Shown here: positions 1 to 64,000 of the stretch, in pieces
How the letters are laid out: each line of letters opens with the position of its first letter
Position numbering within the stretch: the first letter of the stretch is position 1
NCBI RefSeq assembly: GCF_008386235.1
Contig: NZ_CP040671.1
Span: forward strand, 2,048,001 to 2,112,000
DNA length: 64,000 bases
Direction: 5' to 3'
DNA from: Thermosynechococcus sp. CL-1
Lineage (GTDB): Bacteria; Cyanobacteriota; Cyanobacteriia; Thermosynechococcales; Thermosynechococcaceae
Notes under the pieces: generated by a model
What the model saw: the letters and a program-made list of their open reading frames with translations, nothing else
What the model was told of the DNA's origin: nothing
Database searches by the model: none
Translations under genes and position numbers: made by a program

Positions 1-1856
1 TAACCAAAGGCCAGTTCTAAAAATTCCCGCACGGAGTGGGTTTCACCTGTGGCCACCACATAGTCATCGGGTTTCTCCTGTTGCAGCATCAGCCACATGG
101 CACGCACATAGTCCTTGGCGTAGCCCCAATCTCGCTTCGCTTCTAGGTTGCCCAAATAGAGCTTGTTTTGCTGGCCGGCGACGATGCGAGCCACCGCACG
201 GGTAATTTTGCGGGTCACGAATGTTTCACCCCGCCGCGGGGAGTTATGGATCCAACCTTGGCCAATGCCAGCATGAAAGGTGCCCGAGGTGGTTGCCAAA
301 TCGAATACCCATCCTTCATGGGCGATCGCGTGGGCTTTAATGACTTCGTCCTTGGGTTTACAGAGATGCTGTCCCGATTGGGTGGTCTGGGGACTGTTCA
401 AATTCAGCTTGTAGTAGGTGCGATCGCCCCGTTCTTCGAGACCAAGGGTAATACGCTGCTCCAAGGTGGTGCTCACCAACCAATAGAGGCCTGCCGCCAA
501 TACGGGTGAAGCCGTGCAAAAGCCCTGAAATTCATAGGTACAAGGGGTACTGCGCAAACCATCCCCAGCGTTAAAGCCCTCAAGAAACGCCAAGCGAGCT
601 GCATGATCAGCGTTGAGAATGCGTTGGGGAATCCGCTTGTGACCCTCACGGGTATAGATTTGGGGGTAGAGGTAGCGGCCATAGTCGCAATTGCCATTGA
701 GATGCAGTTGGGTCACAGGCTGACCGTTTGGGAAGCCGCTCGCAGCGGTGTACTCACTGGTATATCCTGCGGCAACTTTTCGCCATGTGGCACTGACCCG
801 CGCCAATAATTCTGGGTCTTGGTTAGCGACTTTCACTTTACCTTCAGGGGTAATATGCCCCTCTGCAACTAGAATCCCGAGGAGCCAAGCTTCGCTGGGG
901 CTGACATCCACTTGCTCTGTAGCGGGGGGCAGATCAATGAGGGCAAGGCGATCGCCCACCTGAACCTGCTGTGTCTCCTTCGCGCAGGGCGTTTCCCTAT
1001 CGAGGACAAAAACTTGATGATCAGCAGTTGTTTCGTAGAGAGCCGCCCCTGCCATGATCCGATGAACGGTTTTATCGCCGCCATTCCAAGTGGCCGTCAT
1101 GCAGGTCACACTGGTCCAGCCTTCGGCATCCCAGACCTCAAAGCGATCCTCGGGTGCCAAGTCGGTTGTGTAGCGTTTACCCTGCTTGGGATCACTGCGA
1201 TGGGGAACAACATCGGCAATGGGCAGAATATCCATCAGTCCCCGCCGCCGCAGAATCACTGGTGTGGTGCCAGTCACACACTCGTGGTTAAAGAGAATCC
1301 CATTACAGGCAAAAAGATTATAGGCCTCGCGATAATTCACCGTTTGCCAGTGGGCATAGACCTTGGCACAGGCATAGGGACTGCGGGGATAAAAGGGCGT
1401 TGTTTCCCGCTGCGGCACTTCCTGCACAAGGCCAAACATCTCCGAGGAACCGGCTTGGTAAAACTTCACCTGTTTGCCCGTGCGCTCTTGGTATTCGCGA
1501 ATGGCCTCTAGGAGTCGCAGCGTCCCCATGGCCACTGTTTCGACGGTGTATTGTGGCGCATCAAAGCTCACCCGCACATGGGATTGCGCCCCCAAATTGT
1601 AAATTTCATCGGGCTGGCTCAGTTCTAAAATGCGCCGTAGGGTACCGCCATCGGTAAGATCGCCATAGTGCAGGCGCAGGGCCGCCCCCTCTTGGTGAGG
1701 ATCAACGTAAATGTGATCAATGCGATCGGTGTTAAATGTGGAGGTGCGGCGAATAATGCCGTGGACTTCATAGCCCTTCTCAAGGAGTAGCTCACTCAGA
1801 TAAGATCCATCTTGACCCGTGATGCCCGTAATTAATGCCCGCTTGCGATCGCCCAT
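1..1856 (-). CDS. gmd: GDP-mannose 4,6-dehydratase, intein-interrupted, 3' end outside window
   Basis: Converts GDP-mannose to GDP-4-keto-6-deoxymannose, the first step to GDP-fucose and related deoxysugars for surface glycans. Translating the minus strand from the ATG at 1856 gives an open frame of 618 codons with no stop, running off the left edge. Residues 1-192 are the first extein: the Rossmann motif [10 protein letters not shown] near residue 11, the SSEMFG catalytic serine region, and YACAK with the catalytic Tyr and Lys. The frame then enters an intein (residues 193-538) and resumes with [16 protein letters not shown], so spliced protein would read FNHE-SPRRGE as in ordinary family members. 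The start lies three bases after the stop of the TolC-like gene, so the two are probably co-transcribed. Function is very likely; it depends on splicing. Confidence 0.93.
243..1280 (-). mobile_element. Intein with LAGLIDADG endonuclease in GDP-mannose dehydratase
   Basis: A 346-residue in-frame insertion begins with Cys (codon 1280-1278) and ends with WIHN (Asn codon 245-243), followed by an extein Ser: the standard splice-junction residues. Block A starts [14 protein letters not shown]; block B has TTADHQVFV with the TxxH histidine; block F reads [19 protein letters not shown]. Two dodecapeptide motifs, LLGILVAEG and [10 protein letters not shown], mark a LAGLIDADG homing endonuclease and keep the acidic residues that bind metal, so it may still be active. 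The insertion falls inside the conserved NHE/SPRRGE stretch of the host enzyme. Identification rests on splice motifs at both ends and a perfectly continuous host frame. Confidence 0.93.
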
Positions 1857-1859
1857 CCT

Positions 1860-3617
1860 TTATTGCCTTGCGCCTAAACGTGTTTGTTCTGGATAGCCCA
1901 CAGCCCGCTTTAATGCGGCTAGGGAGCGATTATAGTTCAAAATGGCAGCAAGAAGGTTCCCTTGGGCTTGGGTCAAATTCGTTTCGGCATTGGTGACTTC
2001 TTGTTGCGTTCCTACCCCCGCTTGAAAACGCAGCCGAGCGAGGCGCAGCCCTTCAGTGGCTTGGGTAACCGCTGTCCGTGCTGTAGCAATGTTTTTCGCA
2101 TTGGCTCTGAGATTGGTGTAGGCTGTTTCCACCTCTAGGCGGATGATGTTTTTCTGATTGGCATATTGTTCCTCAGCGGTTGCTGCAAGGGCTTCTTGGC
2201 GAGCCGCACTGGCACGGGCATTGCCGCCATCAAAGAGGTCTAATTGCATTTGCAGTCCTACCCCATAGCCAAAGCGAGGTGCGAGATCATCCGTGACCTT
2301 GTCCAGCAGATTGCCACTGGCAAAGAGACTCAGTTGGGGACGGGTAGCCGCCAATACTACCTGACGATTGTTCAGGGCAATCGTGCGCTGTAGCAGCCGC
2401 TGCTCTAGCTCAACACGGTTCTGATAAGCAAGGAGAATACTATCCTCAAGGGAAAGTGACCATTCTTCAGCGGGTTCAACGCGGTCAGCGATCGCCACAT
2501 CCACCGTCTGATTCACATTCAATCGCTGTGCCAACTGTCGCCGGGTGGTGATTTCCAAATGGCGCGCTTGGCTCAAGTTTTGCTGGGCATTGGCAAGGCT
2601 CACCTCTGCGGTCAACACATCCAAGAGCGTCCCAATCCCTGCTTGCTCAAAGGCCGTCGCATCCCGCAGGGTCACTTGGGCATTGGCTACGGCAGCTTCA
2701 CCAATTTGCACCTGTACCTTGGCCTGTTGCGCCAAATAGTAATCATTCGTTACATCAAGGATCAGTTGTTGGCGTTGGCGTTGTACCTCTAGTTCACTGA
2801 GGCGCACTTGGTCACGAGCTGCTGCAATGGCCGCCGATCGCCCGCCCCCCGCAAACAACGTATAGTTCATCACCAGGGCTGCATTCGACGTTGCCCCACT
2901 CGTCGCCCCAAAAAGATTGGTAAAAAAGTTCGTAAAGTTGAGTCGATTTACTGGTGCAAGGGTAATGGGAGTGAAGTTGGAGGGGGTAGCCGCCTGACTG
3001 GCACTATTTTGCAGTTGTTGCAGTTGCTGTTGCAGCTCAAGGTTTTGCTGATCCGAAAACGCCGTGAGTTGGGGGCCTTGAAATCGCTGTTGCAGTCGTT
3101 GCACCTGAGTATTCAAAATACTGCTGGCGGCCAGTTGCTGAGCGAGAAGCTGTTGCTGCGCCTGTTGCTGTTGCTGCTGTTGTAAAGAGAGTTGCTGCTG
3201 AAAGTTGAGGGGCAGGTAGGCAGGCTGGCCACCGGGGGAGGTATTTTGGCCAATGCTGGCTTGAAACACAAGGGTGGGATAAAGCTGTGCTTGCACCTGT
3301 CGCAGTTGTGCCCGTGCCCGTTGTAGTTGTAGCTCACTAATCTGTAGGCCAATGTTATTGCGAATCGCCACCTCAATCGCTTGCTCGAGGGTGAGGGGTT
3401 GATTGAGATCAATCTTGACCGTCTCAGGAAGCGCCAGTCTATCGGGATTGGGGTCGAGAGGCGTGAGGACATCCGAGGCTGGCGTTTGGGAAGATGCCTG
3501 TGCCATTGGAGTCGTGGTGGGTGTAGCTTGAACCGAGCTAGACAGCGTCACGGGGGCGATCGCGAGGAGTCCCGACACCAGCATTTTTTGGGGATTCAGG
3601 GCAAGATCATTCAACAT
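1860..3617 (-). CDS. TolC-family outer-membrane efflux protein
   Basis: Predicted outer-membrane channel protein of the TolC/OEP family, 585 residues, the exit duct for type I secretion or tripartite efflux. A short basic N-terminus and hydrophobic stretch (residues about 13-31) fit a signal peptide. Two OEP repeats follow, one after LTLEQAIEVAIRNN and one after LEDSILLAYQNR, each with the long helices and the beta-strand segments (for example YTLFAGGGRSAA, QLDLFDGGNARA) seen in TolC. A glutamine-rich insert at about residues 135-205 separates the first beta segments and is unusual. The gene directly precedes gmd and is a plausible partner for the DevBCA exporter encoded at 16763-19795, as HgdD is for DevBCA in Anabaena; that pairing is inferred. 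Confidence 0.88.
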   Translation of the reverse strand: MLNDLALNPQKMLVSGLLAIAPVTLSSSVQATPTTTPMAQASSQTPASDVLTPLDPNPDRLALPETVKIDLNQPLTLEQAIEVAIRNNIGLQISELQLQRARAQLRQVQAQLYPTLVFQASIGQNTSPGGQPAYLPLNFQQQLSLQQQQQQQAQQQLLAQQLAASSILNTQVQRLQQRFQGPQLTAFSDQQNLELQQQLQQLQNSASQAATPSNFTPITLAPVNRLNFTNFFTNLFGATSGATSNAALVMNYTLFAGGGRSAAIAAARDQVRLSELEVQRQRQQLILDVTNDYYLAQQAKVQVQIGEAAVANAQVTLRDATAFEQAGIGTLLDVLTAEVSLANAQQNLSQARHLEITTRRQLAQRLNVNQTVDVAIADRVEPAEEWSLSLEDSILLAYQNRVELEQRLLQRTIALNNRQVVLAATRPQLSLFASGNLLDKVTDDLAPRFGYGVGLQMQLDLFDGGNARASAARQEALAATAEEQYANQKNIIRLEVETAYTNLRANAKNIATARTAVTQATEGLRLARLRFQAGVGTQQEVTNAETNLTQAQGNLLAAILNYNRSLAALKRAVGYPEQTRLGARQ

Positions 3618-3796
3618 GAGAACTTAGACGTGCAACCTGCTCAACTTAGCCACGGTAGGACTGCGCCTAAGCACTGGTGAAGATTGCCAGCATACAGCCA
3701 TGTGCTTCACTCCCACAACACACCCATTCTGCAAAACTCTAGCATGGATTCTCGATTGCGATCGCCCCCTAGAGCAACAGCCGCAGACCACGAGGA

Positions 3797-3826
3797 TTGA
3801 AAAGGGAGAGAAAACTGATCTACAAT
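3797..3826 (+). promoter_or_regulatory. Promoter of tRNA-Ser
   Basis: TTGAAA (3797-3802) and TACAAT (3821-3826) are separated by 18 bases, giving a good sigma70-type promoter whose start point would fall about ten bases before the tRNA. Confidence 0.55.
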
Positions 3827-3842
3827 AAGGAACCCTCAAAAA

Positions 3843-3934
3843 GGAGAGGTGGCTGAGTGGTCGAAAGCGGCAGATTGCTAATCTGTTGATAGGCAGGTAA
3901 CTCCTATCCGAGGGTTCGAATCCCTCCCTCTCCG
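3843..3934 (+). tRNA. trnS-GCU: tRNA-Ser (anticodon GCU)
   Basis: A 92-base class II tRNA. The acceptor stem GGAGAGG (3843-3849) pairs with CCTCTCC (3927-3933), with discriminator G at 3934. The T arm is a five-pair stem around TTCGAAT (3915-3921). The anticodon GCT is at 3877-3879 in a CAGATT-GCT-AATCTG hairpin, and a long variable arm (GATAGGCAGGTAACTCCTATC region) is typical of serine tRNAs. CCA is not encoded. Confidence 0.97.
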
Positions 3935-4053
3935 TTGAAGAAAAGATCATCAAACCAATAGCTGACACTTATCCTTTGCTACCCCTCAGCAAAGCGCGAA
4001 CGGGGCAAGGGCAGGAGATAATAAATTCACATAAACATCTTTGGGATAAGACG

Positions 4054-4278
4054 ATGGCCAGCGACTTAGCAATGACAATTCTCCCTAGTATGACCGTGAA
4101 GGTCACCAATCCCAACGATACCTACTACCAATTTCAGGGGATTGTACAGCGGGTTACAGATGGCAAAGTGGCAGTGCTCTTTGAAGGCGGGAACTGGGAT
4201 AAATTGGTTACTTTTCAGACTAGTGAGCTAGAGCCAGTGGTGACCACGCCCAAGGAAAAAGCGAAAGCGAAAAAGTAA
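4054..4278 (+). CDS. ndhS: NAD(P)H-quinone oxidoreductase subunit S
   Basis: Small (74-residue) stromal subunit of cyanobacterial NDH-1, with an SH3-like fold that forms part of the ferredoxin docking site for cyclic electron flow. The core [20 protein letters not shown] followed by [11 protein letters not shown] is characteristic, and the tail is lysine-rich. I chose ATG 4054; the in-frame ATG at 4072 ([11 protein letters not shown]) is an alternative that would shorten it by six residues, and neither has a strong ribosome binding site. The frame is open upstream to a TTG at 3976 but that extension overlaps no conserved part. The next gene starts three bases after the stop, so the two are likely co-transcribed. 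Confidence 0.9.
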
Positions 4279-4281
4279 ACG

Positions 4282-4884
4282 ATGGCGCGGCGATCGCCTC
4301 CCCCCCAGCCCTTTGCGGAAATTATCCAAACCGCAACGGATCACTGCATTGCCCAGTGCCACGAACCCGCTAGCCTCGATTTTCCCCTAGTGCCCGCCTT
4401 GGGTAGTTGGGTGCGGATTCCTGAAGGTGATCGCGTCATTTATGGCGTTGTTGCCTATGTAGTAACGGCTCCCATTGACACCATTCACCGTGCCACCGCC
4501 TTGGGGCTATCCCTAGAGCAACTACGGCAAGAGCAGCCCCATATTTTTGCCATGTTGAAAACTGAGATCACGATCGCCATCACTGGCTTTCAGGAACAAG
4601 AACACTTTTATCACCATTTGCCCCCCCACCCACCCCAAATGCACCAGCAGGTCTATGGCTGTCCTGTTGAGGAAGTGATTGCCTTCAGTGGCACATTGAC
4701 CTTTTTGCGAACACTGTTGACCCTGCGCTATGGTCCCGGCGATGCTTTGGTGGCGGCAACGCTGCGTTCCTTGTATCAACTCCGCCAGCGCGATCGCCAG
4801 TGGCTGGTGCAGGCAGCGCAATACCTGAACCGACTCCTCAAGGATGACTACGATCGCCTGCGGGGCATTATCGAGCAGTTATGA
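4282..4884 (+). CDS. Conserved cyanobacterial protein, HAS-barrel-like N-terminus
   Basis: A 200-residue soluble protein whose function I do not recognise. Residues about 40-65 (GSWVRIPEGDRVIYGVVAYV) resemble the small beta barrel (HAS barrel) found at the N-terminus of HerA-like and ATP-synthase proteins. The rest is mainly helical, with an arginine-rich C-terminal helix (LRQRDRQWLVQAAQ). It follows ndhS by three bases. Its last 17 bases overlap the end of the converging b561-like gene. The assignment of the fold is tentative. Confidence 0.7.
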   Translation: MARRSPPPQPFAEIIQTATDHCIAQCHEPASLDFPLVPALGSWVRIPEGDRVIYGVVAYVVTAPIDTIHRATALGLSLEQLRQEQPHIFAMLKTEITIAITGFQEQEHFYHHLPPHPPQMHQQVYGCPVEEVIAFSGTLTFLRTLLTLRYGPGDALVAATLRSLYQLRQRDRQWLVQAAQYLNRLLKDDYDRLRGIIEQL

Positions 4885-5533
4885 TAGCGGGCAAAACAAA
4901 AGCAATCACAATCCCCAGCAAAATAACAATTTCTAGGCCCAACAACACTTGATTGGAAGGCTTGAGCCTACCGCCACGCCACCAGTTCCCGATCCGCCGA
5001 TCCTCTGGGCGGATTGCAAAACTCACCATTGAAACCAAAAGTGGCCGCCCCCCTGCCTTTGCCCCCAGAATCAAGTGAGACAGCAAACTCAGGAGCACCA
5101 CACTCCAAGCCCCTAAATGAGCCAAGTACCAGCCTCGATTTAGCTCGCCTGTGGACAACCACTCCTCCTGCATCATCCGCCCGCTGATAAGGGCAAACGT
5201 GACCGCCACCAGCATTAGGGTATTTGCCAACCGTTGCCAAGCGTGCCAATTCCCTTGGGAAAGTTGCGCCAAGGATTTCTTGTGCAACAGCCGGCGATCG
5301 CCCCAATGAAAGCAGTAGAGCGCAAAGAAGGGAAACAGCAATAAAAGGACGAGGGCAATCGTCCCGTGGAGGCCTTGAATATCGGGAATCTTGGGTAGGG
5401 GCAGTGATCCCCAGCGGCCATCGTAGGTGTTATAGACCCAAAACCCTGAGATGAGAGCGAGGAGTGCCAAAATCGCGATCGCCCCATGGGCAAGGCGTAG
5501 CAGAAGGGGTTGATAGGGAATCGGTTTGGCCAT
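4868..5533 (-). CDS. Cytochrome b561-like membrane protein
   Basis: A 221-residue membrane protein with about four to five hydrophobic helices and membrane histidines that could ligate b-type haem: H16 (RLAHGAIA), H56 (GLHGTIALV), H139 (YLAHLGAW) and H153 (LLSHLILG). This pattern fits the di-haem cytochrome b561 / Ni-hydrogenase-type cytochrome b superfamily, which moves electrons across or within the membrane. The frame is open further upstream, but the ATG at 5533 starts two bases after the stop of the M48 peptidase and begins just before the first helix, so I take that start. Likely co-transcribed with the peptidase; the electron partners are unknown. Confidence 0.75.
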   Translation of the reverse strand: MAKPIPYQPLLLRLAHGAIAILALLALISGFWVYNTYDGRWGSLPLPKIPDIQGLHGTIALVLLLLFPFFALYCFHWGDRRLLHKKSLAQLSQGNWHAWQRLANTLMLVAVTFALISGRMMQEEWLSTGELNRGWYLAHLGAWSVVLLSLLSHLILGAKAGGRPLLVSMVSFAIRPEDRRIGNWWRGGRLKPSNQVLLGLEIVILLGIVIAFVLPAIITAR

Positions 5534-5535
5534 CG

Positions 5536-6366
5536 TTATTGACGAACAGGGTGTAATTGCTTGACGAGGCGATCGTACTGCTGCGTTTCCGCCCAATCTA
5601 GAATTTCCCGTGCCCGCAGCACCGGTAGTGGGTGAGTCAGTTGACTGGCCTGCAATTCCTTGAAAAGGTTGTACCAACCCCGATCAGCGGCCTCATAGTC
5701 ACGCGCTTGGGCAATGAAGGCATCGAGATTCAGGCGATCGCTCCACTGCGGCGAACCACCACAGAGTTTCATCAGCACCGAGGCCACAACCTGCGGGTCT
5801 TGGGTCACCAACAAGGCCGCGCGATCGCAGGTGAGTTCAGCACAGCGCAACCAATGCATCAATTGGGTTTGCAGTCCTTGCGCCAAGAGCAAGCCCCAAG
5901 GGGAGAGTTGACTAGTGGCAAACAGCAGTAGGTTGGCGATCGTCAAATACACGCCATGCTCACACTTCAGATGTCCCAACTCGTGCGCTAGTACTGCCTG
6001 CAATTCCTTGGGTGTCAGCAATTCCACAAGGGAGGAGTGCAGTACAACAAAGGGCTGCTTGCCCCGCATGGCAAAGGTATAGGCATTGGGGACAGGATGC
6101 TGTTTCAGATACAGTTGGGGTGGCTCTAGGCCTAAAATGCGGCAAGCCTCGATATGAAGCCCGTAAATGTCTGGAAGTTGCTGTTCACTTAGGCGCAGAC
6201 TGCTGCCAATATTTTCAAGATAAAAGGCCTGCTCCGCCACCGAACCTAGGAGCGATCGCACGAGAAGATCTAACCCCGGCAGTTGTTGGAGGGCTTGGGT
6301 GGCCTCGCGATCGCGGGGATGACGAAACTGATCAGCCCTCAGGCTGGAATACGCTGGAACAGGCAT
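5536..6366 (-). CDS. M48-family zinc metallopeptidase
   Basis: A 276-residue member of peptidase family M48 (HtpX/Oma1/Ste24 clan). The zinc motif HELGH is at residues 128-132, preceded by LTPKELQAVLA as usual in the family; the third ligand probably lies in the CAELTCDRAALL stretch. Family relatives act in membrane-protein quality control. There is no N-terminal transmembrane segment like that of HtpX, although the segment after the zinc motif (YLTIANLLLFATS) is hydrophobic. Two bases separate it from the downstream b561-like gene, indicating a two-gene operon. Confidence 0.88.
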   Translation of the reverse strand: MPVPAYSSLRADQFRHPRDREATQALQQLPGLDLLVRSLLGSVAEQAFYLENIGSSLRLSEQQLPDIYGLHIEACRILGLEPPQLYLKQHPVPNAYTFAMRGKQPFVVLHSSLVELLTPKELQAVLAHELGHLKCEHGVYLTIANLLLFATSQLSPWGLLLAQGLQTQLMHWLRCAELTCDRAALLVTQDPQVVASVLMKLCGGSPQWSDRLNLDAFIAQARDYEAADRGWYNLFKELQASQLTHPLPVLRAREILDWAETQQYDRLVKQLHPVRQ

Positions 6367-6481
6367 GAAATCGTGATTTTTACTTTGACCCCTCTACTGC
6401 CAATTTTAAGGTATGGCACAGGTTTCTCGCATCCCTGCCAAAACGTTCGGCGGTGTTCGGCATGATCTGCGACCTGAGACC

Positions 6482-6546
6482 AAAAAAGCTACGGCAAGTG
6501 CACCCATCGCTTGCTCCTAGATTAGGTGCTCACCTCTACCGTAGCC
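6482..6546 (-). terminator. Terminator of the rpoB-rpoC1-rpoC2 operon
   Basis: On the minus strand GCTACGG (6545-6539 side) pairs with CCGTAGC (6494-6488 side). An inner hairpin GGTGAGCACC lies in the loop and six T residues (6487-6482) follow. It lies about 25 bases after the rpoC2 stop. Confidence 0.6.
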
Positions 6547-6569
6547 TTCTTTAGTCAAGGGAGTTTTAG

Positions 6570-9500
6570 TTAGAAGGCGTCATCCTCCTCTTCCTCCCCA
6601 TAGTCATCGTCCTCGTCTAGGAGTTCGTCCTCTTCATCGTCAGCATCACTACTGGCGAATTCAAAATCGCGAGTCCGTCCAGTGATTTTTTCAATCACGT
6701 GGGGCGCCGTTTCATCGTCAATGAGGACATCCTCACCGAGGTCAGCGGTCACATTGACCGTCATTGAGGGGGGTTCGGGTTCAGGGCTGATAACGTGGGT
6801 TTGACCCAAGCGATCTTCACCCTCTTCCCACTCTTCGTCGCCGTTGCTACTTTCCTCGTAGCTGTTGAAGCCGGTGCCCGCTGGGATGAGACGGCCAATG
6901 ATGACGTTTTCCTTAAGTCCCCGCAGCCAATCGGACTTGCCTTCAATGGCCGCTTCCGTGAGTACCCGTGTTGTCTCTTGGAAACTGGCGGCTGAAATAA
7001 AGCTATCGGTATTCAGTGAAGCCTTGGTAATCCCCAAGAGGACAGGGGTATATTGGGCAGGTGCACCACCGGTGAGTGCCATGGGTTCGTTGGCTTGCTC
7101 CGCTTGGCGCAGACTCATGAGTTCCCCAGAGAGAACGATTGTATCGCCGGCATCATCAATCCGTACCTTCGAGGTCATCTGGCGGACAACCACCTCAATG
7201 TGTTTATCGGCAATCTCAATCCCTTGGGTGAGATACACCGACTGCACCTCGTTGACCAAGAAGGATTGCACCTTCTCAAGGCTAATTTGGGCGGCTTTGA
7301 GCAACCCTTGGGGTTTGTAGTACTCAAAGTAAATGGAGAGGATGTCGTGGGGATCCACAGGGCCATCGGTGAGGGGGTCAGCGAGATTGACCTTTTGACC
7401 ATCCACCACCAAGGGGTTTTGACCCGGCAGGACAGGGTATTCCTGAATCGTGCCATCCTCTTCAATGACTTTGATATCTACGCTGTCATCACTGTTATAG
7501 GTGACTTGACAGGTGCCGGGGCGCACAGCCAGCACGCATTTTTCTTTGGGATGGCGCGCTTCAAGGAGTTCTTCAATCCGAGGTAACCCCTGAATAATGT
7601 CCCCCGTTTTCGCCCGCTCAAACACCAACAGGGCGAGGTTATCCCCGCGCTGCACAAGGTCACCGTCCTCAATTTGCAGCACTGCCCCCGGCGAGACAAG
7701 GTAGGGACGGGCTAAGCGCAGGATCACGTGGTCATCGGCCACCGCCATGACCGCTGCTGTTTCTGGGGCAGTCACCCCCTTGGCCAGTTCATCGCCGGGA
7801 CGCACGAGATCGCCAACTTTGACCGTGGGTTTAGCCCCGTTGGTCTCGATCCGCAGGCGATCGCTCTCAGTAACGACCAGAATACGGCGAACCGATTCCC
7901 CACTGCGCAAGATCCCCTGCACTTCACCTGCCTGCTTGGCTTTGATGTCCGTGCGGGCAATCACGGCACCGGGGCCAATGTGATCGCCATCCTTGACCAA
8001 GAGGGAAGTAAACGTACTGCCTTGGGTTTGATCGGCAGCAATGTCACGGCGAATCACCAAGGATTCCAGAATCACCAGTTGGAGGCGCCGGGCTTCTGGA
8101 TCCACCTCATCCGTCACAATTTCAATGTCAGCAGCCAGTTGGGGGGCTTCGCTGCCAATTTCAAGGACTAACTGTGTCCGCAGCAGATCAACGCCATCAA
8201 CGGATTTAACTCGCTCATCGTGTTTGTAGGGCAACCGCTGCACAGCCCGCAGGCGAATGGACTGCCCTGAGCTATCACTGGAGTCTTGGCTGGGTACCGA
8301 TGGCTCATCAGGCACGCTAAATTCTTGGACGGGGCGCAGCAGAATCGCTGGTCCTTCGGGAGTGTCCTCCAGATAATCCACTTGCGAGAGGGTTTCAACC
8401 ACAAGGCCGGGGAGTACCTCTTCACCCGGACGCGCCAACACACCATGCTTCAGCCGCGCGGCTTCCGGATCATCCACAAGGTGCAGTTCGCCGGGCTTGA
8501 TAATAATTTCCCGCAGAATGTCGTTTTTCTGGATGACTTCGACGACACCGCTGTTTTGACAGAAGATGTCCTTGACAACCTCCGTCCCTGCTTCGACGTA
8601 TTGGTTGTCCTCTACCATGAGCAGCGAAATGTCTTTATTTACCTCATGGGTTTCTTCGGGAATCCACAGGAGCGTCCCCCCCTTGAGGACTTCGTAGCCC
8701 TGCTTGGCTTTGCCTTTTTTGGCCACTTCAATGTCGGCATATTTGAGGATACCGCCAGTCGTGGTGTGGTAGCGATCGTCAATGAGTTCGGCCACCACTT
8801 GACCATTGGCGACTTTCGTACCGGGGGCAGCTTTCAAGGAGAAGCGCTGACCAGTGGCGGTTTCAATAATGTAATGCTCGCGTCCCTGCTGGGTTTCTTT
8901 GAGCACCTTGGCTTTATCGAGCATCACCGAGGCAGTAATAATTTCCACCTCGCGACCGCCTTTGCTATCCTGTTGCTCAGGGAGACGCACGACACCGCCA
9001 TGCTCGGTTTTCACCGTGGTTTCTGCAAGGACGGCTCCGGCTTCAATGCGATCGCCATTTTTCACCACCGGCTCTGCACCGGGGGGCAGGTTATAGACTT
9101 CCCCAGACAGTACCCAAATCAAGCCACCTTTGGGGGCAATGCGCGTTGTGGTGCCTTGGCGATCGCGCTTCTCCTCTGCTTCGAGGTTGACGAACTTCAC
9201 TTGACCCGCCAAATCCGAGGCCACATCCTTGGTCACTTTCTCCGTGGACTTGCGGACACTGCGGGAGGCCTGCGCCACTTCCGCCAACAATTGACCCGCT
9301 TCAACGGTTTCACCCTCTGCCACTAGCACAATTGACCCTTGGGAGAGGTCAAATTCTTGGCTTTGTTGACCACTTTTGATCACAAGCTTGCCAGCGGTTT
9401 CGACAATAAAGGCATCATCCCCGTGACGAGTGCGGTAGGGACGTACCCGTAATTTCTTGCCGTACTCCACCGTGCCAGCAAAGGGAGCGCGTTCTTGGCG

Positions 9501-10550
9501 AGCCACTTCCCCCGTAAACACCCCACCAGTGTGGAACGTGCGCATGGTCAACTGCGTACCGGGTTCACCAATGGATTGAGCGGCAATAATGCCCACCGCT
9601 TCTCCCATATCCACCAGTTGGGCATGGGCAAGGCTCCAGCCGTAGCAAAGACGACACACAGAGCCAGTGGCCTCGCAGGTGAGGGGCGATCGCACCACTA
9701 CTTCTTCGATACCCGCATCAACAATTTTCTTCGCTAGATCAGCAGAGATGGCTTGATTTTTGGCCACCAGCACTTCGCCCGTTTCCGGATGGCAGACATC
9801 ATTGAGCACCACTCGACCCAAAAGCCGATCCTCTAGCGCCAGTACCTTATCCCCCACCGTCATACTGCGCAGCGTAATGCCCCGCTCCGTTTCACAATCC
9901 TCTTCGCGGATAATCACATCTTGGGAGACATCCACCAAGCGCCGGGTCAAGTAACCGGAGTCCGCCGTCCGCAGTGCTGTATCCACCAGTCCTTTACGCG
10001 CACCGTAGGAGGAGATAATGTACTCCGTCACCGTCAGCCCTTCGCGGAAGTTGGTTTTAATCGGCAGGTCAATGATTTCCCCTTGGGGATTGGCCATTAA
10101 CCCCCGCATTCCCACCAACTGGCGCACCTGCGAGAGGTTCCCCCGTGCCCCCGAGAAGGCCATCATGTACACGGAGTTGAGGACATCAGTATTACGGAAG
10201 TGCCGCACCACCTCGTTTTTCAGTTCTTCGTTGGTGGTGTTCCAAGTGTCAATCACCTTCTGGAAGCGTTCCACCTCCGTAATTTCACCCCGCGAGTAGC
10301 GCTCCTGAGCGGTTTTAATTTCCTTTTCAGCAGCTTCGAGGAGTTCCTGTTTTTTCGGGGGCACGAGCAGGTCATCAACACTGATGGAGACACCGGCGCG
10401 GGTGGCATAGCGAAAGCCAAGGTCTTTGACTTTGTCGGCCATTTCCGCTGTGCGGGCGGTGCCAAAGTTGCTAAACGACCAAGCAATTAGGTTCCGCAAG
10501 CCTTTTTTGTCAATGATGCGGTTAAAGAAAACAGGCTTTTTCTCAGTCAT
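6570..10550 (-). CDS. rpoC2: DNA-directed RNA polymerase subunit beta'' (RpoC2)
   Basis: C-terminal part of the split beta' subunit, found only in cyanobacteria and plastids; it carries the trigger-loop region. About 1326 residues. The start ATG at 10550 ([17 protein letters not shown]) has GGGAG about ten bases upstream; a TTG six codons earlier is open but unlikely. The conserved zinc cluster is visible as [13 protein letters not shown], followed by [20 protein letters not shown] and TMRTFHTGG, the trigger-loop start. The long middle section with repeated barrel-like segments is the cyanobacterial insertion SI3. The tail ([15 protein letters not shown]) is very acidic. Last gene of the rpoB operon. 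Confidence 0.98.
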
Positions 10551-10569
10551 GGTGTTGGGGTCTCCCAAA

Positions 10570-12438
10570 TTAACTGGCTAGGGCTTCTTGAATCGTTTGG
10601 TTGTAGATGATGCGACCGGGGGTGGTGCGGATGTATTGGGAAATCAGTTGACCGTTGGCATCCTCCTTGACTCGCCGCAGGGAATACTCCAGTAAACGGG
10701 AACCATCTTCATAGGTCGTAATCTGAGGTTCACTGCTGTCGCCATCGTCCACCTCACCGTCGTAGCGCACCCAGACAAAGGCATGGAGCGGCAAGTGTCC
10801 CTGTTCGTAGGCCATGACCACGTCTTGGAAGTTGGCATAGTAGCGATCGCTATAATCTGGCAGCTTCGGATTTTCTGCTGTCAAGTAATAGCAGCCCAAA
10901 ACCATGTCTTGGCTGGGGGTAATAATCGGCTTGCCCGTGGCCGGCGACAGAATATTATTTGAGGCTAGCATCAGCATCCGCGCCTCCGCTTGGGCCTCAA
11001 TCGAGAGGGGGACGTGCACCGCCATTTGATCCCCGTCAAAGTCGGCGTTGAAGGCAGGACACACCAAGGGGTGCAGTTGAATGGCACGCCCTTCCACCAG
11101 AATTGGCTCAAAGGCCTGAATCCCCAAACGGTGGAGGGTTGGCGCCCGGTTGAGCAGCACCGGGTGACCCTCAATCACCTCCTCTAGCACATCCCAAATT
11201 TGGGGGTCATTGCGCTGGATCATCCGCTTCGCTGCCTTAATGTTGTTGACAATTTGTTGGCGAATCAAGCGGTGAATCACAAAGGGCTGGAAGAGTTCAA
11301 TGGCCATTTCCCGAGGCAGGCCGCACTGGTGCATTTGCAGTTTTGGCCCCACCACAATCACCGAACGACCGGAGTAGTCCACCCGTTTCCCCAGCAGGTT
11401 TTGGCGGAAGCGACCCTGTTTCCCCTCAATAATGTCGGAAAGGGACTTCAGGGGACGGTTGTTGGCGCCCACTACCGTACGACCGCGACGACCATTATCA
11501 ATCAGGGCATCCACCGCCTCTTGAAGCATGCGCTTCTCATTCCGAACAATAATCTCGGGGGCGAGAATCTCTTGCAGGCGGGCAAGGCGGTTGTTGCGGT
11601 TAATGACGCGGCGGTACAGGTCATTCAGGTCAGAGGTGGCAAAGCGCCCACCATCTAACTGCACCATTGGCCGCAGATCCGGTGGAATCACGGGAATTAC
11701 CGTCAAAACCATCCACTCTGGCTTTGCTCCAGTGGCAATGAAGTTGTCAATGACCCGCAGCCGTTTGATGAGCTTGGCGCGTTTTTGCCCCTTGGAGTTG
11801 AGGATTTCCTGCCGCAGTTGGTCGGCCTCTTTTTGCAGATCTAAATCCTGAAGTAGGCGTTGAATGGCTTCAGCCCCAATGCCCACCTCAATACCCTCTA
11901 GCTCCGAGTCTTCGCTGTAGATCTCTTCTTCAATTTCCTGCCACTGATCTTCGCTTAGGAGCTGCTTGTAGCTGAGGCTAGGGTGATTGCCGGGATTGAG
12001 CACTACATAGGAATTGAAATAGACAATTTGCTCCACATCCCGCAGGGGCATATCCAGCAGGATCGCCATGTAGCTGGGAATCCCCTTCAGATACCAAACA
12101 TGGGTCACTGGGGCAGCCAACTTAATGTAGCCCATGCGATGGCGGCGCACCCGCGATTCGGTGACTTCAACGCCACAACGTTCGCAGACAATGCCACGAT
12201 GGCGCACCCGCTTGTATTTACCGCAGTGGCACTCCCAATCCTTAGCAGGACCAAAAATCCGCTCGCAGAAGAGGCCGTCCATCTCTGGCTTGAGGGTGCG
12301 ATAGTTAATGGTTTCTGGTTTAGTCACCTCGCCCACCACTTGACCGTTGGGGAGCGTGCGCTGCCCCCATTGGATGATGCGCTCCGGTGACGCGAGAGAC
12401 ACTTTTACATAATCAAAGCGTTGCTCGATTCTGGGCAT
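10570..12438 (-). CDS. rpoC1: DNA-directed RNA polymerase subunit gamma (RpoC1)
   Basis: N-terminal part of the split beta' subunit (622 residues), the size usual in cyanobacteria. A zinc ribbon is formed by ECHCGKYKR and IVCERCGVE (cysteines about 70, 72, 85, 88). The catalytic Mg-binding loop [12 protein letters not shown] lies near residues 460-470. The protein ends after the bridge to RpoC2 (TIQEALAS). Its stop is about 19 bases before the rpoC2 start. Confidence 0.98.
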
Positions 12439-12514
12439 AAACTCACAAATCCTTTGGCGGTGAATGGATCAAGGGGGCGATCGCCCCCAAACAAGCTGAC
12501 TCAGTTCTGAGTGT

Positions 12515-15500
12515 TTAGAATGTCGTTGCCCCTTCTTTGTCGTCCGTGTCGTCGAGGGCACTGTAGTCAATTGTGGGTCGTGCCGGGGTACGGCGAGGGC
12601 TGACATCCACCATCAAATCCACCTCGGGGTCAGGTTTCATTTCGCCATCGTCATCAAAGCTGGGAATACTGGCCTTGCGCACGGAAATATCCAAGCACAG
12701 GGATTGCAGCTCCCGCATCAGCACCTTGAAGGACTCTGGCGTGCCCGGTCGTGGAATGGATTGCCCTTTAACAATGGCATTGAGGGCTTCATTGCGTCCT
12801 TGCATATCATCGGACTTGACCGTCAGCAACTCTTGGAGAATATAGGCGGCACCATAGGCCTCCAATGCCCACACCTCCATCTCGCCAAAGCGCTGACCCC
12901 CTTGCTGGGCTTTACCACCGAGGGGCTGTTGAGTAACCAAAGAGTAAGGCCCTGTGGAGCGGGCGTGGATCTTATCGTCCACCAAGTGCACGAGCTTCAG
13001 CATATAGGCCATCCCCACCGTCACGGGCCGGTCAAAGGGTTCACCGGTGCGGCCATCATAGACGACCATTTTGCCCGGATCCTCAGGATTAAAGACCCAA
13101 TCTTGACCCGTGACTTCTTTGGCCTCTTGTAGCTTGGCATGGACGGTTTCGCGGGATTTTTCCTTGCCGTGCATTTCATCAAAGGGAGTAATTTTGAACC
13201 GACGACCAAGGCACTCCCCAGCCCAGCCCAGCAAACACTCATAGACTTGCCCCACATTCATCCGTGAAGGCACCCCCAAGGGATTGAGGACAATATCCAC
13301 GGGGCGACCATCGGGTAGGAAAGGCATATCCTCCACAGGGAGAATGCGGGAAATAATCCCCTTGTTGCCGTGGCGGCCAGCCATTTTGTCCCCCACCTGA
13401 ATTTTGCGCTTCTGGGCCACATAGACCCGCACCACCATATTGGCACCGGGGGGTAGTTCATCTCCCTGCTCACGGGTAAAGACGCGCACATCGACAACGC
13501 GCCCTTTTTCACCATTGGGCACCCGCAGGGAGTTATCCCGCACATCCCGCGCTTTTTCACCAAAGATGGCACGCAGGAGTTTTTCTTCGGGGGGCTGATC
13601 CGATTCCCCTTTGGGGGTGACTTTACCGACGAGAATATCGCCTGCTTCTACAAAGGCACCGATGCGGATAATGCCGTTTTCATCCAACTGCCGCAGGGCA
13701 TCTTCAGAGACGTTGGGCACTTCGCGGGTAATTTCCTCAGGACCTAGTTTGGTTTGCCGCGCCTCGATCTCGTACTTCTCAATGTGGATGGAGGTATAGA
13801 CATCCTCTTGAACTAGCCGTTCGCTGATCAGGATGGCGTCTTCGTAGTTGTAGCCTTCCCAAGGCATATAGGCCACAAGGATGTTTTGGCCAAGGGCTAG
13901 TTCGCCCCCCTCAGTGGCGGAGCCATCAGCAATCACCTGTCCTGCCTGCACGCGATCGCCGACAAAGACAATCGGTCGTTGATTCAAGCAGGTATCTTGG
14001 TTGGAGCGCTGGTACTTTTGCAGCGTGTAGGTCATCTCAGGGCCGTTATCGGTTTTGACGCGAATTTGATTGGCATCCACATAGGTGACCACACCATTGG
14101 TCTGGCTGAGAATCACCATCCCAGAGTCCCGTGCTGCCTGAGCCTCTAGACCGGTACCCACTAAGGGACGGTGCGGTCGCAACAGGGGGACTGCCTGCCG
14201 CTGCATGTTGGATCCCATGAGGGCACGGTTGGCGTCATCGTGCTCTAGAAAGGGAATCAGCGAGGTGGCCACAGAGATAATCTGTACTGGCGAAACTGCT
14301 ACGTAGTCCACCTGATCGGGGGTGGTGGTGGTGAAATCTTGACGATAGCGTACAGGCACCACATCCCCAAGGATGTAGCCGTTTTCATCGGTGGGCACGT
14401 CCCCCGGCGCCACCCGCTTATCATCCTCTTCGTCAGCGGTCATGTAAACGGGAGGGCGATCCTTCAGCACCCGACCATTTTCCACTGGATAGAAAGGCGT
14501 CTCAATAAAGCCATATTCGTTGACGCGGGCATGGGTGGCCAAGGAACCAATCAACCCAGCGTTGGGACCTTCAGGAGTTTCAATGGGGCAAATGCGACCA
14601 TAGTGACTCGGGTGAATATCCCGCACCGCAAAGCCCGCCCGCTCCCGAGTGAGACCGCCGGGGCCTAGGGCACTCAAGCGCCGTTTGTGGGTGAGTTCCG
14701 CGAGGGGGTTGGTCTGATCCATGAATTGGGAAAGCTGGCTAGAACCAAAGAATTCCTTGATGGCCGCCACCAAGGGCTTCGGGTTGACCAGCGAAGTGGG
14801 CGTCAAAGAATCCGTGTCAGACACCGTCATCCGCTCGCGAATGATGCGCTCTAGGCGATTGAGGCCAACGCGCACTTGGTTTTGCAGCAATTCACCCACA
14901 GAACGGACGCGGCGGTTGCCCAAGTGGTCAATGTCATCAATCGTGCCCAGATCAAACTCGAGGTTAATTAGATAATCAATGGCCGCAAGAATATCTTCTG
15001 GGGTGAGGATGCGCACCGAGTCGGGAATATTCAACTGCAACTTGCGGTTGAGCTTATAGCGACCTACCCGGCCAAGGTCGTAGCGTTTGGGATCAAAGAA
15101 GCGCGACTCCAGAAGCTGTTGTCCCCCTGAAACCGTGGGCGGCTCCCCTGGCCGCAGTTTTTTGTACAGTTCAATAAGGGCGTCTTCTTCGGAGAATTTG
15201 CCTTCTTTTTCAACAGTTTTTTGGTAGTACTCGGGGTGACGCAGCCGCTCTAGAATTTCGCTATCGGTTAACCCCAAGGCCTTGAGGAGAACGTGCGCTG
15301 AGAGCTTACGGGTTTTGTCAATGCGTACCCAGAGCAGATCGTTTTTATCGGTTTCAAATTTCAGCCAAGCGCCCCGGTTGGGAATCAGGCTGGCATTGTA
15401 GGTACGGCGACCATTCTTGTCGGTTTCTGATTTGTAGTAAACGCCGGGACTGCGGACAATCTGGTTGACAATGACGCGCTCTGCACCATTGATAATAAAT

Positions 15501-15841
15501 GTCCCGCGATCGGTCATCAGGGGCAGATCGCCGATGAACACATCTTGGTCAATGATATTGCCGTTTTCTTTGTTAATGAGGCGAGTCGGGACATACATTT
15601 GCATTGAGTAGGTGGCATCCCGCCGCTTGGCCTCATCGACGCTATACTTCGGCTCCTTGAGTCGGTAGTCCTTGGCCAAAAAGTGCAACTCAATTTTGCC
15701 GGTATAATCAGTAATGGGGGAGAAACTCTCTAGCTCTTCAATGAGTCCTTCTTCCAGAAACCATCGGAAGCTGGCCCGCTGAATCTCGACAAGGTCTGGC
15801 AAGGTAAAAGCGGGTGGCGTGTAAATCTGATTACTAGCCAT
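12515..15841 (-). CDS. rpoB: DNA-directed RNA polymerase subunit beta
   Basis: Catalytic beta subunit of RNA polymerase, 1108 residues. Recognisable landmarks are the rifampicin-pocket region ([20 protein letters not shown], then [13 protein letters not shown]), [10 protein letters not shown] near the active site, and [20 protein letters not shown] close to the C-terminus. First gene of the rpoB-rpoC1-rpoC2 operon; a 76-base gap separates it from rpoC1. A promoter lies immediately upstream. Confidence 0.98.
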
Positions 15842-15881
15842 GTATATCCTCTAGAGGGTATCGCTAAAACGCGGATCTTGC

Positions 15882-15911
15882 ATCTTAAATGAAGAGGCGT
15901 TGCCCTGTCAA
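15882..15911 (-). promoter_or_regulatory. rpoB operon promoter
   Basis: On the minus strand a perfect TTGACA (15911-15906) is followed after 18 bases by TAAGAT (15887-15882). The expected start leaves a leader of roughly 35 bases before the rpoB ATG at 15841. The rest of the 15842-16076 gap shows nothing I can identify. Confidence 0.6.
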
Positions 15912-16076
15912 GCACACCAAAAGCTCCGCTTACGGCAAACACTGCCGCCGGAGACCTCTGGCAAGATGAAGCTGTTGGAAACGAGAAGAGTTGACAAGTG
16001 CCACTGCCGCGCTTGCAAGCCGCTACCTATGACCATAGCACAGAGTTCTTACAGTTAAGCGACAGTTCACTAATAG

Positions 16077-16721
16077 TTATGGGGGTTGCTGCAACTTCAA
16101 TCCTGTGTGCAGGGTTTCCAAAACAAGCGTTAAATGACCGTCTCTCAGGGCTGGCCAGTGGAGCCACAATCCAGAGAAGTGCCCACTGCGAAAAATGCCG
16201 TGGTCATCGGGTGCTTGACGGCGGTAGCTTGTTCCTTCCTTGAGATACCAATGAAAATCCTGCTCCGGTACCACCCAGACCAAGTATTCCTGAACCCCAC
16301 AGCGACAATAAACCTCTAGTTTGTCGTGGAGATCGTAGGCGGCACTGCTACTGGCAATTTCGACAATGAGTTCAGGCGCCCCTTCAAGATAATCATCCTC
16401 GCTGATATGGGAGGTGCCATTGACAAGGCGCAGCAGGGCATCGGGTTGCACCACTGTTTGGGCATCTAAGCGGACGGTGGCATTAGCGAGCACCATGACG
16501 TTGGCTGTTGCCACTTCAAAGGCCATCAACCAGCCCATGACGAGACTGTGGGGACGGCTGTGGGAATTCACCCGCACAGGGGAGGCCACGTACACGACTC
16601 CGTTAATGAGTTCAGCTTTTTTAATATGAGGACATTGGGCATACAGGCGCTCAAAGGCCTCGCGACTGAGGCGATCGCCACTCTCCAACATTGGCACTGT
16701 CCCCTGCGGAGCTGCAAACAT
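16077..16721 (-). CDS. Uma2-family protein (DUF820, PD-(D/E)XK fold)
   Basis: A 214-residue protein of the Uma2/DUF820 group, a restriction-endonuclease-like fold that is greatly expanded in cyanobacteria and whose role is mostly unknown. The pattern fits: ELINGVVYVASP near the N-terminus, VVQPDALL (D94), PELIVEIASSS (E117/E121) and HDKLEVYCRCGVQEYLVW (K134), the usual D-E-K nuclease triad. It sits 41 bases downstream of devA on the same strand and about 235 bases upstream of rpoB, so it may be read as a last gene of the dev operon. No partner gene suggests a specific target. Confidence 0.88.
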   Translation of the reverse strand: MFAAPQGTVPMLESGDRLSREAFERLYAQCPHIKKAELINGVVYVASPVRVNSHSRPHSLVMGWLMAFEVATANVMVLANATVRLDAQTVVQPDALLRLVNGTSHISEDDYLEGAPELIVEIASSSAAYDLHDKLEVYCRCGVQEYLVWVVPEQDFHWYLKEGTSYRRQAPDDHGIFRSGHFSGLWLHWPALRDGHLTLVLETLHTGLKLQQPP

Positions 16722-16762
16722 GATCAGCGGATTTGCCCTGCACTGCTTGCCTCTATTCTAGG

Positions 16763-17458
16763 CTAGGCGGAAAGGCCAATTGTGGTTTCTGAGAGGCGGC
16801 CATCTTCCATGTGAATGATGCGATCGGCGACATCAAGAATACGGTTATCGTGGGTCACAATTAAAATGGTGCAGCCCTGTTCGCGGGCAAGGCTACGCAT
16901 AATTTCCACCACATCGCGACCGGATTTTTTATCGAGAGCAGCCGTCGGTTCATCGGCAAGGACAATTTTGGGATGTCCCACGAGAGCGCGAGCGATCGCC
17001 ACCCGTTGCTTTTGCCCCCCCGAAAGTTCATGGGGATAGTAGTCAAGGCGCTCTCCAAGGCCAACGGCACAGAGCATGGCTTCCACCCGCTCTCGAACTT
17101 CCTGTGGACTGAGGTGGGGTTGCAAATCCAGCGCCATTTGCACATTTTGGCGAGCCGTCAAGGCATGGAGCAGATTGTGCCCTTGGAAGATGTAGCCCGT
17201 TTGCCGCCGAATTTGAATCTGCTGCTCTTTTGTGGCGTTGCGTAGCTCCTGACCCAGAACCCGCAGACTGCCCTCTTGTGCCGATCGCAAGGCACCGATC
17301 AGGGTTAACAGTGTGGTTTTCCCTGACCCCGAAGGCCCCGTCATGATCACAATTTCACCCGCCTCAATGCGAGCGCAGAGATCAAAGAGAATTTGCTTGC
17401 GCAGTTGCCCCTGACCAAAGTAGTGATTGAGGCCTTGAATGTGGATCACTGGCTCCAT
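16763..17458 (-). CDS. devA: ABC exporter ATP-binding protein, DevA type
   Basis: ATPase of a DevBCA-type exporter, 231 residues. Walker A is GPSGSGKTTLL, the signature is LSGGQKQRVAIARAL and Walker B is IVLADEPTAALD. It belongs to the MacB/LolD-like ATPase group. Third gene of devB-devC-devA, nine bases after devC. In Anabaena the homologous system exports heterocyst glycolipids with a TolC partner; in unicellular strains the cargo is not established, so the name marks family rather than substrate. Confidence 0.9.
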   Translation of the reverse strand: MEPVIHIQGLNHYFGQGQLRKQILFDLCARIEAGEIVIMTGPSGSGKTTLLTLIGALRSAQEGSLRVLGQELRNATKEQQIQIRRQTGYIFQGHNLLHALTARQNVQMALDLQPHLSPQEVRERVEAMLCAVGLGERLDYYPHELSGGQKQRVAIARALVGHPKIVLADEPTAALDKKSGRDVVEIMRSLAREQGCTILIVTHDNRILDVADRIIHMEDGRLSETTIGLSA

Positions 17459-17467
17459 AACACCATC

Positions 17468-18622
17468 CTAGAAAATATCGGCAGGATCAGCCGCTTGGAT
17501 CCGCCGCATGGCGATCGCTCCCGAAAGGGTACACATTAAGACCGTGAGGGTAAAGACCAAACTGGCGCGCTCTACGGTCATCCACACTGGCAGTGACGTG
17601 GCTCTGGCAATCAGGATGTAGAGTAAAAATGACACGATAAAGCCTGGAACATAGCCCATACAGGAGAGAATCAAGGACTCCTGCATGACCACGCCATAGA
17701 AGAACACATCGCGATAGCCCATGGCCTTGAGGGTGGCATACTCCGCCAAGTGATCCGTGACATCGGTGTAGAGAATTTGATAGACAATCACGGAACCAAC
17801 GATAAATCCCATCAGGGCACCAAGGGAGAAAATAAAGCCAATGGAGGTACTCTTTTCCCAATAACTGCGCTCAAACTCAGCAAACTCCTCACGGGTCATC
17901 ACCAGTACATCATTGCCGAGGGAAGCATTCATTCGCCGTGCCAATGCTTTCGTATTCACCCCCGGCTGCACCCGTACTAAACCCACATCGATCAGCCCCG
18001 GATGACGTTCGGGGAAAAGGCGCAAAAAGTTCAAATCACTCGTGAGCAAATTACCATCGGCACCAAAGTTGGCTCCCATGCGAAACAAGCCTGCCACGGT
18101 GATTTTGCGGCCAGAGACTTCGGTCGTGACCTCTTCCCCCTGGCGGTATAGCTCAGGAATCGGGCCAAACTCAGCGCGGGATTGGGCATCAAAAAGAACA
18201 TGATCCGCTAGCTTAATCGCCTCTTGCCAGTGGGGGGTATCGGATACGGCAATGGACACCGCCAGCGGATCGACGCCAATCACCATCAGTTGGCGAGTAC
18301 TTTTGTTAATGGGATTGCGCCAGAGACCAAAACTCAGGTAGAGGGGAGAAACCGACTCGACCCCTTCAAAGCCCGCTGCTTGGTAGAGTCGCCGCCGCGG
18401 GAAGCTGCGCATGGCAATCAGCGCCGTCGACTGGGGACTAATGAGGACAATATCGGTGTTTAAGCTCTCGTGGAAGCGCACTGCCGCCTTAAAGAGGGCA
18501 TCGCGAAAGCCAAACTGCATCAGCATCAGCACCACTGCAAAGGCAATGCCCGCGATCGCCACCAATAGGCGAATGCGCTCTCGAATCAGTTGTAGCCAAG
18601 CTAAGGGAATTGCAAAAATCAT
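17468..18622 (-). CDS. devC: ABC exporter permease, DevC type
   Basis: Membrane subunit of the exporter, 384 residues. One N-terminal helix (IRLLVAIAGIAFAVVLMLMQ) is followed by a large periplasmic domain and three C-terminal helices, the FtsX/MacB-like topology. The hydrophobic segments near the end are SIGFIFSLGALMGFIVGSVI, YVPGFIVSFLLYILIA and ASLVFTLTVLMCTLSGAIAM. It lies between devB and devA with nine-base gaps on each side, so the three are one transcription unit. Confidence 0.9.
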   Translation of the reverse strand: MIFAIPLAWLQLIRERIRLLVAIAGIAFAVVLMLMQFGFRDALFKAAVRFHESLNTDIVLISPQSTALIAMRSFPRRRLYQAAGFEGVESVSPLYLSFGLWRNPINKSTRQLMVIGVDPLAVSIAVSDTPHWQEAIKLADHVLFDAQSRAEFGPIPELYRQGEEVTTEVSGRKITVAGLFRMGANFGADGNLLTSDLNFLRLFPERHPGLIDVGLVRVQPGVNTKALARRMNASLGNDVLVMTREEFAEFERSYWEKSTSIGFIFSLGALMGFIVGSVIVYQILYTDVTDHLAEYATLKAMGYRDVFFYGVVMQESLILSCMGYVPGFIVSFLLYILIARATSLPVWMTVERASLVFTLTVLMCTLSGAIAMRRIQAADPADIF

Positions 18623-18631
18623 CCTTGAACC

Positions 18632-19795
18632 TCAGCGTGGATCAATGGCAATTTCCACTTGCATATTTGTTAGACCCGCCACCGGCTCACTGTTGTCAAG
18701 GCGAATTTTCACTTCCACAACCCGCGCATCCGTTTTGGCGGCTGGATCCGTATCAGTCACGTCATTCTTGGCCACCACCAAACCCACTTGCGCCACGCGG
18801 CCGGTAATGGGGGCCTTCAAGGCACGACTGCGAATTTCCGCGGGCTGACCCACCCGCACACGGGGAACATCGGTTTCATAGACTTCAGCAACGGCATACA
18901 TTTGATCGGTGTTGCCCAGTTCGAGAATCCCGCGTTCATTGATGGTTTCGCCAGCACGGGTGTGAATCCGCAGCACCCGACCATTGCGGGGGGCGCGAAT
19001 AATGGTGCGCTCAAGGCGGGCTTCTGCCAGCTGCAGATTGCGCTCTGCTGAGAGGAGCTGCACTTGGGTTTGTACCCGTCCCAGATTGGCTTGGGCGGCT
19101 TCGATCTGAGCAGTGGCGGTGGCAAGTTCCGTACGCCGTTCCTCCTGTAGGCGAACAAGGTTGGCTTGGGCGTTGCGCAGTTCTTCCTGTAAGCTCCGGA
19201 CGCGAACTGTGCGATCGTCGAGATCCTGTTGCGACACTGCCCCATCGGCAAAGAGTTGGGCAAAACGCTGGTACTCGCGATTGGCGGTCTCTAATTCCGC
19301 TTGAATGCGTTGAATTGTGGCCTGCTGGGCTTGAATGGCGGCAATGGCCGGTTCATTGGCGCGATCGCGACGGCGTTCGGCTTCGGCAATTTGAGCAACA
19401 GCTAGGCGGGTTTCGGCCTCATAGCGTAGGCGGGCTTCCTGCAACTGACTGGCCGCCAAGTCCCGTTCGGCTTTGCGTTCCGGGTAGGTATCTAAATAGG
19501 CAAGGGGTTGACCGGCAACCACGCGATCGCCTTCGCGCACTAACAACTGTCCCAATCGCTCCGTCATCGAGGGGGCACTCACCGCCACCACTTCCCCTTC
19601 CGGTTCGAGTCGGCCAAGGGCGGTAATGCGATCGCTCATGGGATTGGCAAGGGCTGCCTGAATTGCCTGTTCTTCATTGACCCGTTGACGCTGCTGCCAA
19701 TAGTTCAAACTGAATGCCAAGCTGCCTAATCCGATGGCGATCGCCCCCCCGATCAGCCATGGACGACCAATTTTGCTGAGAAACGGCTGTCCCAT
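18632..19795 (-). CDS. devB: Membrane-fusion protein, DevB/HlyD type
   Basis: Periplasmic adaptor of the DevBCA exporter, 387 residues. A single N-terminal membrane anchor (LIGGAIAIGLGSLAFSLNYW) is followed by a lipoyl-like half (ITALGRLEPEGEVVAVSAP), a long coiled-coil hairpin (about residues 115-260, rich in AQIEAAQANLGR-like heptads), the second lipoyl half (TIIRAPRNGRVLRIHTRAGE) and beta-barrel domains. The hairpin would contact an outer-membrane TolC trimer; the only TolC gene in view is at 1860-3617. First gene of the operon. Confidence 0.92.
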   Translation of the reverse strand: MGQPFLSKIGRPWLIGGAIAIGLGSLAFSLNYWQQRQRVNEEQAIQAALANPMSDRITALGRLEPEGEVVAVSAPSMTERLGQLLVREGDRVVAGQPLAYLDTYPERKAERDLAASQLQEARLRYEAETRLAVAQIAEAERRRDRANEPAIAAIQAQQATIQRIQAELETANREYQRFAQLFADGAVSQQDLDDRTVRVRSLQEELRNAQANLVRLQEERRTELATATAQIEAAQANLGRVQTQVQLLSAERNLQLAEARLERTIIRAPRNGRVLRIHTRAGETINERGILELGNTDQMYAVAEVYETDVPRVRVGQPAEIRSRALKAPITGRVAQVGLVVAKNDVTDTDPAAKTDARVVEVKIRLDNSEPVAGLTNMQVEIAIDPR

Positions 19796-19883
19796 GGGAG
19801 GACCTCGTAAATAAATGCAGTGTAATCAAAACCAATAAGTACTCCCTGATTCTAATACAGAGTTCCAAGGTTATTAAGAAATA

Positions 19884-20471
19884 CTAAGGTCGCCGACCGC
19901 AGGATTGCCAAAGGGCTTGCCGTTCTGAGGGCAGAATCTCTCGCCACTGTCCGGGGGCAAGGTCACCCAGTTGCAAATTGGCGATCGCCACCCGTACCAA
20001 GCGCAGGGTGGGAAATCCTACCGCAGCCGTCATGCGGCGGACTTGGCGATTGCGACCTTCCCGCAACGTCAGACTCAGCCAATGGGTGGGAATAGAACGA
20101 CGATAACGAATGGGTGGCTCCCTAGGGGGTAAGGAGGGTTCCTGTTCCAGTACTTGGACAACCGCAGGTCGCGTGCGATAGCCTTGGACGACAACGCCTT
20201 CGGCCAACTCAGTCAGGGCTGCGGGGTTGGGTTCACCTTCCACCTGTACCCAGTAGGTGCGCGGATGACCATAGCGGGGATCCGTCAAGCAGTGTTGCAA
20301 CCAGCCATCATTGGTGAGGAGAACCAGCCCCTCGCTGTCGTAGTCGAGGCGGCCAGCGGGATAAATATCAGGAATGGGAACGTAATCTTTGAGGGTTGAT
20401 CGCCCCTCTTGATCTTGAAACTGACAAAGCACCCGATAGGGCTTGTACAGGAGAATGTAGCGATGGTTCAT
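19884..20471 (-). CDS. Pseudouridine synthase, RluE-like
   Basis: A 195-residue RsuA-family pseudouridine synthase without an S4 domain, the size of RluE, which modifies 23S rRNA. It begins directly with the catalytic domain ([16 protein letters not shown]). The catalytic aspartate is in [17 protein letters not shown], and the later [19 protein letters not shown] motif is typical. The exact target base cannot be told from sequence. A second, S4-containing member is at 34076-34825. Confidence 0.9.
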
Positions 20472-20517
20472 CGTTAGGAAAAGTCTAACTGCGACGCCGT
20501 TTTACCTCAGTTTATGA

Positions 20518-20533
20518 CCTAGTAAAGACTAGG
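20518..20533. other. Short perfect hairpin in the gyrB-RluE gap
   Basis: CCTAGT and ACTAGG form a six-pair stem around AAAG, next to a run of six G. On the minus strand it would sit in the leader of the pseudouridine-synthase mRNA, about 47 bases before its start. No T-run follows on either strand, so it is not an obvious terminator. Confidence 0.35.
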
Positions 20534-20660
20534 GGGGAATGCTAACCGCAGACTTAGAAGTTTCTGGCTCGAAGACCAGTTTACTGCCGCCCACAGTGTT
20601 GATTCCCAAATGTTTTGCAATTGTAGATCACAAAACAATATTGGCAGTCACCAACGTCGC

Positions 20661-20705
20661 AGCCAAACCAGAGCTACTATAGCACATCTACTCTGGGGGC
20701 TGGCT
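20661..20705 (-). terminator. Compound hairpin right after gyrB
   Basis: Immediately after the gyrB stop the minus strand can fold as AGCCA...TGGCT outside and CCAGAG...CTCTGG inside. Only a short T-rich run is present, so termination here is a guess. Confidence 0.28.
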
Positions 20706-25205
<4,500 letters not shown>

Positions 25206-25322
25206 CTAACTGCTATAGAATCGAGGCAAATGCGTCTTCACTTGCCTAAATGTCAAATCTGACCTAAATTTTAGCACATAAGGGTTATAGGCGATTCTAG
25301 GAAATTTTCAGGCTGTATTTGA

Positions 25323-26225
25323 GTGGGGGATGCAGGGCTAATTGTTATTGGGGGGGCAACGGCCACCGGCAAAACGGCACTGGCGATCGCCCTCGCGCAG
25401 CAATTGAACAGTGTGATTTTGAGTGCCGACTCCCGCCAAGTCTATCGCGGCTTTGATGTTGGCACCGCCAAGCCCACCCCAGCCCAACAACGCCAAGTGC
25501 GCCACCACCTCATTGATATTTGTGACCCCCGCGATACTCTGACCCTGGCCATTTATCAAGCCAAAGCCCAAGCCTTGATTGCCCACTACCATTCCCAAGG
25601 GATCACGCCCCTCTTGGTGGGGGGGACAGGATTGTACATCCGCAGTATTACCCAAGGGCTAACGATGCCCCAAGTCCCACCGCAACCACATCTACGGGCA
25701 CAGTTGATGGCTCTAGGTCAGCAGGAATGCTATCAATGGCTTCAGCAGGTGGATCCTGTGGCGGCGCAACGCATCCATGCCCACGATCACGTGCGTACCC
25801 TGCGGGCTTTGGAAGTCTATTACGTAACGGGGGTACCCCTCAGCCAGCAGCAGCGGTGCGAACCGCCTCCCTATCCGATTTGGTACTTTGCCCTAGCGGG
25901 GGGCGATCGCCAGCAACAGCGCCGCCGCATTCAAGAGCGCACCCAGCAAATGCTGGCCATGGGATGGTTGGATGAAATTCGGCAACTGCAAGCGCAGTAC
26001 GGTGATGAACTGCCCCTATTAGATACACTGGGCTATCGCGAGATGCGCCAATATCTGCGGGGAGAACTCACCCTTGAGGCGGCGATTGCGCTCACGGTAC
26101 AGCACACCCAACAATTTGCCAAACGACAGCGGACATGGTTTCGGGCAGAACCCGGCATCCATTGGCTGCAAGCCACCACCCTAGAGGAGCAACTAGCAGA
26201 GATTCAAGCACAACTGGGAATATAG
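25323..26225 (+). CDS. miaA: tRNA dimethylallyltransferase
   Basis: Transfers a dimethylallyl group to A37 of tRNAs reading codons that begin with U. 300 residues, normal length. The P-loop is GGATATGKTALA, followed by SADSRQVYRGFDVGTAKPT and the DPRDTLT segment; GGTGLYIRSI and LGYREMRQYLRGE are also family hallmarks. The start is GTG at 25323. The gene diverges from gyrB, and its 3' end overlaps the converging glutamine amidotransferase gene by 22 bases. Confidence 0.96.
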   Translation: MGDAGLIVIGGATATGKTALAIALAQQLNSVILSADSRQVYRGFDVGTAKPTPAQQRQVRHHLIDICDPRDTLTLAIYQAKAQALIAHYHSQGITPLLVGGTGLYIRSITQGLTMPQVPPQPHLRAQLMALGQQECYQWLQQVDPVAAQRIHAHDHVRTLRALEVYYVTGVPLSQQQRCEPPPYPIWYFALAGGDRQQQRRRIQERTQQMLAMGWLDEIRQLQAQYGDELPLLDTLGYREMRQYLRGELTLEAAIALTVQHTQQFAKRQRTWFRAEPGIHWLQATTLEEQLAEIQAQLGI

Positions 26226-26947
26226 CCCAGCACCACCTCAACAAAGCGGCGGATCAACTGATTGGCGTAGGGGGTAGGACGGGCTGTTTGCTTGAGTTTT
26301 TCCAGTTCGGCAGTGCCCAATTGATAGCGATCGCAATAACGGCTAATGCGGGCAATCAGGTCGCGATCGTCCACCTCCGGATGAAACTGAAAGGCGTAGA
26401 AGGGTTTACCCTCCAAGCGAAAGGCATGGTAGGGACACAACTCACTGTAGGCCAGTAAGGTCGCTCCCGCTGGCAGGGTCAAGGCGCGCTCCTGGTGTCC
26501 AGAAATCGCCAAAAAAGGATTGGGAAAGCCGGCAAATAGTGGATCAGCAACTCCCAAAGGCGTGAGATACAAAGGGTAGGTGCCCATTTCCATCCCCTGC
26601 CGATCCACAATCACCTGCCCTCCCAAGGCCTGCACTGCCAATTGAAAGCCAAAACAGGAGGCCAACACGGGGATCTCCTGCTCAATACAGGCCAAAATTA
26701 AGTCCATTGCCGGCGGTACAAAGCGATAGATCTCTGGCTTGAGCACTGTGGCATCACTGGAGCCACCGATAAAAAGGGCATCAAAGCCTTGAATACAGTC
26801 GGGGGTAAAGTCAGCACACTCAAAGCCATTGAGCACTGTAAATTGCTCGGCGGCCAAACCGCTCAGGCGGATAAATTCTGCCAATTCCTCCTGCTGCGTA
26901 GTGCGATCGCCCCGTGCCTGAAGCAGTAGAATCCGTAGAGACTTCAC
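26204..26947 (-). CDS. Class I glutamine amidotransferase-like protein
   Basis: A 247-residue free-standing GATase1 domain. The nucleophile elbow is LASCFGFQLA (Cys98) and the other triad members lie in FQFHPEV (His189, Glu191), so it should hydrolyse glutamine or a gamma-glutamyl compound. Similar free-standing proteins include gamma-glutamyl hydrolases and a GMP-synthase-like group; I cannot assign the acceptor. It starts six bases after the stop of the unknown 547-residue gene upstream, so the two are probably one operon. Confidence 0.85.
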   Translation of the reverse strand: MKSLRILLLQARGDRTTQQEELAEFIRLSGLAAEQFTVLNGFECADFTPDCIQGFDALFIGGSSDATVLKPEIYRFVPPAMDLILACIEQEIPVLASCFGFQLAVQALGGQVIVDRQGMEMGTYPLYLTPLGVADPLFAGFPNPFLAISGHQERALTLPAGATLLAYSELCPYHAFRLEGKPFYAFQFHPEVDDRDLIARISRYCDRYQLGTAELEKLKQTARPTPYANQLIRRFVEVVLGYIPSCA

Positions 26948-26953
26948 CGTTCT

Positions 26954-28597
26954 CTAGCGTTTAGAAATCTCAATGGGCTGAGGGGTCGGTGGACGTTGGG
27001 TGTCCACGAAACTAAACACAAGGGACGTTTCAAAAAGTCCCACGATTTGCTTGAGGGTTGGCTGCATCCGTGTTTTGCCCGTCATGCCATAGGCCACAGC
27101 AAGGCCACAGGCGCCCTCAAGGTCATTGACCTCCTTGATCCAATCGAGGAGCAGCGGACCACTTTCGGGGTCAAAGGTATCCAAAAGCCAAAGATGGTTG
27201 GCATTGGTTTGGGCAAGGAGCATGACTATTTGCTCGGGACCTGAGAGGGGAAAGACCGTTAGATGGTGAATGCCGCCCTCCTCAGCAATTTTGGCGGCGA
27301 GCGCCGCCGCTGCGGCTTTTTTGGTTTGAATCGTCAACACGGGATAGCCCTCAAACGCCTCGGGAATCTCCCCCCGTTGATGGTAAGAGACGGCTGCTTG
27401 TAATTCCTGTAGCTTTTTCGGCGGAAACAACTTAAAGAGGATATAGGCTTCCCCCGGAATTGCTTCCGTATCAATGGGAATCTGGTGCTGTGATTTGCTC
27501 TCCTCAGGGTCACCATTGATTTCTGCCATCATCGCTGGCACTGTTGCCACGTGCACCTGATAACTAAGGGCAGAATGGCGGGGTGAAGGAATCTTGAACC
27601 TCAGGTCTAGTTCAGGGCACTCCTCCTTCTCAAACTGTTTCTTGGTCTTTTTCCAGAATTTGATCAGCGCCTCGATCGCCACATAGACCATTTCCGCTTC
27701 CTCAGGGGCATAAAAGGGTCGCATTCCCTCCAAAGGATGGATGACACCCGGTTCAATGGTGTAGAGATGCCCCTTGAGGACAAAAGAGAGATCATTGCCT
27801 AAATCCTCTTCGCCAACCTCGGAAAAATTCAAGAAGAGACAATCGTTGCGCAGAACCGTTTCCTCTAAGCGCTCATCATCGTCTTCGTCAATGTAGGGAT
27901 ACTCGTGATCAATCTGCTGCCAAAAGTTGCGTAGTGCCTCCTCCCCGCGGTAGAGCATCAGACCAAAGTCACGGTTGGCTCCTTGGGGGTTCACCAGTAC
28001 TGCAAAGAGGGTGGGAGAGTCCCAAGCGTCGCAGTGGAGTTTAAGGGGGGTAAGACTGTCTAGGCGCCGCCAGATGTCCAGTTGAGCAAATTCCCTAATT
28101 TTCTGTGTGTAGAGGGAAACATATTCAGGGGGGAGCACCTCGATATCTACATCATCACTGGTGACTTCCGCCGCAATGAATTCAAAAAATTCATCCAGCA
28201 GGGGAATGTGGGCTTGATACTCCACCTGAATATCGAGGGGAGCCACCACACCGCGCAGAAAAAATTGCAACTCGCGGTCATCAACGATGATGGTGTGGGG
28301 ACGGCAGGGCTGAGCTTGGGGATGGCGGGGATATTCGATCGCCTGCACCAACAGCCGCATGAGTTGCTCTGGGGTGGGTGGAAACTGACCCACCTCCATG
28401 CTGCGTACCCCCTGATCCTTGGGATCGAGCCAAGCCGCACAAAAGACTTCCTCGCTGCTGTCGAGTCTGCGGCCACCACCCACCCAAGTGGCGGCAACTT
28501 GCGGTACATTCAACAGACGACGGATGGTCGCAGCGGGTAGGCTCACAGGGCGATCGCTCTCAATTCGATAACCTTTCCACTCTAGCAAATGACGCAA
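26954..28597 (-). CDS. Uncharacterised 547-residue protein
   Basis: I do not recognise this protein. It is soluble, without signal peptide or membrane helices, acidic in the middle (YPYIDEDDDERLEETVL) and has a helical segment rich in Lys/Glu (IKFWKKTKKQFEKEE). The C-terminal 170 residues (from AYILFKLFPPKKLQELQAAV) look like a separate alpha/beta domain, with an alanine-rich helix KKAAAAALAAKIAEEGG. The start is TTG (28597) with TTG 28588 as an alternative; no ATG is available near the N-terminus. It overlaps or abuts the divergent YqgF-like gene and precedes the amidotransferase by six bases. Confidence 0.75.
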   Translation of the reverse strand: MRHLLEWKGYRIESDRPVSLPAATIRRLLNVPQVAATWVGGGRRLDSSEEVFCAAWLDPKDQGVRSMEVGQFPPTPEQLMRLLVQAIEYPRHPQAQPCRPHTIIVDDRELQFFLRGVVAPLDIQVEYQAHIPLLDEFFEFIAAEVTSDDVDIEVLPPEYVSLYTQKIREFAQLDIWRRLDSLTPLKLHCDAWDSPTLFAVLVNPQGANRDFGLMLYRGEEALRNFWQQIDHEYPYIDEDDDERLEETVLRNDCLFLNFSEVGEEDLGNDLSFVLKGHLYTIEPGVIHPLEGMRPFYAPEEAEMVYVAIEALIKFWKKTKKQFEKEECPELDLRFKIPSPRHSALSYQVHVATVPAMMAEINGDPEESKSQHQIPIDTEAIPGEAYILFKLFPPKKLQELQAAVSYHQRGEIPEAFEGYPVLTIQTKKAAAAALAAKIAEEGGIHHLTVFPLSGPEQIVMLLAQTNANHLWLLDTFDPESGPLLLDWIKEVNDLEGACGLAVAYGMTGKTRMQPTLKQIVGLFETSLVFSFVDTQRPPTPQPIEISKR

Positions 28598-29020
28598 ATG
28601 GGTCGCACTAAGTATTTATTGGGGTTTGATCCAGGGCGGGACAAGTGTGGGTTAGCCCTTGCCCTCGGTCAAGAAGTGGTGCGCTATGAAGTGGTGGCCA
28701 GCGATCGCGCGATCGCCCGTGTCCAAGAGTGGCATCAAGCCTACCCATTTGAACAAGTGATTATGGGCAATCAAACCACCTCTCGCCAGTGGCAGCAGCA
28801 ATTGCAAGCGGCTTTGGCTGTAGAAATTATTCCAGTGGATGAGCGCAATAGCACCCTAGACGCCCGCGATCGCTATTGGCAACTCTTTCCGCCCCACGGT
28901 TGGCAGCGGCTGATTCCCAAGGGGTTGCGCCTGCCCCCCCGACCCATTGATGATATTGTCGCCATTGTGCTGTTGGAACGCTACTGTGGTTATCCCCTAC
29001 TGCTCAGTCAGAGGCAATAA
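28598..29020 (+). CDS. YqgF/RuvX-like RNase H-fold protein
   Basis: A 140-residue protein with the RNase H-like fold of the YqgF/RuvX family (pre-16S rRNA nuclease or Holliday-junction resolvase relatives). The first strand carries GFDPGRDKCGLALA with the first catalytic aspartate. VIMGNQTTSRQW and IIPVDERNST (second acidic residue) follow, and PIDDIVAIVLLERY provides the third acidic site. It may be distinct from the main YqgF of the cell. The ATG at 28589 is also possible but would overlap the start of the divergent gene. First gene of a plus-strand cluster. Confidence 0.78.
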   Translation: MGRTKYLLGFDPGRDKCGLALALGQEVVRYEVVASDRAIARVQEWHQAYPFEQVIMGNQTTSRQWQQQLQAALAVEIIPVDERNSTLDARDRYWQLFPPHGWQRLIPKGLRLPPRPIDDIVAIVLLERYCGYPLLLSQRQ

Positions 29021-29058
29021 ACTTTATAATTGTCAGGTTATGGTACAGCACGGCAGCC

Positions 29059-31089
29059 GTGGAGAAAGGCACCCTCATTGAATTTCGGGTCAATAACCAG
29101 CGTCGCTTGGCGGTGATCGATCGCCCCGAAGGTAAAAAGCATTGGATTGCCATTGATCAGCATTTGCAAGCCCACACCATTCATCCGCGCCAACTGACCT
29201 TTACGGTGCCCGAGGAGCGGTTTCGTCCCCAAGAGATTCCCACATTTTGGCAGCAGGTGCAGCCGCTCTTGGATGCCGACAGTTTAGAAGTGGCTTGGGA
29301 AATTATCCGCGAGGAAAATCGCGCCATTACGCCAGCGGATCTAGCAGAGCTGCTTTTTTCGGAGCGATCGGCGGTGGCCTGCTATGCGGCCTACTATCTC
29401 CTTAGTGAGGATCGTTTCTACTTCAAGCTCAAGGGGGAAACCTACGAGGCTCGACCGGCTGCCCAAGTGGCAGAACTCAAACATCAAAGGGAGCGGGAAG
29501 CCCAACGCTTGGCGGAGGAAGTCAGCTTCCGTGAACATTTGACCCAAGCCCTGAAGGGGGAAACTGTGGCGTGGTCTGCCAGTGATCGCAAGCGCCTTGA
29601 GCAGTTAGAACGTTATGCTATAGCCATTGAACCCAGTGGCCAACACCAAGCAGCCATTGACCTCCTCAGTGAATTGCAGCGTCCCACCCAACCCTTGGGC
29701 GCTTTCCAACTGTTGGTGGATCTCGGCCTCTGGTCAGAGCACGAAAATCTGTTCCTGCGCCGTAGTCAAATTGACGTTGAATTCTCTGCCAAGGTACTTG
29801 CTGTGGCCCATGAACGCCTCACCTCACCCCCCACAGATATTGACGCTCCCCTGCGCCGCGATCTCACCCATCTCAAGGTCTATACCATTGACGACGAAAG
29901 TACCCAAGAAATTGACGATGGCCTCAGCCTCGAAGTCGTGGGCGATCGCCAAAAGCTGTGGATCCACATTGCCGATCCCACCCGCTGGGTGATGGTGGAT
30001 GATGTCTTGGATCAGGAGGCTCGCCGCCGCGCCACAACGGTCTATCTGCCGACGGGGATGATTCCCATGTTTCCCACGGAGTTGGCCACAGGACCGATGA
30101 GTTTGGTGGCGGGACAAACCTGTTGTGCCCTGAGTTTTGGCATTCTTTTAGCCGACAACGGCGAAGTGCTGGAGTACGAAATTTGCCCCAGTTGGATTCG
30201 CCCCACCTATCGCCTGAGCTATGACGATGTGGACATGATTTTGGAGCAGGGGGTGACCGGGGAAGCGGATCTGCTGGCGATCGCCCAATGGGGACAGCGG
30301 CGTAGTGAGTGGCGGCAACAACGGGGAGCGATTCGCATTCATATCCCTGAACCCAACATTAAAGTGGCTGGTGAAGAGGTGGAAATCTCGCCCCTCCATG
30401 ACTCCCCCGCCCGCCAACTGGTGGCAGAAATGATGATTCTTGCCGGTGAAGTAGCCGCCCATTTTGGCGCCCGTGAGGGCATCCCTCTGCCCTTTCGCAG
30501 TCAATCACCGCCAGAACTGCCCTCAGAGGAGGAATTGTTGCAACTGCCCGCTGGAATGGTGCGGGACTGTGCCATTCGTCGCTGTATGCCCCGCAGTGAA
30601 ATGAGCACCCAACCCAATCCCCATGCCAGCCTTGGCCTTGATGCCTACTGCCAAGTGACTTCCCCCATTCGCCGCTACACGGATTTGCTGGCGCACCGTC
30701 AGATTAAAGCCCACCTCCGCGGGGAAACCCCACCCCTCACACCCGAGCAACTGAATGAAATTTTATTGGGGCTGGTGTCGTCAGTTCAGGAGTCCTCCCT
30801 TGTGGAGCGGCAGACCAACCGCTATTGGTGCTTGGAATACCTGCGGCGGCATCGCGAAGAGGTGTGGCGGGGCATTTTACTGCGTTGGTTGCGTCCTGAG
30901 GAGGGGCTGGGGCTGGTTCTGCTGGAGGATTTGGGGGTAGAACTGGCAATGCGCTTTCAACGGCAGGCCAATTTGGGAGAGTGTGTGTTGGTGCGGGTGA
31001 GTCGTGTTGATCCCCGCAGTGATCAAATTTGGCTGGAGGAAGTGCCTGCTGAGGCACCGATGCCCACAGAAACCGTTGCATTATCCTGA
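29059..31089 (+). CDS. Exoribonuclease II/R family protein
   Basis: A 676-residue RNB-family 3'-to-5' exoribonuclease. The catalytic RNB domain starts at YTIDDESTQEIDDGLSLE, which holds the metal-binding aspartates, and continues with HIADPTRWV, RRATTVYLPTGMIPMFP and SLGLDAYCQVTSPIRRYTD. The C-terminal part (GECVLVRVSRVDPRSDQIW) is an S1-like domain. The N-terminal 200 residues differ from E. coli RNase R cold-shock domains and include a charged helical linker (VAELKHQREREAQRLAEE). Start is GTG 29059. Four bases separate it from the next gene. Whether to call it rnb or rnr is not decidable here. Confidence 0.92.
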   Translation: MEKGTLIEFRVNNQRRLAVIDRPEGKKHWIAIDQHLQAHTIHPRQLTFTVPEERFRPQEIPTFWQQVQPLLDADSLEVAWEIIREENRAITPADLAELLFSERSAVACYAAYYLLSEDRFYFKLKGETYEARPAAQVAELKHQREREAQRLAEEVSFREHLTQALKGETVAWSASDRKRLEQLERYAIAIEPSGQHQAAIDLLSELQRPTQPLGAFQLLVDLGLWSEHENLFLRRSQIDVEFSAKVLAVAHERLTSPPTDIDAPLRRDLTHLKVYTIDDESTQEIDDGLSLEVVGDRQKLWIHIADPTRWVMVDDVLDQEARRRATTVYLPTGMIPMFPTELATGPMSLVAGQTCCALSFGILLADNGEVLEYEICPSWIRPTYRLSYDDVDMILEQGVTGEADLLAIAQWGQRRSEWRQQRGAIRIHIPEPNIKVAGEEVEISPLHDSPARQLVAEMMILAGEVAAHFGAREGIPLPFRSQSPPELPSEEELLQLPAGMVRDCAIRRCMPRSEMSTQPNPHASLGLDAYCQVTSPIRRYTDLLAHRQIKAHLRGETPPLTPEQLNEILLGLVSSVQESSLVERQTNRYWCLEYLRRHREEVWRGILLRWLRPEEGLGLVLLEDLGVELAMRFQRQANLGECVLVRVSRVDPRSDQIWLEEVPAEAPMPTETVALS

Positions 31090-31093
31090 AAGC

Positions 31094-31483
31094 ATGAAAA
31101 AGTGGCAGTGTATGCAGGGGTGTGGTGCCTGCTGTTACCTTGAGTTGAGCGATCGCTCAGAGGTGCCCACCATTCTCAATGCAGAGGAATTTGCCCTCTA
31201 CCAATCCCTCATTGGTGCCGATGGCTGGTGTATTCACTTTGACCCCCTCAGTCACCGCTGTCGTATCTACGAGAATCGCCCCCGCTTTTGCCGCGTCACC
31301 CCAGAGGTGTTTGAGGACTTGTACGGCGTCACGTCCGAGGAACTCGATGAATTTGCCATTCAGTGCTGCTGTGAACACATTCGCGATCGCTACGGTGAGC
31401 GGAGTTTTGAACTGCTGCGCTATGAATATCTGGTGGAGCAGAGCGTAGATCCCCCCCAAGAGGATTCCCCACCTTTTGATTGA
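31094..31483 (+). CDS. YkgJ-type cysteine-cluster protein
   Basis: A 129-residue protein with the conserved zinc- or iron-binding cysteines of the YkgJ family: QCMQGCGACCYLEL at the start, then WCIHFD, HRCRIYENRPRFCRVTP and a C-terminal CCCEH. The function of the family is unknown. The frame is open further upstream inside the exoribonuclease gene, but ATG 31094 lies four bases after that gene's stop and directly before the first cysteine motif, so I take it as the start. Confidence 0.85.
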   Translation: MKKWQCMQGCGACCYLELSDRSEVPTILNAEEFALYQSLIGADGWCIHFDPLSHRCRIYENRPRFCRVTPEVFEDLYGVTSEELDEFAIQCCCEHIRDRYGERSFELLRYEYLVEQSVDPPQEDSPPFD

Positions 31484-31528
31484 TAAGATGCCCCCTATAA
31501 TGACAACAGGCGTGTTCAGACAGAGCCG

Positions 31529-31882
31529 ATGAGTGAGCAGCGAATGCGGGTGAACTTGGTCGAAGGCTCGGTGAGTTTTTGCTTTTCTGCAGCAGCCGCA
31601 GAGGCCCTGCGACAAGAGATTCAGACTTTAATGGAACGGATGCGGGCGATCGCCACCGCCAAAACCGCAGGGACTCCTCTGCCTCCCCAAGCGGCCATGG
31701 AATATCAGCACGTGGGCGAGGTCTTCCTCGAAGTGTTTTGTAATCCCAATATCTGGCCCAATCCCTATGCCGCCAAGGTTCTATTGACCGTGCGAGATGA
31801 TCGCATGCGCCTGACGACAGAGGCAGAGCTAAATCGCTTGGTGGAAGATCTCAACCAGTTTCTCGAAAGCGCTCCCCCCTAG
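31529..31882 (+). CDS. Conserved small protein of unknown function
   Basis: A 117-residue soluble protein. I do not recognise the family. It has a beta-rich start (RVNLVEGSVSFCFS), a helical stretch (ALRQEIQTLMERMRAI) and a second half with VFLEVFCNPNIWPNPYAAKV. It sits 45 bases after the YkgJ gene and 27 before an ABC exporter on the same strand, in what looks like one co-directional cluster. Confidence 0.65.
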   Translation: MSEQRMRVNLVEGSVSFCFSAAAAEALRQEIQTLMERMRAIATAKTAGTPLPPQAAMEYQHVGEVFLEVFCNPNIWPNPYAAKVLLTVRDDRMRLTTEAELNRLVEDLNQFLESAPP

Positions 31883-31909
31883 GGGGACAACATCTGTTAG
31901 GTTGAGGAT

Positions 31910-33679
31910 ATGGTTACTCTTCCTAAAGCTGGCCGCTCTGGCCGTTTTCGTCGCCTCTTGGCCTATCTGCGTCCTCACCAAACAAAAATTTGGGGGGGGA
32001 TTGTTGCGCTTTTTATCGTCAACCTTTTGGGCACCTATTTGCCCCTGCTCATTGGTACTGCGGTTGATGAATTGCAGGCCAAGTTTGACTTTCAGCGGGT
32101 GGTGTTCTATGCCCTGCTGCTGATTGGTTTAGCCTCGTTGATGTGGCTCATTCGCATGGCCTCGCGCCTCTGGATCTTTGGTGCTGGGCGATTGGTGGAA
32201 TTTGACCTCAAGCAACGGCTCTTTGAACATCTGCTGCGTTTAGAACCCAGTTACTTTGCGGAGAATACCCCCGGAGATCTCATTAGCCGTGCCACCAGTG
32301 ATGTGGATAATATTCGCCGTCTGGTGGGTTTTGCCCTTTTGAGTGCGGCGAACACCGTGTTTGCCTACGGTATGACGCTGCCCGTGATGTTAGCCATTCA
32401 TCCGGGCTTGAGTTTGGGGGCGATCGCTGTCTATCCAGCGGTTCTTTTTATTGTCCAAACCTTTAGCGATCGCCTGCGGGCAGAACAACTGGACGTGCAA
32501 CAAAGCCTCGCGGAACTCAGCGATCTCATCCAAGAGGACATGAGTGGCATTGCCCTAATTAAAATCTATGGCCAAGAGGCCAACGAGCAACGCCAGTTTG
32601 ACCAGCTAAATCAAGACTTACTCCGCAATAACTTGGTTTTGGCCAAAACCCGCAACATTCTCTTTCCCCTCTTGGGGGGGATGGTCAGCTTTAGTTTGCT
32701 GATTTTGCTGTGGTTTGGTAGCCGCATGATTGCTGCCAATACGATTCAAGTGGGGGATTTTATTGCCCTGCTGCTGTACATTGAGCGGCTGATTTTCCCG
32801 ACGGCATTATTGGGATTTACGATTACCACCTACCAACGGGGTGAAGTGAGCATTGACCGAATTGAGGCCATTTTAAGTGTGGAACCCCGCATTACAGATG
32901 CGCCAAATGCCGTTGCCTTACCCCGCGATCGCGTTCAGGGGCACCTGCGTTGTCAAAATCTAACTTTTACATACCCCAATCGCCGCACCCCTGCCCTCAA
33001 TCACCTCAGCTTTGAAATTCAAGCGGGGGAAATGGTGGCGATCGTCGGCCCCATTGGCTGCGGCAAATCCACCTTGGCCAGTGCCCTGCCCCGTTTATTG
33101 GAGATTGCCCCCAATCAGATTTTTCTGGATGGCATTGACATTACGCGCTTGCACCTTGGCGACTTACGGGCAGCGATCGCCTACGTGCCCCAAGAAAGCT
33201 TTCTCTTTAGCACCACAATCAAAAACAACATTCGCTACGGCGAACCCGATGCCACGGAGTTAAAGGTGATTGCCGCCGCCAGCCAAGCCCAAATTCACAA
33301 TGAGATCCTCAACTTTCCCCAGCAGTACGACACCCTTGTGGGCGAGCGGGGCATTACCCTCTCTGGGGGACAGCGCCAACGAACCGCCTTAGCCCGTGCC
33401 CTACTGGTGGATGCACCAATTTTAGTCCTCGATGATGCCCTCGCCAGCGTTGATAACCAAACGGCTAGCCAAATTTTGCAAGCGCTGCGGCAGCAACAGC
33501 ACACACGCACGGTGCTCTTTATTTCCCATCAATTGTCGGCAGCGGCAACCTGCGATCGCATTCTGGTCATGGATCAAGGGCGCATTGTCCAACAGGGTAC
33601 CCATGATGAACTGGTGGCAGCAGGGGGGTTATATCAATCCCTTTGGCAGCGGTATCAGCTGGAAAGCTCCCTTGGATAA
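31910..33679 (+). CDS. ABC exporter, fused membrane and ATPase domains (MdlB/MsbA type)
   Basis: A 589-residue half-transporter: six hydrophobic helices (about residues 20-310), then a nucleotide-binding domain. Walker A is VGPIGCGKSTLA, the Q-loop YVPQESFLFS, the signature LSGGQRQRTALARAL and the H-loop FISHQLS. Walker B ends in DD (ILVLDDALASVD), so the catalytic glutamate is replaced by aspartate, as in the degenerate half of heterodimeric exporters such as MdlA/MdlB. No partner gene is adjacent, so it either works as a homodimer or pairs with a protein encoded elsewhere. The substrate is unknown. Confidence 0.9.
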   Translation: MVTLPKAGRSGRFRRLLAYLRPHQTKIWGGIVALFIVNLLGTYLPLLIGTAVDELQAKFDFQRVVFYALLLIGLASLMWLIRMASRLWIFGAGRLVEFDLKQRLFEHLLRLEPSYFAENTPGDLISRATSDVDNIRRLVGFALLSAANTVFAYGMTLPVMLAIHPGLSLGAIAVYPAVLFIVQTFSDRLRAEQLDVQQSLAELSDLIQEDMSGIALIKIYGQEANEQRQFDQLNQDLLRNNLVLAKTRNILFPLLGGMVSFSLLILLWFGSRMIAANTIQVGDFIALLLYIERLIFPTALLGFTITTYQRGEVSIDRIEAILSVEPRITDAPNAVALPRDRVQGHLRCQNLTFTYPNRRTPALNHLSFEIQAGEMVAIVGPIGCGKSTLASALPRLLEIAPNQIFLDGIDITRLHLGDLRAAIAYVPQESFLFSTTIKNNIRYGEPDATELKVIAAASQAQIHNEILNFPQQYDTLVGERGITLSGGQRQRTALARALLVDAPILVLDDALASVDNQTASQILQALRQQQHTRTVLFISHQLSAAATCDRILVMDQGRIVQQGTHDELVAAGGLYQSLWQRYQLESSLG

Positions 33680-33718
33680 CTGGATCGCCTGCTGGAGAAT
33701 GCCAATTTCCCATTAGAA

Positions 33719-33743
33719 AGGGGCAACCCTGACGGCTACCCCT
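33719..33743 (-). terminator. Terminator-like hairpin after the lipoprotein gene
   Basis: On the minus strand AGGGGTAGCC and GGTTGCCCCT form a ten-pair stem (two G-U pairs) around GTCAG, followed by TTCTAAT. On the plus strand the two wobbles become A-C mismatches, so the hairpin is built for the minus transcript. Confidence 0.45.
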
Positions 33744-33792
33744 AGCTTCAGTATCATTAAGAATAGACAATATCGCTAAAAGCTAAAAGGAA

Positions 33793-33936
33793 CTACTGCC
33801 CTGGCGTTTGCGGACTGGGGGATTCGGTTGGCGTTTGGTTATCGGTTGTACCACCGCCACCGCCACAGGCAACCAGCGTTGTAGAAAAACCCACTAAAAC
33901 TAACCCTAAGATGGCAAGTTTGTAAAGAGATTTCAT
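33793..33936 (-). CDS. Very small lipoprotein
   Basis: A 47-residue protein starting at ATG 33936 with GGAG a few bases upstream. It has a lysine near the start, a hydrophobic stretch (LAILGLVLVGFSTT) and a lipobox, LVAC, after which the mature part is only glycine-, threonine-, serine- and proline-rich (GGGGGTTDNQTPTES). Lipid attachment at the cysteine is expected. Such small lipoproteins have no assignable function from sequence. The longer frame to 34047 lacks support. Confidence 0.7.
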   Translation of the reverse strand: MKSLYKLAILGLVLVGFSTTLVACGGGGGTTDNQTPTESPSPQTPGQ

Positions 33937-34075
33937 AGAACTCCTCACGGTAGATGATAGGTAAGGATTGAACAGTTCTTTTCTACCAATTCTGCTAGGG
34001 GATTGGCAACTCTGCAGCAATAATGGGTCTATAGAGAGTCCCCTCAAGAACGCAACGTCACCCTAGACAGCAACG

Positions 34076-34825
34076 ATGACCACAGAGCGGTTACAAAAAG
34101 TCCTTGCCCACTGGGGAGTGGCCTCCCGCCGCCATGCCGAAATGCTGATCCGCAGTGGTCAGGTCTTTGTCAATGGGCAGCGGGCAAAATTGGGGGACAA
34201 AGTGGATGCGGTGCGCGATCGCATTGAATACCGAGGGCAGCGCCTGAACCCCCCCCACCCGCCCCGACGGGTCTATTTGCTCCTCCATAAGCCCAAGGGG
34301 GTTCTCTGTACCTGTCACGATCCCCAAGGGCGCCCCACCGTTCTTGATCTCTTGCCGCCTAGGTATCAGTGTGTGGCCGGTCTGCATCCTGTGGGGCGTT
34401 TAGATGCCGATTCCAGTGGGGCGCTGCTGCTTACCAATGATGGGGCTTTCACCTACTATCTCAGCCATCCCCGCCATCACATCCCCAAAACCTACCGCGT
34501 TTGGGTGCAGGGACAGCCGCCAGAAAGGGTGTTACAAAGATGGCGACAGGGTATTCCCTTGGACGGGGTGATGACGCTACCCGCAGCCGTTAAGCTCCTG
34601 CGCACCGAGGGCGATCGCTCCCTCTTGGAAATCATCCTGCACGAAGGTCGCAACCGCCAGATTCGCCGTGTGGCCGATCAGCTTGGCTATCCTGTTGTTG
34701 CCTTGCAACGGATCGCGATCGGCCCGGTTCACCTCGGCAATCTTCGCCCCAGAGCCGTTCGTCCCCTCAGCCACCGTGAATTGGCCGCCCTTGCTTATCC
34801 AGCCAACCGTGAAGGCCCAGCCTGA
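34076..34825 (+). CDS. S4-domain pseudouridine synthase (RsuA/RluB family)
   Basis: A 249-residue rRNA pseudouridine synthase. The S4 RNA-binding domain is at the N-terminus (ERLQKVLAHWGVASRRHAE), followed by the catalytic domain: LLLHKPKGVLCTCHD, then GRLDADSSGALLLTNDG with the catalytic aspartate, then LHEGRNRQIRRVADQLGYPV. Target base (16S or 23S) not determinable. Its last 31 bases overlap the converging P-type ATPase gene. Confidence 0.93.
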   Translation: MTTERLQKVLAHWGVASRRHAEMLIRSGQVFVNGQRAKLGDKVDAVRDRIEYRGQRLNPPHPPRRVYLLLHKPKGVLCTCHDPQGRPTVLDLLPPRYQCVAGLHPVGRLDADSSGALLLTNDGAFTYYLSHPRHHIPKTYRVWVQGQPPERVLQRWRQGIPLDGVMTLPAAVKLLRTEGDRSLLEIILHEGRNRQIRRVADQLGYPVVALQRIAIGPVHLGNLRPRAVRPLSHRELAALAYPANREGPA

Positions 34826-37131
34826 GAGCCAGTCATTTTGGGTGGAATATGCTGCACCGGATGATCGGGATGGGTGGCTTCCCATTCCGCAAGAAATTCC
34901 TGTGTGTCTTTGACGGGCGGTAAGGGCAAGGAGCCACCGGGACCTGCCAAGGGACGCAAACCATTCAACTCGGCTAAAATGGCAGTGCCGTTGTTAATAA
35001 CCACCGCCAAAATCGGGTCAAGGGCAAAGAAGACCCCCGACAGCAGCGCACCAATATTAGGAATGGCCACGATCGCTGTATTTTGCCAGACAATTTCCAT
35101 CGCCTGCTTGGCAATGCGAATGGCAAGGGTCAATCCCCGCAAGTCATCCTCCATGAGCACCACATCGGCGGTTTCACGGGCGATATCGGTTGCGCCGGCA
35201 AAGGAAATAGAGACATCGGCATAGGCAAGAGCGGCAGAGTCATTGATACCATCGCCACAGAAAGCCACGACTTTACCGCTGTCATGGAGGGCACGCACCA
35301 CCTCCACTTTCTTTTCCGGGAAGGCTTCGGCGTAGATATGCTCAGGAGCAATTCCTAGATCCTTAGCAACCGCCCGGGCAACGCGGCCAATGTCACCCGT
35401 CAGCATATGGGGAGTAATGCCTGCCCCCTTGAGTTCACGGATGACTTCAGGACTTTCATTGCGGATTGGGTCACTGTAGAGAATCACCCCAATCAAGCGA
35501 CCATCCCCGGCCACATAGACAATTGACGCCCGCCCAGAATCGAGATCGGGGAAACGTTCATTGAGATCAATTAGGCAAATGTTTTCCTGCTCCATCATGC
35601 GGCGGCTGCCCACCCGCAGATCCACACCCCGCACTTTTGTGGCCACACCGAGGCCAACGCGGTATTCCCAGTCTTCACAGTCAAAGAGGGGCTGATGGGT
35701 TTCGCGGGCATGGCGGACAATGGCTTCAGCCACAGGGTGGGTGAGTCCCTGCTCAGCACTGGCGGCCATACTGAGGATGTCATCGGCGCTGAAGCGCGGA
35801 TCCATGACTTTAATCTCGGTAACCCCTGCATGGCCTTGGGTCAGGGTGCCAGTTTTATCAAAGACAATGGTGTCAATCTGAGCCAGTTTTTCGATCGCCC
35901 GACCACTGCGGATGAGGACGCCATGTTGAGCGGCATAGGTGAGCGCCGACAAAATCGTGGTAGGCACCGAGACCCGAATCCCTGTACCGAGGTCAAGGGT
36001 CAGCAGGGCGATCGCCCGATTGAGATCCCCTGAGAGTAAGCCAACACCTGTGCCAATGGCCAAGGTTGGAATGACGGCTTGGTTAGCCACCATGGCAGCA
36101 TAGTTTTCAATGCGCGTGTCATGTACCGGTGCCGACTGCATTAAGCCGACAATCACCCCTGCCCGGGTATTGTTACCCACCCGCTCCGCTAAAATGACCA
36201 ATTGGCCATCCACCAGTAGGGTCGAAGCAAAAACCTCCATCCCCTCCGTGCGCGTTACCGGTACAGACTCGCCCGTGAGTTTGCACTGATCAATCAGGCC
36301 TGTGCCCCGCAAAATAATGCCATCAACGGGAATTTGATCCCCCGGATAGACGACCACGCGATCGCCCTCCACGAGATCTTTAACTTCCACCTCCACCTCA
36401 ACGCCATCCCGTTCCACAAAGGCGGTTTTGCCTAGACAGTCGAGCAAATCAAGGTTCGCCCGCTCCGATCCCCGTGCCGTGAGGTCGCGGATCACTTCCC
36501 CCCCCTCAATCAGACCCAGCATAAAGGAGGGGGCAAAATAGTGCCCTTGCATGGTGTGGAGGGAAATTGCCAAGCCATCGAGGAAGTCAATCGTTAACTG
36601 TTTTTCCTCTTGAATCGCTTCCCATGCTCGCTGAAACACCGGCATTGCCCCGGCAATCACCACACTGGCAATCACATAGCCGGGAATCGGTACCCCCATC
36701 AGGGAGGCCACACTCAACCCCAAACCCAGAGCCGGTAAGCCCAAGCGTTCCCAATAGTTAATTTCGTGAGCTTCCGCCGCAGGGGTGGCCTTCTCAGTAC
36801 TTAGGGCGGGAAGATCTGGATTGGCCGCCACTTGAATCGACTCAAAAATTTGCCCTTGAATCGTTGCTAGGGCTTCCCCAAAGAGCTTGGGATTATATTC
36901 CACCACAAGGGAGCGGGCAGGGGGGTTAATGCGTGCCGTTGTCACTGCGGGTAAACTGCCCACAATGTAGAGCAGCCGTGCCCCATATTCAGCATCAAAG
37001 CCCAGCCGAGGAATGCGAATCCGAAAGCGACCCCTAATCCAATGCACAACTTGATAGTGAACGGTCTCTGTGGTGATAGGGCGGGTGAGTACTTCAGACT
37101 GCGGGGAACGACTTCGGGCAATAGTGGTCAT
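34795..37131 (-). CDS. P1B-like metal-transport ATPase lacking the CPx motif
   Basis: A 778-residue P-type ATPase of the heavy-metal group. The core is intact: TGES (286-289) in the actuator domain, phosphorylation site DKTGTLT (Asp425), the P1B-specific HP dipeptide (465-466) and GDGIND. However, the transport helix that normally carries CPC, CPH, SPC or a similar motif reads LDLGTGIRVSVPTT (residues 379-392), with no cysteine and the proline displaced. The N-terminus (HYQVVHWIRGRFRIRIPRLG) looks like a metal-binding-type ferredoxin fold without the CxxC pair. The ion carried is therefore uncertain, and non-metal or atypical-metal transport is possible. Transcribed divergently from eno. Confidence 0.88.
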   Translation of the reverse strand: MTTIARSRSPQSEVLTRPITTETVHYQVVHWIRGRFRIRIPRLGFDAEYGARLLYIVGSLPAVTTARINPPARSLVVEYNPKLFGEALATIQGQIFESIQVAANPDLPALSTEKATPAAEAHEINYWERLGLPALGLGLSVASLMGVPIPGYVIASVVIAGAMPVFQRAWEAIQEEKQLTIDFLDGLAISLHTMQGHYFAPSFMLGLIEGGEVIRDLTARGSERANLDLLDCLGKTAFVERDGVEVEVEVKDLVEGDRVVVYPGDQIPVDGIILRGTGLIDQCKLTGESVPVTRTEGMEVFASTLLVDGQLVILAERVGNNTRAGVIVGLMQSAPVHDTRIENYAAMVANQAVIPTLAIGTGVGLLSGDLNRAIALLTLDLGTGIRVSVPTTILSALTYAAQHGVLIRSGRAIEKLAQIDTIVFDKTGTLTQGHAGVTEIKVMDPRFSADDILSMAASAEQGLTHPVAEAIVRHARETHQPLFDCEDWEYRVGLGVATKVRGVDLRVGSRRMMEQENICLIDLNERFPDLDSGRASIVYVAGDGRLIGVILYSDPIRNESPEVIRELKGAGITPHMLTGDIGRVARAVAKDLGIAPEHIYAEAFPEKKVEVVRALHDSGKVVAFCGDGINDSAALAYADVSISFAGATDIARETADVVLMEDDLRGLTLAIRIAKQAMEIVWQNTAIVAIPNIGALLSGVFFALDPILAVVINNGTAILAELNGLRPLAGPGGSLPLPPVKDTQEFLAEWEATHPDHPVQHIPPKMTGSQAGPSRLAG

Positions 37132-37284
37132 GATGGATTCCTACGAATGGTCGGGCAAGTGAAGCTGGCTAAAAGTCTTGGTAATCTTTTCCCCCAATTG
37201 TGGATGATGTACACCAAAGTTGAGTCAAATTAAACCAGTCTCAGACAAGAAAGGCAATGCAATACAGGACACTTTATAGCTTAG

Positions 37285-38637
<1,353 letters not shown>

Positions 38638-39477
38638 GTGATTCGTGCCCGCAAACGGTTTGGCCAGCATTGGCTGCGCAGCGAATCGGTTTTAGCTCAG
38701 ATCATTGCAGCGGCTGAACTGCACGCGGGCGATCGCATCCTAGAAATTGGTCCCGGTCGGGGTGCCCTCACTCGCCCTCTTCTAGCCAGTGGTGCTGAGG
38801 TGGTGGCCGTTGAACTGGATCGGGATCTCTGTGGCCAATTGCAACGGCAGTTTGGCAGTGAGCGGTTCCAGTTGATTGCGGGGGATATTCTGCGGCTGGA
38901 CTTAGCGCCCTTGGGGTGCAACAAAGTGGTGGCCAATATCCCCTACAACATCACAGGGCCGTTACTGGGGCATCTGCTTGGCAGTATTGCGCGACCGCGT
39001 CGCCCGCCCTTTGAGCGGTTGATTCTGCTAGTGCAAAAAGAAATTGGCGATCGCCTGATGGCAACGCCTAGTAGCAAGGCCTACGGTGCCCTCTCCGTAC
39101 GGGTGCAATTTCTGGCCACCTGTGAGAAGGTATGTGCAGTGCCCCCCCGCGCCTTTCAGCCGCCGCCTAAGGTGGATTCTGTGGTGATCTGTCTGCGACC
39201 CCACGCGACACTGCCAAGGGTGCGATCGCCCCAATGGTTAGAAACGCTGCTGAAACAGGGGTTTGCCACTCGCCGTAAGATGCTGGCCAATGCCCTCAAG
39301 TCCCTTGTTGAACCCGATCAAGTGCGCCAAGCGCTGCTTCAGTTGGGGCGAGATGTCAATAGCCGCGCCGAAGCCCTCAGCCTCGAGGATTGGCTAGCCC
39401 TCAGTGAACTGCTACAGCAGTCCCACCAAGATCAACAAAATCCCCAACCCACCACAGGCGGCAGCACCAATGGTTGA
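38638..39477 (+). CDS. rsmA: 16S rRNA dimethyladenosine transferase
   Basis: Dimethylates the two adjacent adenines in the 3' hairpin of 16S rRNA (KsgA). 279 residues. The N-terminus has RKRFGQHWLRSESVLAQI; the SAM site is ILEIGPGRGALT, and the catalytic NIPYNITGPLL follows. The GTG start at 38638 abuts the eno stop with no gap, which implies translational coupling. The last 66 bases overlap the converging gene at 39412. Confidence 0.96.
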   Translation: MIRARKRFGQHWLRSESVLAQIIAAAELHAGDRILEIGPGRGALTRPLLASGAEVVAVELDRDLCGQLQRQFGSERFQLIAGDILRLDLAPLGCNKVVANIPYNITGPLLGHLLGSIARPRRPPFERLILLVQKEIGDRLMATPSSKAYGALSVRVQFLATCEKVCAVPPRAFQPPPKVDSVVICLRPHATLPRVRSPQWLETLLKQGFATRRKMLANALKSLVEPDQVRQALLQLGRDVNSRAEALSLEDWLALSELLQQSHQDQQNPQPTTGGSTNG

Positions 39478-40200
39478 ATAGAGCACGGCATTGCTGGTGT
39501 CTTGACTCAGGCTGTCTTCTGATTTCAGGGAGACAAAGAACTTTTGTCCCTTGACGGTGGGACGTTCAATGCGTAGCGTGCCCGTTTGATCACTGGCGGT
39601 GCCCACGACCAACACCTGCCGATCCACTGGCGTGATCCATTCCTGATAGCGATAACCAATGGTATTGCCACTGCCAAAGGTGAGGCTGCCCACGTTTACC
39701 TGAAAGCTGCCAAAGCCAAGGCGGGCAGTGTTATTGGCGGGTCGAAATTCATCGATGACTTGGATCGTTTCCATGTCAGCCCCGCGGGGATCCACTTCAA
39801 TCTCGCCGTAGCGATCGCGCACGCGGAAAGGAATGGTTTGGCTATTGCTGCTAATCGTGTCGGAGCGGCGTTCAGTGCGCCAGCGGGTGCGGCCTTCACT
39901 ATCGGTTTCGCGCACCTGTTCTTCATACTCGCGGCTGACACACATGCGGTAATGGACGCAGGGCACCTGCTTTAACTCCGAGATCAGGGGCTGATCGACA
40001 ACAATCTGACCAGAAACCTTCACATATTCCCGTAGGTTGCCACCGCCAATTTCCTGTGCCACCTGCTGTTGGAGCTGATGGAGATCCGCCGTGGTGGATG
40101 GCGTGGCTAGCTTAAGACTACGGAGCTTCAGGCGATAGTGGCGCTGTACAAAAAAGAGGGCAATCGCCGCAATTAGCAAAAGGCCACCAAAAATGCTCAT
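39412..40200 (-). CDS. GIDE-domain membrane protein
   Basis: A 262-residue protein with one helix at each end (FGGLLLIAAIALFFVQ and IGAAACGGLGILLILVGLL) and a middle domain resembling the GIDE domain of mitochondrial and plastid E3 ligases of the MUL1/SP1 type: VKVSGQIVVDQPLISELKQ, VPCVHYRMCVSREYEEQ, then PFRVRDRYGEIEVDPRGA. No RING finger is present, so ubiquitin-ligase activity is not expected. Bacterial function unknown. The C-terminal 66 bases overlap the end of rsmA. Confidence 0.78.
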   Translation of the reverse strand: MSIFGGLLLIAAIALFFVQRHYRLKLRSLKLATPSTTADLHQLQQQVAQEIGGGNLREYVKVSGQIVVDQPLISELKQVPCVHYRMCVSREYEEQVRETDSEGRTRWRTERRSDTISSNSQTIPFRVRDRYGEIEVDPRGADMETIQVIDEFRPANNTARLGFGSFQVNVGSLTFGSGNTIGYRYQEWITPVDRQVLVVGTASDQTGTLRIERPTVKGQKFFVSLKSEDSLSQDTSNAVLYSTIGAAACGGLGILLILVGLL

Positions 40201-40259
40201 CGGAGACTCCGCAACAGTAGCGCCGCCAATCCCTAGTTTAGCGATGGGTAGCCCACATG

Positions 40260-41270
40260 TTATGGGGCGATCGCCCGCCCTTCGGGGTCTTCAAGGACAA
40301 AGCCAGCATCGGCAATCATTTGCCAGTCTTGGTGGGGAGCTTGGCCGCGGGTCGTTAGATAATCCCCCACAAATATAGAGTTAGCGGCATAGAGGCCAAG
40401 GGGTTGCAGCGATCGCAGATGCACTTCGCGGCCACCAGCAATGCGGATCTCTTGGCGCGGCAAAAGCAGACGAAAGAGCACGAGAATGCGTAAACAGTGG
40501 CGCGGATTGAGGTTGTGCTGTTGGCCAAGGGGTGTCCCCGGAATGGGAATCAGAAAATTCACTGGTACACTGGTCACCTGACGCTGCCGCAGGGAAAGGG
40601 CAAGATCAATGACATCGTCATCGGATTCCCCCATACCCAAAATGCCGCCAGAGCAAGTTGTAATTCCAGCGGCTTGGATATTGGCCAAGGTCTGGTCGCG
40701 ATCGCTAAAGGTGTGAGTGGTGCAAATTTCGCCGTGGAAGTTTTCCGAGGTATTTAGGTTGTGATTGACGCGATCGACGCCTGCTGCTGCCAGCCGGGCT
40801 GTTTGCTCAGCGGTGAGTAAGCCCAAGCAGGCACAGATTTTCAGGGGATAGCGCTCCTTAACTGCCCGAATAGCAGCAAGTACCTGCTCAAAGACCTTCT
40901 CATTGGGTGATCGCCCGGAAATGACCATGCAAAAGGTACCAGCCTTGAGTTGGGCAGCGCGATCGGCCGCAGCAAGAATTTTTTCCTGCGAGAGCAGGGG
41001 ATACTTTTCAATCTCAGCCGTGGAGATTTTTGATTGTGAGCAGTAGTGGCAATCCTCTGGACAGAGACCACTTTGGGCATTGAGCAGATAGTGCAGCCGT
41101 ACCCGATTCCCCCAGTAGTGGTAGCGCACCCGATAGGCCGCCGCCAGTTGATTCAGGAGTTCAGTATCCGCGGCTTGTAACACCGCCCGCGCTTGATCGC
41201 GGCTGAGGCATTCATCGGCAAGGGCTAAATCGGCAAGGTGCTGCCAATCGGTCGTCAATACTGTGTTCAT
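40260..41270 (-). CDS. bioB: Biotin synthase
   Basis: Radical-SAM enzyme inserting sulphur into dethiobiotin; 336 residues. The cluster motif is CPEDCHYC (Cys70, Cys74, Cys77), followed by [11 protein letters not shown] and [11 protein letters not shown] with the cysteines that ligate the second cluster, and [13 protein letters not shown]. It starts nine bases after pheT and is likely co-transcribed with it. No other biotin genes are in view. Confidence 0.96.
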
Positions 41271-41279
41271 GGTTTTTTC

Positions 41280-43745
41280 TTAGCTACGGAGGGTCACGGC
41301 GTATTTTTCCACAAGGCTGTCGCGAATGCGCTGATGTAGTTCATTCACCTCGGCCTCGGTGAGGGTGCGATCGCTGGCGCGGTAGGTGAGGCGAAAGGCC
41401 AAACTGCGCTGCCCTTCGGGGACACCAGTGCCACTGTACTCATCAAAGACTTCGACACTCTCAAGGAGGGAGTCGCGCCCGCCTGCAGCTTTCCAAATGG
41501 TGCGGCTGAGTTCTGCCACAGTGAGATCCGCCGGCGCAAAAAAGGCGAGGTCGCGATCGCTGGCGGGATAAGTTGAAAAGGGCTGAAAAATAATCTGGCG
41601 ATAGCGTTCCTCAAGGCGGCTCAGGAGTACCTCCAGATCCAGTTCAAAGACATACACCGCCGCCGGCAGGTCGAGGGTCGCCGCATACTGCGGGTGTAAC
41701 TGGCCAAAAATACCGAGCCGTTCTCCATTCAAACACAGGGCCGCCGTCCGCCCCGGGTGCAAGCGTTCTTCTTGGCGATCGCTCTGATATTCTACATGCA
41801 AACCAAACCGCTGAAAGACACTCTCGAGAATCCCCTTGGCTTCATACCATGTGAGGGGTTGGGCTTGCTGTGAGCGGCGTACCCATTTCCCCTGCCACGG
41901 ATCGCCACCGATGATGCCCCCAAGGCGATCGCTTTCCCAAAGACCCTCTTCATCTTGACCAAAAACACGGCCAATTTCAAAACCATTGAGGGGCGGATTC
42001 CCCTGTTCTTGGTTGTAGCGGAAGGCCTGTACTAGACCCGTAATTAGATCCGTACGCAGCGACGAAAACTCCGCCACTAGCGGATTCACAACGGTGACTT
42101 GGTTGGGCTGACCACCTTTTACCCAAGAATAGTGCATCAATTCCGTCAGACCCGCCCCGCGAAAGGCCGCCCGTAGCTCCCGCAGTAGGGTGAGTTCCAG
42201 CGGTAGTGCTCCCAATTCCGATTGAGCGGGCAAGGTTTCCTCAAAGCGGTCGTAACCGTAGAGCCGCGCAATCTCCTCAATGAGATCCACCTCTCGCTCA
42301 ATATCCCGGAAGCGGTAAGGGGGCACCGTCACCGACCACACCACTAACTCGTCCTCAAAGGTTTCTTGACGGCTGAGGTGAAAGCCAAGGCGGCTGAGTA
42401 GCTCTTCAACGGTCTCTGCGCCCAAATAGGCGAGTTCATCGCTCTCCGCTTCATCAGCAACCACGGCCCCCAAGAGCCGGTGCACTTGTTCCAGCCGCAG
42501 GGTGAGGGTACGTTCGAGGGGCGGACGCTGATCCGCTAGTGTAGTGTAGGTCACTGTCCCTTGAGCCACCTCAGTCAATAGGGCGATCGCTTCAGCGGTG
42601 GCCGCCTCTAGTTCTGCGGGGTTCACCCCCCGTTCATAGCGAGCCGAAGCTTCCGTGCGTAATCCTTGGGCGCGAGCCGATCGCCGAATCACCGGACTAG
42701 CAAAGAGTGCCGCCTCAAGGAAGACATTCTGCGTACCCTCGTAAACTTCAGTCTCTTCGCCCCCCATTACTCCGGCAAGGGCAACGGGCACATCCCCGGC
42801 GGTAATCAGGAGATTGTCGGCACTCAGCACCCGCTGCTCACCATCGAGGGTTTTCAGGGTTTCCCCGGCCTTGGCAAAACGCACGCCAACACTCACTGGG
42901 GTTTGGGCAGCAACCCCTTGCAACCGATCCCAATCAAAGGCATGGAGGGGCTGACCCCACTTCAGCAGGATGTAGTTGGTGATATCCACCACATTATTGA
43001 TGGCACGCAAACCGGCAGCCTCTAACCGTTGCTGGAGCCAAGGGGGCGAAGGGGCAATCTGAACATTGGTGATCAGTGTGCCACAGTAGGCAGGACAGGC
43101 TTGGGGATCAGCGATTGCAAGCTGTACAGGAGCCTTAGCACGGGACTTTTTGGGGGCGATCGCCTTTGGGGCGGGTAGCGTCAGGGGAGCACCAGTAAGT
43201 GCGGCCACTTCACGGGCAATGCCCACCATACTCAGGGCATCGGCACGGTTGGCAGTTGAGGTCAGGTGCAAAATCACATCATCCAAGCCGAGGAGAGGAC
43301 GTACATCTTCCCCGACGGTTACTGCATCAGCGAATGGGTGAATGCCCTCAGACTCTTTGGTTAGCCCCAACTCAGCAAGGGAGCAAATCATCCCCTCAGA
43401 TTTCACGCCCCGCAGTTTTGCCGGTCGAATTTTCAGATCAATTTTGGCCAGATATGCCCCCGGTAGTGCCACAGGTACATACAAGCCTGCAGCGGCATTG
43501 GGTGCCCCACAGACAATCGTGCGGGGTTCCCCTTGACCCACATCCACTTGGCAAACCCGTAATTTTTGGGCATTGGGATGGGGTTCACAGGCCAAAATAT
43601 GACCCACCACAACCCCTTGCGCCCATGTGCGCCGATCTTCAATTTCTTCGACTTCAAACCCCGCCATCGTCAGGCGATCGGCCAAAGTCGTCACATCGAG
43701 ATCAACAGCCACCAATTCCTGTAGCCAGCGAAGGGAAACCCGCAT
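41280..43745 (-). CDS. pheT: Phenylalanyl-tRNA synthetase beta subunit
   Basis: Beta chain of the tetrameric enzyme, 821 residues, full length. Order: tRNA-binding EMAP-like domain ([20 protein letters not shown]), B3/B4 editing region ([12 protein letters not shown]), B5 domain ([23 protein letters not shown]), catalytic-like core, and the anticodon-binding FDX-ACB domain ([18 protein letters not shown]). The alpha subunit is not in the window. bioB follows nine bases later. Confidence 0.97.
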
Positions 43746-43830
43746 GGAACCCTCAAAAAAACGTCATACTTTGCCATTTTTCAGCCTACTCTCCTGTGAT
43801 GGCATTACACAAGTGTAAGTCGGTATGAAG

Positions 43831-44430
43831 CTAGGATTTCAAGAACGATCGCCGATGCCAAGGGGTCAGGCCATACTGCTCAAGGGCTTGACGGTGTTGG
43901 GGGGTGCCGTAGCCCACATTGCGTTCCCAGCCATACTGGGGATAACACCGAGCTAAGCGTGCCATGAAGCGATCGCGCCGTACCTTGGCAATAATTGAGG
44001 CACAGGCAATACTATAGCTGTGGCGATCGCCCCCGATAATGGCCGTTACCTTTTCAAAGGGTGCTGTTTTTGTTAATTTGCCGTCAATCAGGGCATGATC
44101 CCAAGGGGCAACCCGCGCTAGGGCACGCGCCATGGCTCGATAGGTGGCTTGCAGGATATTCACCTGATCAATTTCCGCCACACTGGCACTACCAATGCCA
44201 ATGGCGATCGCGTGGTTATAAATCTGCCCAAAGAGGCGCGATCGCTGGCGGGCACTCAACTGTTTGGAGTCGCGCACCTCTGGAAGAGGCACACAGTCTA
44301 CCGGTAAAATTACGGCTGCTGCCACCACTGGCCCTGCCAAACAACCCCGACCCACTTCATCCACACCGACAACGCGACAATAGCCCTGTTGCCAGTAGGC
44401 CTGCTCATAGATGAGGCTGGGCGGTTCCAT
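43831..44430 (-). CDS. rnhB: Ribonuclease HII
   Basis: Removes ribonucleotides from DNA-RNA hybrids; 199 residues. The DEDD active site is visible: VDEVGRG (Asp24, Glu25), then DHALIDGKLT and CASIIAKVRRDRFM. It starts two bases after the stop of the UDP-glucose dehydrogenase gene, an unusual pairing that suggests the three genes uxs, ugd and rnhB are transcribed together. Confidence 0.96.
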   Translation of the reverse strand: MEPPSLIYEQAYWQQGYCRVVGVDEVGRGCLAGPVVAAAVILPVDCVPLPEVRDSKQLSARQRSRLFGQIYNHAIAIGIGSASVAEIDQVNILQATYRAMARALARVAPWDHALIDGKLTKTAPFEKVTAIIGGDRHSYSIACASIIAKVRRDRFMARLARCYPQYGWERNVGYGTPQHRQALEQYGLTPWHRRSFLKS

Positions 44431-44432
44431 GC

Positions 44433-45812
44433 TTAATGGCCAATCCCCACATAGCGAAAGCCCAGTGACTCTAGCCCCTTGCGATCCAAGAAGTTGCGGC
44501 CATCAATGATCACGGGTTGGTGCATCACCTTGGCCAGTTCCCCATAATCCACCTCTTGGAACTGTGGCCAGTCGGTCACCAGCACCAAAGCATCACAGCC
44601 ATCGGCGAGGTGTAGCAAATCCGTTTCCACAATCACATGGGAGAGACCCGATCGCAGACCCGACTGGGACACGAGGGGGTCATAGGCCTTGACCTTGGCA
44701 CCCAAGCGATACAGTTCCTCGATCAAATTCAGGGCAGGGGCATCCCGCAGATCATCGGTGTTGGGCTTAAACGTTAACCCCAAAAGGCCAATCGTTTTAC
44801 CCTTGAGGATTTTCAGTACCTGTTGCAGTTTTTCAATGACAATAAAGCGTTGCCGCTGGTTGACTTGAACGGCTGCTTTGAGCAACTGGGCATCGTAGCC
44901 GTAGTCTTCCGCCGTGTGGATGAGCGCCGAAACATCCTTGGGAAAACAGGAACCCCCCCAGCCCAAGCCCGCTTGCAGAAATTTCTCGCCAATGCGGGAA
45001 TCCAGGCCAATCCCCTTGGCCACTTGAACCACATCCGCCCCCACGCGATCGCAAATATTGGCAATTTCGTTGATAAAGCTGATTTTAGTGGCTAAAAAGG
45101 CATTGGCAGCGTACTTAATCATTTCCGCCGAACTGAGATCCGTCACCAACACCGGCACGGGGGGCAAGGTGGGATCAGCCGCATACTTACGTTCAATGAT
45201 CGGCGCATAGAGTTCCTGCATGATTTGAATCGCTTTGCGGCTACTGCTGCCCAAGACAATGCGATCGGGATTAAACGTGTCATAGACCGCTGAGCCTTCC
45301 CGCAGAAATTCAGGGTTGCTGACCACATCAAAATCCAACGGCGGATGGGTCGCCCCGCCTTTAATGGCATCGGCTAAATCGGGGTCTCGCTCAACCACAC
45401 CATCGAGAATAATCATCCGCACCCAGTCCCCTGAGCCAATCGGCACCGTGGATTTGTTGACAATGACTTTGTACCCCAGATGCAAATGGGCACCAATACC
45501 GCGGGCAACGGCTTCTACATAGCGGGTATCGGTTTCACCATTGGGTAAGGCGGGTGTACCAACGGCGATAAAGAGCACTTCACCAAACTCCACCCCAGCG
45601 CCAAGATCACTACTGAAGCGAATGTGGCCACTGGCAATGCAACCACGGAGTAACTCCGTTAGACCGGGTTCATAAATAGGGGATTCCCCCTGTTGCAGCA
45701 GCTTAACTTTATCAATGTTGTTGTCAATGCAAATCACCTCATGGCCAATATGTGCCAAGCACACTCCCGTCACCAAGCCCACATAGCCAGTGCCAATCAC
45801 ACATACCCGCAT
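44433..45812 (-). CDS. UDP-glucose 6-dehydrogenase
   Basis: Oxidises UDP-glucose to UDP-glucuronate with two NAD; 459 residues. The N-terminal NAD site is CVIGTGYVGLVTGVCLA, the catalytic cysteine lies in GWGGSCFPKDVSAL, and the C-terminal UDP-binding domain starts at KTIGLLGLTFKPNTDDLRDAP. Product feeds the decarboxylase encoded 14 bases upstream (45827-46783), so the two make UDP-xylose. Confidence 0.95.
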   Translation of the reverse strand: MRVCVIGTGYVGLVTGVCLAHIGHEVICIDNNIDKVKLLQQGESPIYEPGLTELLRGCIASGHIRFSSDLGAGVEFGEVLFIAVGTPALPNGETDTRYVEAVARGIGAHLHLGYKVIVNKSTVPIGSGDWVRMIILDGVVERDPDLADAIKGGATHPPLDFDVVSNPEFLREGSAVYDTFNPDRIVLGSSSRKAIQIMQELYAPIIERKYAADPTLPPVPVLVTDLSSAEMIKYAANAFLATKISFINEIANICDRVGADVVQVAKGIGLDSRIGEKFLQAGLGWGGSCFPKDVSALIHTAEDYGYDAQLLKAAVQVNQRQRFIVIEKLQQVLKILKGKTIGLLGLTFKPNTDDLRDAPALNLIEELYRLGAKVKAYDPLVSQSGLRSGLSHVIVETDLLHLADGCDALVLVTDWPQFQEVDYGELAKVMHQPVIIDGRNFLDRKGLESLGFRYVGIGH

Positions 45813-45826
45813 TCCCTGTGGCCTCC

Positions 45827-46783
45827 CTAAACTTCCACCATCATAGGCGTATAGGGCACGCCTAGTCGCTCGGCAAAGTCAGGAATTGTGCGCTGTAATC
45901 CCTCTAGGAGGGGGACGGTCGGTTGCCAGCCCAACACCGTGCGAGCAAGGGTAATGTCAGGACGACGGCGCTGGGGGTCATCACTGGGCAGGGGCTTAAA
46001 CTGAATTTCCACCCCCGGATTAATCAGGGCTTGGATTTTTTGGGCTAGCTCCAGCACGGTGTATTCATCAGGGTTGCCCAGATTCACAGGGCCAATGTGA
46101 TCGCTATTCATCAGCCGAATTAACCCTTCCACCAAATCGCTGACATAGCAAAAACTGCGGGTTTGCGAGCCGTCGCCATAAACGGTGAGGGGAATGCCCT
46201 GCAAGGCTTGAACAATAAAATTGCTGACTACGCGGCCATCGTTGACTTGCATTTTGGGGCCATAGGTATTAAAAATCCGTGCCACCCGCACATCCACATT
46301 GTTTTGGCGGTGGTAGTCAAAGGTGAGGGTCTCTGCCACCCGCTTGCCTTCGTCGTAACAGGAGCGGATACCAATGGGGTTGACATTCCCCCAGTAGGAC
46401 TCAGATTGGGGATGCACCAGCGGGTCACCATAGACTTCTGAGGTGGAAGCAAGGAGAAACCGTGCCTTTACACGTTTGGCCAACCCCAGCATGTGGAGGG
46501 TGCCCATGACATTGGTTTTAATCGTTTTGACGGGGTTGTACTGGTAGTGAACTGGCGAGGCGGGGCAGGCCAAGTGATAGATTTGATCCACCTCAAGGCG
46601 AATCGGATCGGTGACATCATGGCGGATCAGTTCAAAATTGGGGTGACCCATCCAGCGCAGAATGTTGCGCTTTGTACCAGTGAAGTAGTTATCTAAGCAA
46701 ATGACCTCATGACCTGCTTCCATCAGCCGATCAACTAGATGGGAACCAATAAACCCAGCACCGCCAGTAACCAGAATACGCAT
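45827..46783 (-). CDS. UDP-glucuronate decarboxylase (UDP-xylose synthase)
   Basis: Extended short-chain dehydrogenase, 318 residues. NAD motif [27 protein letters not shown] and [10 protein letters not shown] with the catalytic Thr/Ser region; [11 protein letters not shown] with the Tyr and Lys; and [21 protein letters not shown], all characteristic of UXS rather than dTDP-glucose dehydratase. Together with the adjacent dehydrogenase it would supply UDP-xylose for surface polysaccharide. Confidence 0.92.
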
Positions 46784-46882
46784 TGTGTTGTCTAAATAGA
46801 GTTACGCTATTCCTTTGCCTCAGATTAGCACGAGTTCATAGGAAGCCAGTAATGTCTCATTCCAGTCCGCGATCGCTCCCCG

Positions 46883-48208
46883 TTAGCTGCCAAATTGAAG
46901 GGGGCGGCCACGCACGTCGGTATTCACCCGCCCTTGGCTAAAAACAATCTCACCATTGACAAAGGTGTAAACTGGCCACCCCGTCAATGACCAGCCCTCA
47001 AAGGGACTCCAGCCGCACTTGGTGAGCAGTTCCTCGCGGCGCACTGGGCGATAGGTCTGCAAATCCACGAGCACCAGATCCGCATCGTCACCGGGGGCAA
47101 TTTTGCCTTTATTGGGAATGTCGTAGGCCGCAGCAACGGCAGTGGACATCCAACGCACCACTTGGGGCACCGTACAGCGACCGGCCATTGCTTGGGTCAA
47201 CATCAGGGGCAAAGAGGTTTCCACCCCCGGCATACCCGAAGGGCTTTGGGGATAGGGCTGCGCCTTTTCCTCTAGGGTGTGGGGAGCATGATCCGTGGCA
47301 ATAAAGTCAATCACCCCATCCAATAGTCCCTGCCAGAGTTTTCCATTATCTCCTGCGGTGCGCAAGGGCGGGTTCATTTGAGCAAGGGAGCCAATGTTGG
47401 CATAGGCCTCTGTGGTCAGCAATAGGTGCTGGGGGGTAACTTCCACCGTTATCCAAGGAAGCTTGTGCTTGCGCAGAAAGTCCACTTCAATTCCTGTGGA
47501 CAGATGGAGAATGTGCAGGCGGCGTTCGTATTTACGGGAGAGCTTCACTGCTAACTGGGTGGCGTTGAGGGCAGCAATCTCGTCTTGAATTTGCGAGTGT
47601 ACGGCCACATCGCTAATGCCAGCAAATTGTTCGCGACGGGCACGGATGCGCCCCTGATCTTCGGCATGGACAGCAATGAGGCGTTTACCCTCACTAAAGA
47701 TGCGGTCTAAAATTGGCTCCTCATCCACCAAGAGGGGGCCGTGCATTGACCCCATGAAAATCTTGATGCCACAGACGGGCTGGACGGTGTTGAGGACGGC
47801 AAGGTTATCCTTAGTAGCGCCAATGAAAAAACCATAATTAACAACACATTTGGCGGCAGCGCGGGCGAGTTTATCGTCTAGGCTGGCCTGATCAATCGTC
47901 AGGGGACGGGTATTGGGCATTTCCAAAAAGCTGGTGACCCCCCCCTTGGCACAGGCACAACTGGCAGTAAATAGATCCTCTTTGTGCTCTAAGCCCGGTT
48001 CACGAAAATGGACTTGGGGGTCGATCACACCGGGCAGGAGCGTGAGACCGGTAGCATCAATAACCGTATCCTCTGGGTGGACGGTGACAGTTTCTGCGAC
48101 TTCGGTGATGCGATCGCCCTCAAGGCGTACCTGTTGTTGTCGCAGTTCTCCCTCTGGGGTACAAATCACCGCATTTTGGATTGCGATCGCCACCCTGTTC
48201 TCCTTCAA
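46883..48208 (-). CDS. pyrC: Dihydroorotase-like amidohydrolase
   Basis: A 441-residue cyclic amidohydrolase of the dihydroorotase type (pyrimidine synthesis). GIKIFMGSMHGP carries the lysine that is carbamylated in the family; AVHAEDQGRI, RLHILHLSTG and IATDHAPHTLEEK hold further metal ligands and the catalytic aspartate. The first metal site, normally HxH (DPHVHFREPG), reads DPQVHFREPG, so its first histidine is Gln65. This may be a dihydroorotase with an altered metal centre or a non-catalytic paralogue. It is a single gene, with no other pyr gene nearby. Confidence 0.85.
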   Translation of the reverse strand: MKENRVAIAIQNAVICTPEGELRQQQVRLEGDRITEVAETVTVHPEDTVIDATGLTLLPGVIDPQVHFREPGLEHKEDLFTASCACAKGGVTSFLEMPNTRPLTIDQASLDDKLARAAAKCVVNYGFFIGATKDNLAVLNTVQPVCGIKIFMGSMHGPLLVDEEPILDRIFSEGKRLIAVHAEDQGRIRARREQFAGISDVAVHSQIQDEIAALNATQLAVKLSRKYERRLHILHLSTGIEVDFLRKHKLPWITVEVTPQHLLLTTEAYANIGSLAQMNPPLRTAGDNGKLWQGLLDGVIDFIATDHAPHTLEEKAQPYPQSPSGMPGVETSLPLMLTQAMAGRCTVPQVVRWMSTAVAAAYDIPNKGKIAPGDDADLVLVDLQTYRPVRREELLTKCGWSPFEGWSLTGWPVYTFVNGEIVFSQGRVNTDVRGRPLQFGS

Positions 48209-48317
48209 AATTGGCTCTCTCCCTTGATCCTACTGGCATCTGAGACCCAAAGACACGAGGTGTAAACTATAAACATCTGTAATACCTGTGGTGATAAAAA
48301 TTTGCCCCAGATCTATC

Positions 48318-48345
48318 TTCGGAACGGAAATAAAACCCTTATACT
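48318..48345 (+). promoter_or_regulatory. Possible ndhA operon promoter
   Basis: TATACT (48340-48345) is a fair -10 element, with TTCGGA 16 bases upstream as a weak -35. It lies about 38 bases before the ndhA start. Confidence 0.3.
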
Positions 48346-48383
48346 GTAGAGCGTGTCTGTAGGTGGGGCGCGATCGAATCGCT

Positions 48384-49502
48384 ATGGAATCTGGTATTGA
48401 CTTACAGGGGCAGTTTATTCGTGCATTGGAATCCCTTGGCCTCTCCCATGATCTGGCCAAGCTGCTATGGCTACCTCTGCCAATGTTAATGATGCTCATT
48501 GTGGCTACCGTGGGTGTGCTGGTGGCCGTTTGGCTAGAACGGAAAATTTCTGCCGCTGTGCAACAGCGTATTGGCCCGGAATACATTGGCCCATTGGGGA
48601 TTTTGGCTCCCTTGGCCGACGGCCTGAAACTCATTTTTAAGGAAGATGTTCTCCCTGCGAATACTGATCGCTGGCTGTTTACCCTTGGGCCAGCGGTGGT
48701 CGTGATTCCTGTCTTTTTGTCCTATATTATTGTCCCCTTTGGCCAAAACCTACTGATCTCCAACTTGGCGATGGGGGTCTTTCTCTGGATTGCCCTCTCA
48801 AGTATTGCGCCCATTGGCCTACTGATGTCAGGCTATGCCTCCAACAACAAATACTCCCTACTGGGGGGACTGCGGGCAGCGGCACAATCCATTAGCTATG
48901 AAATTCCCCTTGCCTTGGCGGTGTTGGCGGTGGCCATGATGTCCAATGGTTTGGGTACGGTGGAAATTGTCGAGCAGCAGTCGGAGTATGGCATCCTGAG
49001 TTGGAATGTCTGGCGGCAGCCCATCGGCTTTTTGATCTTTTGGATTGCGGCTCTGGCAGAGTGTGAGCGCCTCCCCTTTGACTTGCCGGAAGCCGAGGAA
49101 GAACTCGTGGCTGGCTACCAAACAGAGTACGCTGGCATGAAGTTTGCCCTCTTTTACCTTGGTGCCTACGTTAACCTTGTGCTTTCGGCACTCTTGGTCA
49201 GTGTTCTTTACTTCGGGGGTTGGAGCTTCCCCATTCCCCTAGAAACCATTGCCAATCTTCTTGGGGTGAGTGAGAGCAATCCCTTTTTGCAGATTGCCTT
49301 TGCGGTGCTGGGCATCACGATGACCCTGATGAAGGCCTACTTCTTTGTCTTTTTGGCGATTCTGCTGCGCTGGACTGTGCCCCGTGTGCGCATTGACCAA
49401 CTCCTAGACCTTGGTTGGAAATTCCTATTACCCGTGGGTCTAGTGAACTTGCTGCTGACCGCTGGCTTGAAGCTCGCCTTTCCCGTAGCCTTTGGCGGTT
49501 AA
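48384..49502 (+). CDS. ndhA: NAD(P)H-quinone oxidoreductase subunit 1
   Basis: Membrane subunit of NDH-1 that joins the peripheral arm to the membrane arm and forms the quinone site; 372 residues with eight or more membrane helices. [19 protein letters not shown] and [18 protein letters not shown] match NuoH/NdhA, and the acidic loop [20 protein letters not shown] is diagnostic. ATG 48384 is preferred over GTG 48363 because it gives the usual length. First gene of ndhA-ndhI-ndhG-ndhE. Confidence 0.97.
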
Positions 49503-49531
49503 GAAACTCCCCATTTCCATGAGGTGACACC

Positions 49532-50122
49532 ATGAAATTCCTCAATCAGATTACCAACTATGCCAAAGAGGCAGTGCAGTCCGCTAAGTACATTGGTCAA
49601 GGCCTCTCCGTGACCTTTGATCACATGCGGCGGCGGCCGGTGACGGTGCAATATCCCTACGAAAAACTCATTCCCTCGGAACGGTTTCGGGGACGGATTC
49701 ACTTTGAGTTTGACAAGTGCATTGCCTGTGAAGTGTGCGTGCGCGTCTGCCCGATTAACCTGCCCGTGGTGGATTGGGTCTTCAACAAAGAGATCAAGAA
49801 GAAAGAACTGAGGCACTACAGCATTGACTTTGGTGTGTGCATCTTCTGTGCCAACTGTGTGGAATACTGCCCCACCAATTGCCTCTCGGTAACAGAGGAG
49901 TACGAACTGGCCACCTACGATCGCCATGAGCTGAACTACGACAGTGTGGCAATGGGACGCATTCCCTATAAAGTGACCCAAGATCCGATGGTGACCCCGA
50001 TCCGCGAGTTTGCCTACCTGCCGGCGGGGGTAATGTCTGGTCATAATTTGCCTGCGGGTGCCCAACGGGCGGGAGAGCATCCGGAGGCGATCGCCAACAC
50101 TGCTGAATCATCTGAGAACTAG
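49532..50122 (+). CDS. ndhI: NAD(P)H-quinone oxidoreductase subunit I
   Basis: Iron-sulphur subunit of NDH-1, 196 residues, carrying the two [4Fe-4S] clusters that pass electrons toward the quinone. The motifs are [12 protein letters not shown] (Cys63, 66, 69, 73) and [12 protein letters not shown] (Cys103, 106, 109, 113). The N-terminal amphipathic helices fit attachment to NdhA. It follows ndhA by 29 bases, with GAGGTG before the ATG. Confidence 0.98.
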
Positions 50123-50133
50123 GAGTTGTTGCT

Positions 50134-50736
50134 GTGGACTTAGCCACCCTGACCCAAACGATGACCTTCTTTGCCCTTGCCGCTGCAGTGATTGTTGCTG
50201 CCCTTGGCGTTGTGCTCCTGAACAACGTTGTCTATTCTGCCTTCTTGCTGGGGGGTGTGTTCCTGAGCATCTCTGGGCTATATATCCTCATGAATGCTGA
50301 CTTTGTCTCAGCGGCACAAATTCTCATCTATGTCGGCGCGGTGAACGTTCTCATCCTCTTTGCCATCATGCTCGTCAATAAGCGCGAGGCCTATACCCCA
50401 GTGCCGGGGCGTTGGCTGCGTCAGGGGGGTGCCGCAGTAGTCTCCCTTGGCGTCTTTGCCCTGCTGACAAAAATGATTTTGCAAACCCCTTGGCAACTCA
50501 GTTCCCTGCCGCCTACGACTGACAGCATCACAACGATTGGCCAGCACTTTTTCAGCGATTTCCTCTTGCCCTTTGAGTTGGCCTCGGTCTTGCTGCTGAT
50601 GGCCTTGATTGGGGCAGTGGTTCTCGCCCGCCGCGAACTGGTCTTGGAACCTGAACCCCTCTTAGGGGAAGAGGTGGTTCCCCCCTTGGAGTTGCCGGAA
50701 CGTCCCCGTGAACCTGTAGCCTTGTCTGAAAAATAG
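50134..50736 (+). CDS. ndhG: NAD(P)H-quinone oxidoreductase subunit 6
   Basis: Membrane subunit of NDH-1 (NuoJ-like), 200 residues with five hydrophobic helices; the conserved GAVNVLILFAIMLVN segment near the middle includes the family's pi-bulge helix. The tail (PEPLLGEEVVPPLELPERPR) is charged and proline-rich. It starts with GTG 50134, preceded by AGGAG, eleven bases after ndhI. Confidence 0.96.
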   Translation: MDLATLTQTMTFFALAAAVIVAALGVVLLNNVVYSAFLLGGVFLSISGLYILMNADFVSAAQILIYVGAVNVLILFAIMLVNKREAYTPVPGRWLRQGGAAVVSLGVFALLTKMILQTPWQLSSLPPTTDSITTIGQHFFSDFLLPFELASVLLLMALIGAVVLARRELVLEPEPLLGEEVVPPLELPERPREPVALSEK

Positions 50737-50745
50737 GGAAAGACG

Positions 50746-51051
50746 ATGCAGTTAACCTATGTTTTGATCTTGGCAGCACTGCTATTTTGTATTGGCATCT
50801 ATGGCCTCGTCACCAGTCGCAATGCTGTGCGCGTGCTCATGTCCATTGAGTTGCTTCTGAATGCTGTCAACCTCAACCTGATTGGTTTTGCCAACTATCT
50901 GGATGGTCAGCAAATTAAGGGTCAAGTTTTTGCTGTGTTTGTGATTACGGTGGCAGCCGCCGAAGCCGCCGTAGGTCTAGCCATTATCTTGGCCATCTAT
51001 CGCAACCGCCAGACCGTTGACATGGAGAAATTCAACCTCCTGAAGTGGTAG
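50746..51051 (+). CDS. ndhE: NAD(P)H-quinone oxidoreductase subunit 4L
   Basis: Small membrane subunit of NDH-1 (NuoK-like), 101 residues, three helices. [17 protein letters not shown] holds the conserved membrane glutamate of the proton path, and [20 protein letters not shown] the second one. Last gene of the ndhA-I-G-E operon, nine bases after ndhG. Confidence 0.98.
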
Positions 51052-51127
51052 GCTAGAAGTTGGAACTTGGCTCCCTGAATGGTCGTCTTCTTTTCAAGAA
51101 CCAGTGTCAGCAAAGGGGCAATGGCCT

Positions 51128-52297
51128 ATGACAGTGCGTCTTGGTAAATCGGTCACTTATCTGTCGTTAATGGCATTGGGGGCAGCCGCTGCCATGTTTG
51201 CCACCCACTTAATGCCAGCGTCAACGCCCTTGGTGACCCCCAGTTTGGCGCAGTTACCGGCACCGCTACCAGCGGGAAATGACATTAACTTTATTGCCCG
51301 TGCTGTTGAACAAGTAGGACCTGCCGTAGTGCGGATTGATGCTTCCCGTACGGTGCAGACCCGCGTGCCAGCCATCTTTAATGACCCTTTCTTTCAGGAG
51401 TTTTTTGGGCCAATGATGCCCCCCCGCAGCCGCGAGGAGCGGGGTTTAGGCTCTGGCTTCATCATTAGCAGTGATGGCCTGATTCTGACCAATGCCCATG
51501 TGGTGGATGGTGCCAATCGCGTACGGGTGACACTCAAGGATGGCCGCACATTTGAGGGTCAAGTTTTGGGGCAAGACCGACTGACGGATGTGGCCGTAGT
51601 CAAGGTGAATGCCAACAATTTACCGGTGGTGCGTCTTGGCAATTCTGATCATTTGCGCCCCGGTGAGTGGGCGATCGCCATCGGCAATCCCTTGGGTCTC
51701 GATAATACGGTGACTGCGGGCATCATTAGTGCGACGGGACGCTCTAGCGGTGATATTGGCGTGCCCGATAAGCGGGTGGGCTTCATTCAAACCGATGCGG
51801 CCATTAACCCCGGCAACTCTGGTGGCCCCCTGTTGAATCAACGGGGAGAGGTGATTGGCATGAATACCGCGATCATTGGTGGTGCCCAAGGCTTGGGATT
51901 TGCCATTCCCATCAACACGGCTCAGCGGATTGCCAACCAACTGATTGCCAATGGTCGTGTCGATCACCCCTTCCTTGGTATTCGCATGGCCAATCTCACC
52001 CCTGAGATGCAGCAGCGCCTCAACGCCAATCCCAATAGTCCTGTGCGTGTGCAGGAAAGTTCGGGTGTTTTGATTTTTCAAGTCTTGCCCAACTCTCCCG
52101 CTGCCCGTGCAGGTTTGCAACCCGGAGATGTGATCCGTCGCATCAATGGCCAAAACATCACCAAAGCGGATCAAGTGCAGCAAATGGTGGAAAGCACAGG
52201 CATTGGTCGCACCATGGAACTGGAAGTGCGCCGTAGTGGCCAAACTGTAACTGTGGCCGTGCAGCCGGCTCCCCTCCCTGCCCAAGCTAGTCGCTAA
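51128..52297 (+). CDS. HtrA/Deg-family periplasmic serine protease (HhoA-like)
   Basis: A 389-residue S1C protease with one PDZ domain, the layout of cyanobacterial HhoA/HhoB/HtrA, which degrade damaged proteins in the periplasm or lumen. An N-terminal hydrophobic segment ([17 protein letters not shown]) serves as signal or anchor. The triad is His124 (TNAHVVDG), Asp154 (LTDVAVVKV) and Ser231 ([10 protein letters not shown]). The PDZ domain includes [23 protein letters not shown] 51128 has AAAGGGG nine bases upstream; GTG 51104 would add eight residues. The next gene begins one base after its stop. Confidence 0.94.
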
Positions 52298-52298
52298 C

Positions 52299-53312
52299 GT
52301 GCTGACGGCCGTTCTGATCATTCCAACCGGCATTGGGGCTGCCATTGGCGGCTATGCGGGTGATGCGATTCCCGTCGTTCGTGCTTTGGCTCAAGTGTGC
52401 GATCGCCTGATCACCCATCCCAACGTTCTCAATGGGGCAATGCTCTATTGGCCGCTGCCCAATGTTTGGTATGTGGAAGGCTATGCCCTTGATGAATTTG
52501 CTGTTGGCCGTTGGGGATTGCTGCCACCCCATCCCAATCGCATTGGCCTGTTACTGGATGCGGCGATTGAAGCGGATCTCCAACTGCGCCATCGTCAAGC
52601 AGCGGCGGCCTGTGCTGCCACCTTGGGTCTAATGATGACTGAACCTGTGATTACAGATGAACCCTTGGGCGTGCAGTTGCAAACCGCTGCCTCGGGGGCA
52701 ACTTGGGGGACTCTGGCGAACCCCGCTAGTTTATTGCAGGCGGCAGAAAAACTGATTCAAGAGGCCAAGGCGGAGGCGATCGCGATTGTGACCCGCTTTC
52801 CCGACGATCCCGGTACGGCAGCCTTACAGCACTATCGCAGTGGCCAAGGTGTCGATCCCCTCGCCGGGGCAGAAGCGGTCATTAGTCATTTGGTTGTCCA
52901 GCACTTTCAGATTCCGGCAGCCCATGCCCCAGCCCTGCAACCATTGCCCCTAGAGGAGACTGTACATCCCCGCGCCCTAGCTGAGGAAATTGGCTACACC
53001 TTTTTGCCCTCGGTGTTGGTGGGATTGAGTCGTGCTCCCCGCTATAGCCCAACTGCTAGGGAGGCCCTGTGGCGACAGGACGTGGATGCGGTGATTGTAC
53101 CCGCCACTGCTCTTGGTGGACGGGGAATTCTGGCCTTGGCTCAGCGGGGCGTCCCCATCCTAACGGTGACTAACAATACCACAACCCTCAATGTTACAGC
53201 TGCCGATTTGGGGATAGAGACAATCCCTTGCCAGTCCTATGCCGAGGCCATTGGCGTGTTGAGTGCGATGAAGGCAGGGGTATCTTGGCAAACGGTTACA
53301 CTGGCAACCTGA
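52299..53312 (+). CDS. DUF3326-family protein
   Basis: A 337-residue cyanobacterial and plant-type protein matching DUF3326, function unknown. It starts VLIIPTGIGAAIGGYAGDA and contains THPNVLNGAMLYWPLPN, a conserved region that may bind a ligand, and the C-terminal VPATALGGRGILALAQRGVPIL. The GTG start is one base after the protease stop, so both are probably translated from one message. The broken Rpn copy begins 14 bases after its stop. Confidence 0.85.
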   Translation: MLTAVLIIPTGIGAAIGGYAGDAIPVVRALAQVCDRLITHPNVLNGAMLYWPLPNVWYVEGYALDEFAVGRWGLLPPHPNRIGLLLDAAIEADLQLRHRQAAAACAATLGLMMTEPVITDEPLGVQLQTAASGATWGTLANPASLLQAAEKLIQEAKAEAIAIVTRFPDDPGTAALQHYRSGQGVDPLAGAEAVISHLVVQHFQIPAAHAPALQPLPLEETVHPRALAEEIGYTFLPSVLVGLSRAPRYSPTAREALWRQDVDAVIVPATALGGRGILALAQRGVPILTVTNNTTTLNVTAADLGIETIPCQSYAEAIGVLSAMKAGVSWQTVTLAT

Positions 53313-53325
53313 AAAAATTTTTGCT

Positions 53326-53723
53326 TTTATTCCCATCGCTAGGCTGAACAAGTGTCCAACCCTATGAGATGTTGGTGAAGAGCAACTACCGGCATATTGT
53401 ACAAGTTCACGGAGCTGAGTCGCGAGGAGGTGCTGCGCATGCTGGGGTTTACCACTGAGGAACTAAAGCGGACGCGGTTTTATCAAGAAGTGTATGCTGA
53501 GGCACGGGAAGAGGTATTACAGCAGGGACTGCAACAGGGATTGCAGCAGGGAGAGACCCTCGTTGTGCTGCGGCAGTTAAGGCGGCGGTTTGGCGAGTTA
53601 CCAGCTGGCCTTGAGGAGCGCATTCGCCAGCTCCCTGCTCATCAGATTGAAGCCTTGGCAGAAGCTCTCCTAGACTTCACTGACCTAGAGGAAGTTTTTG
53701 CGTGGCTAGAGCACTCCACCTAG
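53326..53723 (+). pseudogene. Truncated Rpn-family copy at the head of the array
   Basis: The first 55 bases (53326-53380) match, with changes and small gaps, the part of a full copy that encodes PHRQAEQVSFDPYEVLVN. The sequence then jumps to the part encoding LYKFTELSREEVL, so the nuclease core and an internal segment are gone. From TTG 53397 or ATG 53439 the frame is open to 53723 and encodes the intact C-terminal part: three LQQG repeats and the DUF4351 domain ending WLEHST, very like copy 1. The ATG at 53439 keeps the GAGGAGG sequence eight bases upstream. It is a pseudogene for the nuclease but may still make a 94-residue C-terminal protein. Confidence 0.85.
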
Positions 53724-53726
53724 CCC

Positions 53727-54704
53727 ATGCGCCGCGACTCCCTTTTTTATCAACTCTTTGCCCAGCTACCCCAAACCCTTTTTGATCTTTTGGGCAGAGA
53801 AGCGCCGCAGGGGTATCGCTTTGACTCCGTGGAACTCAAGCAAACGGCCTTTCGCATTGATGGCGTCTTCATGCCCCCTGACCCCTCAGGAATCGTCTAT
53901 TTCTGTGAGGTGCAGTTTCAGCGCGATAACAGCTTCTATGAACGCTTCTTTGCGGAAATCTTTCTCTATCTGCGGCTGTATCGCCACACCTTCTCTGATT
54001 GGCAAGCGGTGGTTATTTATCCCCATCGCCAAGCTGAACAAGTGTCCTTTGACCCCTATGAGGTGTTGGTGAATAGTCATCGCCTGCATCGGGTCTATTT
54101 GAATGAACTGGGGTCACTTGAGGCGTTGCCATTGAGCCTAGCGCTGATGCAGCTCACAGTGTTACCTGAAGCAGAAATGCCGACAGCAGCACGGTTGCTG
54201 GCAGAGCGCACTCGCATAGAGGCAGTGCCAAGGCCAGAAGTCATAATAGAGTTAATCACCACCATTGTGTTGTACAAGTTTACGGAGCTGAGTCGGGAGG
54301 AGGTGCTGCGCATGCTGGGGTTTACCACGGAGGAACTGAAGCGGACGCGGTTTTATCAGGAGGTGTATGCTGAGGCACGGGAAGAGGGGTTACAAGAGGG
54401 GCGAGCACAAGGGCGAGAAGAAGGACGACAGGAAGGACGACAGCAGGGGTTGCAGCAGGGATTGCAGCAGGGATTGCAGCAGGGGTTGCAGCAGGGGTTG
54501 CAGCAGGGATTACAGCAGGGATTACAGCAGGGAGAGACCCTCGTTGTGCTGCGGCAGTTAAGACGGCGGTTTGGCGAGTTACCAGCTGGCCTTGAGGAGC
54601 GCATTCGCCAGCTCCCTGCTCATCAGATTGAAGCCTTGGCAGAAGCTCTCCTAGACTTCACTGACCTAGAGGAAGTTTTTGCGTGGCTAGAGCACTCCAC
54701 CTAG
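53727..54704 (+). CDS. Rpn-family PD-(D/E)XK nuclease-like protein, array copy 1
   Basis: 325 residues. Family reading, valid for all nine copies: residues 1-125 match DUF2887, the cyanobacterial branch of the Rpn (recombination-promoting nuclease)/transposase-like PD-(D/E)XK proteins, with acidic residues in FRIDGVF (Asp45) and FCEVQFQ (Glu61, Gln63 replacing the usual Lys). Residues 170-220 are helical, followed by a Gln-rich coiled-coil-like repeat, then DUF4351 (VVLRQLRRRFGELPAGLEER). This copy has a charged insert (GRAQGREEGRQEGRQQG) before seven LQQG repeats. ATG is three bases after the stop of the broken copy; no Shine-Dalgarno precedes it, suggesting translational coupling. Internal start candidate: ATG 54312. 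Confidence 0.9.
   Translation: MRRDSLFYQLFAQLPQTLFDLLGREAPQGYRFDSVELKQTAFRIDGVFMPPDPSGIVYFCEVQFQRDNSFYERFFAEIFLYLRLYRHTFSDWQAVVIYPHRQAEQVSFDPYEVLVNSHRLHRVYLNELGSLEALPLSLALMQLTVLPEAEMPTAARLLAERTRIEAVPRPEVIIELITTIVLYKFTELSREEVLRMLGFTTEELKRTRFYQEVYAEAREEGLQEGRAQGREEGRQEGRQQGLQQGLQQGLQQGLQQGLQQGLQQGLQQGETLVVLRQLRRRFGELPAGLEERIRQLPAHQIEALAEALLDFTDLEEVFAWLEHST
54295..54314 (+). promoter_or_regulatory. Internal ribosome-binding site and start, copy 1 (same in all copies)
   Basis: GGGAGGAGG (54295-54303), complementary to the 16S rRNA tail, is followed after eight bases by an in-frame ATG at 54312 (residue 196). The equivalent ATGs are at 53439 (broken copy), 55293, 56166, 57099, 57972, 58905, 59826, 60723 and 61680. 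The upstream base varies (CGC or CGG codon) but GAGGAGG never does. Confidence 0.5.
54450..54533 (+). repeat. 12-bp minisatellite in copy 1 (7 units)
   Basis: Seven tandem 12-base units of the type TTGCAGCAGGGA, each encoding LQQG. Units vary only at synonymous positions (TTG/TTA, GGA/GGG). Confidence 0.97.
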
Positions 54705-54707
54705 CCC

Positions 54708-55577
54708 ATGCGCCGCGACTCCCTCTTTTACCAACTGTTTGCCCAGCTACCCCAAACCCTTTTTGATCTTTTGGGCAGAGAAGCGCCGCAGGGGTATCGC
54801 TTTGACTCCGTGGAACTCAAGCAAACGGCCTTTCGCATTGATGGCGTCTTCATGCCCCCTGACCCCTCAGGAACCGTCTATTTCTGTGAGGTGCAGTTTC
54901 AGCGCGATAACAGCTTCTATGAACGCTTCTTTGCGGAAATCTTTCTCTATCTGCGGCTGTATCGCCACACCTTCTCTGATTGGCAAGCGGTGGTTATTTA
55001 TCCCCATCGCCAAGCTGAACAAGTGTCCTTTGACCCCTATGAGGTGTTGGTGAATAGTCATCGCCTGCATCGGGTCTATTTGAATGAACTGGGGTCACTT
55101 GAGGCGTTGCCATTGAGCCTAGCGCTGATGCAGCTCACAGTGTTACCTGAAGCAGAAATGCCGACAGCAGCACGGTTGCTGTCAGAGCGCACTCGCATAG
55201 AGGCAGTGCCAAGGCCAGAAGTCATAATGGAGTTGATCACCACCATTGTGTTGTACAAATTCACCAAGCTGAGTCGCGAGGAGGTGCTGCGCATGCTGGG
55301 GTTTACCACTGAGGAACTAAAGCGGACGCGGTTTTATCAAGAGGTTTATGCTGAGGCGCGAGAGGATGGATTACAGCAGGGGTTGCAGCAGGGATTGCAA
55401 CAGGGAGAGACCCTTGTTGTTTTACGCCTCCTAAGACGGCGGTTTGGCGAGTTACCAGCTGGCCTTGAGGAGCGCATTCGCCAGCTCCCTGTCCATCAAA
55501 TTGAAGCCTTGGCAGAAGCTCTCTTGGACTTCACTACCCTAGAGGAAGTTTTTGCGTGGCTAGAGCACTCCACCTAG
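54708..55577 (+). CDS. Rpn-family protein, array copy 2
   Basis: 289 residues, the shortest full copy, with three LQQG repeats after EAREDG. It differs from copy 1 by T55 (SGTVYF), LLSERTRIEA, VIMELI and YKFTKLS. The nuclease-core residues Asp45, Glu61 and Gln63 are kept. It is nearly identical to copy 4; the first 150 bases differ (RFDSVEL here, RFESVEL there), while the remainder appears the same. Internal start candidate: ATG 55293. Starts three bases after the stop of copy 1. Confidence 0.9.
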   Translation: MRRDSLFYQLFAQLPQTLFDLLGREAPQGYRFDSVELKQTAFRIDGVFMPPDPSGTVYFCEVQFQRDNSFYERFFAEIFLYLRLYRHTFSDWQAVVIYPHRQAEQVSFDPYEVLVNSHRLHRVYLNELGSLEALPLSLALMQLTVLPEAEMPTAARLLSERTRIEAVPRPEVIMELITTIVLYKFTKLSREEVLRMLGFTTEELKRTRFYQEVYAEAREDGLQQGLQQGLQQGETLVVLRLLRRRFGELPAGLEERIRQLPVHQIEALAEALLDFTTLEEVFAWLEHST

Positions 55578-55580
55578 CCC

Positions 55581-56510
55581 ATGCGCCGCGACTCCCTTTT
55601 TTATCAACTCTTTGCCCAGCTGCCCCAGACCCTCTTCGACCTCTTGGGCATAGACACGCCGCAGGGGTATCGCTTTGACTCCGTGGAGCTGAAGCAAACG
55701 GCCTTTCGCATTGATGGCGTCTTCATGCCCCCTGACCCCTCAGGAATCGTCTATTTCTGTGAGGTGCAGTTTCAGCGCGATAACAGCTTCTATGAACGCT
55801 TCTTTGCGGAAATCTTTCTCTATCTGCGGCTGTATCGCCACACCTTTTCTGACTGGCAAGCGGTGGTGATTTATCCCCATCGTCAAGCAGAACAAGTGTC
55901 TTTTGACCCCTATGAGGTGTTGGTGAATAGTCATCGCCTGCATCGGGTCTATTTGAATGAACTGGGGTCACTTGAGGCGTTGCCACTGAGCCTAGCCCTG
56001 ATGCAGCTCACAGTGTTACCTGAAGCAGAAATGCCGACAGCAGCACGGTTGCTGGCAGAACGCACTCGCATAGAGGCAGTGCCAAGGCCAGAAGTCATAA
56101 TAGAGTTAATCACCACCATTGTGTTGTACAAGTTTACGGAGCTGAGTCGGGAGGAGGTGCTGCGCATGCTGGGGTTTACCACTGAGGAACTAAAGCGGAC
56201 GCGGTTTTATCGGGACGTCTATGCTGAGGTACGGGAAGAGGTCTATGCTGAGGTACGGGAAGAGGTATTACAGCAGGGATTGCAACAAGGATTGCAACAA
56301 GGATTGCAACAAGGGCTGCAACAGGGATTGCAGCAGGGAGAGACCCTCGTTGTGCTGCGTCTCCTAAGACGGCGGTTTGGCGAGTTACCAGCTGGCCTTG
56401 AGGAGCGCATTCGCCAGCTCCCTGTCCATCAAATTGAAGCCTTGGCAGAAGCTCTCTTGGACTTCACTACCCTAGAGGAAGTTTTTGCGTGGCTAGAGCA
56501 CTCCACCTAG
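55581..56510 (+). CDS. Rpn-family protein, array copy 3
   Basis: 309 residues, same protein as copy 5. Distinct in having LLGIDTPQGY instead of LLGREAPQGY, and RDVYAEVREEVYAEVREEV: an eight-residue (24-base) direct duplication before six LQQG repeats. Internal start candidate: ATG 56166. The linker after its stop is CCG rather than CCC. Confidence 0.9.
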   Translation: MRRDSLFYQLFAQLPQTLFDLLGIDTPQGYRFDSVELKQTAFRIDGVFMPPDPSGIVYFCEVQFQRDNSFYERFFAEIFLYLRLYRHTFSDWQAVVIYPHRQAEQVSFDPYEVLVNSHRLHRVYLNELGSLEALPLSLALMQLTVLPEAEMPTAARLLAERTRIEAVPRPEVIIELITTIVLYKFTELSREEVLRMLGFTTEELKRTRFYRDVYAEVREEVYAEVREEVLQQGLQQGLQQGLQQGLQQGLQQGETLVVLRLLRRRFGELPAGLEERIRQLPVHQIEALAEALLDFTTLEEVFAWLEHST

Positions 56511-56513
56511 CCG

Positions 56514-57383
56514 ATGCGCCGCGACTCCCTTTTTTATCAACTCTTTGCCCAGCTACCCCAAACCCTTTTTGATCTTTTGGGCAGAGAAGCGCCGCAGGGG
56601 TATCGTTTTGAGTCCGTGGAACTCAAGCAAACGGCCTTTCGCATTGATGGCGTCTTCATGCCCCCTGACCCCTCAGGAACCGTCTATTTCTGTGAGGTGC
56701 AGTTTCAGCGCGATAACAGCTTCTATGAACGCTTCTTTGCGGAAATCTTTCTCTATCTGCGGCTGTATCGCCACACCTTCTCTGATTGGCAAGCGGTGGT
56801 TATTTATCCCCATCGCCAAGCTGAACAAGTGTCCTTTGACCCCTATGAGGTGTTGGTGAATAGTCATCGCCTGCATCGGGTCTATTTGAATGAACTGGGG
56901 TCACTTGAGGCGTTGCCATTGAGCCTAGCGCTGATGCAGCTCACAGTGTTACCTGAAGCAGAAATGCCGACAGCAGCACGGTTGCTGTCAGAGCGCACTC
57001 GCATAGAGGCAGTGCCAAGGCCAGAAGTCATAATGGAGTTGATCACCACCATTGTGTTGTACAAATTCACCAAGCTGAGTCGCGAGGAGGTGCTGCGCAT
57101 GCTGGGGTTTACCACTGAGGAACTAAAGCGGACGCGGTTTTATCAAGAGGTTTATGCTGAGGCGCGAGAGGATGGATTACAGCAGGGGTTGCAGCAGGGA
57201 TTGCAACAGGGAGAGACCCTTGTTGTTTTACGCCTCCTAAGACGGCGGTTTGGCGAGTTACCAGCTGGCCTTGAGGAGCGCATTCGCCAGCTCCCTGTCC
57301 ATCAAATTGAAGCCTTGGCAGAAGCTCTCTTGGACTTCACTACCCTAGAGGAAGTTTTTGCGTGGCTAGAGCACTCCACCTAG
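56514..57383 (+). CDS. Rpn-family protein, array copy 4
   Basis: 289 residues, three LQQG repeats. The first about 150 bases (RFESVEL, CCG linker) match the start of copy 8, while everything after FRIDGVFMPPDPSGTV matches copy 2. This mosaic implies unequal crossing-over or gene conversion within the array. Internal start candidate: ATG 57099. Confidence 0.9.
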   Translation: MRRDSLFYQLFAQLPQTLFDLLGREAPQGYRFESVELKQTAFRIDGVFMPPDPSGTVYFCEVQFQRDNSFYERFFAEIFLYLRLYRHTFSDWQAVVIYPHRQAEQVSFDPYEVLVNSHRLHRVYLNELGSLEALPLSLALMQLTVLPEAEMPTAARLLSERTRIEAVPRPEVIMELITTIVLYKFTKLSREEVLRMLGFTTEELKRTRFYQEVYAEAREDGLQQGLQQGLQQGETLVVLRLLRRRFGELPAGLEERIRQLPVHQIEALAEALLDFTTLEEVFAWLEHST

Positions 57384-57386
57384 CCC

Positions 57387-58316
57387 ATGCGCCGCGACTC
57401 CCTTTTTTATCAACTCTTTGCCCAGCTGCCCCAGACCCTCTTCGACCTCTTGGGCATAGACACGCCGCAGGGGTATCGCTTTGACTCCGTGGAGCTGAAG
57501 CAAACGGCCTTTCGCATTGATGGCGTCTTCATGCCCCCTGACCCCTCAGGAATCGTCTATTTCTGTGAGGTGCAGTTTCAGCGCGATAACAGCTTCTATG
57601 AACGCTTCTTTGCGGAAATCTTTCTCTATCTGCGGCTGTATCGCCACACCTTTTCTGACTGGCAAGCGGTGGTGATTTATCCCCATCGTCAAGCAGAACA
57701 AGTGTCTTTTGACCCCTATGAGGTGTTGGTGAATAGTCATCGCCTGCATCGGGTCTATTTGAATGAACTGGGGTCACTTGAGGCGTTGCCACTGAGCCTA
57801 GCCCTGATGCAGCTCACAGTGTTACCTGAAGCAGAAATGCCGACAGCAGCACGGTTGCTGGCAGAACGCACTCGCATAGAGGCAGTGCCAAGGCCAGAAG
57901 TCATAATAGAGTTAATCACCACCATTGTGTTGTACAAGTTTACGGAGCTGAGTCGGGAGGAGGTGCTGCGCATGCTGGGGTTTACCACTGAGGAACTAAA
58001 GCGGACGCGGTTTTATCGGGACGTCTATGCTGAGGTACGGGAAGAGGTCTATGCTGAGGTACGGGAAGAGGTATTACAGCAGGGATTGCAACAAGGATTG
58101 CAACAAGGATTGCAACAAGGGCTGCAACAGGGATTGCAGCAGGGAGAGACCCTCGTTGTGCTGCGTCTCCTAAGACGGCGGTTTGGCGAGTTACCAGCTG
58201 GCCTTGAGGAGCGCATTCGCCAGCTCCCTGTCCATCAAATTGAAGCCTTGGCAGAAGCTCTCTTGGACTTCACTACCCTAGAGGAAGTTTTTGCGTGGCT
58301 AGAGCACTCCACCTAG
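57387..58316 (+). CDS. Rpn-family protein, array copy 5
   Basis: 309 residues; the encoded protein is the same as copy 3, 1806 bases earlier, including the IDTPQG variant, the VYAEVREE duplication and six LQQG repeats. I saw no base difference between the two in the stretches I compared. Internal start candidate: ATG 57972. Confidence 0.9.
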   Translation: MRRDSLFYQLFAQLPQTLFDLLGIDTPQGYRFDSVELKQTAFRIDGVFMPPDPSGIVYFCEVQFQRDNSFYERFFAEIFLYLRLYRHTFSDWQAVVIYPHRQAEQVSFDPYEVLVNSHRLHRVYLNELGSLEALPLSLALMQLTVLPEAEMPTAARLLAERTRIEAVPRPEVIIELITTIVLYKFTELSREEVLRMLGFTTEELKRTRFYRDVYAEVREEVYAEVREEVLQQGLQQGLQQGLQQGLQQGLQQGETLVVLRLLRRRFGELPAGLEERIRQLPVHQIEALAEALLDFTTLEEVFAWLEHST

Positions 58317-58319
58317 CCG

Positions 58320-59237
58320 ATGCGCCGCGACTCCCTTTTTTATCAACTCTTTGCCCAGCTACCCCAAACCCTTTTTGATCTTTTGGGCAGAGAAGCGCCG
58401 CAGGGGTATCGCTTTGACTCCGTGGAACTCAAGCAAACGGCCTTTCGCATGGATGGCGTCTTCGTGCCCCCTGACCCCTCGGGAATCGTCTATTTCTGTG
58501 AGGTGCAGTTTCAGCGCGATAACAGCTTCTATGAACGCTTCTTTGCGGAAATTTTTCTCTATCTGCGGCTGTATCGCCACACCTTTTCTGACTGGCAAGC
58601 GGTGGTGATTTATCCCCATCGTCAAGCAGAACAAGTGTCCTTTGACCCCTATGAGGTGTTGGTGAATAGTCATCGCCTGCATCGGGTCTATTTGAATGAA
58701 CTGGGGTCACTTGAGGCGTTGCCACTGAGCCTAGCCCTGATGCAGCTCACAGTGTTACCTGAAGCAGAAATGCCGACAGCAGCACGGTTGCTGGCAGAAC
58801 GCACTCGCATAGAGGCAGTGCCAAGGCCAGAAGTCATAATAGAGTTAATCACCACCATTGTGTTGTACAAGTTTACGGAGCTGAGTCGGGAGGAGGTGCT
58901 GCGCATGCTGGGGTTTACGACGGAAGAGTTGAAGCGGACGCGGTTTTATCGGGACGTCTATGCTGAGGTACGGGAAGAGGTCTATGCTGAGGTACGGGAA
59001 GAGGTATTGCAGCAGGGATTACAGCAGGGATTGCAACAAGGGCTGCAACAGGGATTGCAGCAGGGAGAGACCCTCGTTGTGCTGCGGCAGTTAAGGCGGC
59101 GGTTTGGCGAGTTACCAGCTGGCCTTGAGGAGCGCATTCGCCAGCTCCCTGTCCATCAAATTGAAGCCTTGGCAGAAGCTCTCTTGGACTTCACTACCCT
59201 AGAGGAAGTTTTTGCGTGGCTAGAGCACTCCACCTAG
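58320..59237 (+). CDS. Rpn-family protein, array copy 6
   Basis: 305 residues. It has FRMDGVFVPPDPSG (Met44, Val49) where other copies have Ile and Met, keeps Asp45 and the CEVQF motif, and has the VYAEVREE duplication with five LQQG repeats, so it is four residues shorter than copies 3 and 5. VVLRQLRRR resembles copy 1. Internal start candidate: ATG 58905. Confidence 0.9.
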   Translation: MRRDSLFYQLFAQLPQTLFDLLGREAPQGYRFDSVELKQTAFRMDGVFVPPDPSGIVYFCEVQFQRDNSFYERFFAEIFLYLRLYRHTFSDWQAVVIYPHRQAEQVSFDPYEVLVNSHRLHRVYLNELGSLEALPLSLALMQLTVLPEAEMPTAARLLAERTRIEAVPRPEVIIELITTIVLYKFTELSREEVLRMLGFTTEELKRTRFYRDVYAEVREEVYAEVREEVLQQGLQQGLQQGLQQGLQQGETLVVLRQLRRRFGELPAGLEERIRQLPVHQIEALAEALLDFTTLEEVFAWLEHST

Positions 59238-59240
59238 CCC

Positions 59241-60134
59241 ATGCGCCGCGACTCCCTTTTTTATCAACTCTTTGCCCAGCTACCCCAAACCCTTTTTGAT
59301 CTTTTGGGCAGAGAAGCGCCGCAGGGGTATCGCTTTGACTCCGTGGAGCTGAAGCAAACGGCCTTTCGCATGGATGGCGTCTTCATGCCCCCTGACCCCT
59401 CAGGAATCGTCTATTTCTGTGAGGTGCAGTTTCAGCGCGATAACAGCTTCTATGAACGCTTCTTTGCGGAAATCTTTCTCTATCTGCGGCTGTATCGCCA
59501 CACCTTTTCTGACTGGCAAGCGGTGGTGATTTATCCCCATCGTCAAGCAGAACAAGTGTCTTTTGACCCCTATGAGGTGTTGGTGAATAGTCATCGCCTG
59601 CATCGGGTCTATTTGAATGAACTGGGGTCACTTGAGGCGTTGCCACTGAGCCTAGCCCTGATGCAGCTCACAGTGTTACCTGAAGCAGAAATGCCGACAG
59701 CAGCGCGGTTGCTGGCAGAGCGTACTCGCACAGAGGCAGTGCCAAGGCCAGAAGTCATAATAGAGTTAATCACCACCATTGTGTTGTACAAGTTTACGGA
59801 GCTGAGTCGGGAGGAGGTGCTGCGCATGCTGGGGTTTACGACGGAAGAGTTGAAGCGGACGCGGTTTTATCGGGACGTCTATGCTGAGGTACGGGAAGAG
59901 GTATTGCAGCAGGGATTACAGCAGGGATTGCAACAAGGGCTGCAACAGGGATTGCAGCAGGGAGAGACCCTCGTTGTGCTGCGTCTCCTAAGACGGCGGT
60001 TTGGCGAGTTACCAGCTGGCCTTGAGGAGCGCATTCGCCAGCTCCCTGTCCATCAAATTGAAGCCTTGGCAGAAGCTCTCTTGGACTTCACTACCCTAGA
60101 GGAAGTTTTTGCGTGGCTAGAGCACTCCACCTAG
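59241..60134 (+). CDS. Rpn-family protein, array copy 7
   Basis: 297 residues. Like copy 6 but without the eight-residue VYAEVREE duplication; five LQQG repeats, FRMDGVFMPP and RTRTEAVPRP. The difference of exactly eight residues from copy 6 is that one duplication. Internal start candidate: ATG 59826. Confidence 0.9.
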   Translation: MRRDSLFYQLFAQLPQTLFDLLGREAPQGYRFDSVELKQTAFRMDGVFMPPDPSGIVYFCEVQFQRDNSFYERFFAEIFLYLRLYRHTFSDWQAVVIYPHRQAEQVSFDPYEVLVNSHRLHRVYLNELGSLEALPLSLALMQLTVLPEAEMPTAARLLAERTRTEAVPRPEVIIELITTIVLYKFTELSREEVLRMLGFTTEELKRTRFYRDVYAEVREEVLQQGLQQGLQQGLQQGLQQGETLVVLRLLRRRFGELPAGLEERIRQLPVHQIEALAEALLDFTTLEEVFAWLEHST

Positions 60135-60137
60135 CCG

Positions 60138-61091
60138 ATGCGCCGCGACTCCCTTTTTTATCAACTCTTTGCCCAGCTACCCCAAACCCTTTTTGATCTT
60201 TTGGGCAGAGAAGCGCCGCAGGGGTATCGTTTTGAGTCCGTGGAACTCAAGCAAACGGCCTTTCGCATGGATGGCGTCTTCGTGCCCCCTGACCCCTCGG
60301 GAATCGTCTATTTCTGTGAGGTGCAGTTTCAGCGCGATAACAGCTTCTATGAACGCTTCTTTGCGGAAATCTTTCTCTATCTGCGGCTGTATCGCCACAC
60401 CTTTTCTGACTGGCAAGCGGTGGTGATTTATCCCCATCGTCAAGCAGAACAAGTGTCCTTTGACCCCTATGAGGTGTTGGTGAATAGTCATCGCCTGCAT
60501 CGGGTCTATTTGAATGAACTGGGGTCACTTGAGGCGTTGCCACTGAGCCTAGCGCTGATGCAGCTCACAGTGTTACCTGAAGCAGAAATGCCGACAGCAG
60601 CGCGGTTGCTGGCAGAGCGTACTCGCACAGAGGCAGTGCCAAGGCCAGAAGTCATAATAGAGTTAATCACCACCATTGTGTTGTACAAGTTTACGGAGCT
60701 GAGTCGGGAGGAGGTGCTGCGCATGCTGGGGTTTACCACTGAGGAACTGAAGCGGACGCGGTTTTATCAGGAGGTGTATGCTGAGGCACGGGAAGAGGGG
60801 TTACAAGAGGGGCGAGCACAAGGGCGAGAAGAAGGACGACAGGAAGGACGACAGCAGGGGTTGCAGCAGGGATTGCAGCAGGGATTGCAGCAGGGATTAC
60901 AGCAGGGATTACAACAGGGAGAGACCCTTGTTGTTTTACGCCTCCTAAGACGGCGGTTTGGCGAGTTACCAGCTGGCCTTGAGGAGCGCATTCGCCAGCT
61001 CCCTGTCTATCAAATTGAAGCCTTGGCAGAGGCTCTCCTGGACTTCACTACCCTAGAGGAAGTTTTTGCATGGCTAGAGCACTCCACCTAG
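60138..61091 (+). CDS. Rpn-family protein, array copy 8
   Basis: 317 residues. It combines RFESVEL and FRMDGVFVPP with the charged insert (GRAQGREEGRQEGRQQG) otherwise seen only in copy 1, then five LQQG repeats and VVLRLLRRR; LPVYQIEA has Tyr where others have His. It therefore looks like a recombinant of two copy types. Internal start candidate: ATG 60723. Confidence 0.9.
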   Translation: MRRDSLFYQLFAQLPQTLFDLLGREAPQGYRFESVELKQTAFRMDGVFVPPDPSGIVYFCEVQFQRDNSFYERFFAEIFLYLRLYRHTFSDWQAVVIYPHRQAEQVSFDPYEVLVNSHRLHRVYLNELGSLEALPLSLALMQLTVLPEAEMPTAARLLAERTRTEAVPRPEVIIELITTIVLYKFTELSREEVLRMLGFTTEELKRTRFYQEVYAEAREEGLQEGRAQGREEGRQEGRQQGLQQGLQQGLQQGLQQGLQQGETLVVLRLLRRRFGELPAGLEERIRQLPVYQIEALAEALLDFTTLEEVFAWLEHST

Positions 61092-61094
61092 CCC

Positions 61095-62072
61095 ATGCGC
61101 CGCGACTCCCTCTTTTACCAACTCTTTGCCCAGCTACCCCAAACCCTTTTTGACCTTTTGGGCAGAGAAGCGCCGCAGGGGTATCGTTTTGAGTCCGTGG
61201 AACTCAAGCAAACGGCCTTTCGCATAGATGGCGTCTTCATGCCCCCTGACCCCTCAGGAATCGTCTATTTCTGTGAGGTGCAGTTTCAGCGCGATAACAG
61301 CTTCTATGAACGCTTCTTTGCGGAAATCTTTCTCTATCTGCGGCTGTATCGCCACACCTTTTCTGACTGGCAAGCGGTGGTGATTTATCCCCATCGTCAA
61401 GCAGAACAAGTGTCCTTTGACCCCTATGAGGTGTTGGTGAATAGTCATCGCCTGCATCGGGTCTATTTGAATGAACTCGGTTCACTTGAGGGGTTGCCAT
61501 TGAGCCTAGCGCTGATGCAACTCACAGTGTTACCTGAAGCAGAGATGCCGACAGTAGCACGGTTGCTGGCAGAGCGCACTCGCACAGAGGCAGTGCCAAG
61601 GCCAGAAGTCATAATAGAGTTAATCACCACCATTGTGTTGTACAAGTTTACGGAGCTGAGTCGGGAGGAGGTGCTGCGCATGCTGGGGTTTACCACGGAA
61701 GAGTTGAAGCGGACGCGGTTTTATCGGGACGTCTATGCTGAGGTACGGGAAGAGGTCTATGCTGAGGTACGGGAAGAGGTATTGCAGCAGGGATTACAGG
61801 AGGGATTGCAGCAGGGATTACAGGAGGGATTGCAGCAGGGATTGCAGCAAGGATTACAGCAGGGATTACAGCAAGGATTACAGCAGGGATTACAGCAGGG
61901 AGAGGCCCTCGTTGTGTTGCGGCAGTTAAGGCGGCGGTTTGGCGAGTTACCAGCTGGCCTTGAGGAGCGCATTCGCCAGCTCCCTGTCCATGAGATTGAA
62001 GCCTTGGCAGAGGCTCTTCTGGACTTCACTGACCTAGAGGAAGTTTTTGCATGGCTAAATCGCTCTTCCTAG
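61095..62072 (+). CDS. Rpn-family protein, array copy 9 (last)
   Basis: 325 residues and the most diverged copy: LEGLPLSLAL, MPTVARLL, LQQGEALVV, LPVHEIEA and a different C-terminus (AWLNRSS instead of AWLEHST). It has the VYAEVREE duplication and the longest repeat, ten units, two of which encode LQEG. Diverged outer copies are expected when the inner ones are kept alike by recombination. Internal start candidate: ATG 61680. The downstream 208 bases are not repeated. Confidence 0.9.
   Translation: MRRDSLFYQLFAQLPQTLFDLLGREAPQGYRFESVELKQTAFRIDGVFMPPDPSGIVYFCEVQFQRDNSFYERFFAEIFLYLRLYRHTFSDWQAVVIYPHRQAEQVSFDPYEVLVNSHRLHRVYLNELGSLEGLPLSLALMQLTVLPEAEMPTVARLLAERTRTEAVPRPEVIIELITTIVLYKFTELSREEVLRMLGFTTEELKRTRFYRDVYAEVREEVYAEVREEVLQQGLQEGLQQGLQEGLQQGLQQGLQQGLQQGLQQGLQQGEALVVLRQLRRRFGELPAGLEERIRQLPVHEIEALAEALLDFTDLEEVFAWLNRSS
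61782..61901 (+). repeat. 12-bp minisatellite in copy 9 (10 units)
   Basis: Ten tandem 12-base units (TTGCAGCAGGGA type); units 2 and 4 read CAGGAG, giving LQEG. Counts by DNA in the other copies: broken copy 3, copy 2 three, copy 3 six, copy 4 three, copy 5 six, copies 6, 7 and 8 five each. Confidence 0.97.
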
Positions 62073-62280
62073 GCATCATAAATCGCTAGTTTGGACTTTT
62101 GAACAATTGTGTTTTTGATCTTTAAGGATGATTGCTGTGCGCAACAATCCGAAAAATTGTCTGGAGGCTGAAATTTTTTACCAAGGAAAAACCATACTAA
62201 TTACTAGCCTATTTCAGATCTATTGATCGCTCCATAACTAGTGGTAGGTTATTGCTCCCGTGCGTTGACTAGGTGCCCCT
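62073..62280. other. Gap between the array and the HpsA-family gene
   Basis: 208 AT-richer bases, unlike the array. I see no gene, tRNA or clear terminator. CTAG occurs near 62202 and 62238, without a convincing stem. It presumably carries the promoter of the next gene. Confidence 0.4.
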
Positions 62281-64000
62281 ATGAAAAAGAATGACCGACG
62301 CTTTGGCCTCTCGAAACGGCAGTATCGCAAGCTGACTCGCGCAATTCGTCATTTGCTTTACCAGTTGCGCCTGTGGGTACAGCGACGGCTGACACCCCTA
62401 GGGGGGCGGCAACTGCGGTTTGGGCGTCGGGGGTTTGTGTTGCCGACCGTTATTATCGTTATCTTAGTGCTCACTATTACAGTGGGTGCCTTGATGCTGC
62501 GGACACTGAACCGCACTACTCAAGTGGCGGGAGAACGCCAAGATATTCAAGTACTCAATGCTGCTACGCCTGCTATTGATCGCGCCAAGGCCAAACTAGA
62601 GTATCTCTTTACTCGGGATCCACGTCGCCCCAGTGGCGTGCCAGGGGAAGATCGCCTACGAGACCTGATGTTGAATGTGGGTGCAAACCCCGATCCCTAC
62701 ACTCTTGCCGATGAACAACGGATTGACATCAATGGTGACGGGAATGTCGATAACGCTTGGGTTTTCCAGCCGACCCCCAACTCAATTGTGGCGTACTCCA
62801 TTTTAATGACCCGCCCCAACAATACCCAAATTAATCAAAGCGATGCTCAAAAGGCCGCAGCCCTAGTCACTCGCAACCGTCCCCTCAACATTTCAGAAAT
62901 GAGTGGCCAATGTGCCAGCGCAGGTGGAGTTGCAGCACAAACGGCAGAAGCAGGTTGGGATAGTGTGGGCACAGCTAGCCTGCGCAAAAACTTCCAAGTT
63001 AACGCCTTTGTTTATGAAAATCGCAATGGTGGTCAAGCCCTTGCCACCCTTGACTTTGTTCAAGAACGTGAACTCGACCGTGGGAACAAGTGGGGAGCAT
63101 GGTTTCGAAACGACTTAGAGATTTTCCCGGGGCCTGCCTTCCGTTGGAATGGTGCCATGCACACCGAGGGAAGTATTTTTATGGGTGGTGGTAGCAGTTT
63201 CTCGGCCTTTCTCGTGAGCGCTCCCAGTTCATGTATCTATACTCGAGCTGCTTCCGAAATTACTACAGCCCAGGTTCCCGACACATATGATTTTGACAAT
63301 GACGGCAACACGTCCGAGCCAATATTTCAAGGCCAGTTTATTTCGGGCACCTTACGGGACAATACTATTAGCGGCAGTACTACTGTTCATTCCTACCGTG
63401 AATCACCTGCACTTCCCTTCACTACAGGTGACAATGATCCACCCGGACAAAATGTAATCTTTAACGGCAATCGGGATTCAGTTGTTAGCTCTGTTAATCA
63501 ACCAGCTCAACTAGCCCTCAACCCTGTCTTAATCGTTACTGAAGATCGCAGTCGCTCCCGTGCATCTGACACCAGTAATGCTAGCTACCGTGATCCTAAC
63601 TGGGTAAACCAATTCTACGGGCCTGCTGACAGTGGTGGTACGGGTCGATTTTCCAATCAGCAGGTTTCAAAGCCATACGTGGATGATACGTACCGTGCCG
63701 ACGATCGCTACGGCCCCAAGCCAATCTATGCCAATGTTAGCCGTGATGCCCTTGAAAATGATCCCGCTGTAGCCGCAGAATTTGCCGATCGTGTGATTCC
63801 GTCTGGAAGCCGCATTGGTGATCAAATTCCCTCCTCTAACCAACTGTTATTGCGTAATACTGTTCCTGAATCTGCTGAAGCGGATCGACGGACAGAAGTT
63901 GGTCTAGATGGCTACTGGGAGCGGCGGGCACGCCAAGAAGGCCTACGAATCATTGTGGGGGAACGCCTGGAACTGGGCAAACCTCTTGATCCACCTGCGG
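62281..64000 (+). CDS. HpsA-family surface polysaccharide protein, 3' end outside window
   Basis: An open frame of 573 codons from ATG 62281 to the window edge. The basic cytoplasmic start is followed by RRGFVLPTVIIVILVLTITV (residues 49-68), a prepilin-like or membrane-anchor segment, and then NRTTQVAGERQDIQVLNAAT and PAIDRAKAKLEYLF. These features are diagnostic of the HpsA family, named for hormogonium polysaccharide biosynthesis in Nostoc. The remaining part is a large, Asn/Asp/Ser-rich extracellular region with DFDNDGNT and DINGDGNVDN segments that may bind calcium. A role in exopolysaccharide or pilus-dependent motility is inferred from the family. Confidence 0.88.
   Translation, partial: MKKNDRRFGLSKRQYRKLTRAIRHLLYQLRLWVQRRLTPLGGRQLRFGRRGFVLPTVIIVILVLTITVGALMLRTLNRTTQVAGERQDIQVLNAATPAIDRAKAKLEYLFTRDPRRPSGVPGEDRLRDLMLNVGANPDPYTLADEQRIDINGDGNVDNAWVFQPTPNSIVAYSILMTRPNNTQINQSDAQKAAALVTRNRPLNISEMSGQCASAGGVAAQTAEAGWDSVGTASLRKNFQVNAFVYENRNGGQALATLDFVQERELDRGNKWGAWFRNDLEIFPGPAFRWNGAMHTEGSIFMGGGSSFSAFLVSAPSSCIYTRAASEITTAQVPDTYDFDNDGNTSEPIFQGQFISGTLRDNTISGSTTVHSYRESPALPFTTGDNDPPGQNVIFNGNRDSVVSSVNQPAQLALNPVLIVTEDRSRSRASDTSNASYRDPNWVNQFYGPADSGGTGRFSNQQVSKPYVDDTYRADDRYGPKPIYANVSRDALENDPAVAAEFADRVIPSGSRIGDQIPSSNQLLLRNTVPESAEADRRTEVGLDGYWERRARQEGLRIIVGERLELGKPLDPPA

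Follow-up and report, generated by a model that had tools for sequence, protein, structure and literature searches.

A 5'-deleted first copy in the tandem rpn array of Thermosynechococcus sp. CL-1 retains a putative RpnS-type antitoxin cistron

The window analyzed here, a stretch of 64,000 nucleotides from the Thermosynechococcus sp. CL-1 genome (NZ_CP040671.1, positions 2,048,001 to 2,112,000), carries an array of ten near-identical tandem rpn copies on the forward strand. The first copy in the row (53326-53723, referred to as the lead) is broken, and nine intact units follow it (53727-62072). The features of the locus are as follows (positions within the window):

52299-53312, + strand: DUF3326 gene (Pfam PF11805), 5' neighbor of the lead and anchor of the locus in 11/11 genomes of the genus
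53326-53382, + strand: decayed piece that matches rpn codons 97-116 of the next copy apart from 6 mismatches and a 4-base gap
53397-53438, + strand: kept rpn codons 182-195, 5' of the internal start (alignment to the next copy)
53425-53432, + strand: AGGAGGTG, Shine-Dalgarno site of the internal start; 6 bases separate it from the ATG at 53439 (energy -14.9 kcal/mol)
53439-53723, + strand: RpnS-type cistron of the lead, with 94 codons for a helix, three tetrapeptide repeats, and DUF4351, up to the stop
53727-54704, + strand: rpn unit 2, intact, 325 aa; starts 3 bases after the lead stop, with hardly any Shine-Dalgarno match at its start
54708-55577, + strand: rpn unit 3, intact, 289 aa; RpnS length 94, equal to the lead
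55581-56510, + strand: rpn unit 4, intact, 309 aa
56514-57383, + strand: rpn unit 5, intact, 289 aa; almost the same sequence as unit 3, with an RpnS length of 94
57387-58316, + strand: rpn unit 6, intact, 309 aa
58320-59237, + strand: rpn unit 7, intact, 305 aa
59241-60134, + strand: rpn unit 8, intact, 297 aa
60138-61091, + strand: rpn unit 9, intact, 317 aa
61095-62072, + strand: rpn unit 10, intact, 325 aa

Alignment to the next copy bore out an earlier note, made from the letters of this DNA alone, that the first unit had lost its nuclease core by deletion and had a decayed 5' part. The remnant at 53326-53382 matched codons 97-116 of the next copy with a local score of 76 (best of 2000 shuffles, 30), and contained a TGA (53376-53378) in the lead's own frame. 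No match to the rpn copy was found in 53383-53396, and homology resumed at 53397, corresponding to codon 182. Codons 1-96 and 117-181 are missing from the lead, including D45, E61, and Q63, and its nuclease core is thus gone; these three residues, which we take to be the core from the PD-(D/E)XK pattern, were invariant in 9 sequences, and E61 was nearly invariant in 34. On the other hand, the frame was open from 53379 through the stop at 53721-53723. The same note was also correct in describing an intact C-terminal frame with an internal ribosome-binding site and ATG (53439): AGGAGGTG and 94 open codons are present, with a DUF4351 (PF14261) match of 81.5 bits (cut-off 25).

The array is the one previously described as tandem RPN genes for Thermosynechococcus CL-1 and TA-1 (PMC7005997, PMC9403480). 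The passages of these two papers that concern the arrays mention neither a leading fragment nor internal starts or antitoxins. The CL-1 genome paper gives nine, four, and one RPN genes, with which our counts agreed, and its passage on them does not mention a fragment at the lead position (PMC7005997). Units 3+4 and 5+6 (54708-58316) form a nearly identical duplication of 1.8 kb, presumably recent. A further rpn remnant, decayed but with its N-terminal part, lies at another place in the CL-1 genome (G000:C1:1626929-1627387).

The three full units scanned all matched DUF2887 and DUF4351 far above the cut-offs, and also TIGR01784 (Rpn family recombination-promoting nuclease) with 78.7-92.6 bits (cut-off 52.1); the latter indicates an N-terminal PD-(D/E)XK-type nuclease domain, which the lead itself lacks. 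The small variable C-terminal domain (DUF4351) was found in the lead as well as in these three units. Each of the nine intact units has its own internal start. The number of residues from the internal Met ranged between 86 and 158 in steps of four, as expected from a four-residue repeat, with a single frame-changed exception (G007b; 125). A family call by PADLOC was not accepted: its sole weak match was PDLC01084 'putative invertase' (E values of 4e-4 for unit 3 and 1.5e-4 for the lead).

In E. coli, an internal start within rpn yields a small C-terminal antitoxin, RpnS, and the repeats are variable (PMC10327210); in the open-access literature, this was the mechanism paper found (Zhong et al. 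2023). The sections of that paper on RpnL/RpnS describe the same combination of a nuclease gene, internal start, small C-terminal protein, and variable four-residue repeats as that observed here, while the present genes belong to the cyanobacterial DUF2887 branch, and their repeats begin about 24-27 residues past the internal Met, in contrast to 8-20 in PMC10327210. As a separate RpnS-domain frame without a nuclease, adjoining an rpn gene, the lead resembles ypaA (rpnES) of E. coli in the account of PMC10327210. ypaA, however, is a downstream second copy with a detected protein in that account, whereas the lead is upstream and arose by 5' loss. Searches of the open-access literature for DUF4351, DUF2887, Rpn/RpnS antitoxins, and internal translation found no report of a cyanobacterial RpnS.

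The model of the 94-residue lead protein (mean pLDDT 87) consisted of one long helix (residues 13-51), which spans the four-residue repeats, and four short ones. A fold search with this model gave no RpnS match, PDB 7TH0 not being among the matches, and no significant sequence match was found in PDB. The model of the full unit (mean pLDDT 85) resembled restriction-endonuclease-like proteins, such as EndoMS (Foldseek probability 1.0, with a weak E value of 0.08).

Since the Shine-Dalgarno match in CL-1 alone is within the chance given by synonymous codons (P about 0.11; 0.07-0.12 over the lead and two units), the case for the internal start rests on a family-wide test. Among the best 80 of at least 542 relatives (80 cyanobacterial loci), the aligned internal Met was present in 80/80. 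In the same best 80 of at least 542, the energy of the internal Shine-Dalgarno site was -9.9 kcal/mol, versus -4.6 kcal/mol for a synonymous null with 400 draws per gene (Wilcoxon p 9e-15); sequences are related by descent, by which these p values overstate independence. The direction was the same in 66 of 68 distinct upstream sequences. In a position scan with 60 draws per position, codons 195-198 were the four strongest among 214 aligned positions in Shine-Dalgarno excess over the null (codon 196: z -8.3, -5.1; best position more than six codons off: -2.3), and the 241 other in-frame Met residues of the family-wide scan gave no Shine-Dalgarno effect. A weaker Shine-Dalgarno-like excess was observed at aligned codons 64-67, where there is no Met (-2.1 to -2.3; 80 DUF2887 genes, L114-L193). 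Within the genus, GAG GAG GTG before the internal ATG was invariant in 34/34 units, a set that omits units without 585 bases upstream, the last unit of BP-1 (8-codon deletion), the lead of G007, and G007b. Synonymous constraint in sliding windows within the genus was not significant (3658 of 5000 permutations reached the observed minimum).

The full-length starts differed markedly from the internal ones. Among 80 full-length frames from 76 loci, the long start was located in 78 frames; the mean energy at this start was -0.9, and values of -6 or below were found in 9/78, versus 75/78 for internal starts; the internal site was the stronger in 77/78. The mean for 375 control frames in the same loci (open frames from the first ATG, as distinct from annotated genes) was -2.6. 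A weak toxin start together with a strong internal start is what one would expect if the toxin is translated weakly and the internal antitoxin strongly, an arrangement demonstrated for Rpn in E. coli (PMC10327210). Because the Met is conserved, the Shine-Dalgarno match is far beyond synonymous chance, and the full-length start is weak, the internal antitoxin (RpnS) cistron in cyanobacterial DUF2887 rpn genes is very likely real.

The locus after the DUF3326 gene was compared in 11 Thermosynechococcus genomes. NK55, BP-1, and a third genome (G007) also have a lead with the C-terminal part only, starting at approximately codon 134 directly behind the DUF3326 stop; the left junction is common to these three and differs from that of CL-1. 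The first unit of another genome (G006) lacks its first 20 residues, and that of SCTE542 is intact. The other five genomes gave no rpn match in the stretch examined, two of these stretches ending at contig ends. The two left junctions, the 20-residue loss, and the intact first unit look like erosion to varying depth. An eroded unit tail before the first unit of SCTE542 was considered and rejected, a similar stretch preceding first units at other loci. Frameshifts in close relatives, which the earlier note had named as the observation that would speak against its idea, did not appear: the frame was intact in all three other genomes with a C-only lead, and in 4/4 including CL-1.

A C-only lead was also found in a different family (G067), as a 166-codon frame that precedes its rpn unit. 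Compared with intact units in a related genome (G025), its dN/dS was 0.22-0.28, close to the 0.18-0.19 of an intact nuclease part there. The second unit of G067 is broken, with a dN/dS of 0.41-0.48 in its C-terminal part, partly due to unmatched ends.

RpnS-like frames were found without a nuclease part elsewhere in cyanobacteria. Rhizonema has a stand-alone frame downstream of an rpn gene, and two further genomes (G038 and G020; L095 and L096) each have a complete rpn gene with a different type of N-terminus and, behind it, two stand-alone frames that begin where the internal Met would be, preceded by AGGAG; one of the two frames in each keeps a longer stretch upstream of the internal start. 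Solitary, open C-only frames occur in G073 and G117 (L097, L110, and L112), with no intact copy in the 2.5-2.8 kb examined. In L110, a stop interrupts the frame immediately 5' of the RpnS part, which is itself open. A dN/dS of 0.13 at dS 0.89 between two solitary frames from different genera suggests selection, although this value includes time spent as full genes; most pairs had saturated dS and were set aside. Two adjoining stand-alone DUF4351 frames of 75 and 100 codons at L110:1028-1611 differ at their N-terminal ends, and no nuclease gene separates them; this may be an antitoxin-only spot. Three tandem genes of another rpn type were also noted (L111; G030:C1:529500-534000): of these, the third alone has a complete frame, those of the first two beginning within the gene, and the repeat tracts get shorter from the first gene to the last.

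By eye, C-only fragments appeared to be kept more often than N-only fragments, and this impression was rejected on reading 80 related loci: one clear solitary C-only frame (the Rhizonema frame, L149) stood beside one clear N-only frame (L158) and another N-only frame (L141) lying 53 bases short of the end of its contig. This reading disregarded partial domains, frameshift pairs, frames located at the end of a contig, and frames in which DUF4351 follows a different N-terminus. Phage-borne RpnS as a counter-defence was also rejected, since none of 58 pattern matches in viral contigs was confirmed and no relative was found in phage records.

Why the lead frame is intact may be explained by exchange between copies, because each lead is closest to the units of its own genome. 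In the post-repeat stretch of five first units, the nearest relative was a unit of the same genome, with 0-10 differences per 171 bases, against 17-24 for other genomes. In NK55, G007, and BP-1, the lead was no less clean in the stretch 5' of the internal start than elsewhere (differences from units of the same genome at 2 to 8 of 138 bases), and an RpnS protein would not need this stretch. Codon changes private to the leads, 17 over the four genomes, are too few to separate selection from homogenization: 5 were upstream of the internal start (2 nonsynonymous and 3 synonymous; CL-1 is not assessable there) and 12 downstream (7 and 5, respectively). Eleven of the 17 came from NK55, with one comparator, and none from G007; the sole private codon of CL-1 was scored as nonsynonymous on a tie and could be synonymous. 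As a control, private changes in non-lead units were 27 nonsynonymous and 40 synonymous upstream, and 34 and 40 downstream. The topology of an array may itself keep the left edge, in that the left junction would be preserved whenever the lead exchanges sequence with a copy further downstream.

The length of the lead is less easily accommodated. All four C-only leads and the first unit of G006 (5/5) have 94 residues from the internal Met, compared with 2 of 22 other units (Fisher p 3e-4, for arrays related by descent). This constancy runs against simple homogenization, which does not predict it; short repeat tracts may slip less. Since units of 86 residues exist, 94 is not a floor of length. 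The repeat tract of the first unit was the shortest or tied in all eight Thermosynechococcus arrays, namely that at 53397-62072 in the window and L067, L068, L071, L072, L075, L076, and L081 (permutation p 5e-5, again for arrays related by descent). As a general rule, this was rejected: in 11 other tandem sets, partly scored by hand and leaving out the mixed set G141:C139, 6 had a first tract shorter than the second, 3 had a longer one, and 2 were tied or unclear.

These observations are best explained, with a probability of roughly 0.6, by an eroded array edge that holds a translatable RpnS cistron, the frame of which is homogenized by its neighbors. The lead is what a 5' deletion has left of the first unit in a tandem rpn array of the RpnL/RpnS toxin-antitoxin type, and its putative internal antitoxin cistron survives whole: Shine-Dalgarno site, ATG, and the 94-codon helix-repeat-DUF4351 frame. 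An RpnS-like protein is probably translated from it. Recombination with intact neighbors would homogenize the lead and mainly account for its clean frame, and the lead would represent the edge of the array, as opposed to a gene under selection of its own. Of the two readings offered in the earlier note, the eroded edge fits better than an antidote for the whole array, with the addition that the edge still holds a translatable RpnS cistron.

Among the alternatives, the lead may be a ribosome-loading leader, in which the strong internal site recruits ribosomes; after termination, 3 bases ahead of unit 2, these would start again on that unit, whose own start has almost no such site. In that case, the start, frame, and stop of the lead would be under selection irrespective of the function of its protein. 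The array units with a located start (the long start was not located by pattern for units of G006, G000b, G006b, G007b, and G004b) have nearly no Shine-Dalgarno match there (-1.9 to +1.0 kcal/mol, versus about -15 kcal/mol at internal starts), and the stop-to-start gaps are short and constant: 3 bases in CL-1 and also from unit to unit in SCTE542, and 7 in NK55, G007, and BP-1, the gap after the lead being equal to that between units wherever both exist. The G067 lead likewise ends 13 bases before the next start, the same as between G025 units. However, single genes also have little Shine-Dalgarno match at their full-length starts, such that these starts may simply be weak, and identical gaps are also predicted by exchange between copies. 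We regard this leader function as improbable. A more elaborate form, which we consider somewhat more doubtful still, is that the lead governs the array's first toxin and is kept for priming a relay, in which ribosomes loaded at the near-perfect Shine-Dalgarno site of each antitoxin cistron reinitiate on the next toxin start, where such a site is almost absent, and that its constant short repeat avoids the pairing of the others; if so, antitoxin synthesis would be obligatory before toxin synthesis.

In E. coli, the specificity of RpnS is determined by the number of repeats, and one added repeat abolishes neutralization in RpnC, according to the sections of PMC10327210 on neutralization. Under this rule, the lead product could restrain units 3 and 5 only, and not the whole array. 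It is conceivable that the lead is retained to counteract these length-matched units as their antitoxin, or is a leftover whose loss would free the matched toxin: the match is exact, the lead is 94% identical to unit 3 over all but the first four residues, and lead length is constant. In NK55, G007, and BP-1, however, no other array unit has the length of 94, and length matching cannot account for the constancy there; we rate this reading as unlikely, slightly below the leader.

A selected stand-alone antitoxin protecting against every unit of the array, as the earlier note had proposed, is very improbable: separate DUF4351 RpnS genes have a published precedent in E. coli (PMC10327210, in its part on ypaA), the elements needed for translation are present, the frame is intact in all four C-only leads of the genus, and stand-alone RpnS-like frames recur in other cyanobacteria, but the lead matches only 2 of 9 CL-1 units in repeat length and no other unit in NK55, G007, and BP-1, a single added repeat abolishes neutralization in RpnC, the nine intact units each have their own internal start, a consensus scan found no sigma-70-like promoter ahead of the lead, and exchange, with the upstream stretch equally preserved in three genomes, can account for the intact frame. 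What stands of the antidote idea is its precedent, in that internal RpnS and separate DUF4351 RpnS genes are both described in the relevant sections of PMC10327210; the role of covering the whole array is unlikely.

Overall, the lead is a truncated copy at the edge of its array, and the predicted RpnS cistron in it, of a known kind, is complete. When copies exchange sequence, an intact frame in a fragment of a tandem array is poor evidence of function. The lead and the nine units of differing repeat length offer a natural set for testing repeat number against toxin-antitoxin pairing. For the family, the idea of a gene-within-gene antitoxin may be extended from E. coli to the cyanobacterial DUF2887 branch by a test on sequence that requires no experiment: codon choice favors the internal Shine-Dalgarno site, and such a match is weak or absent at the toxin start.
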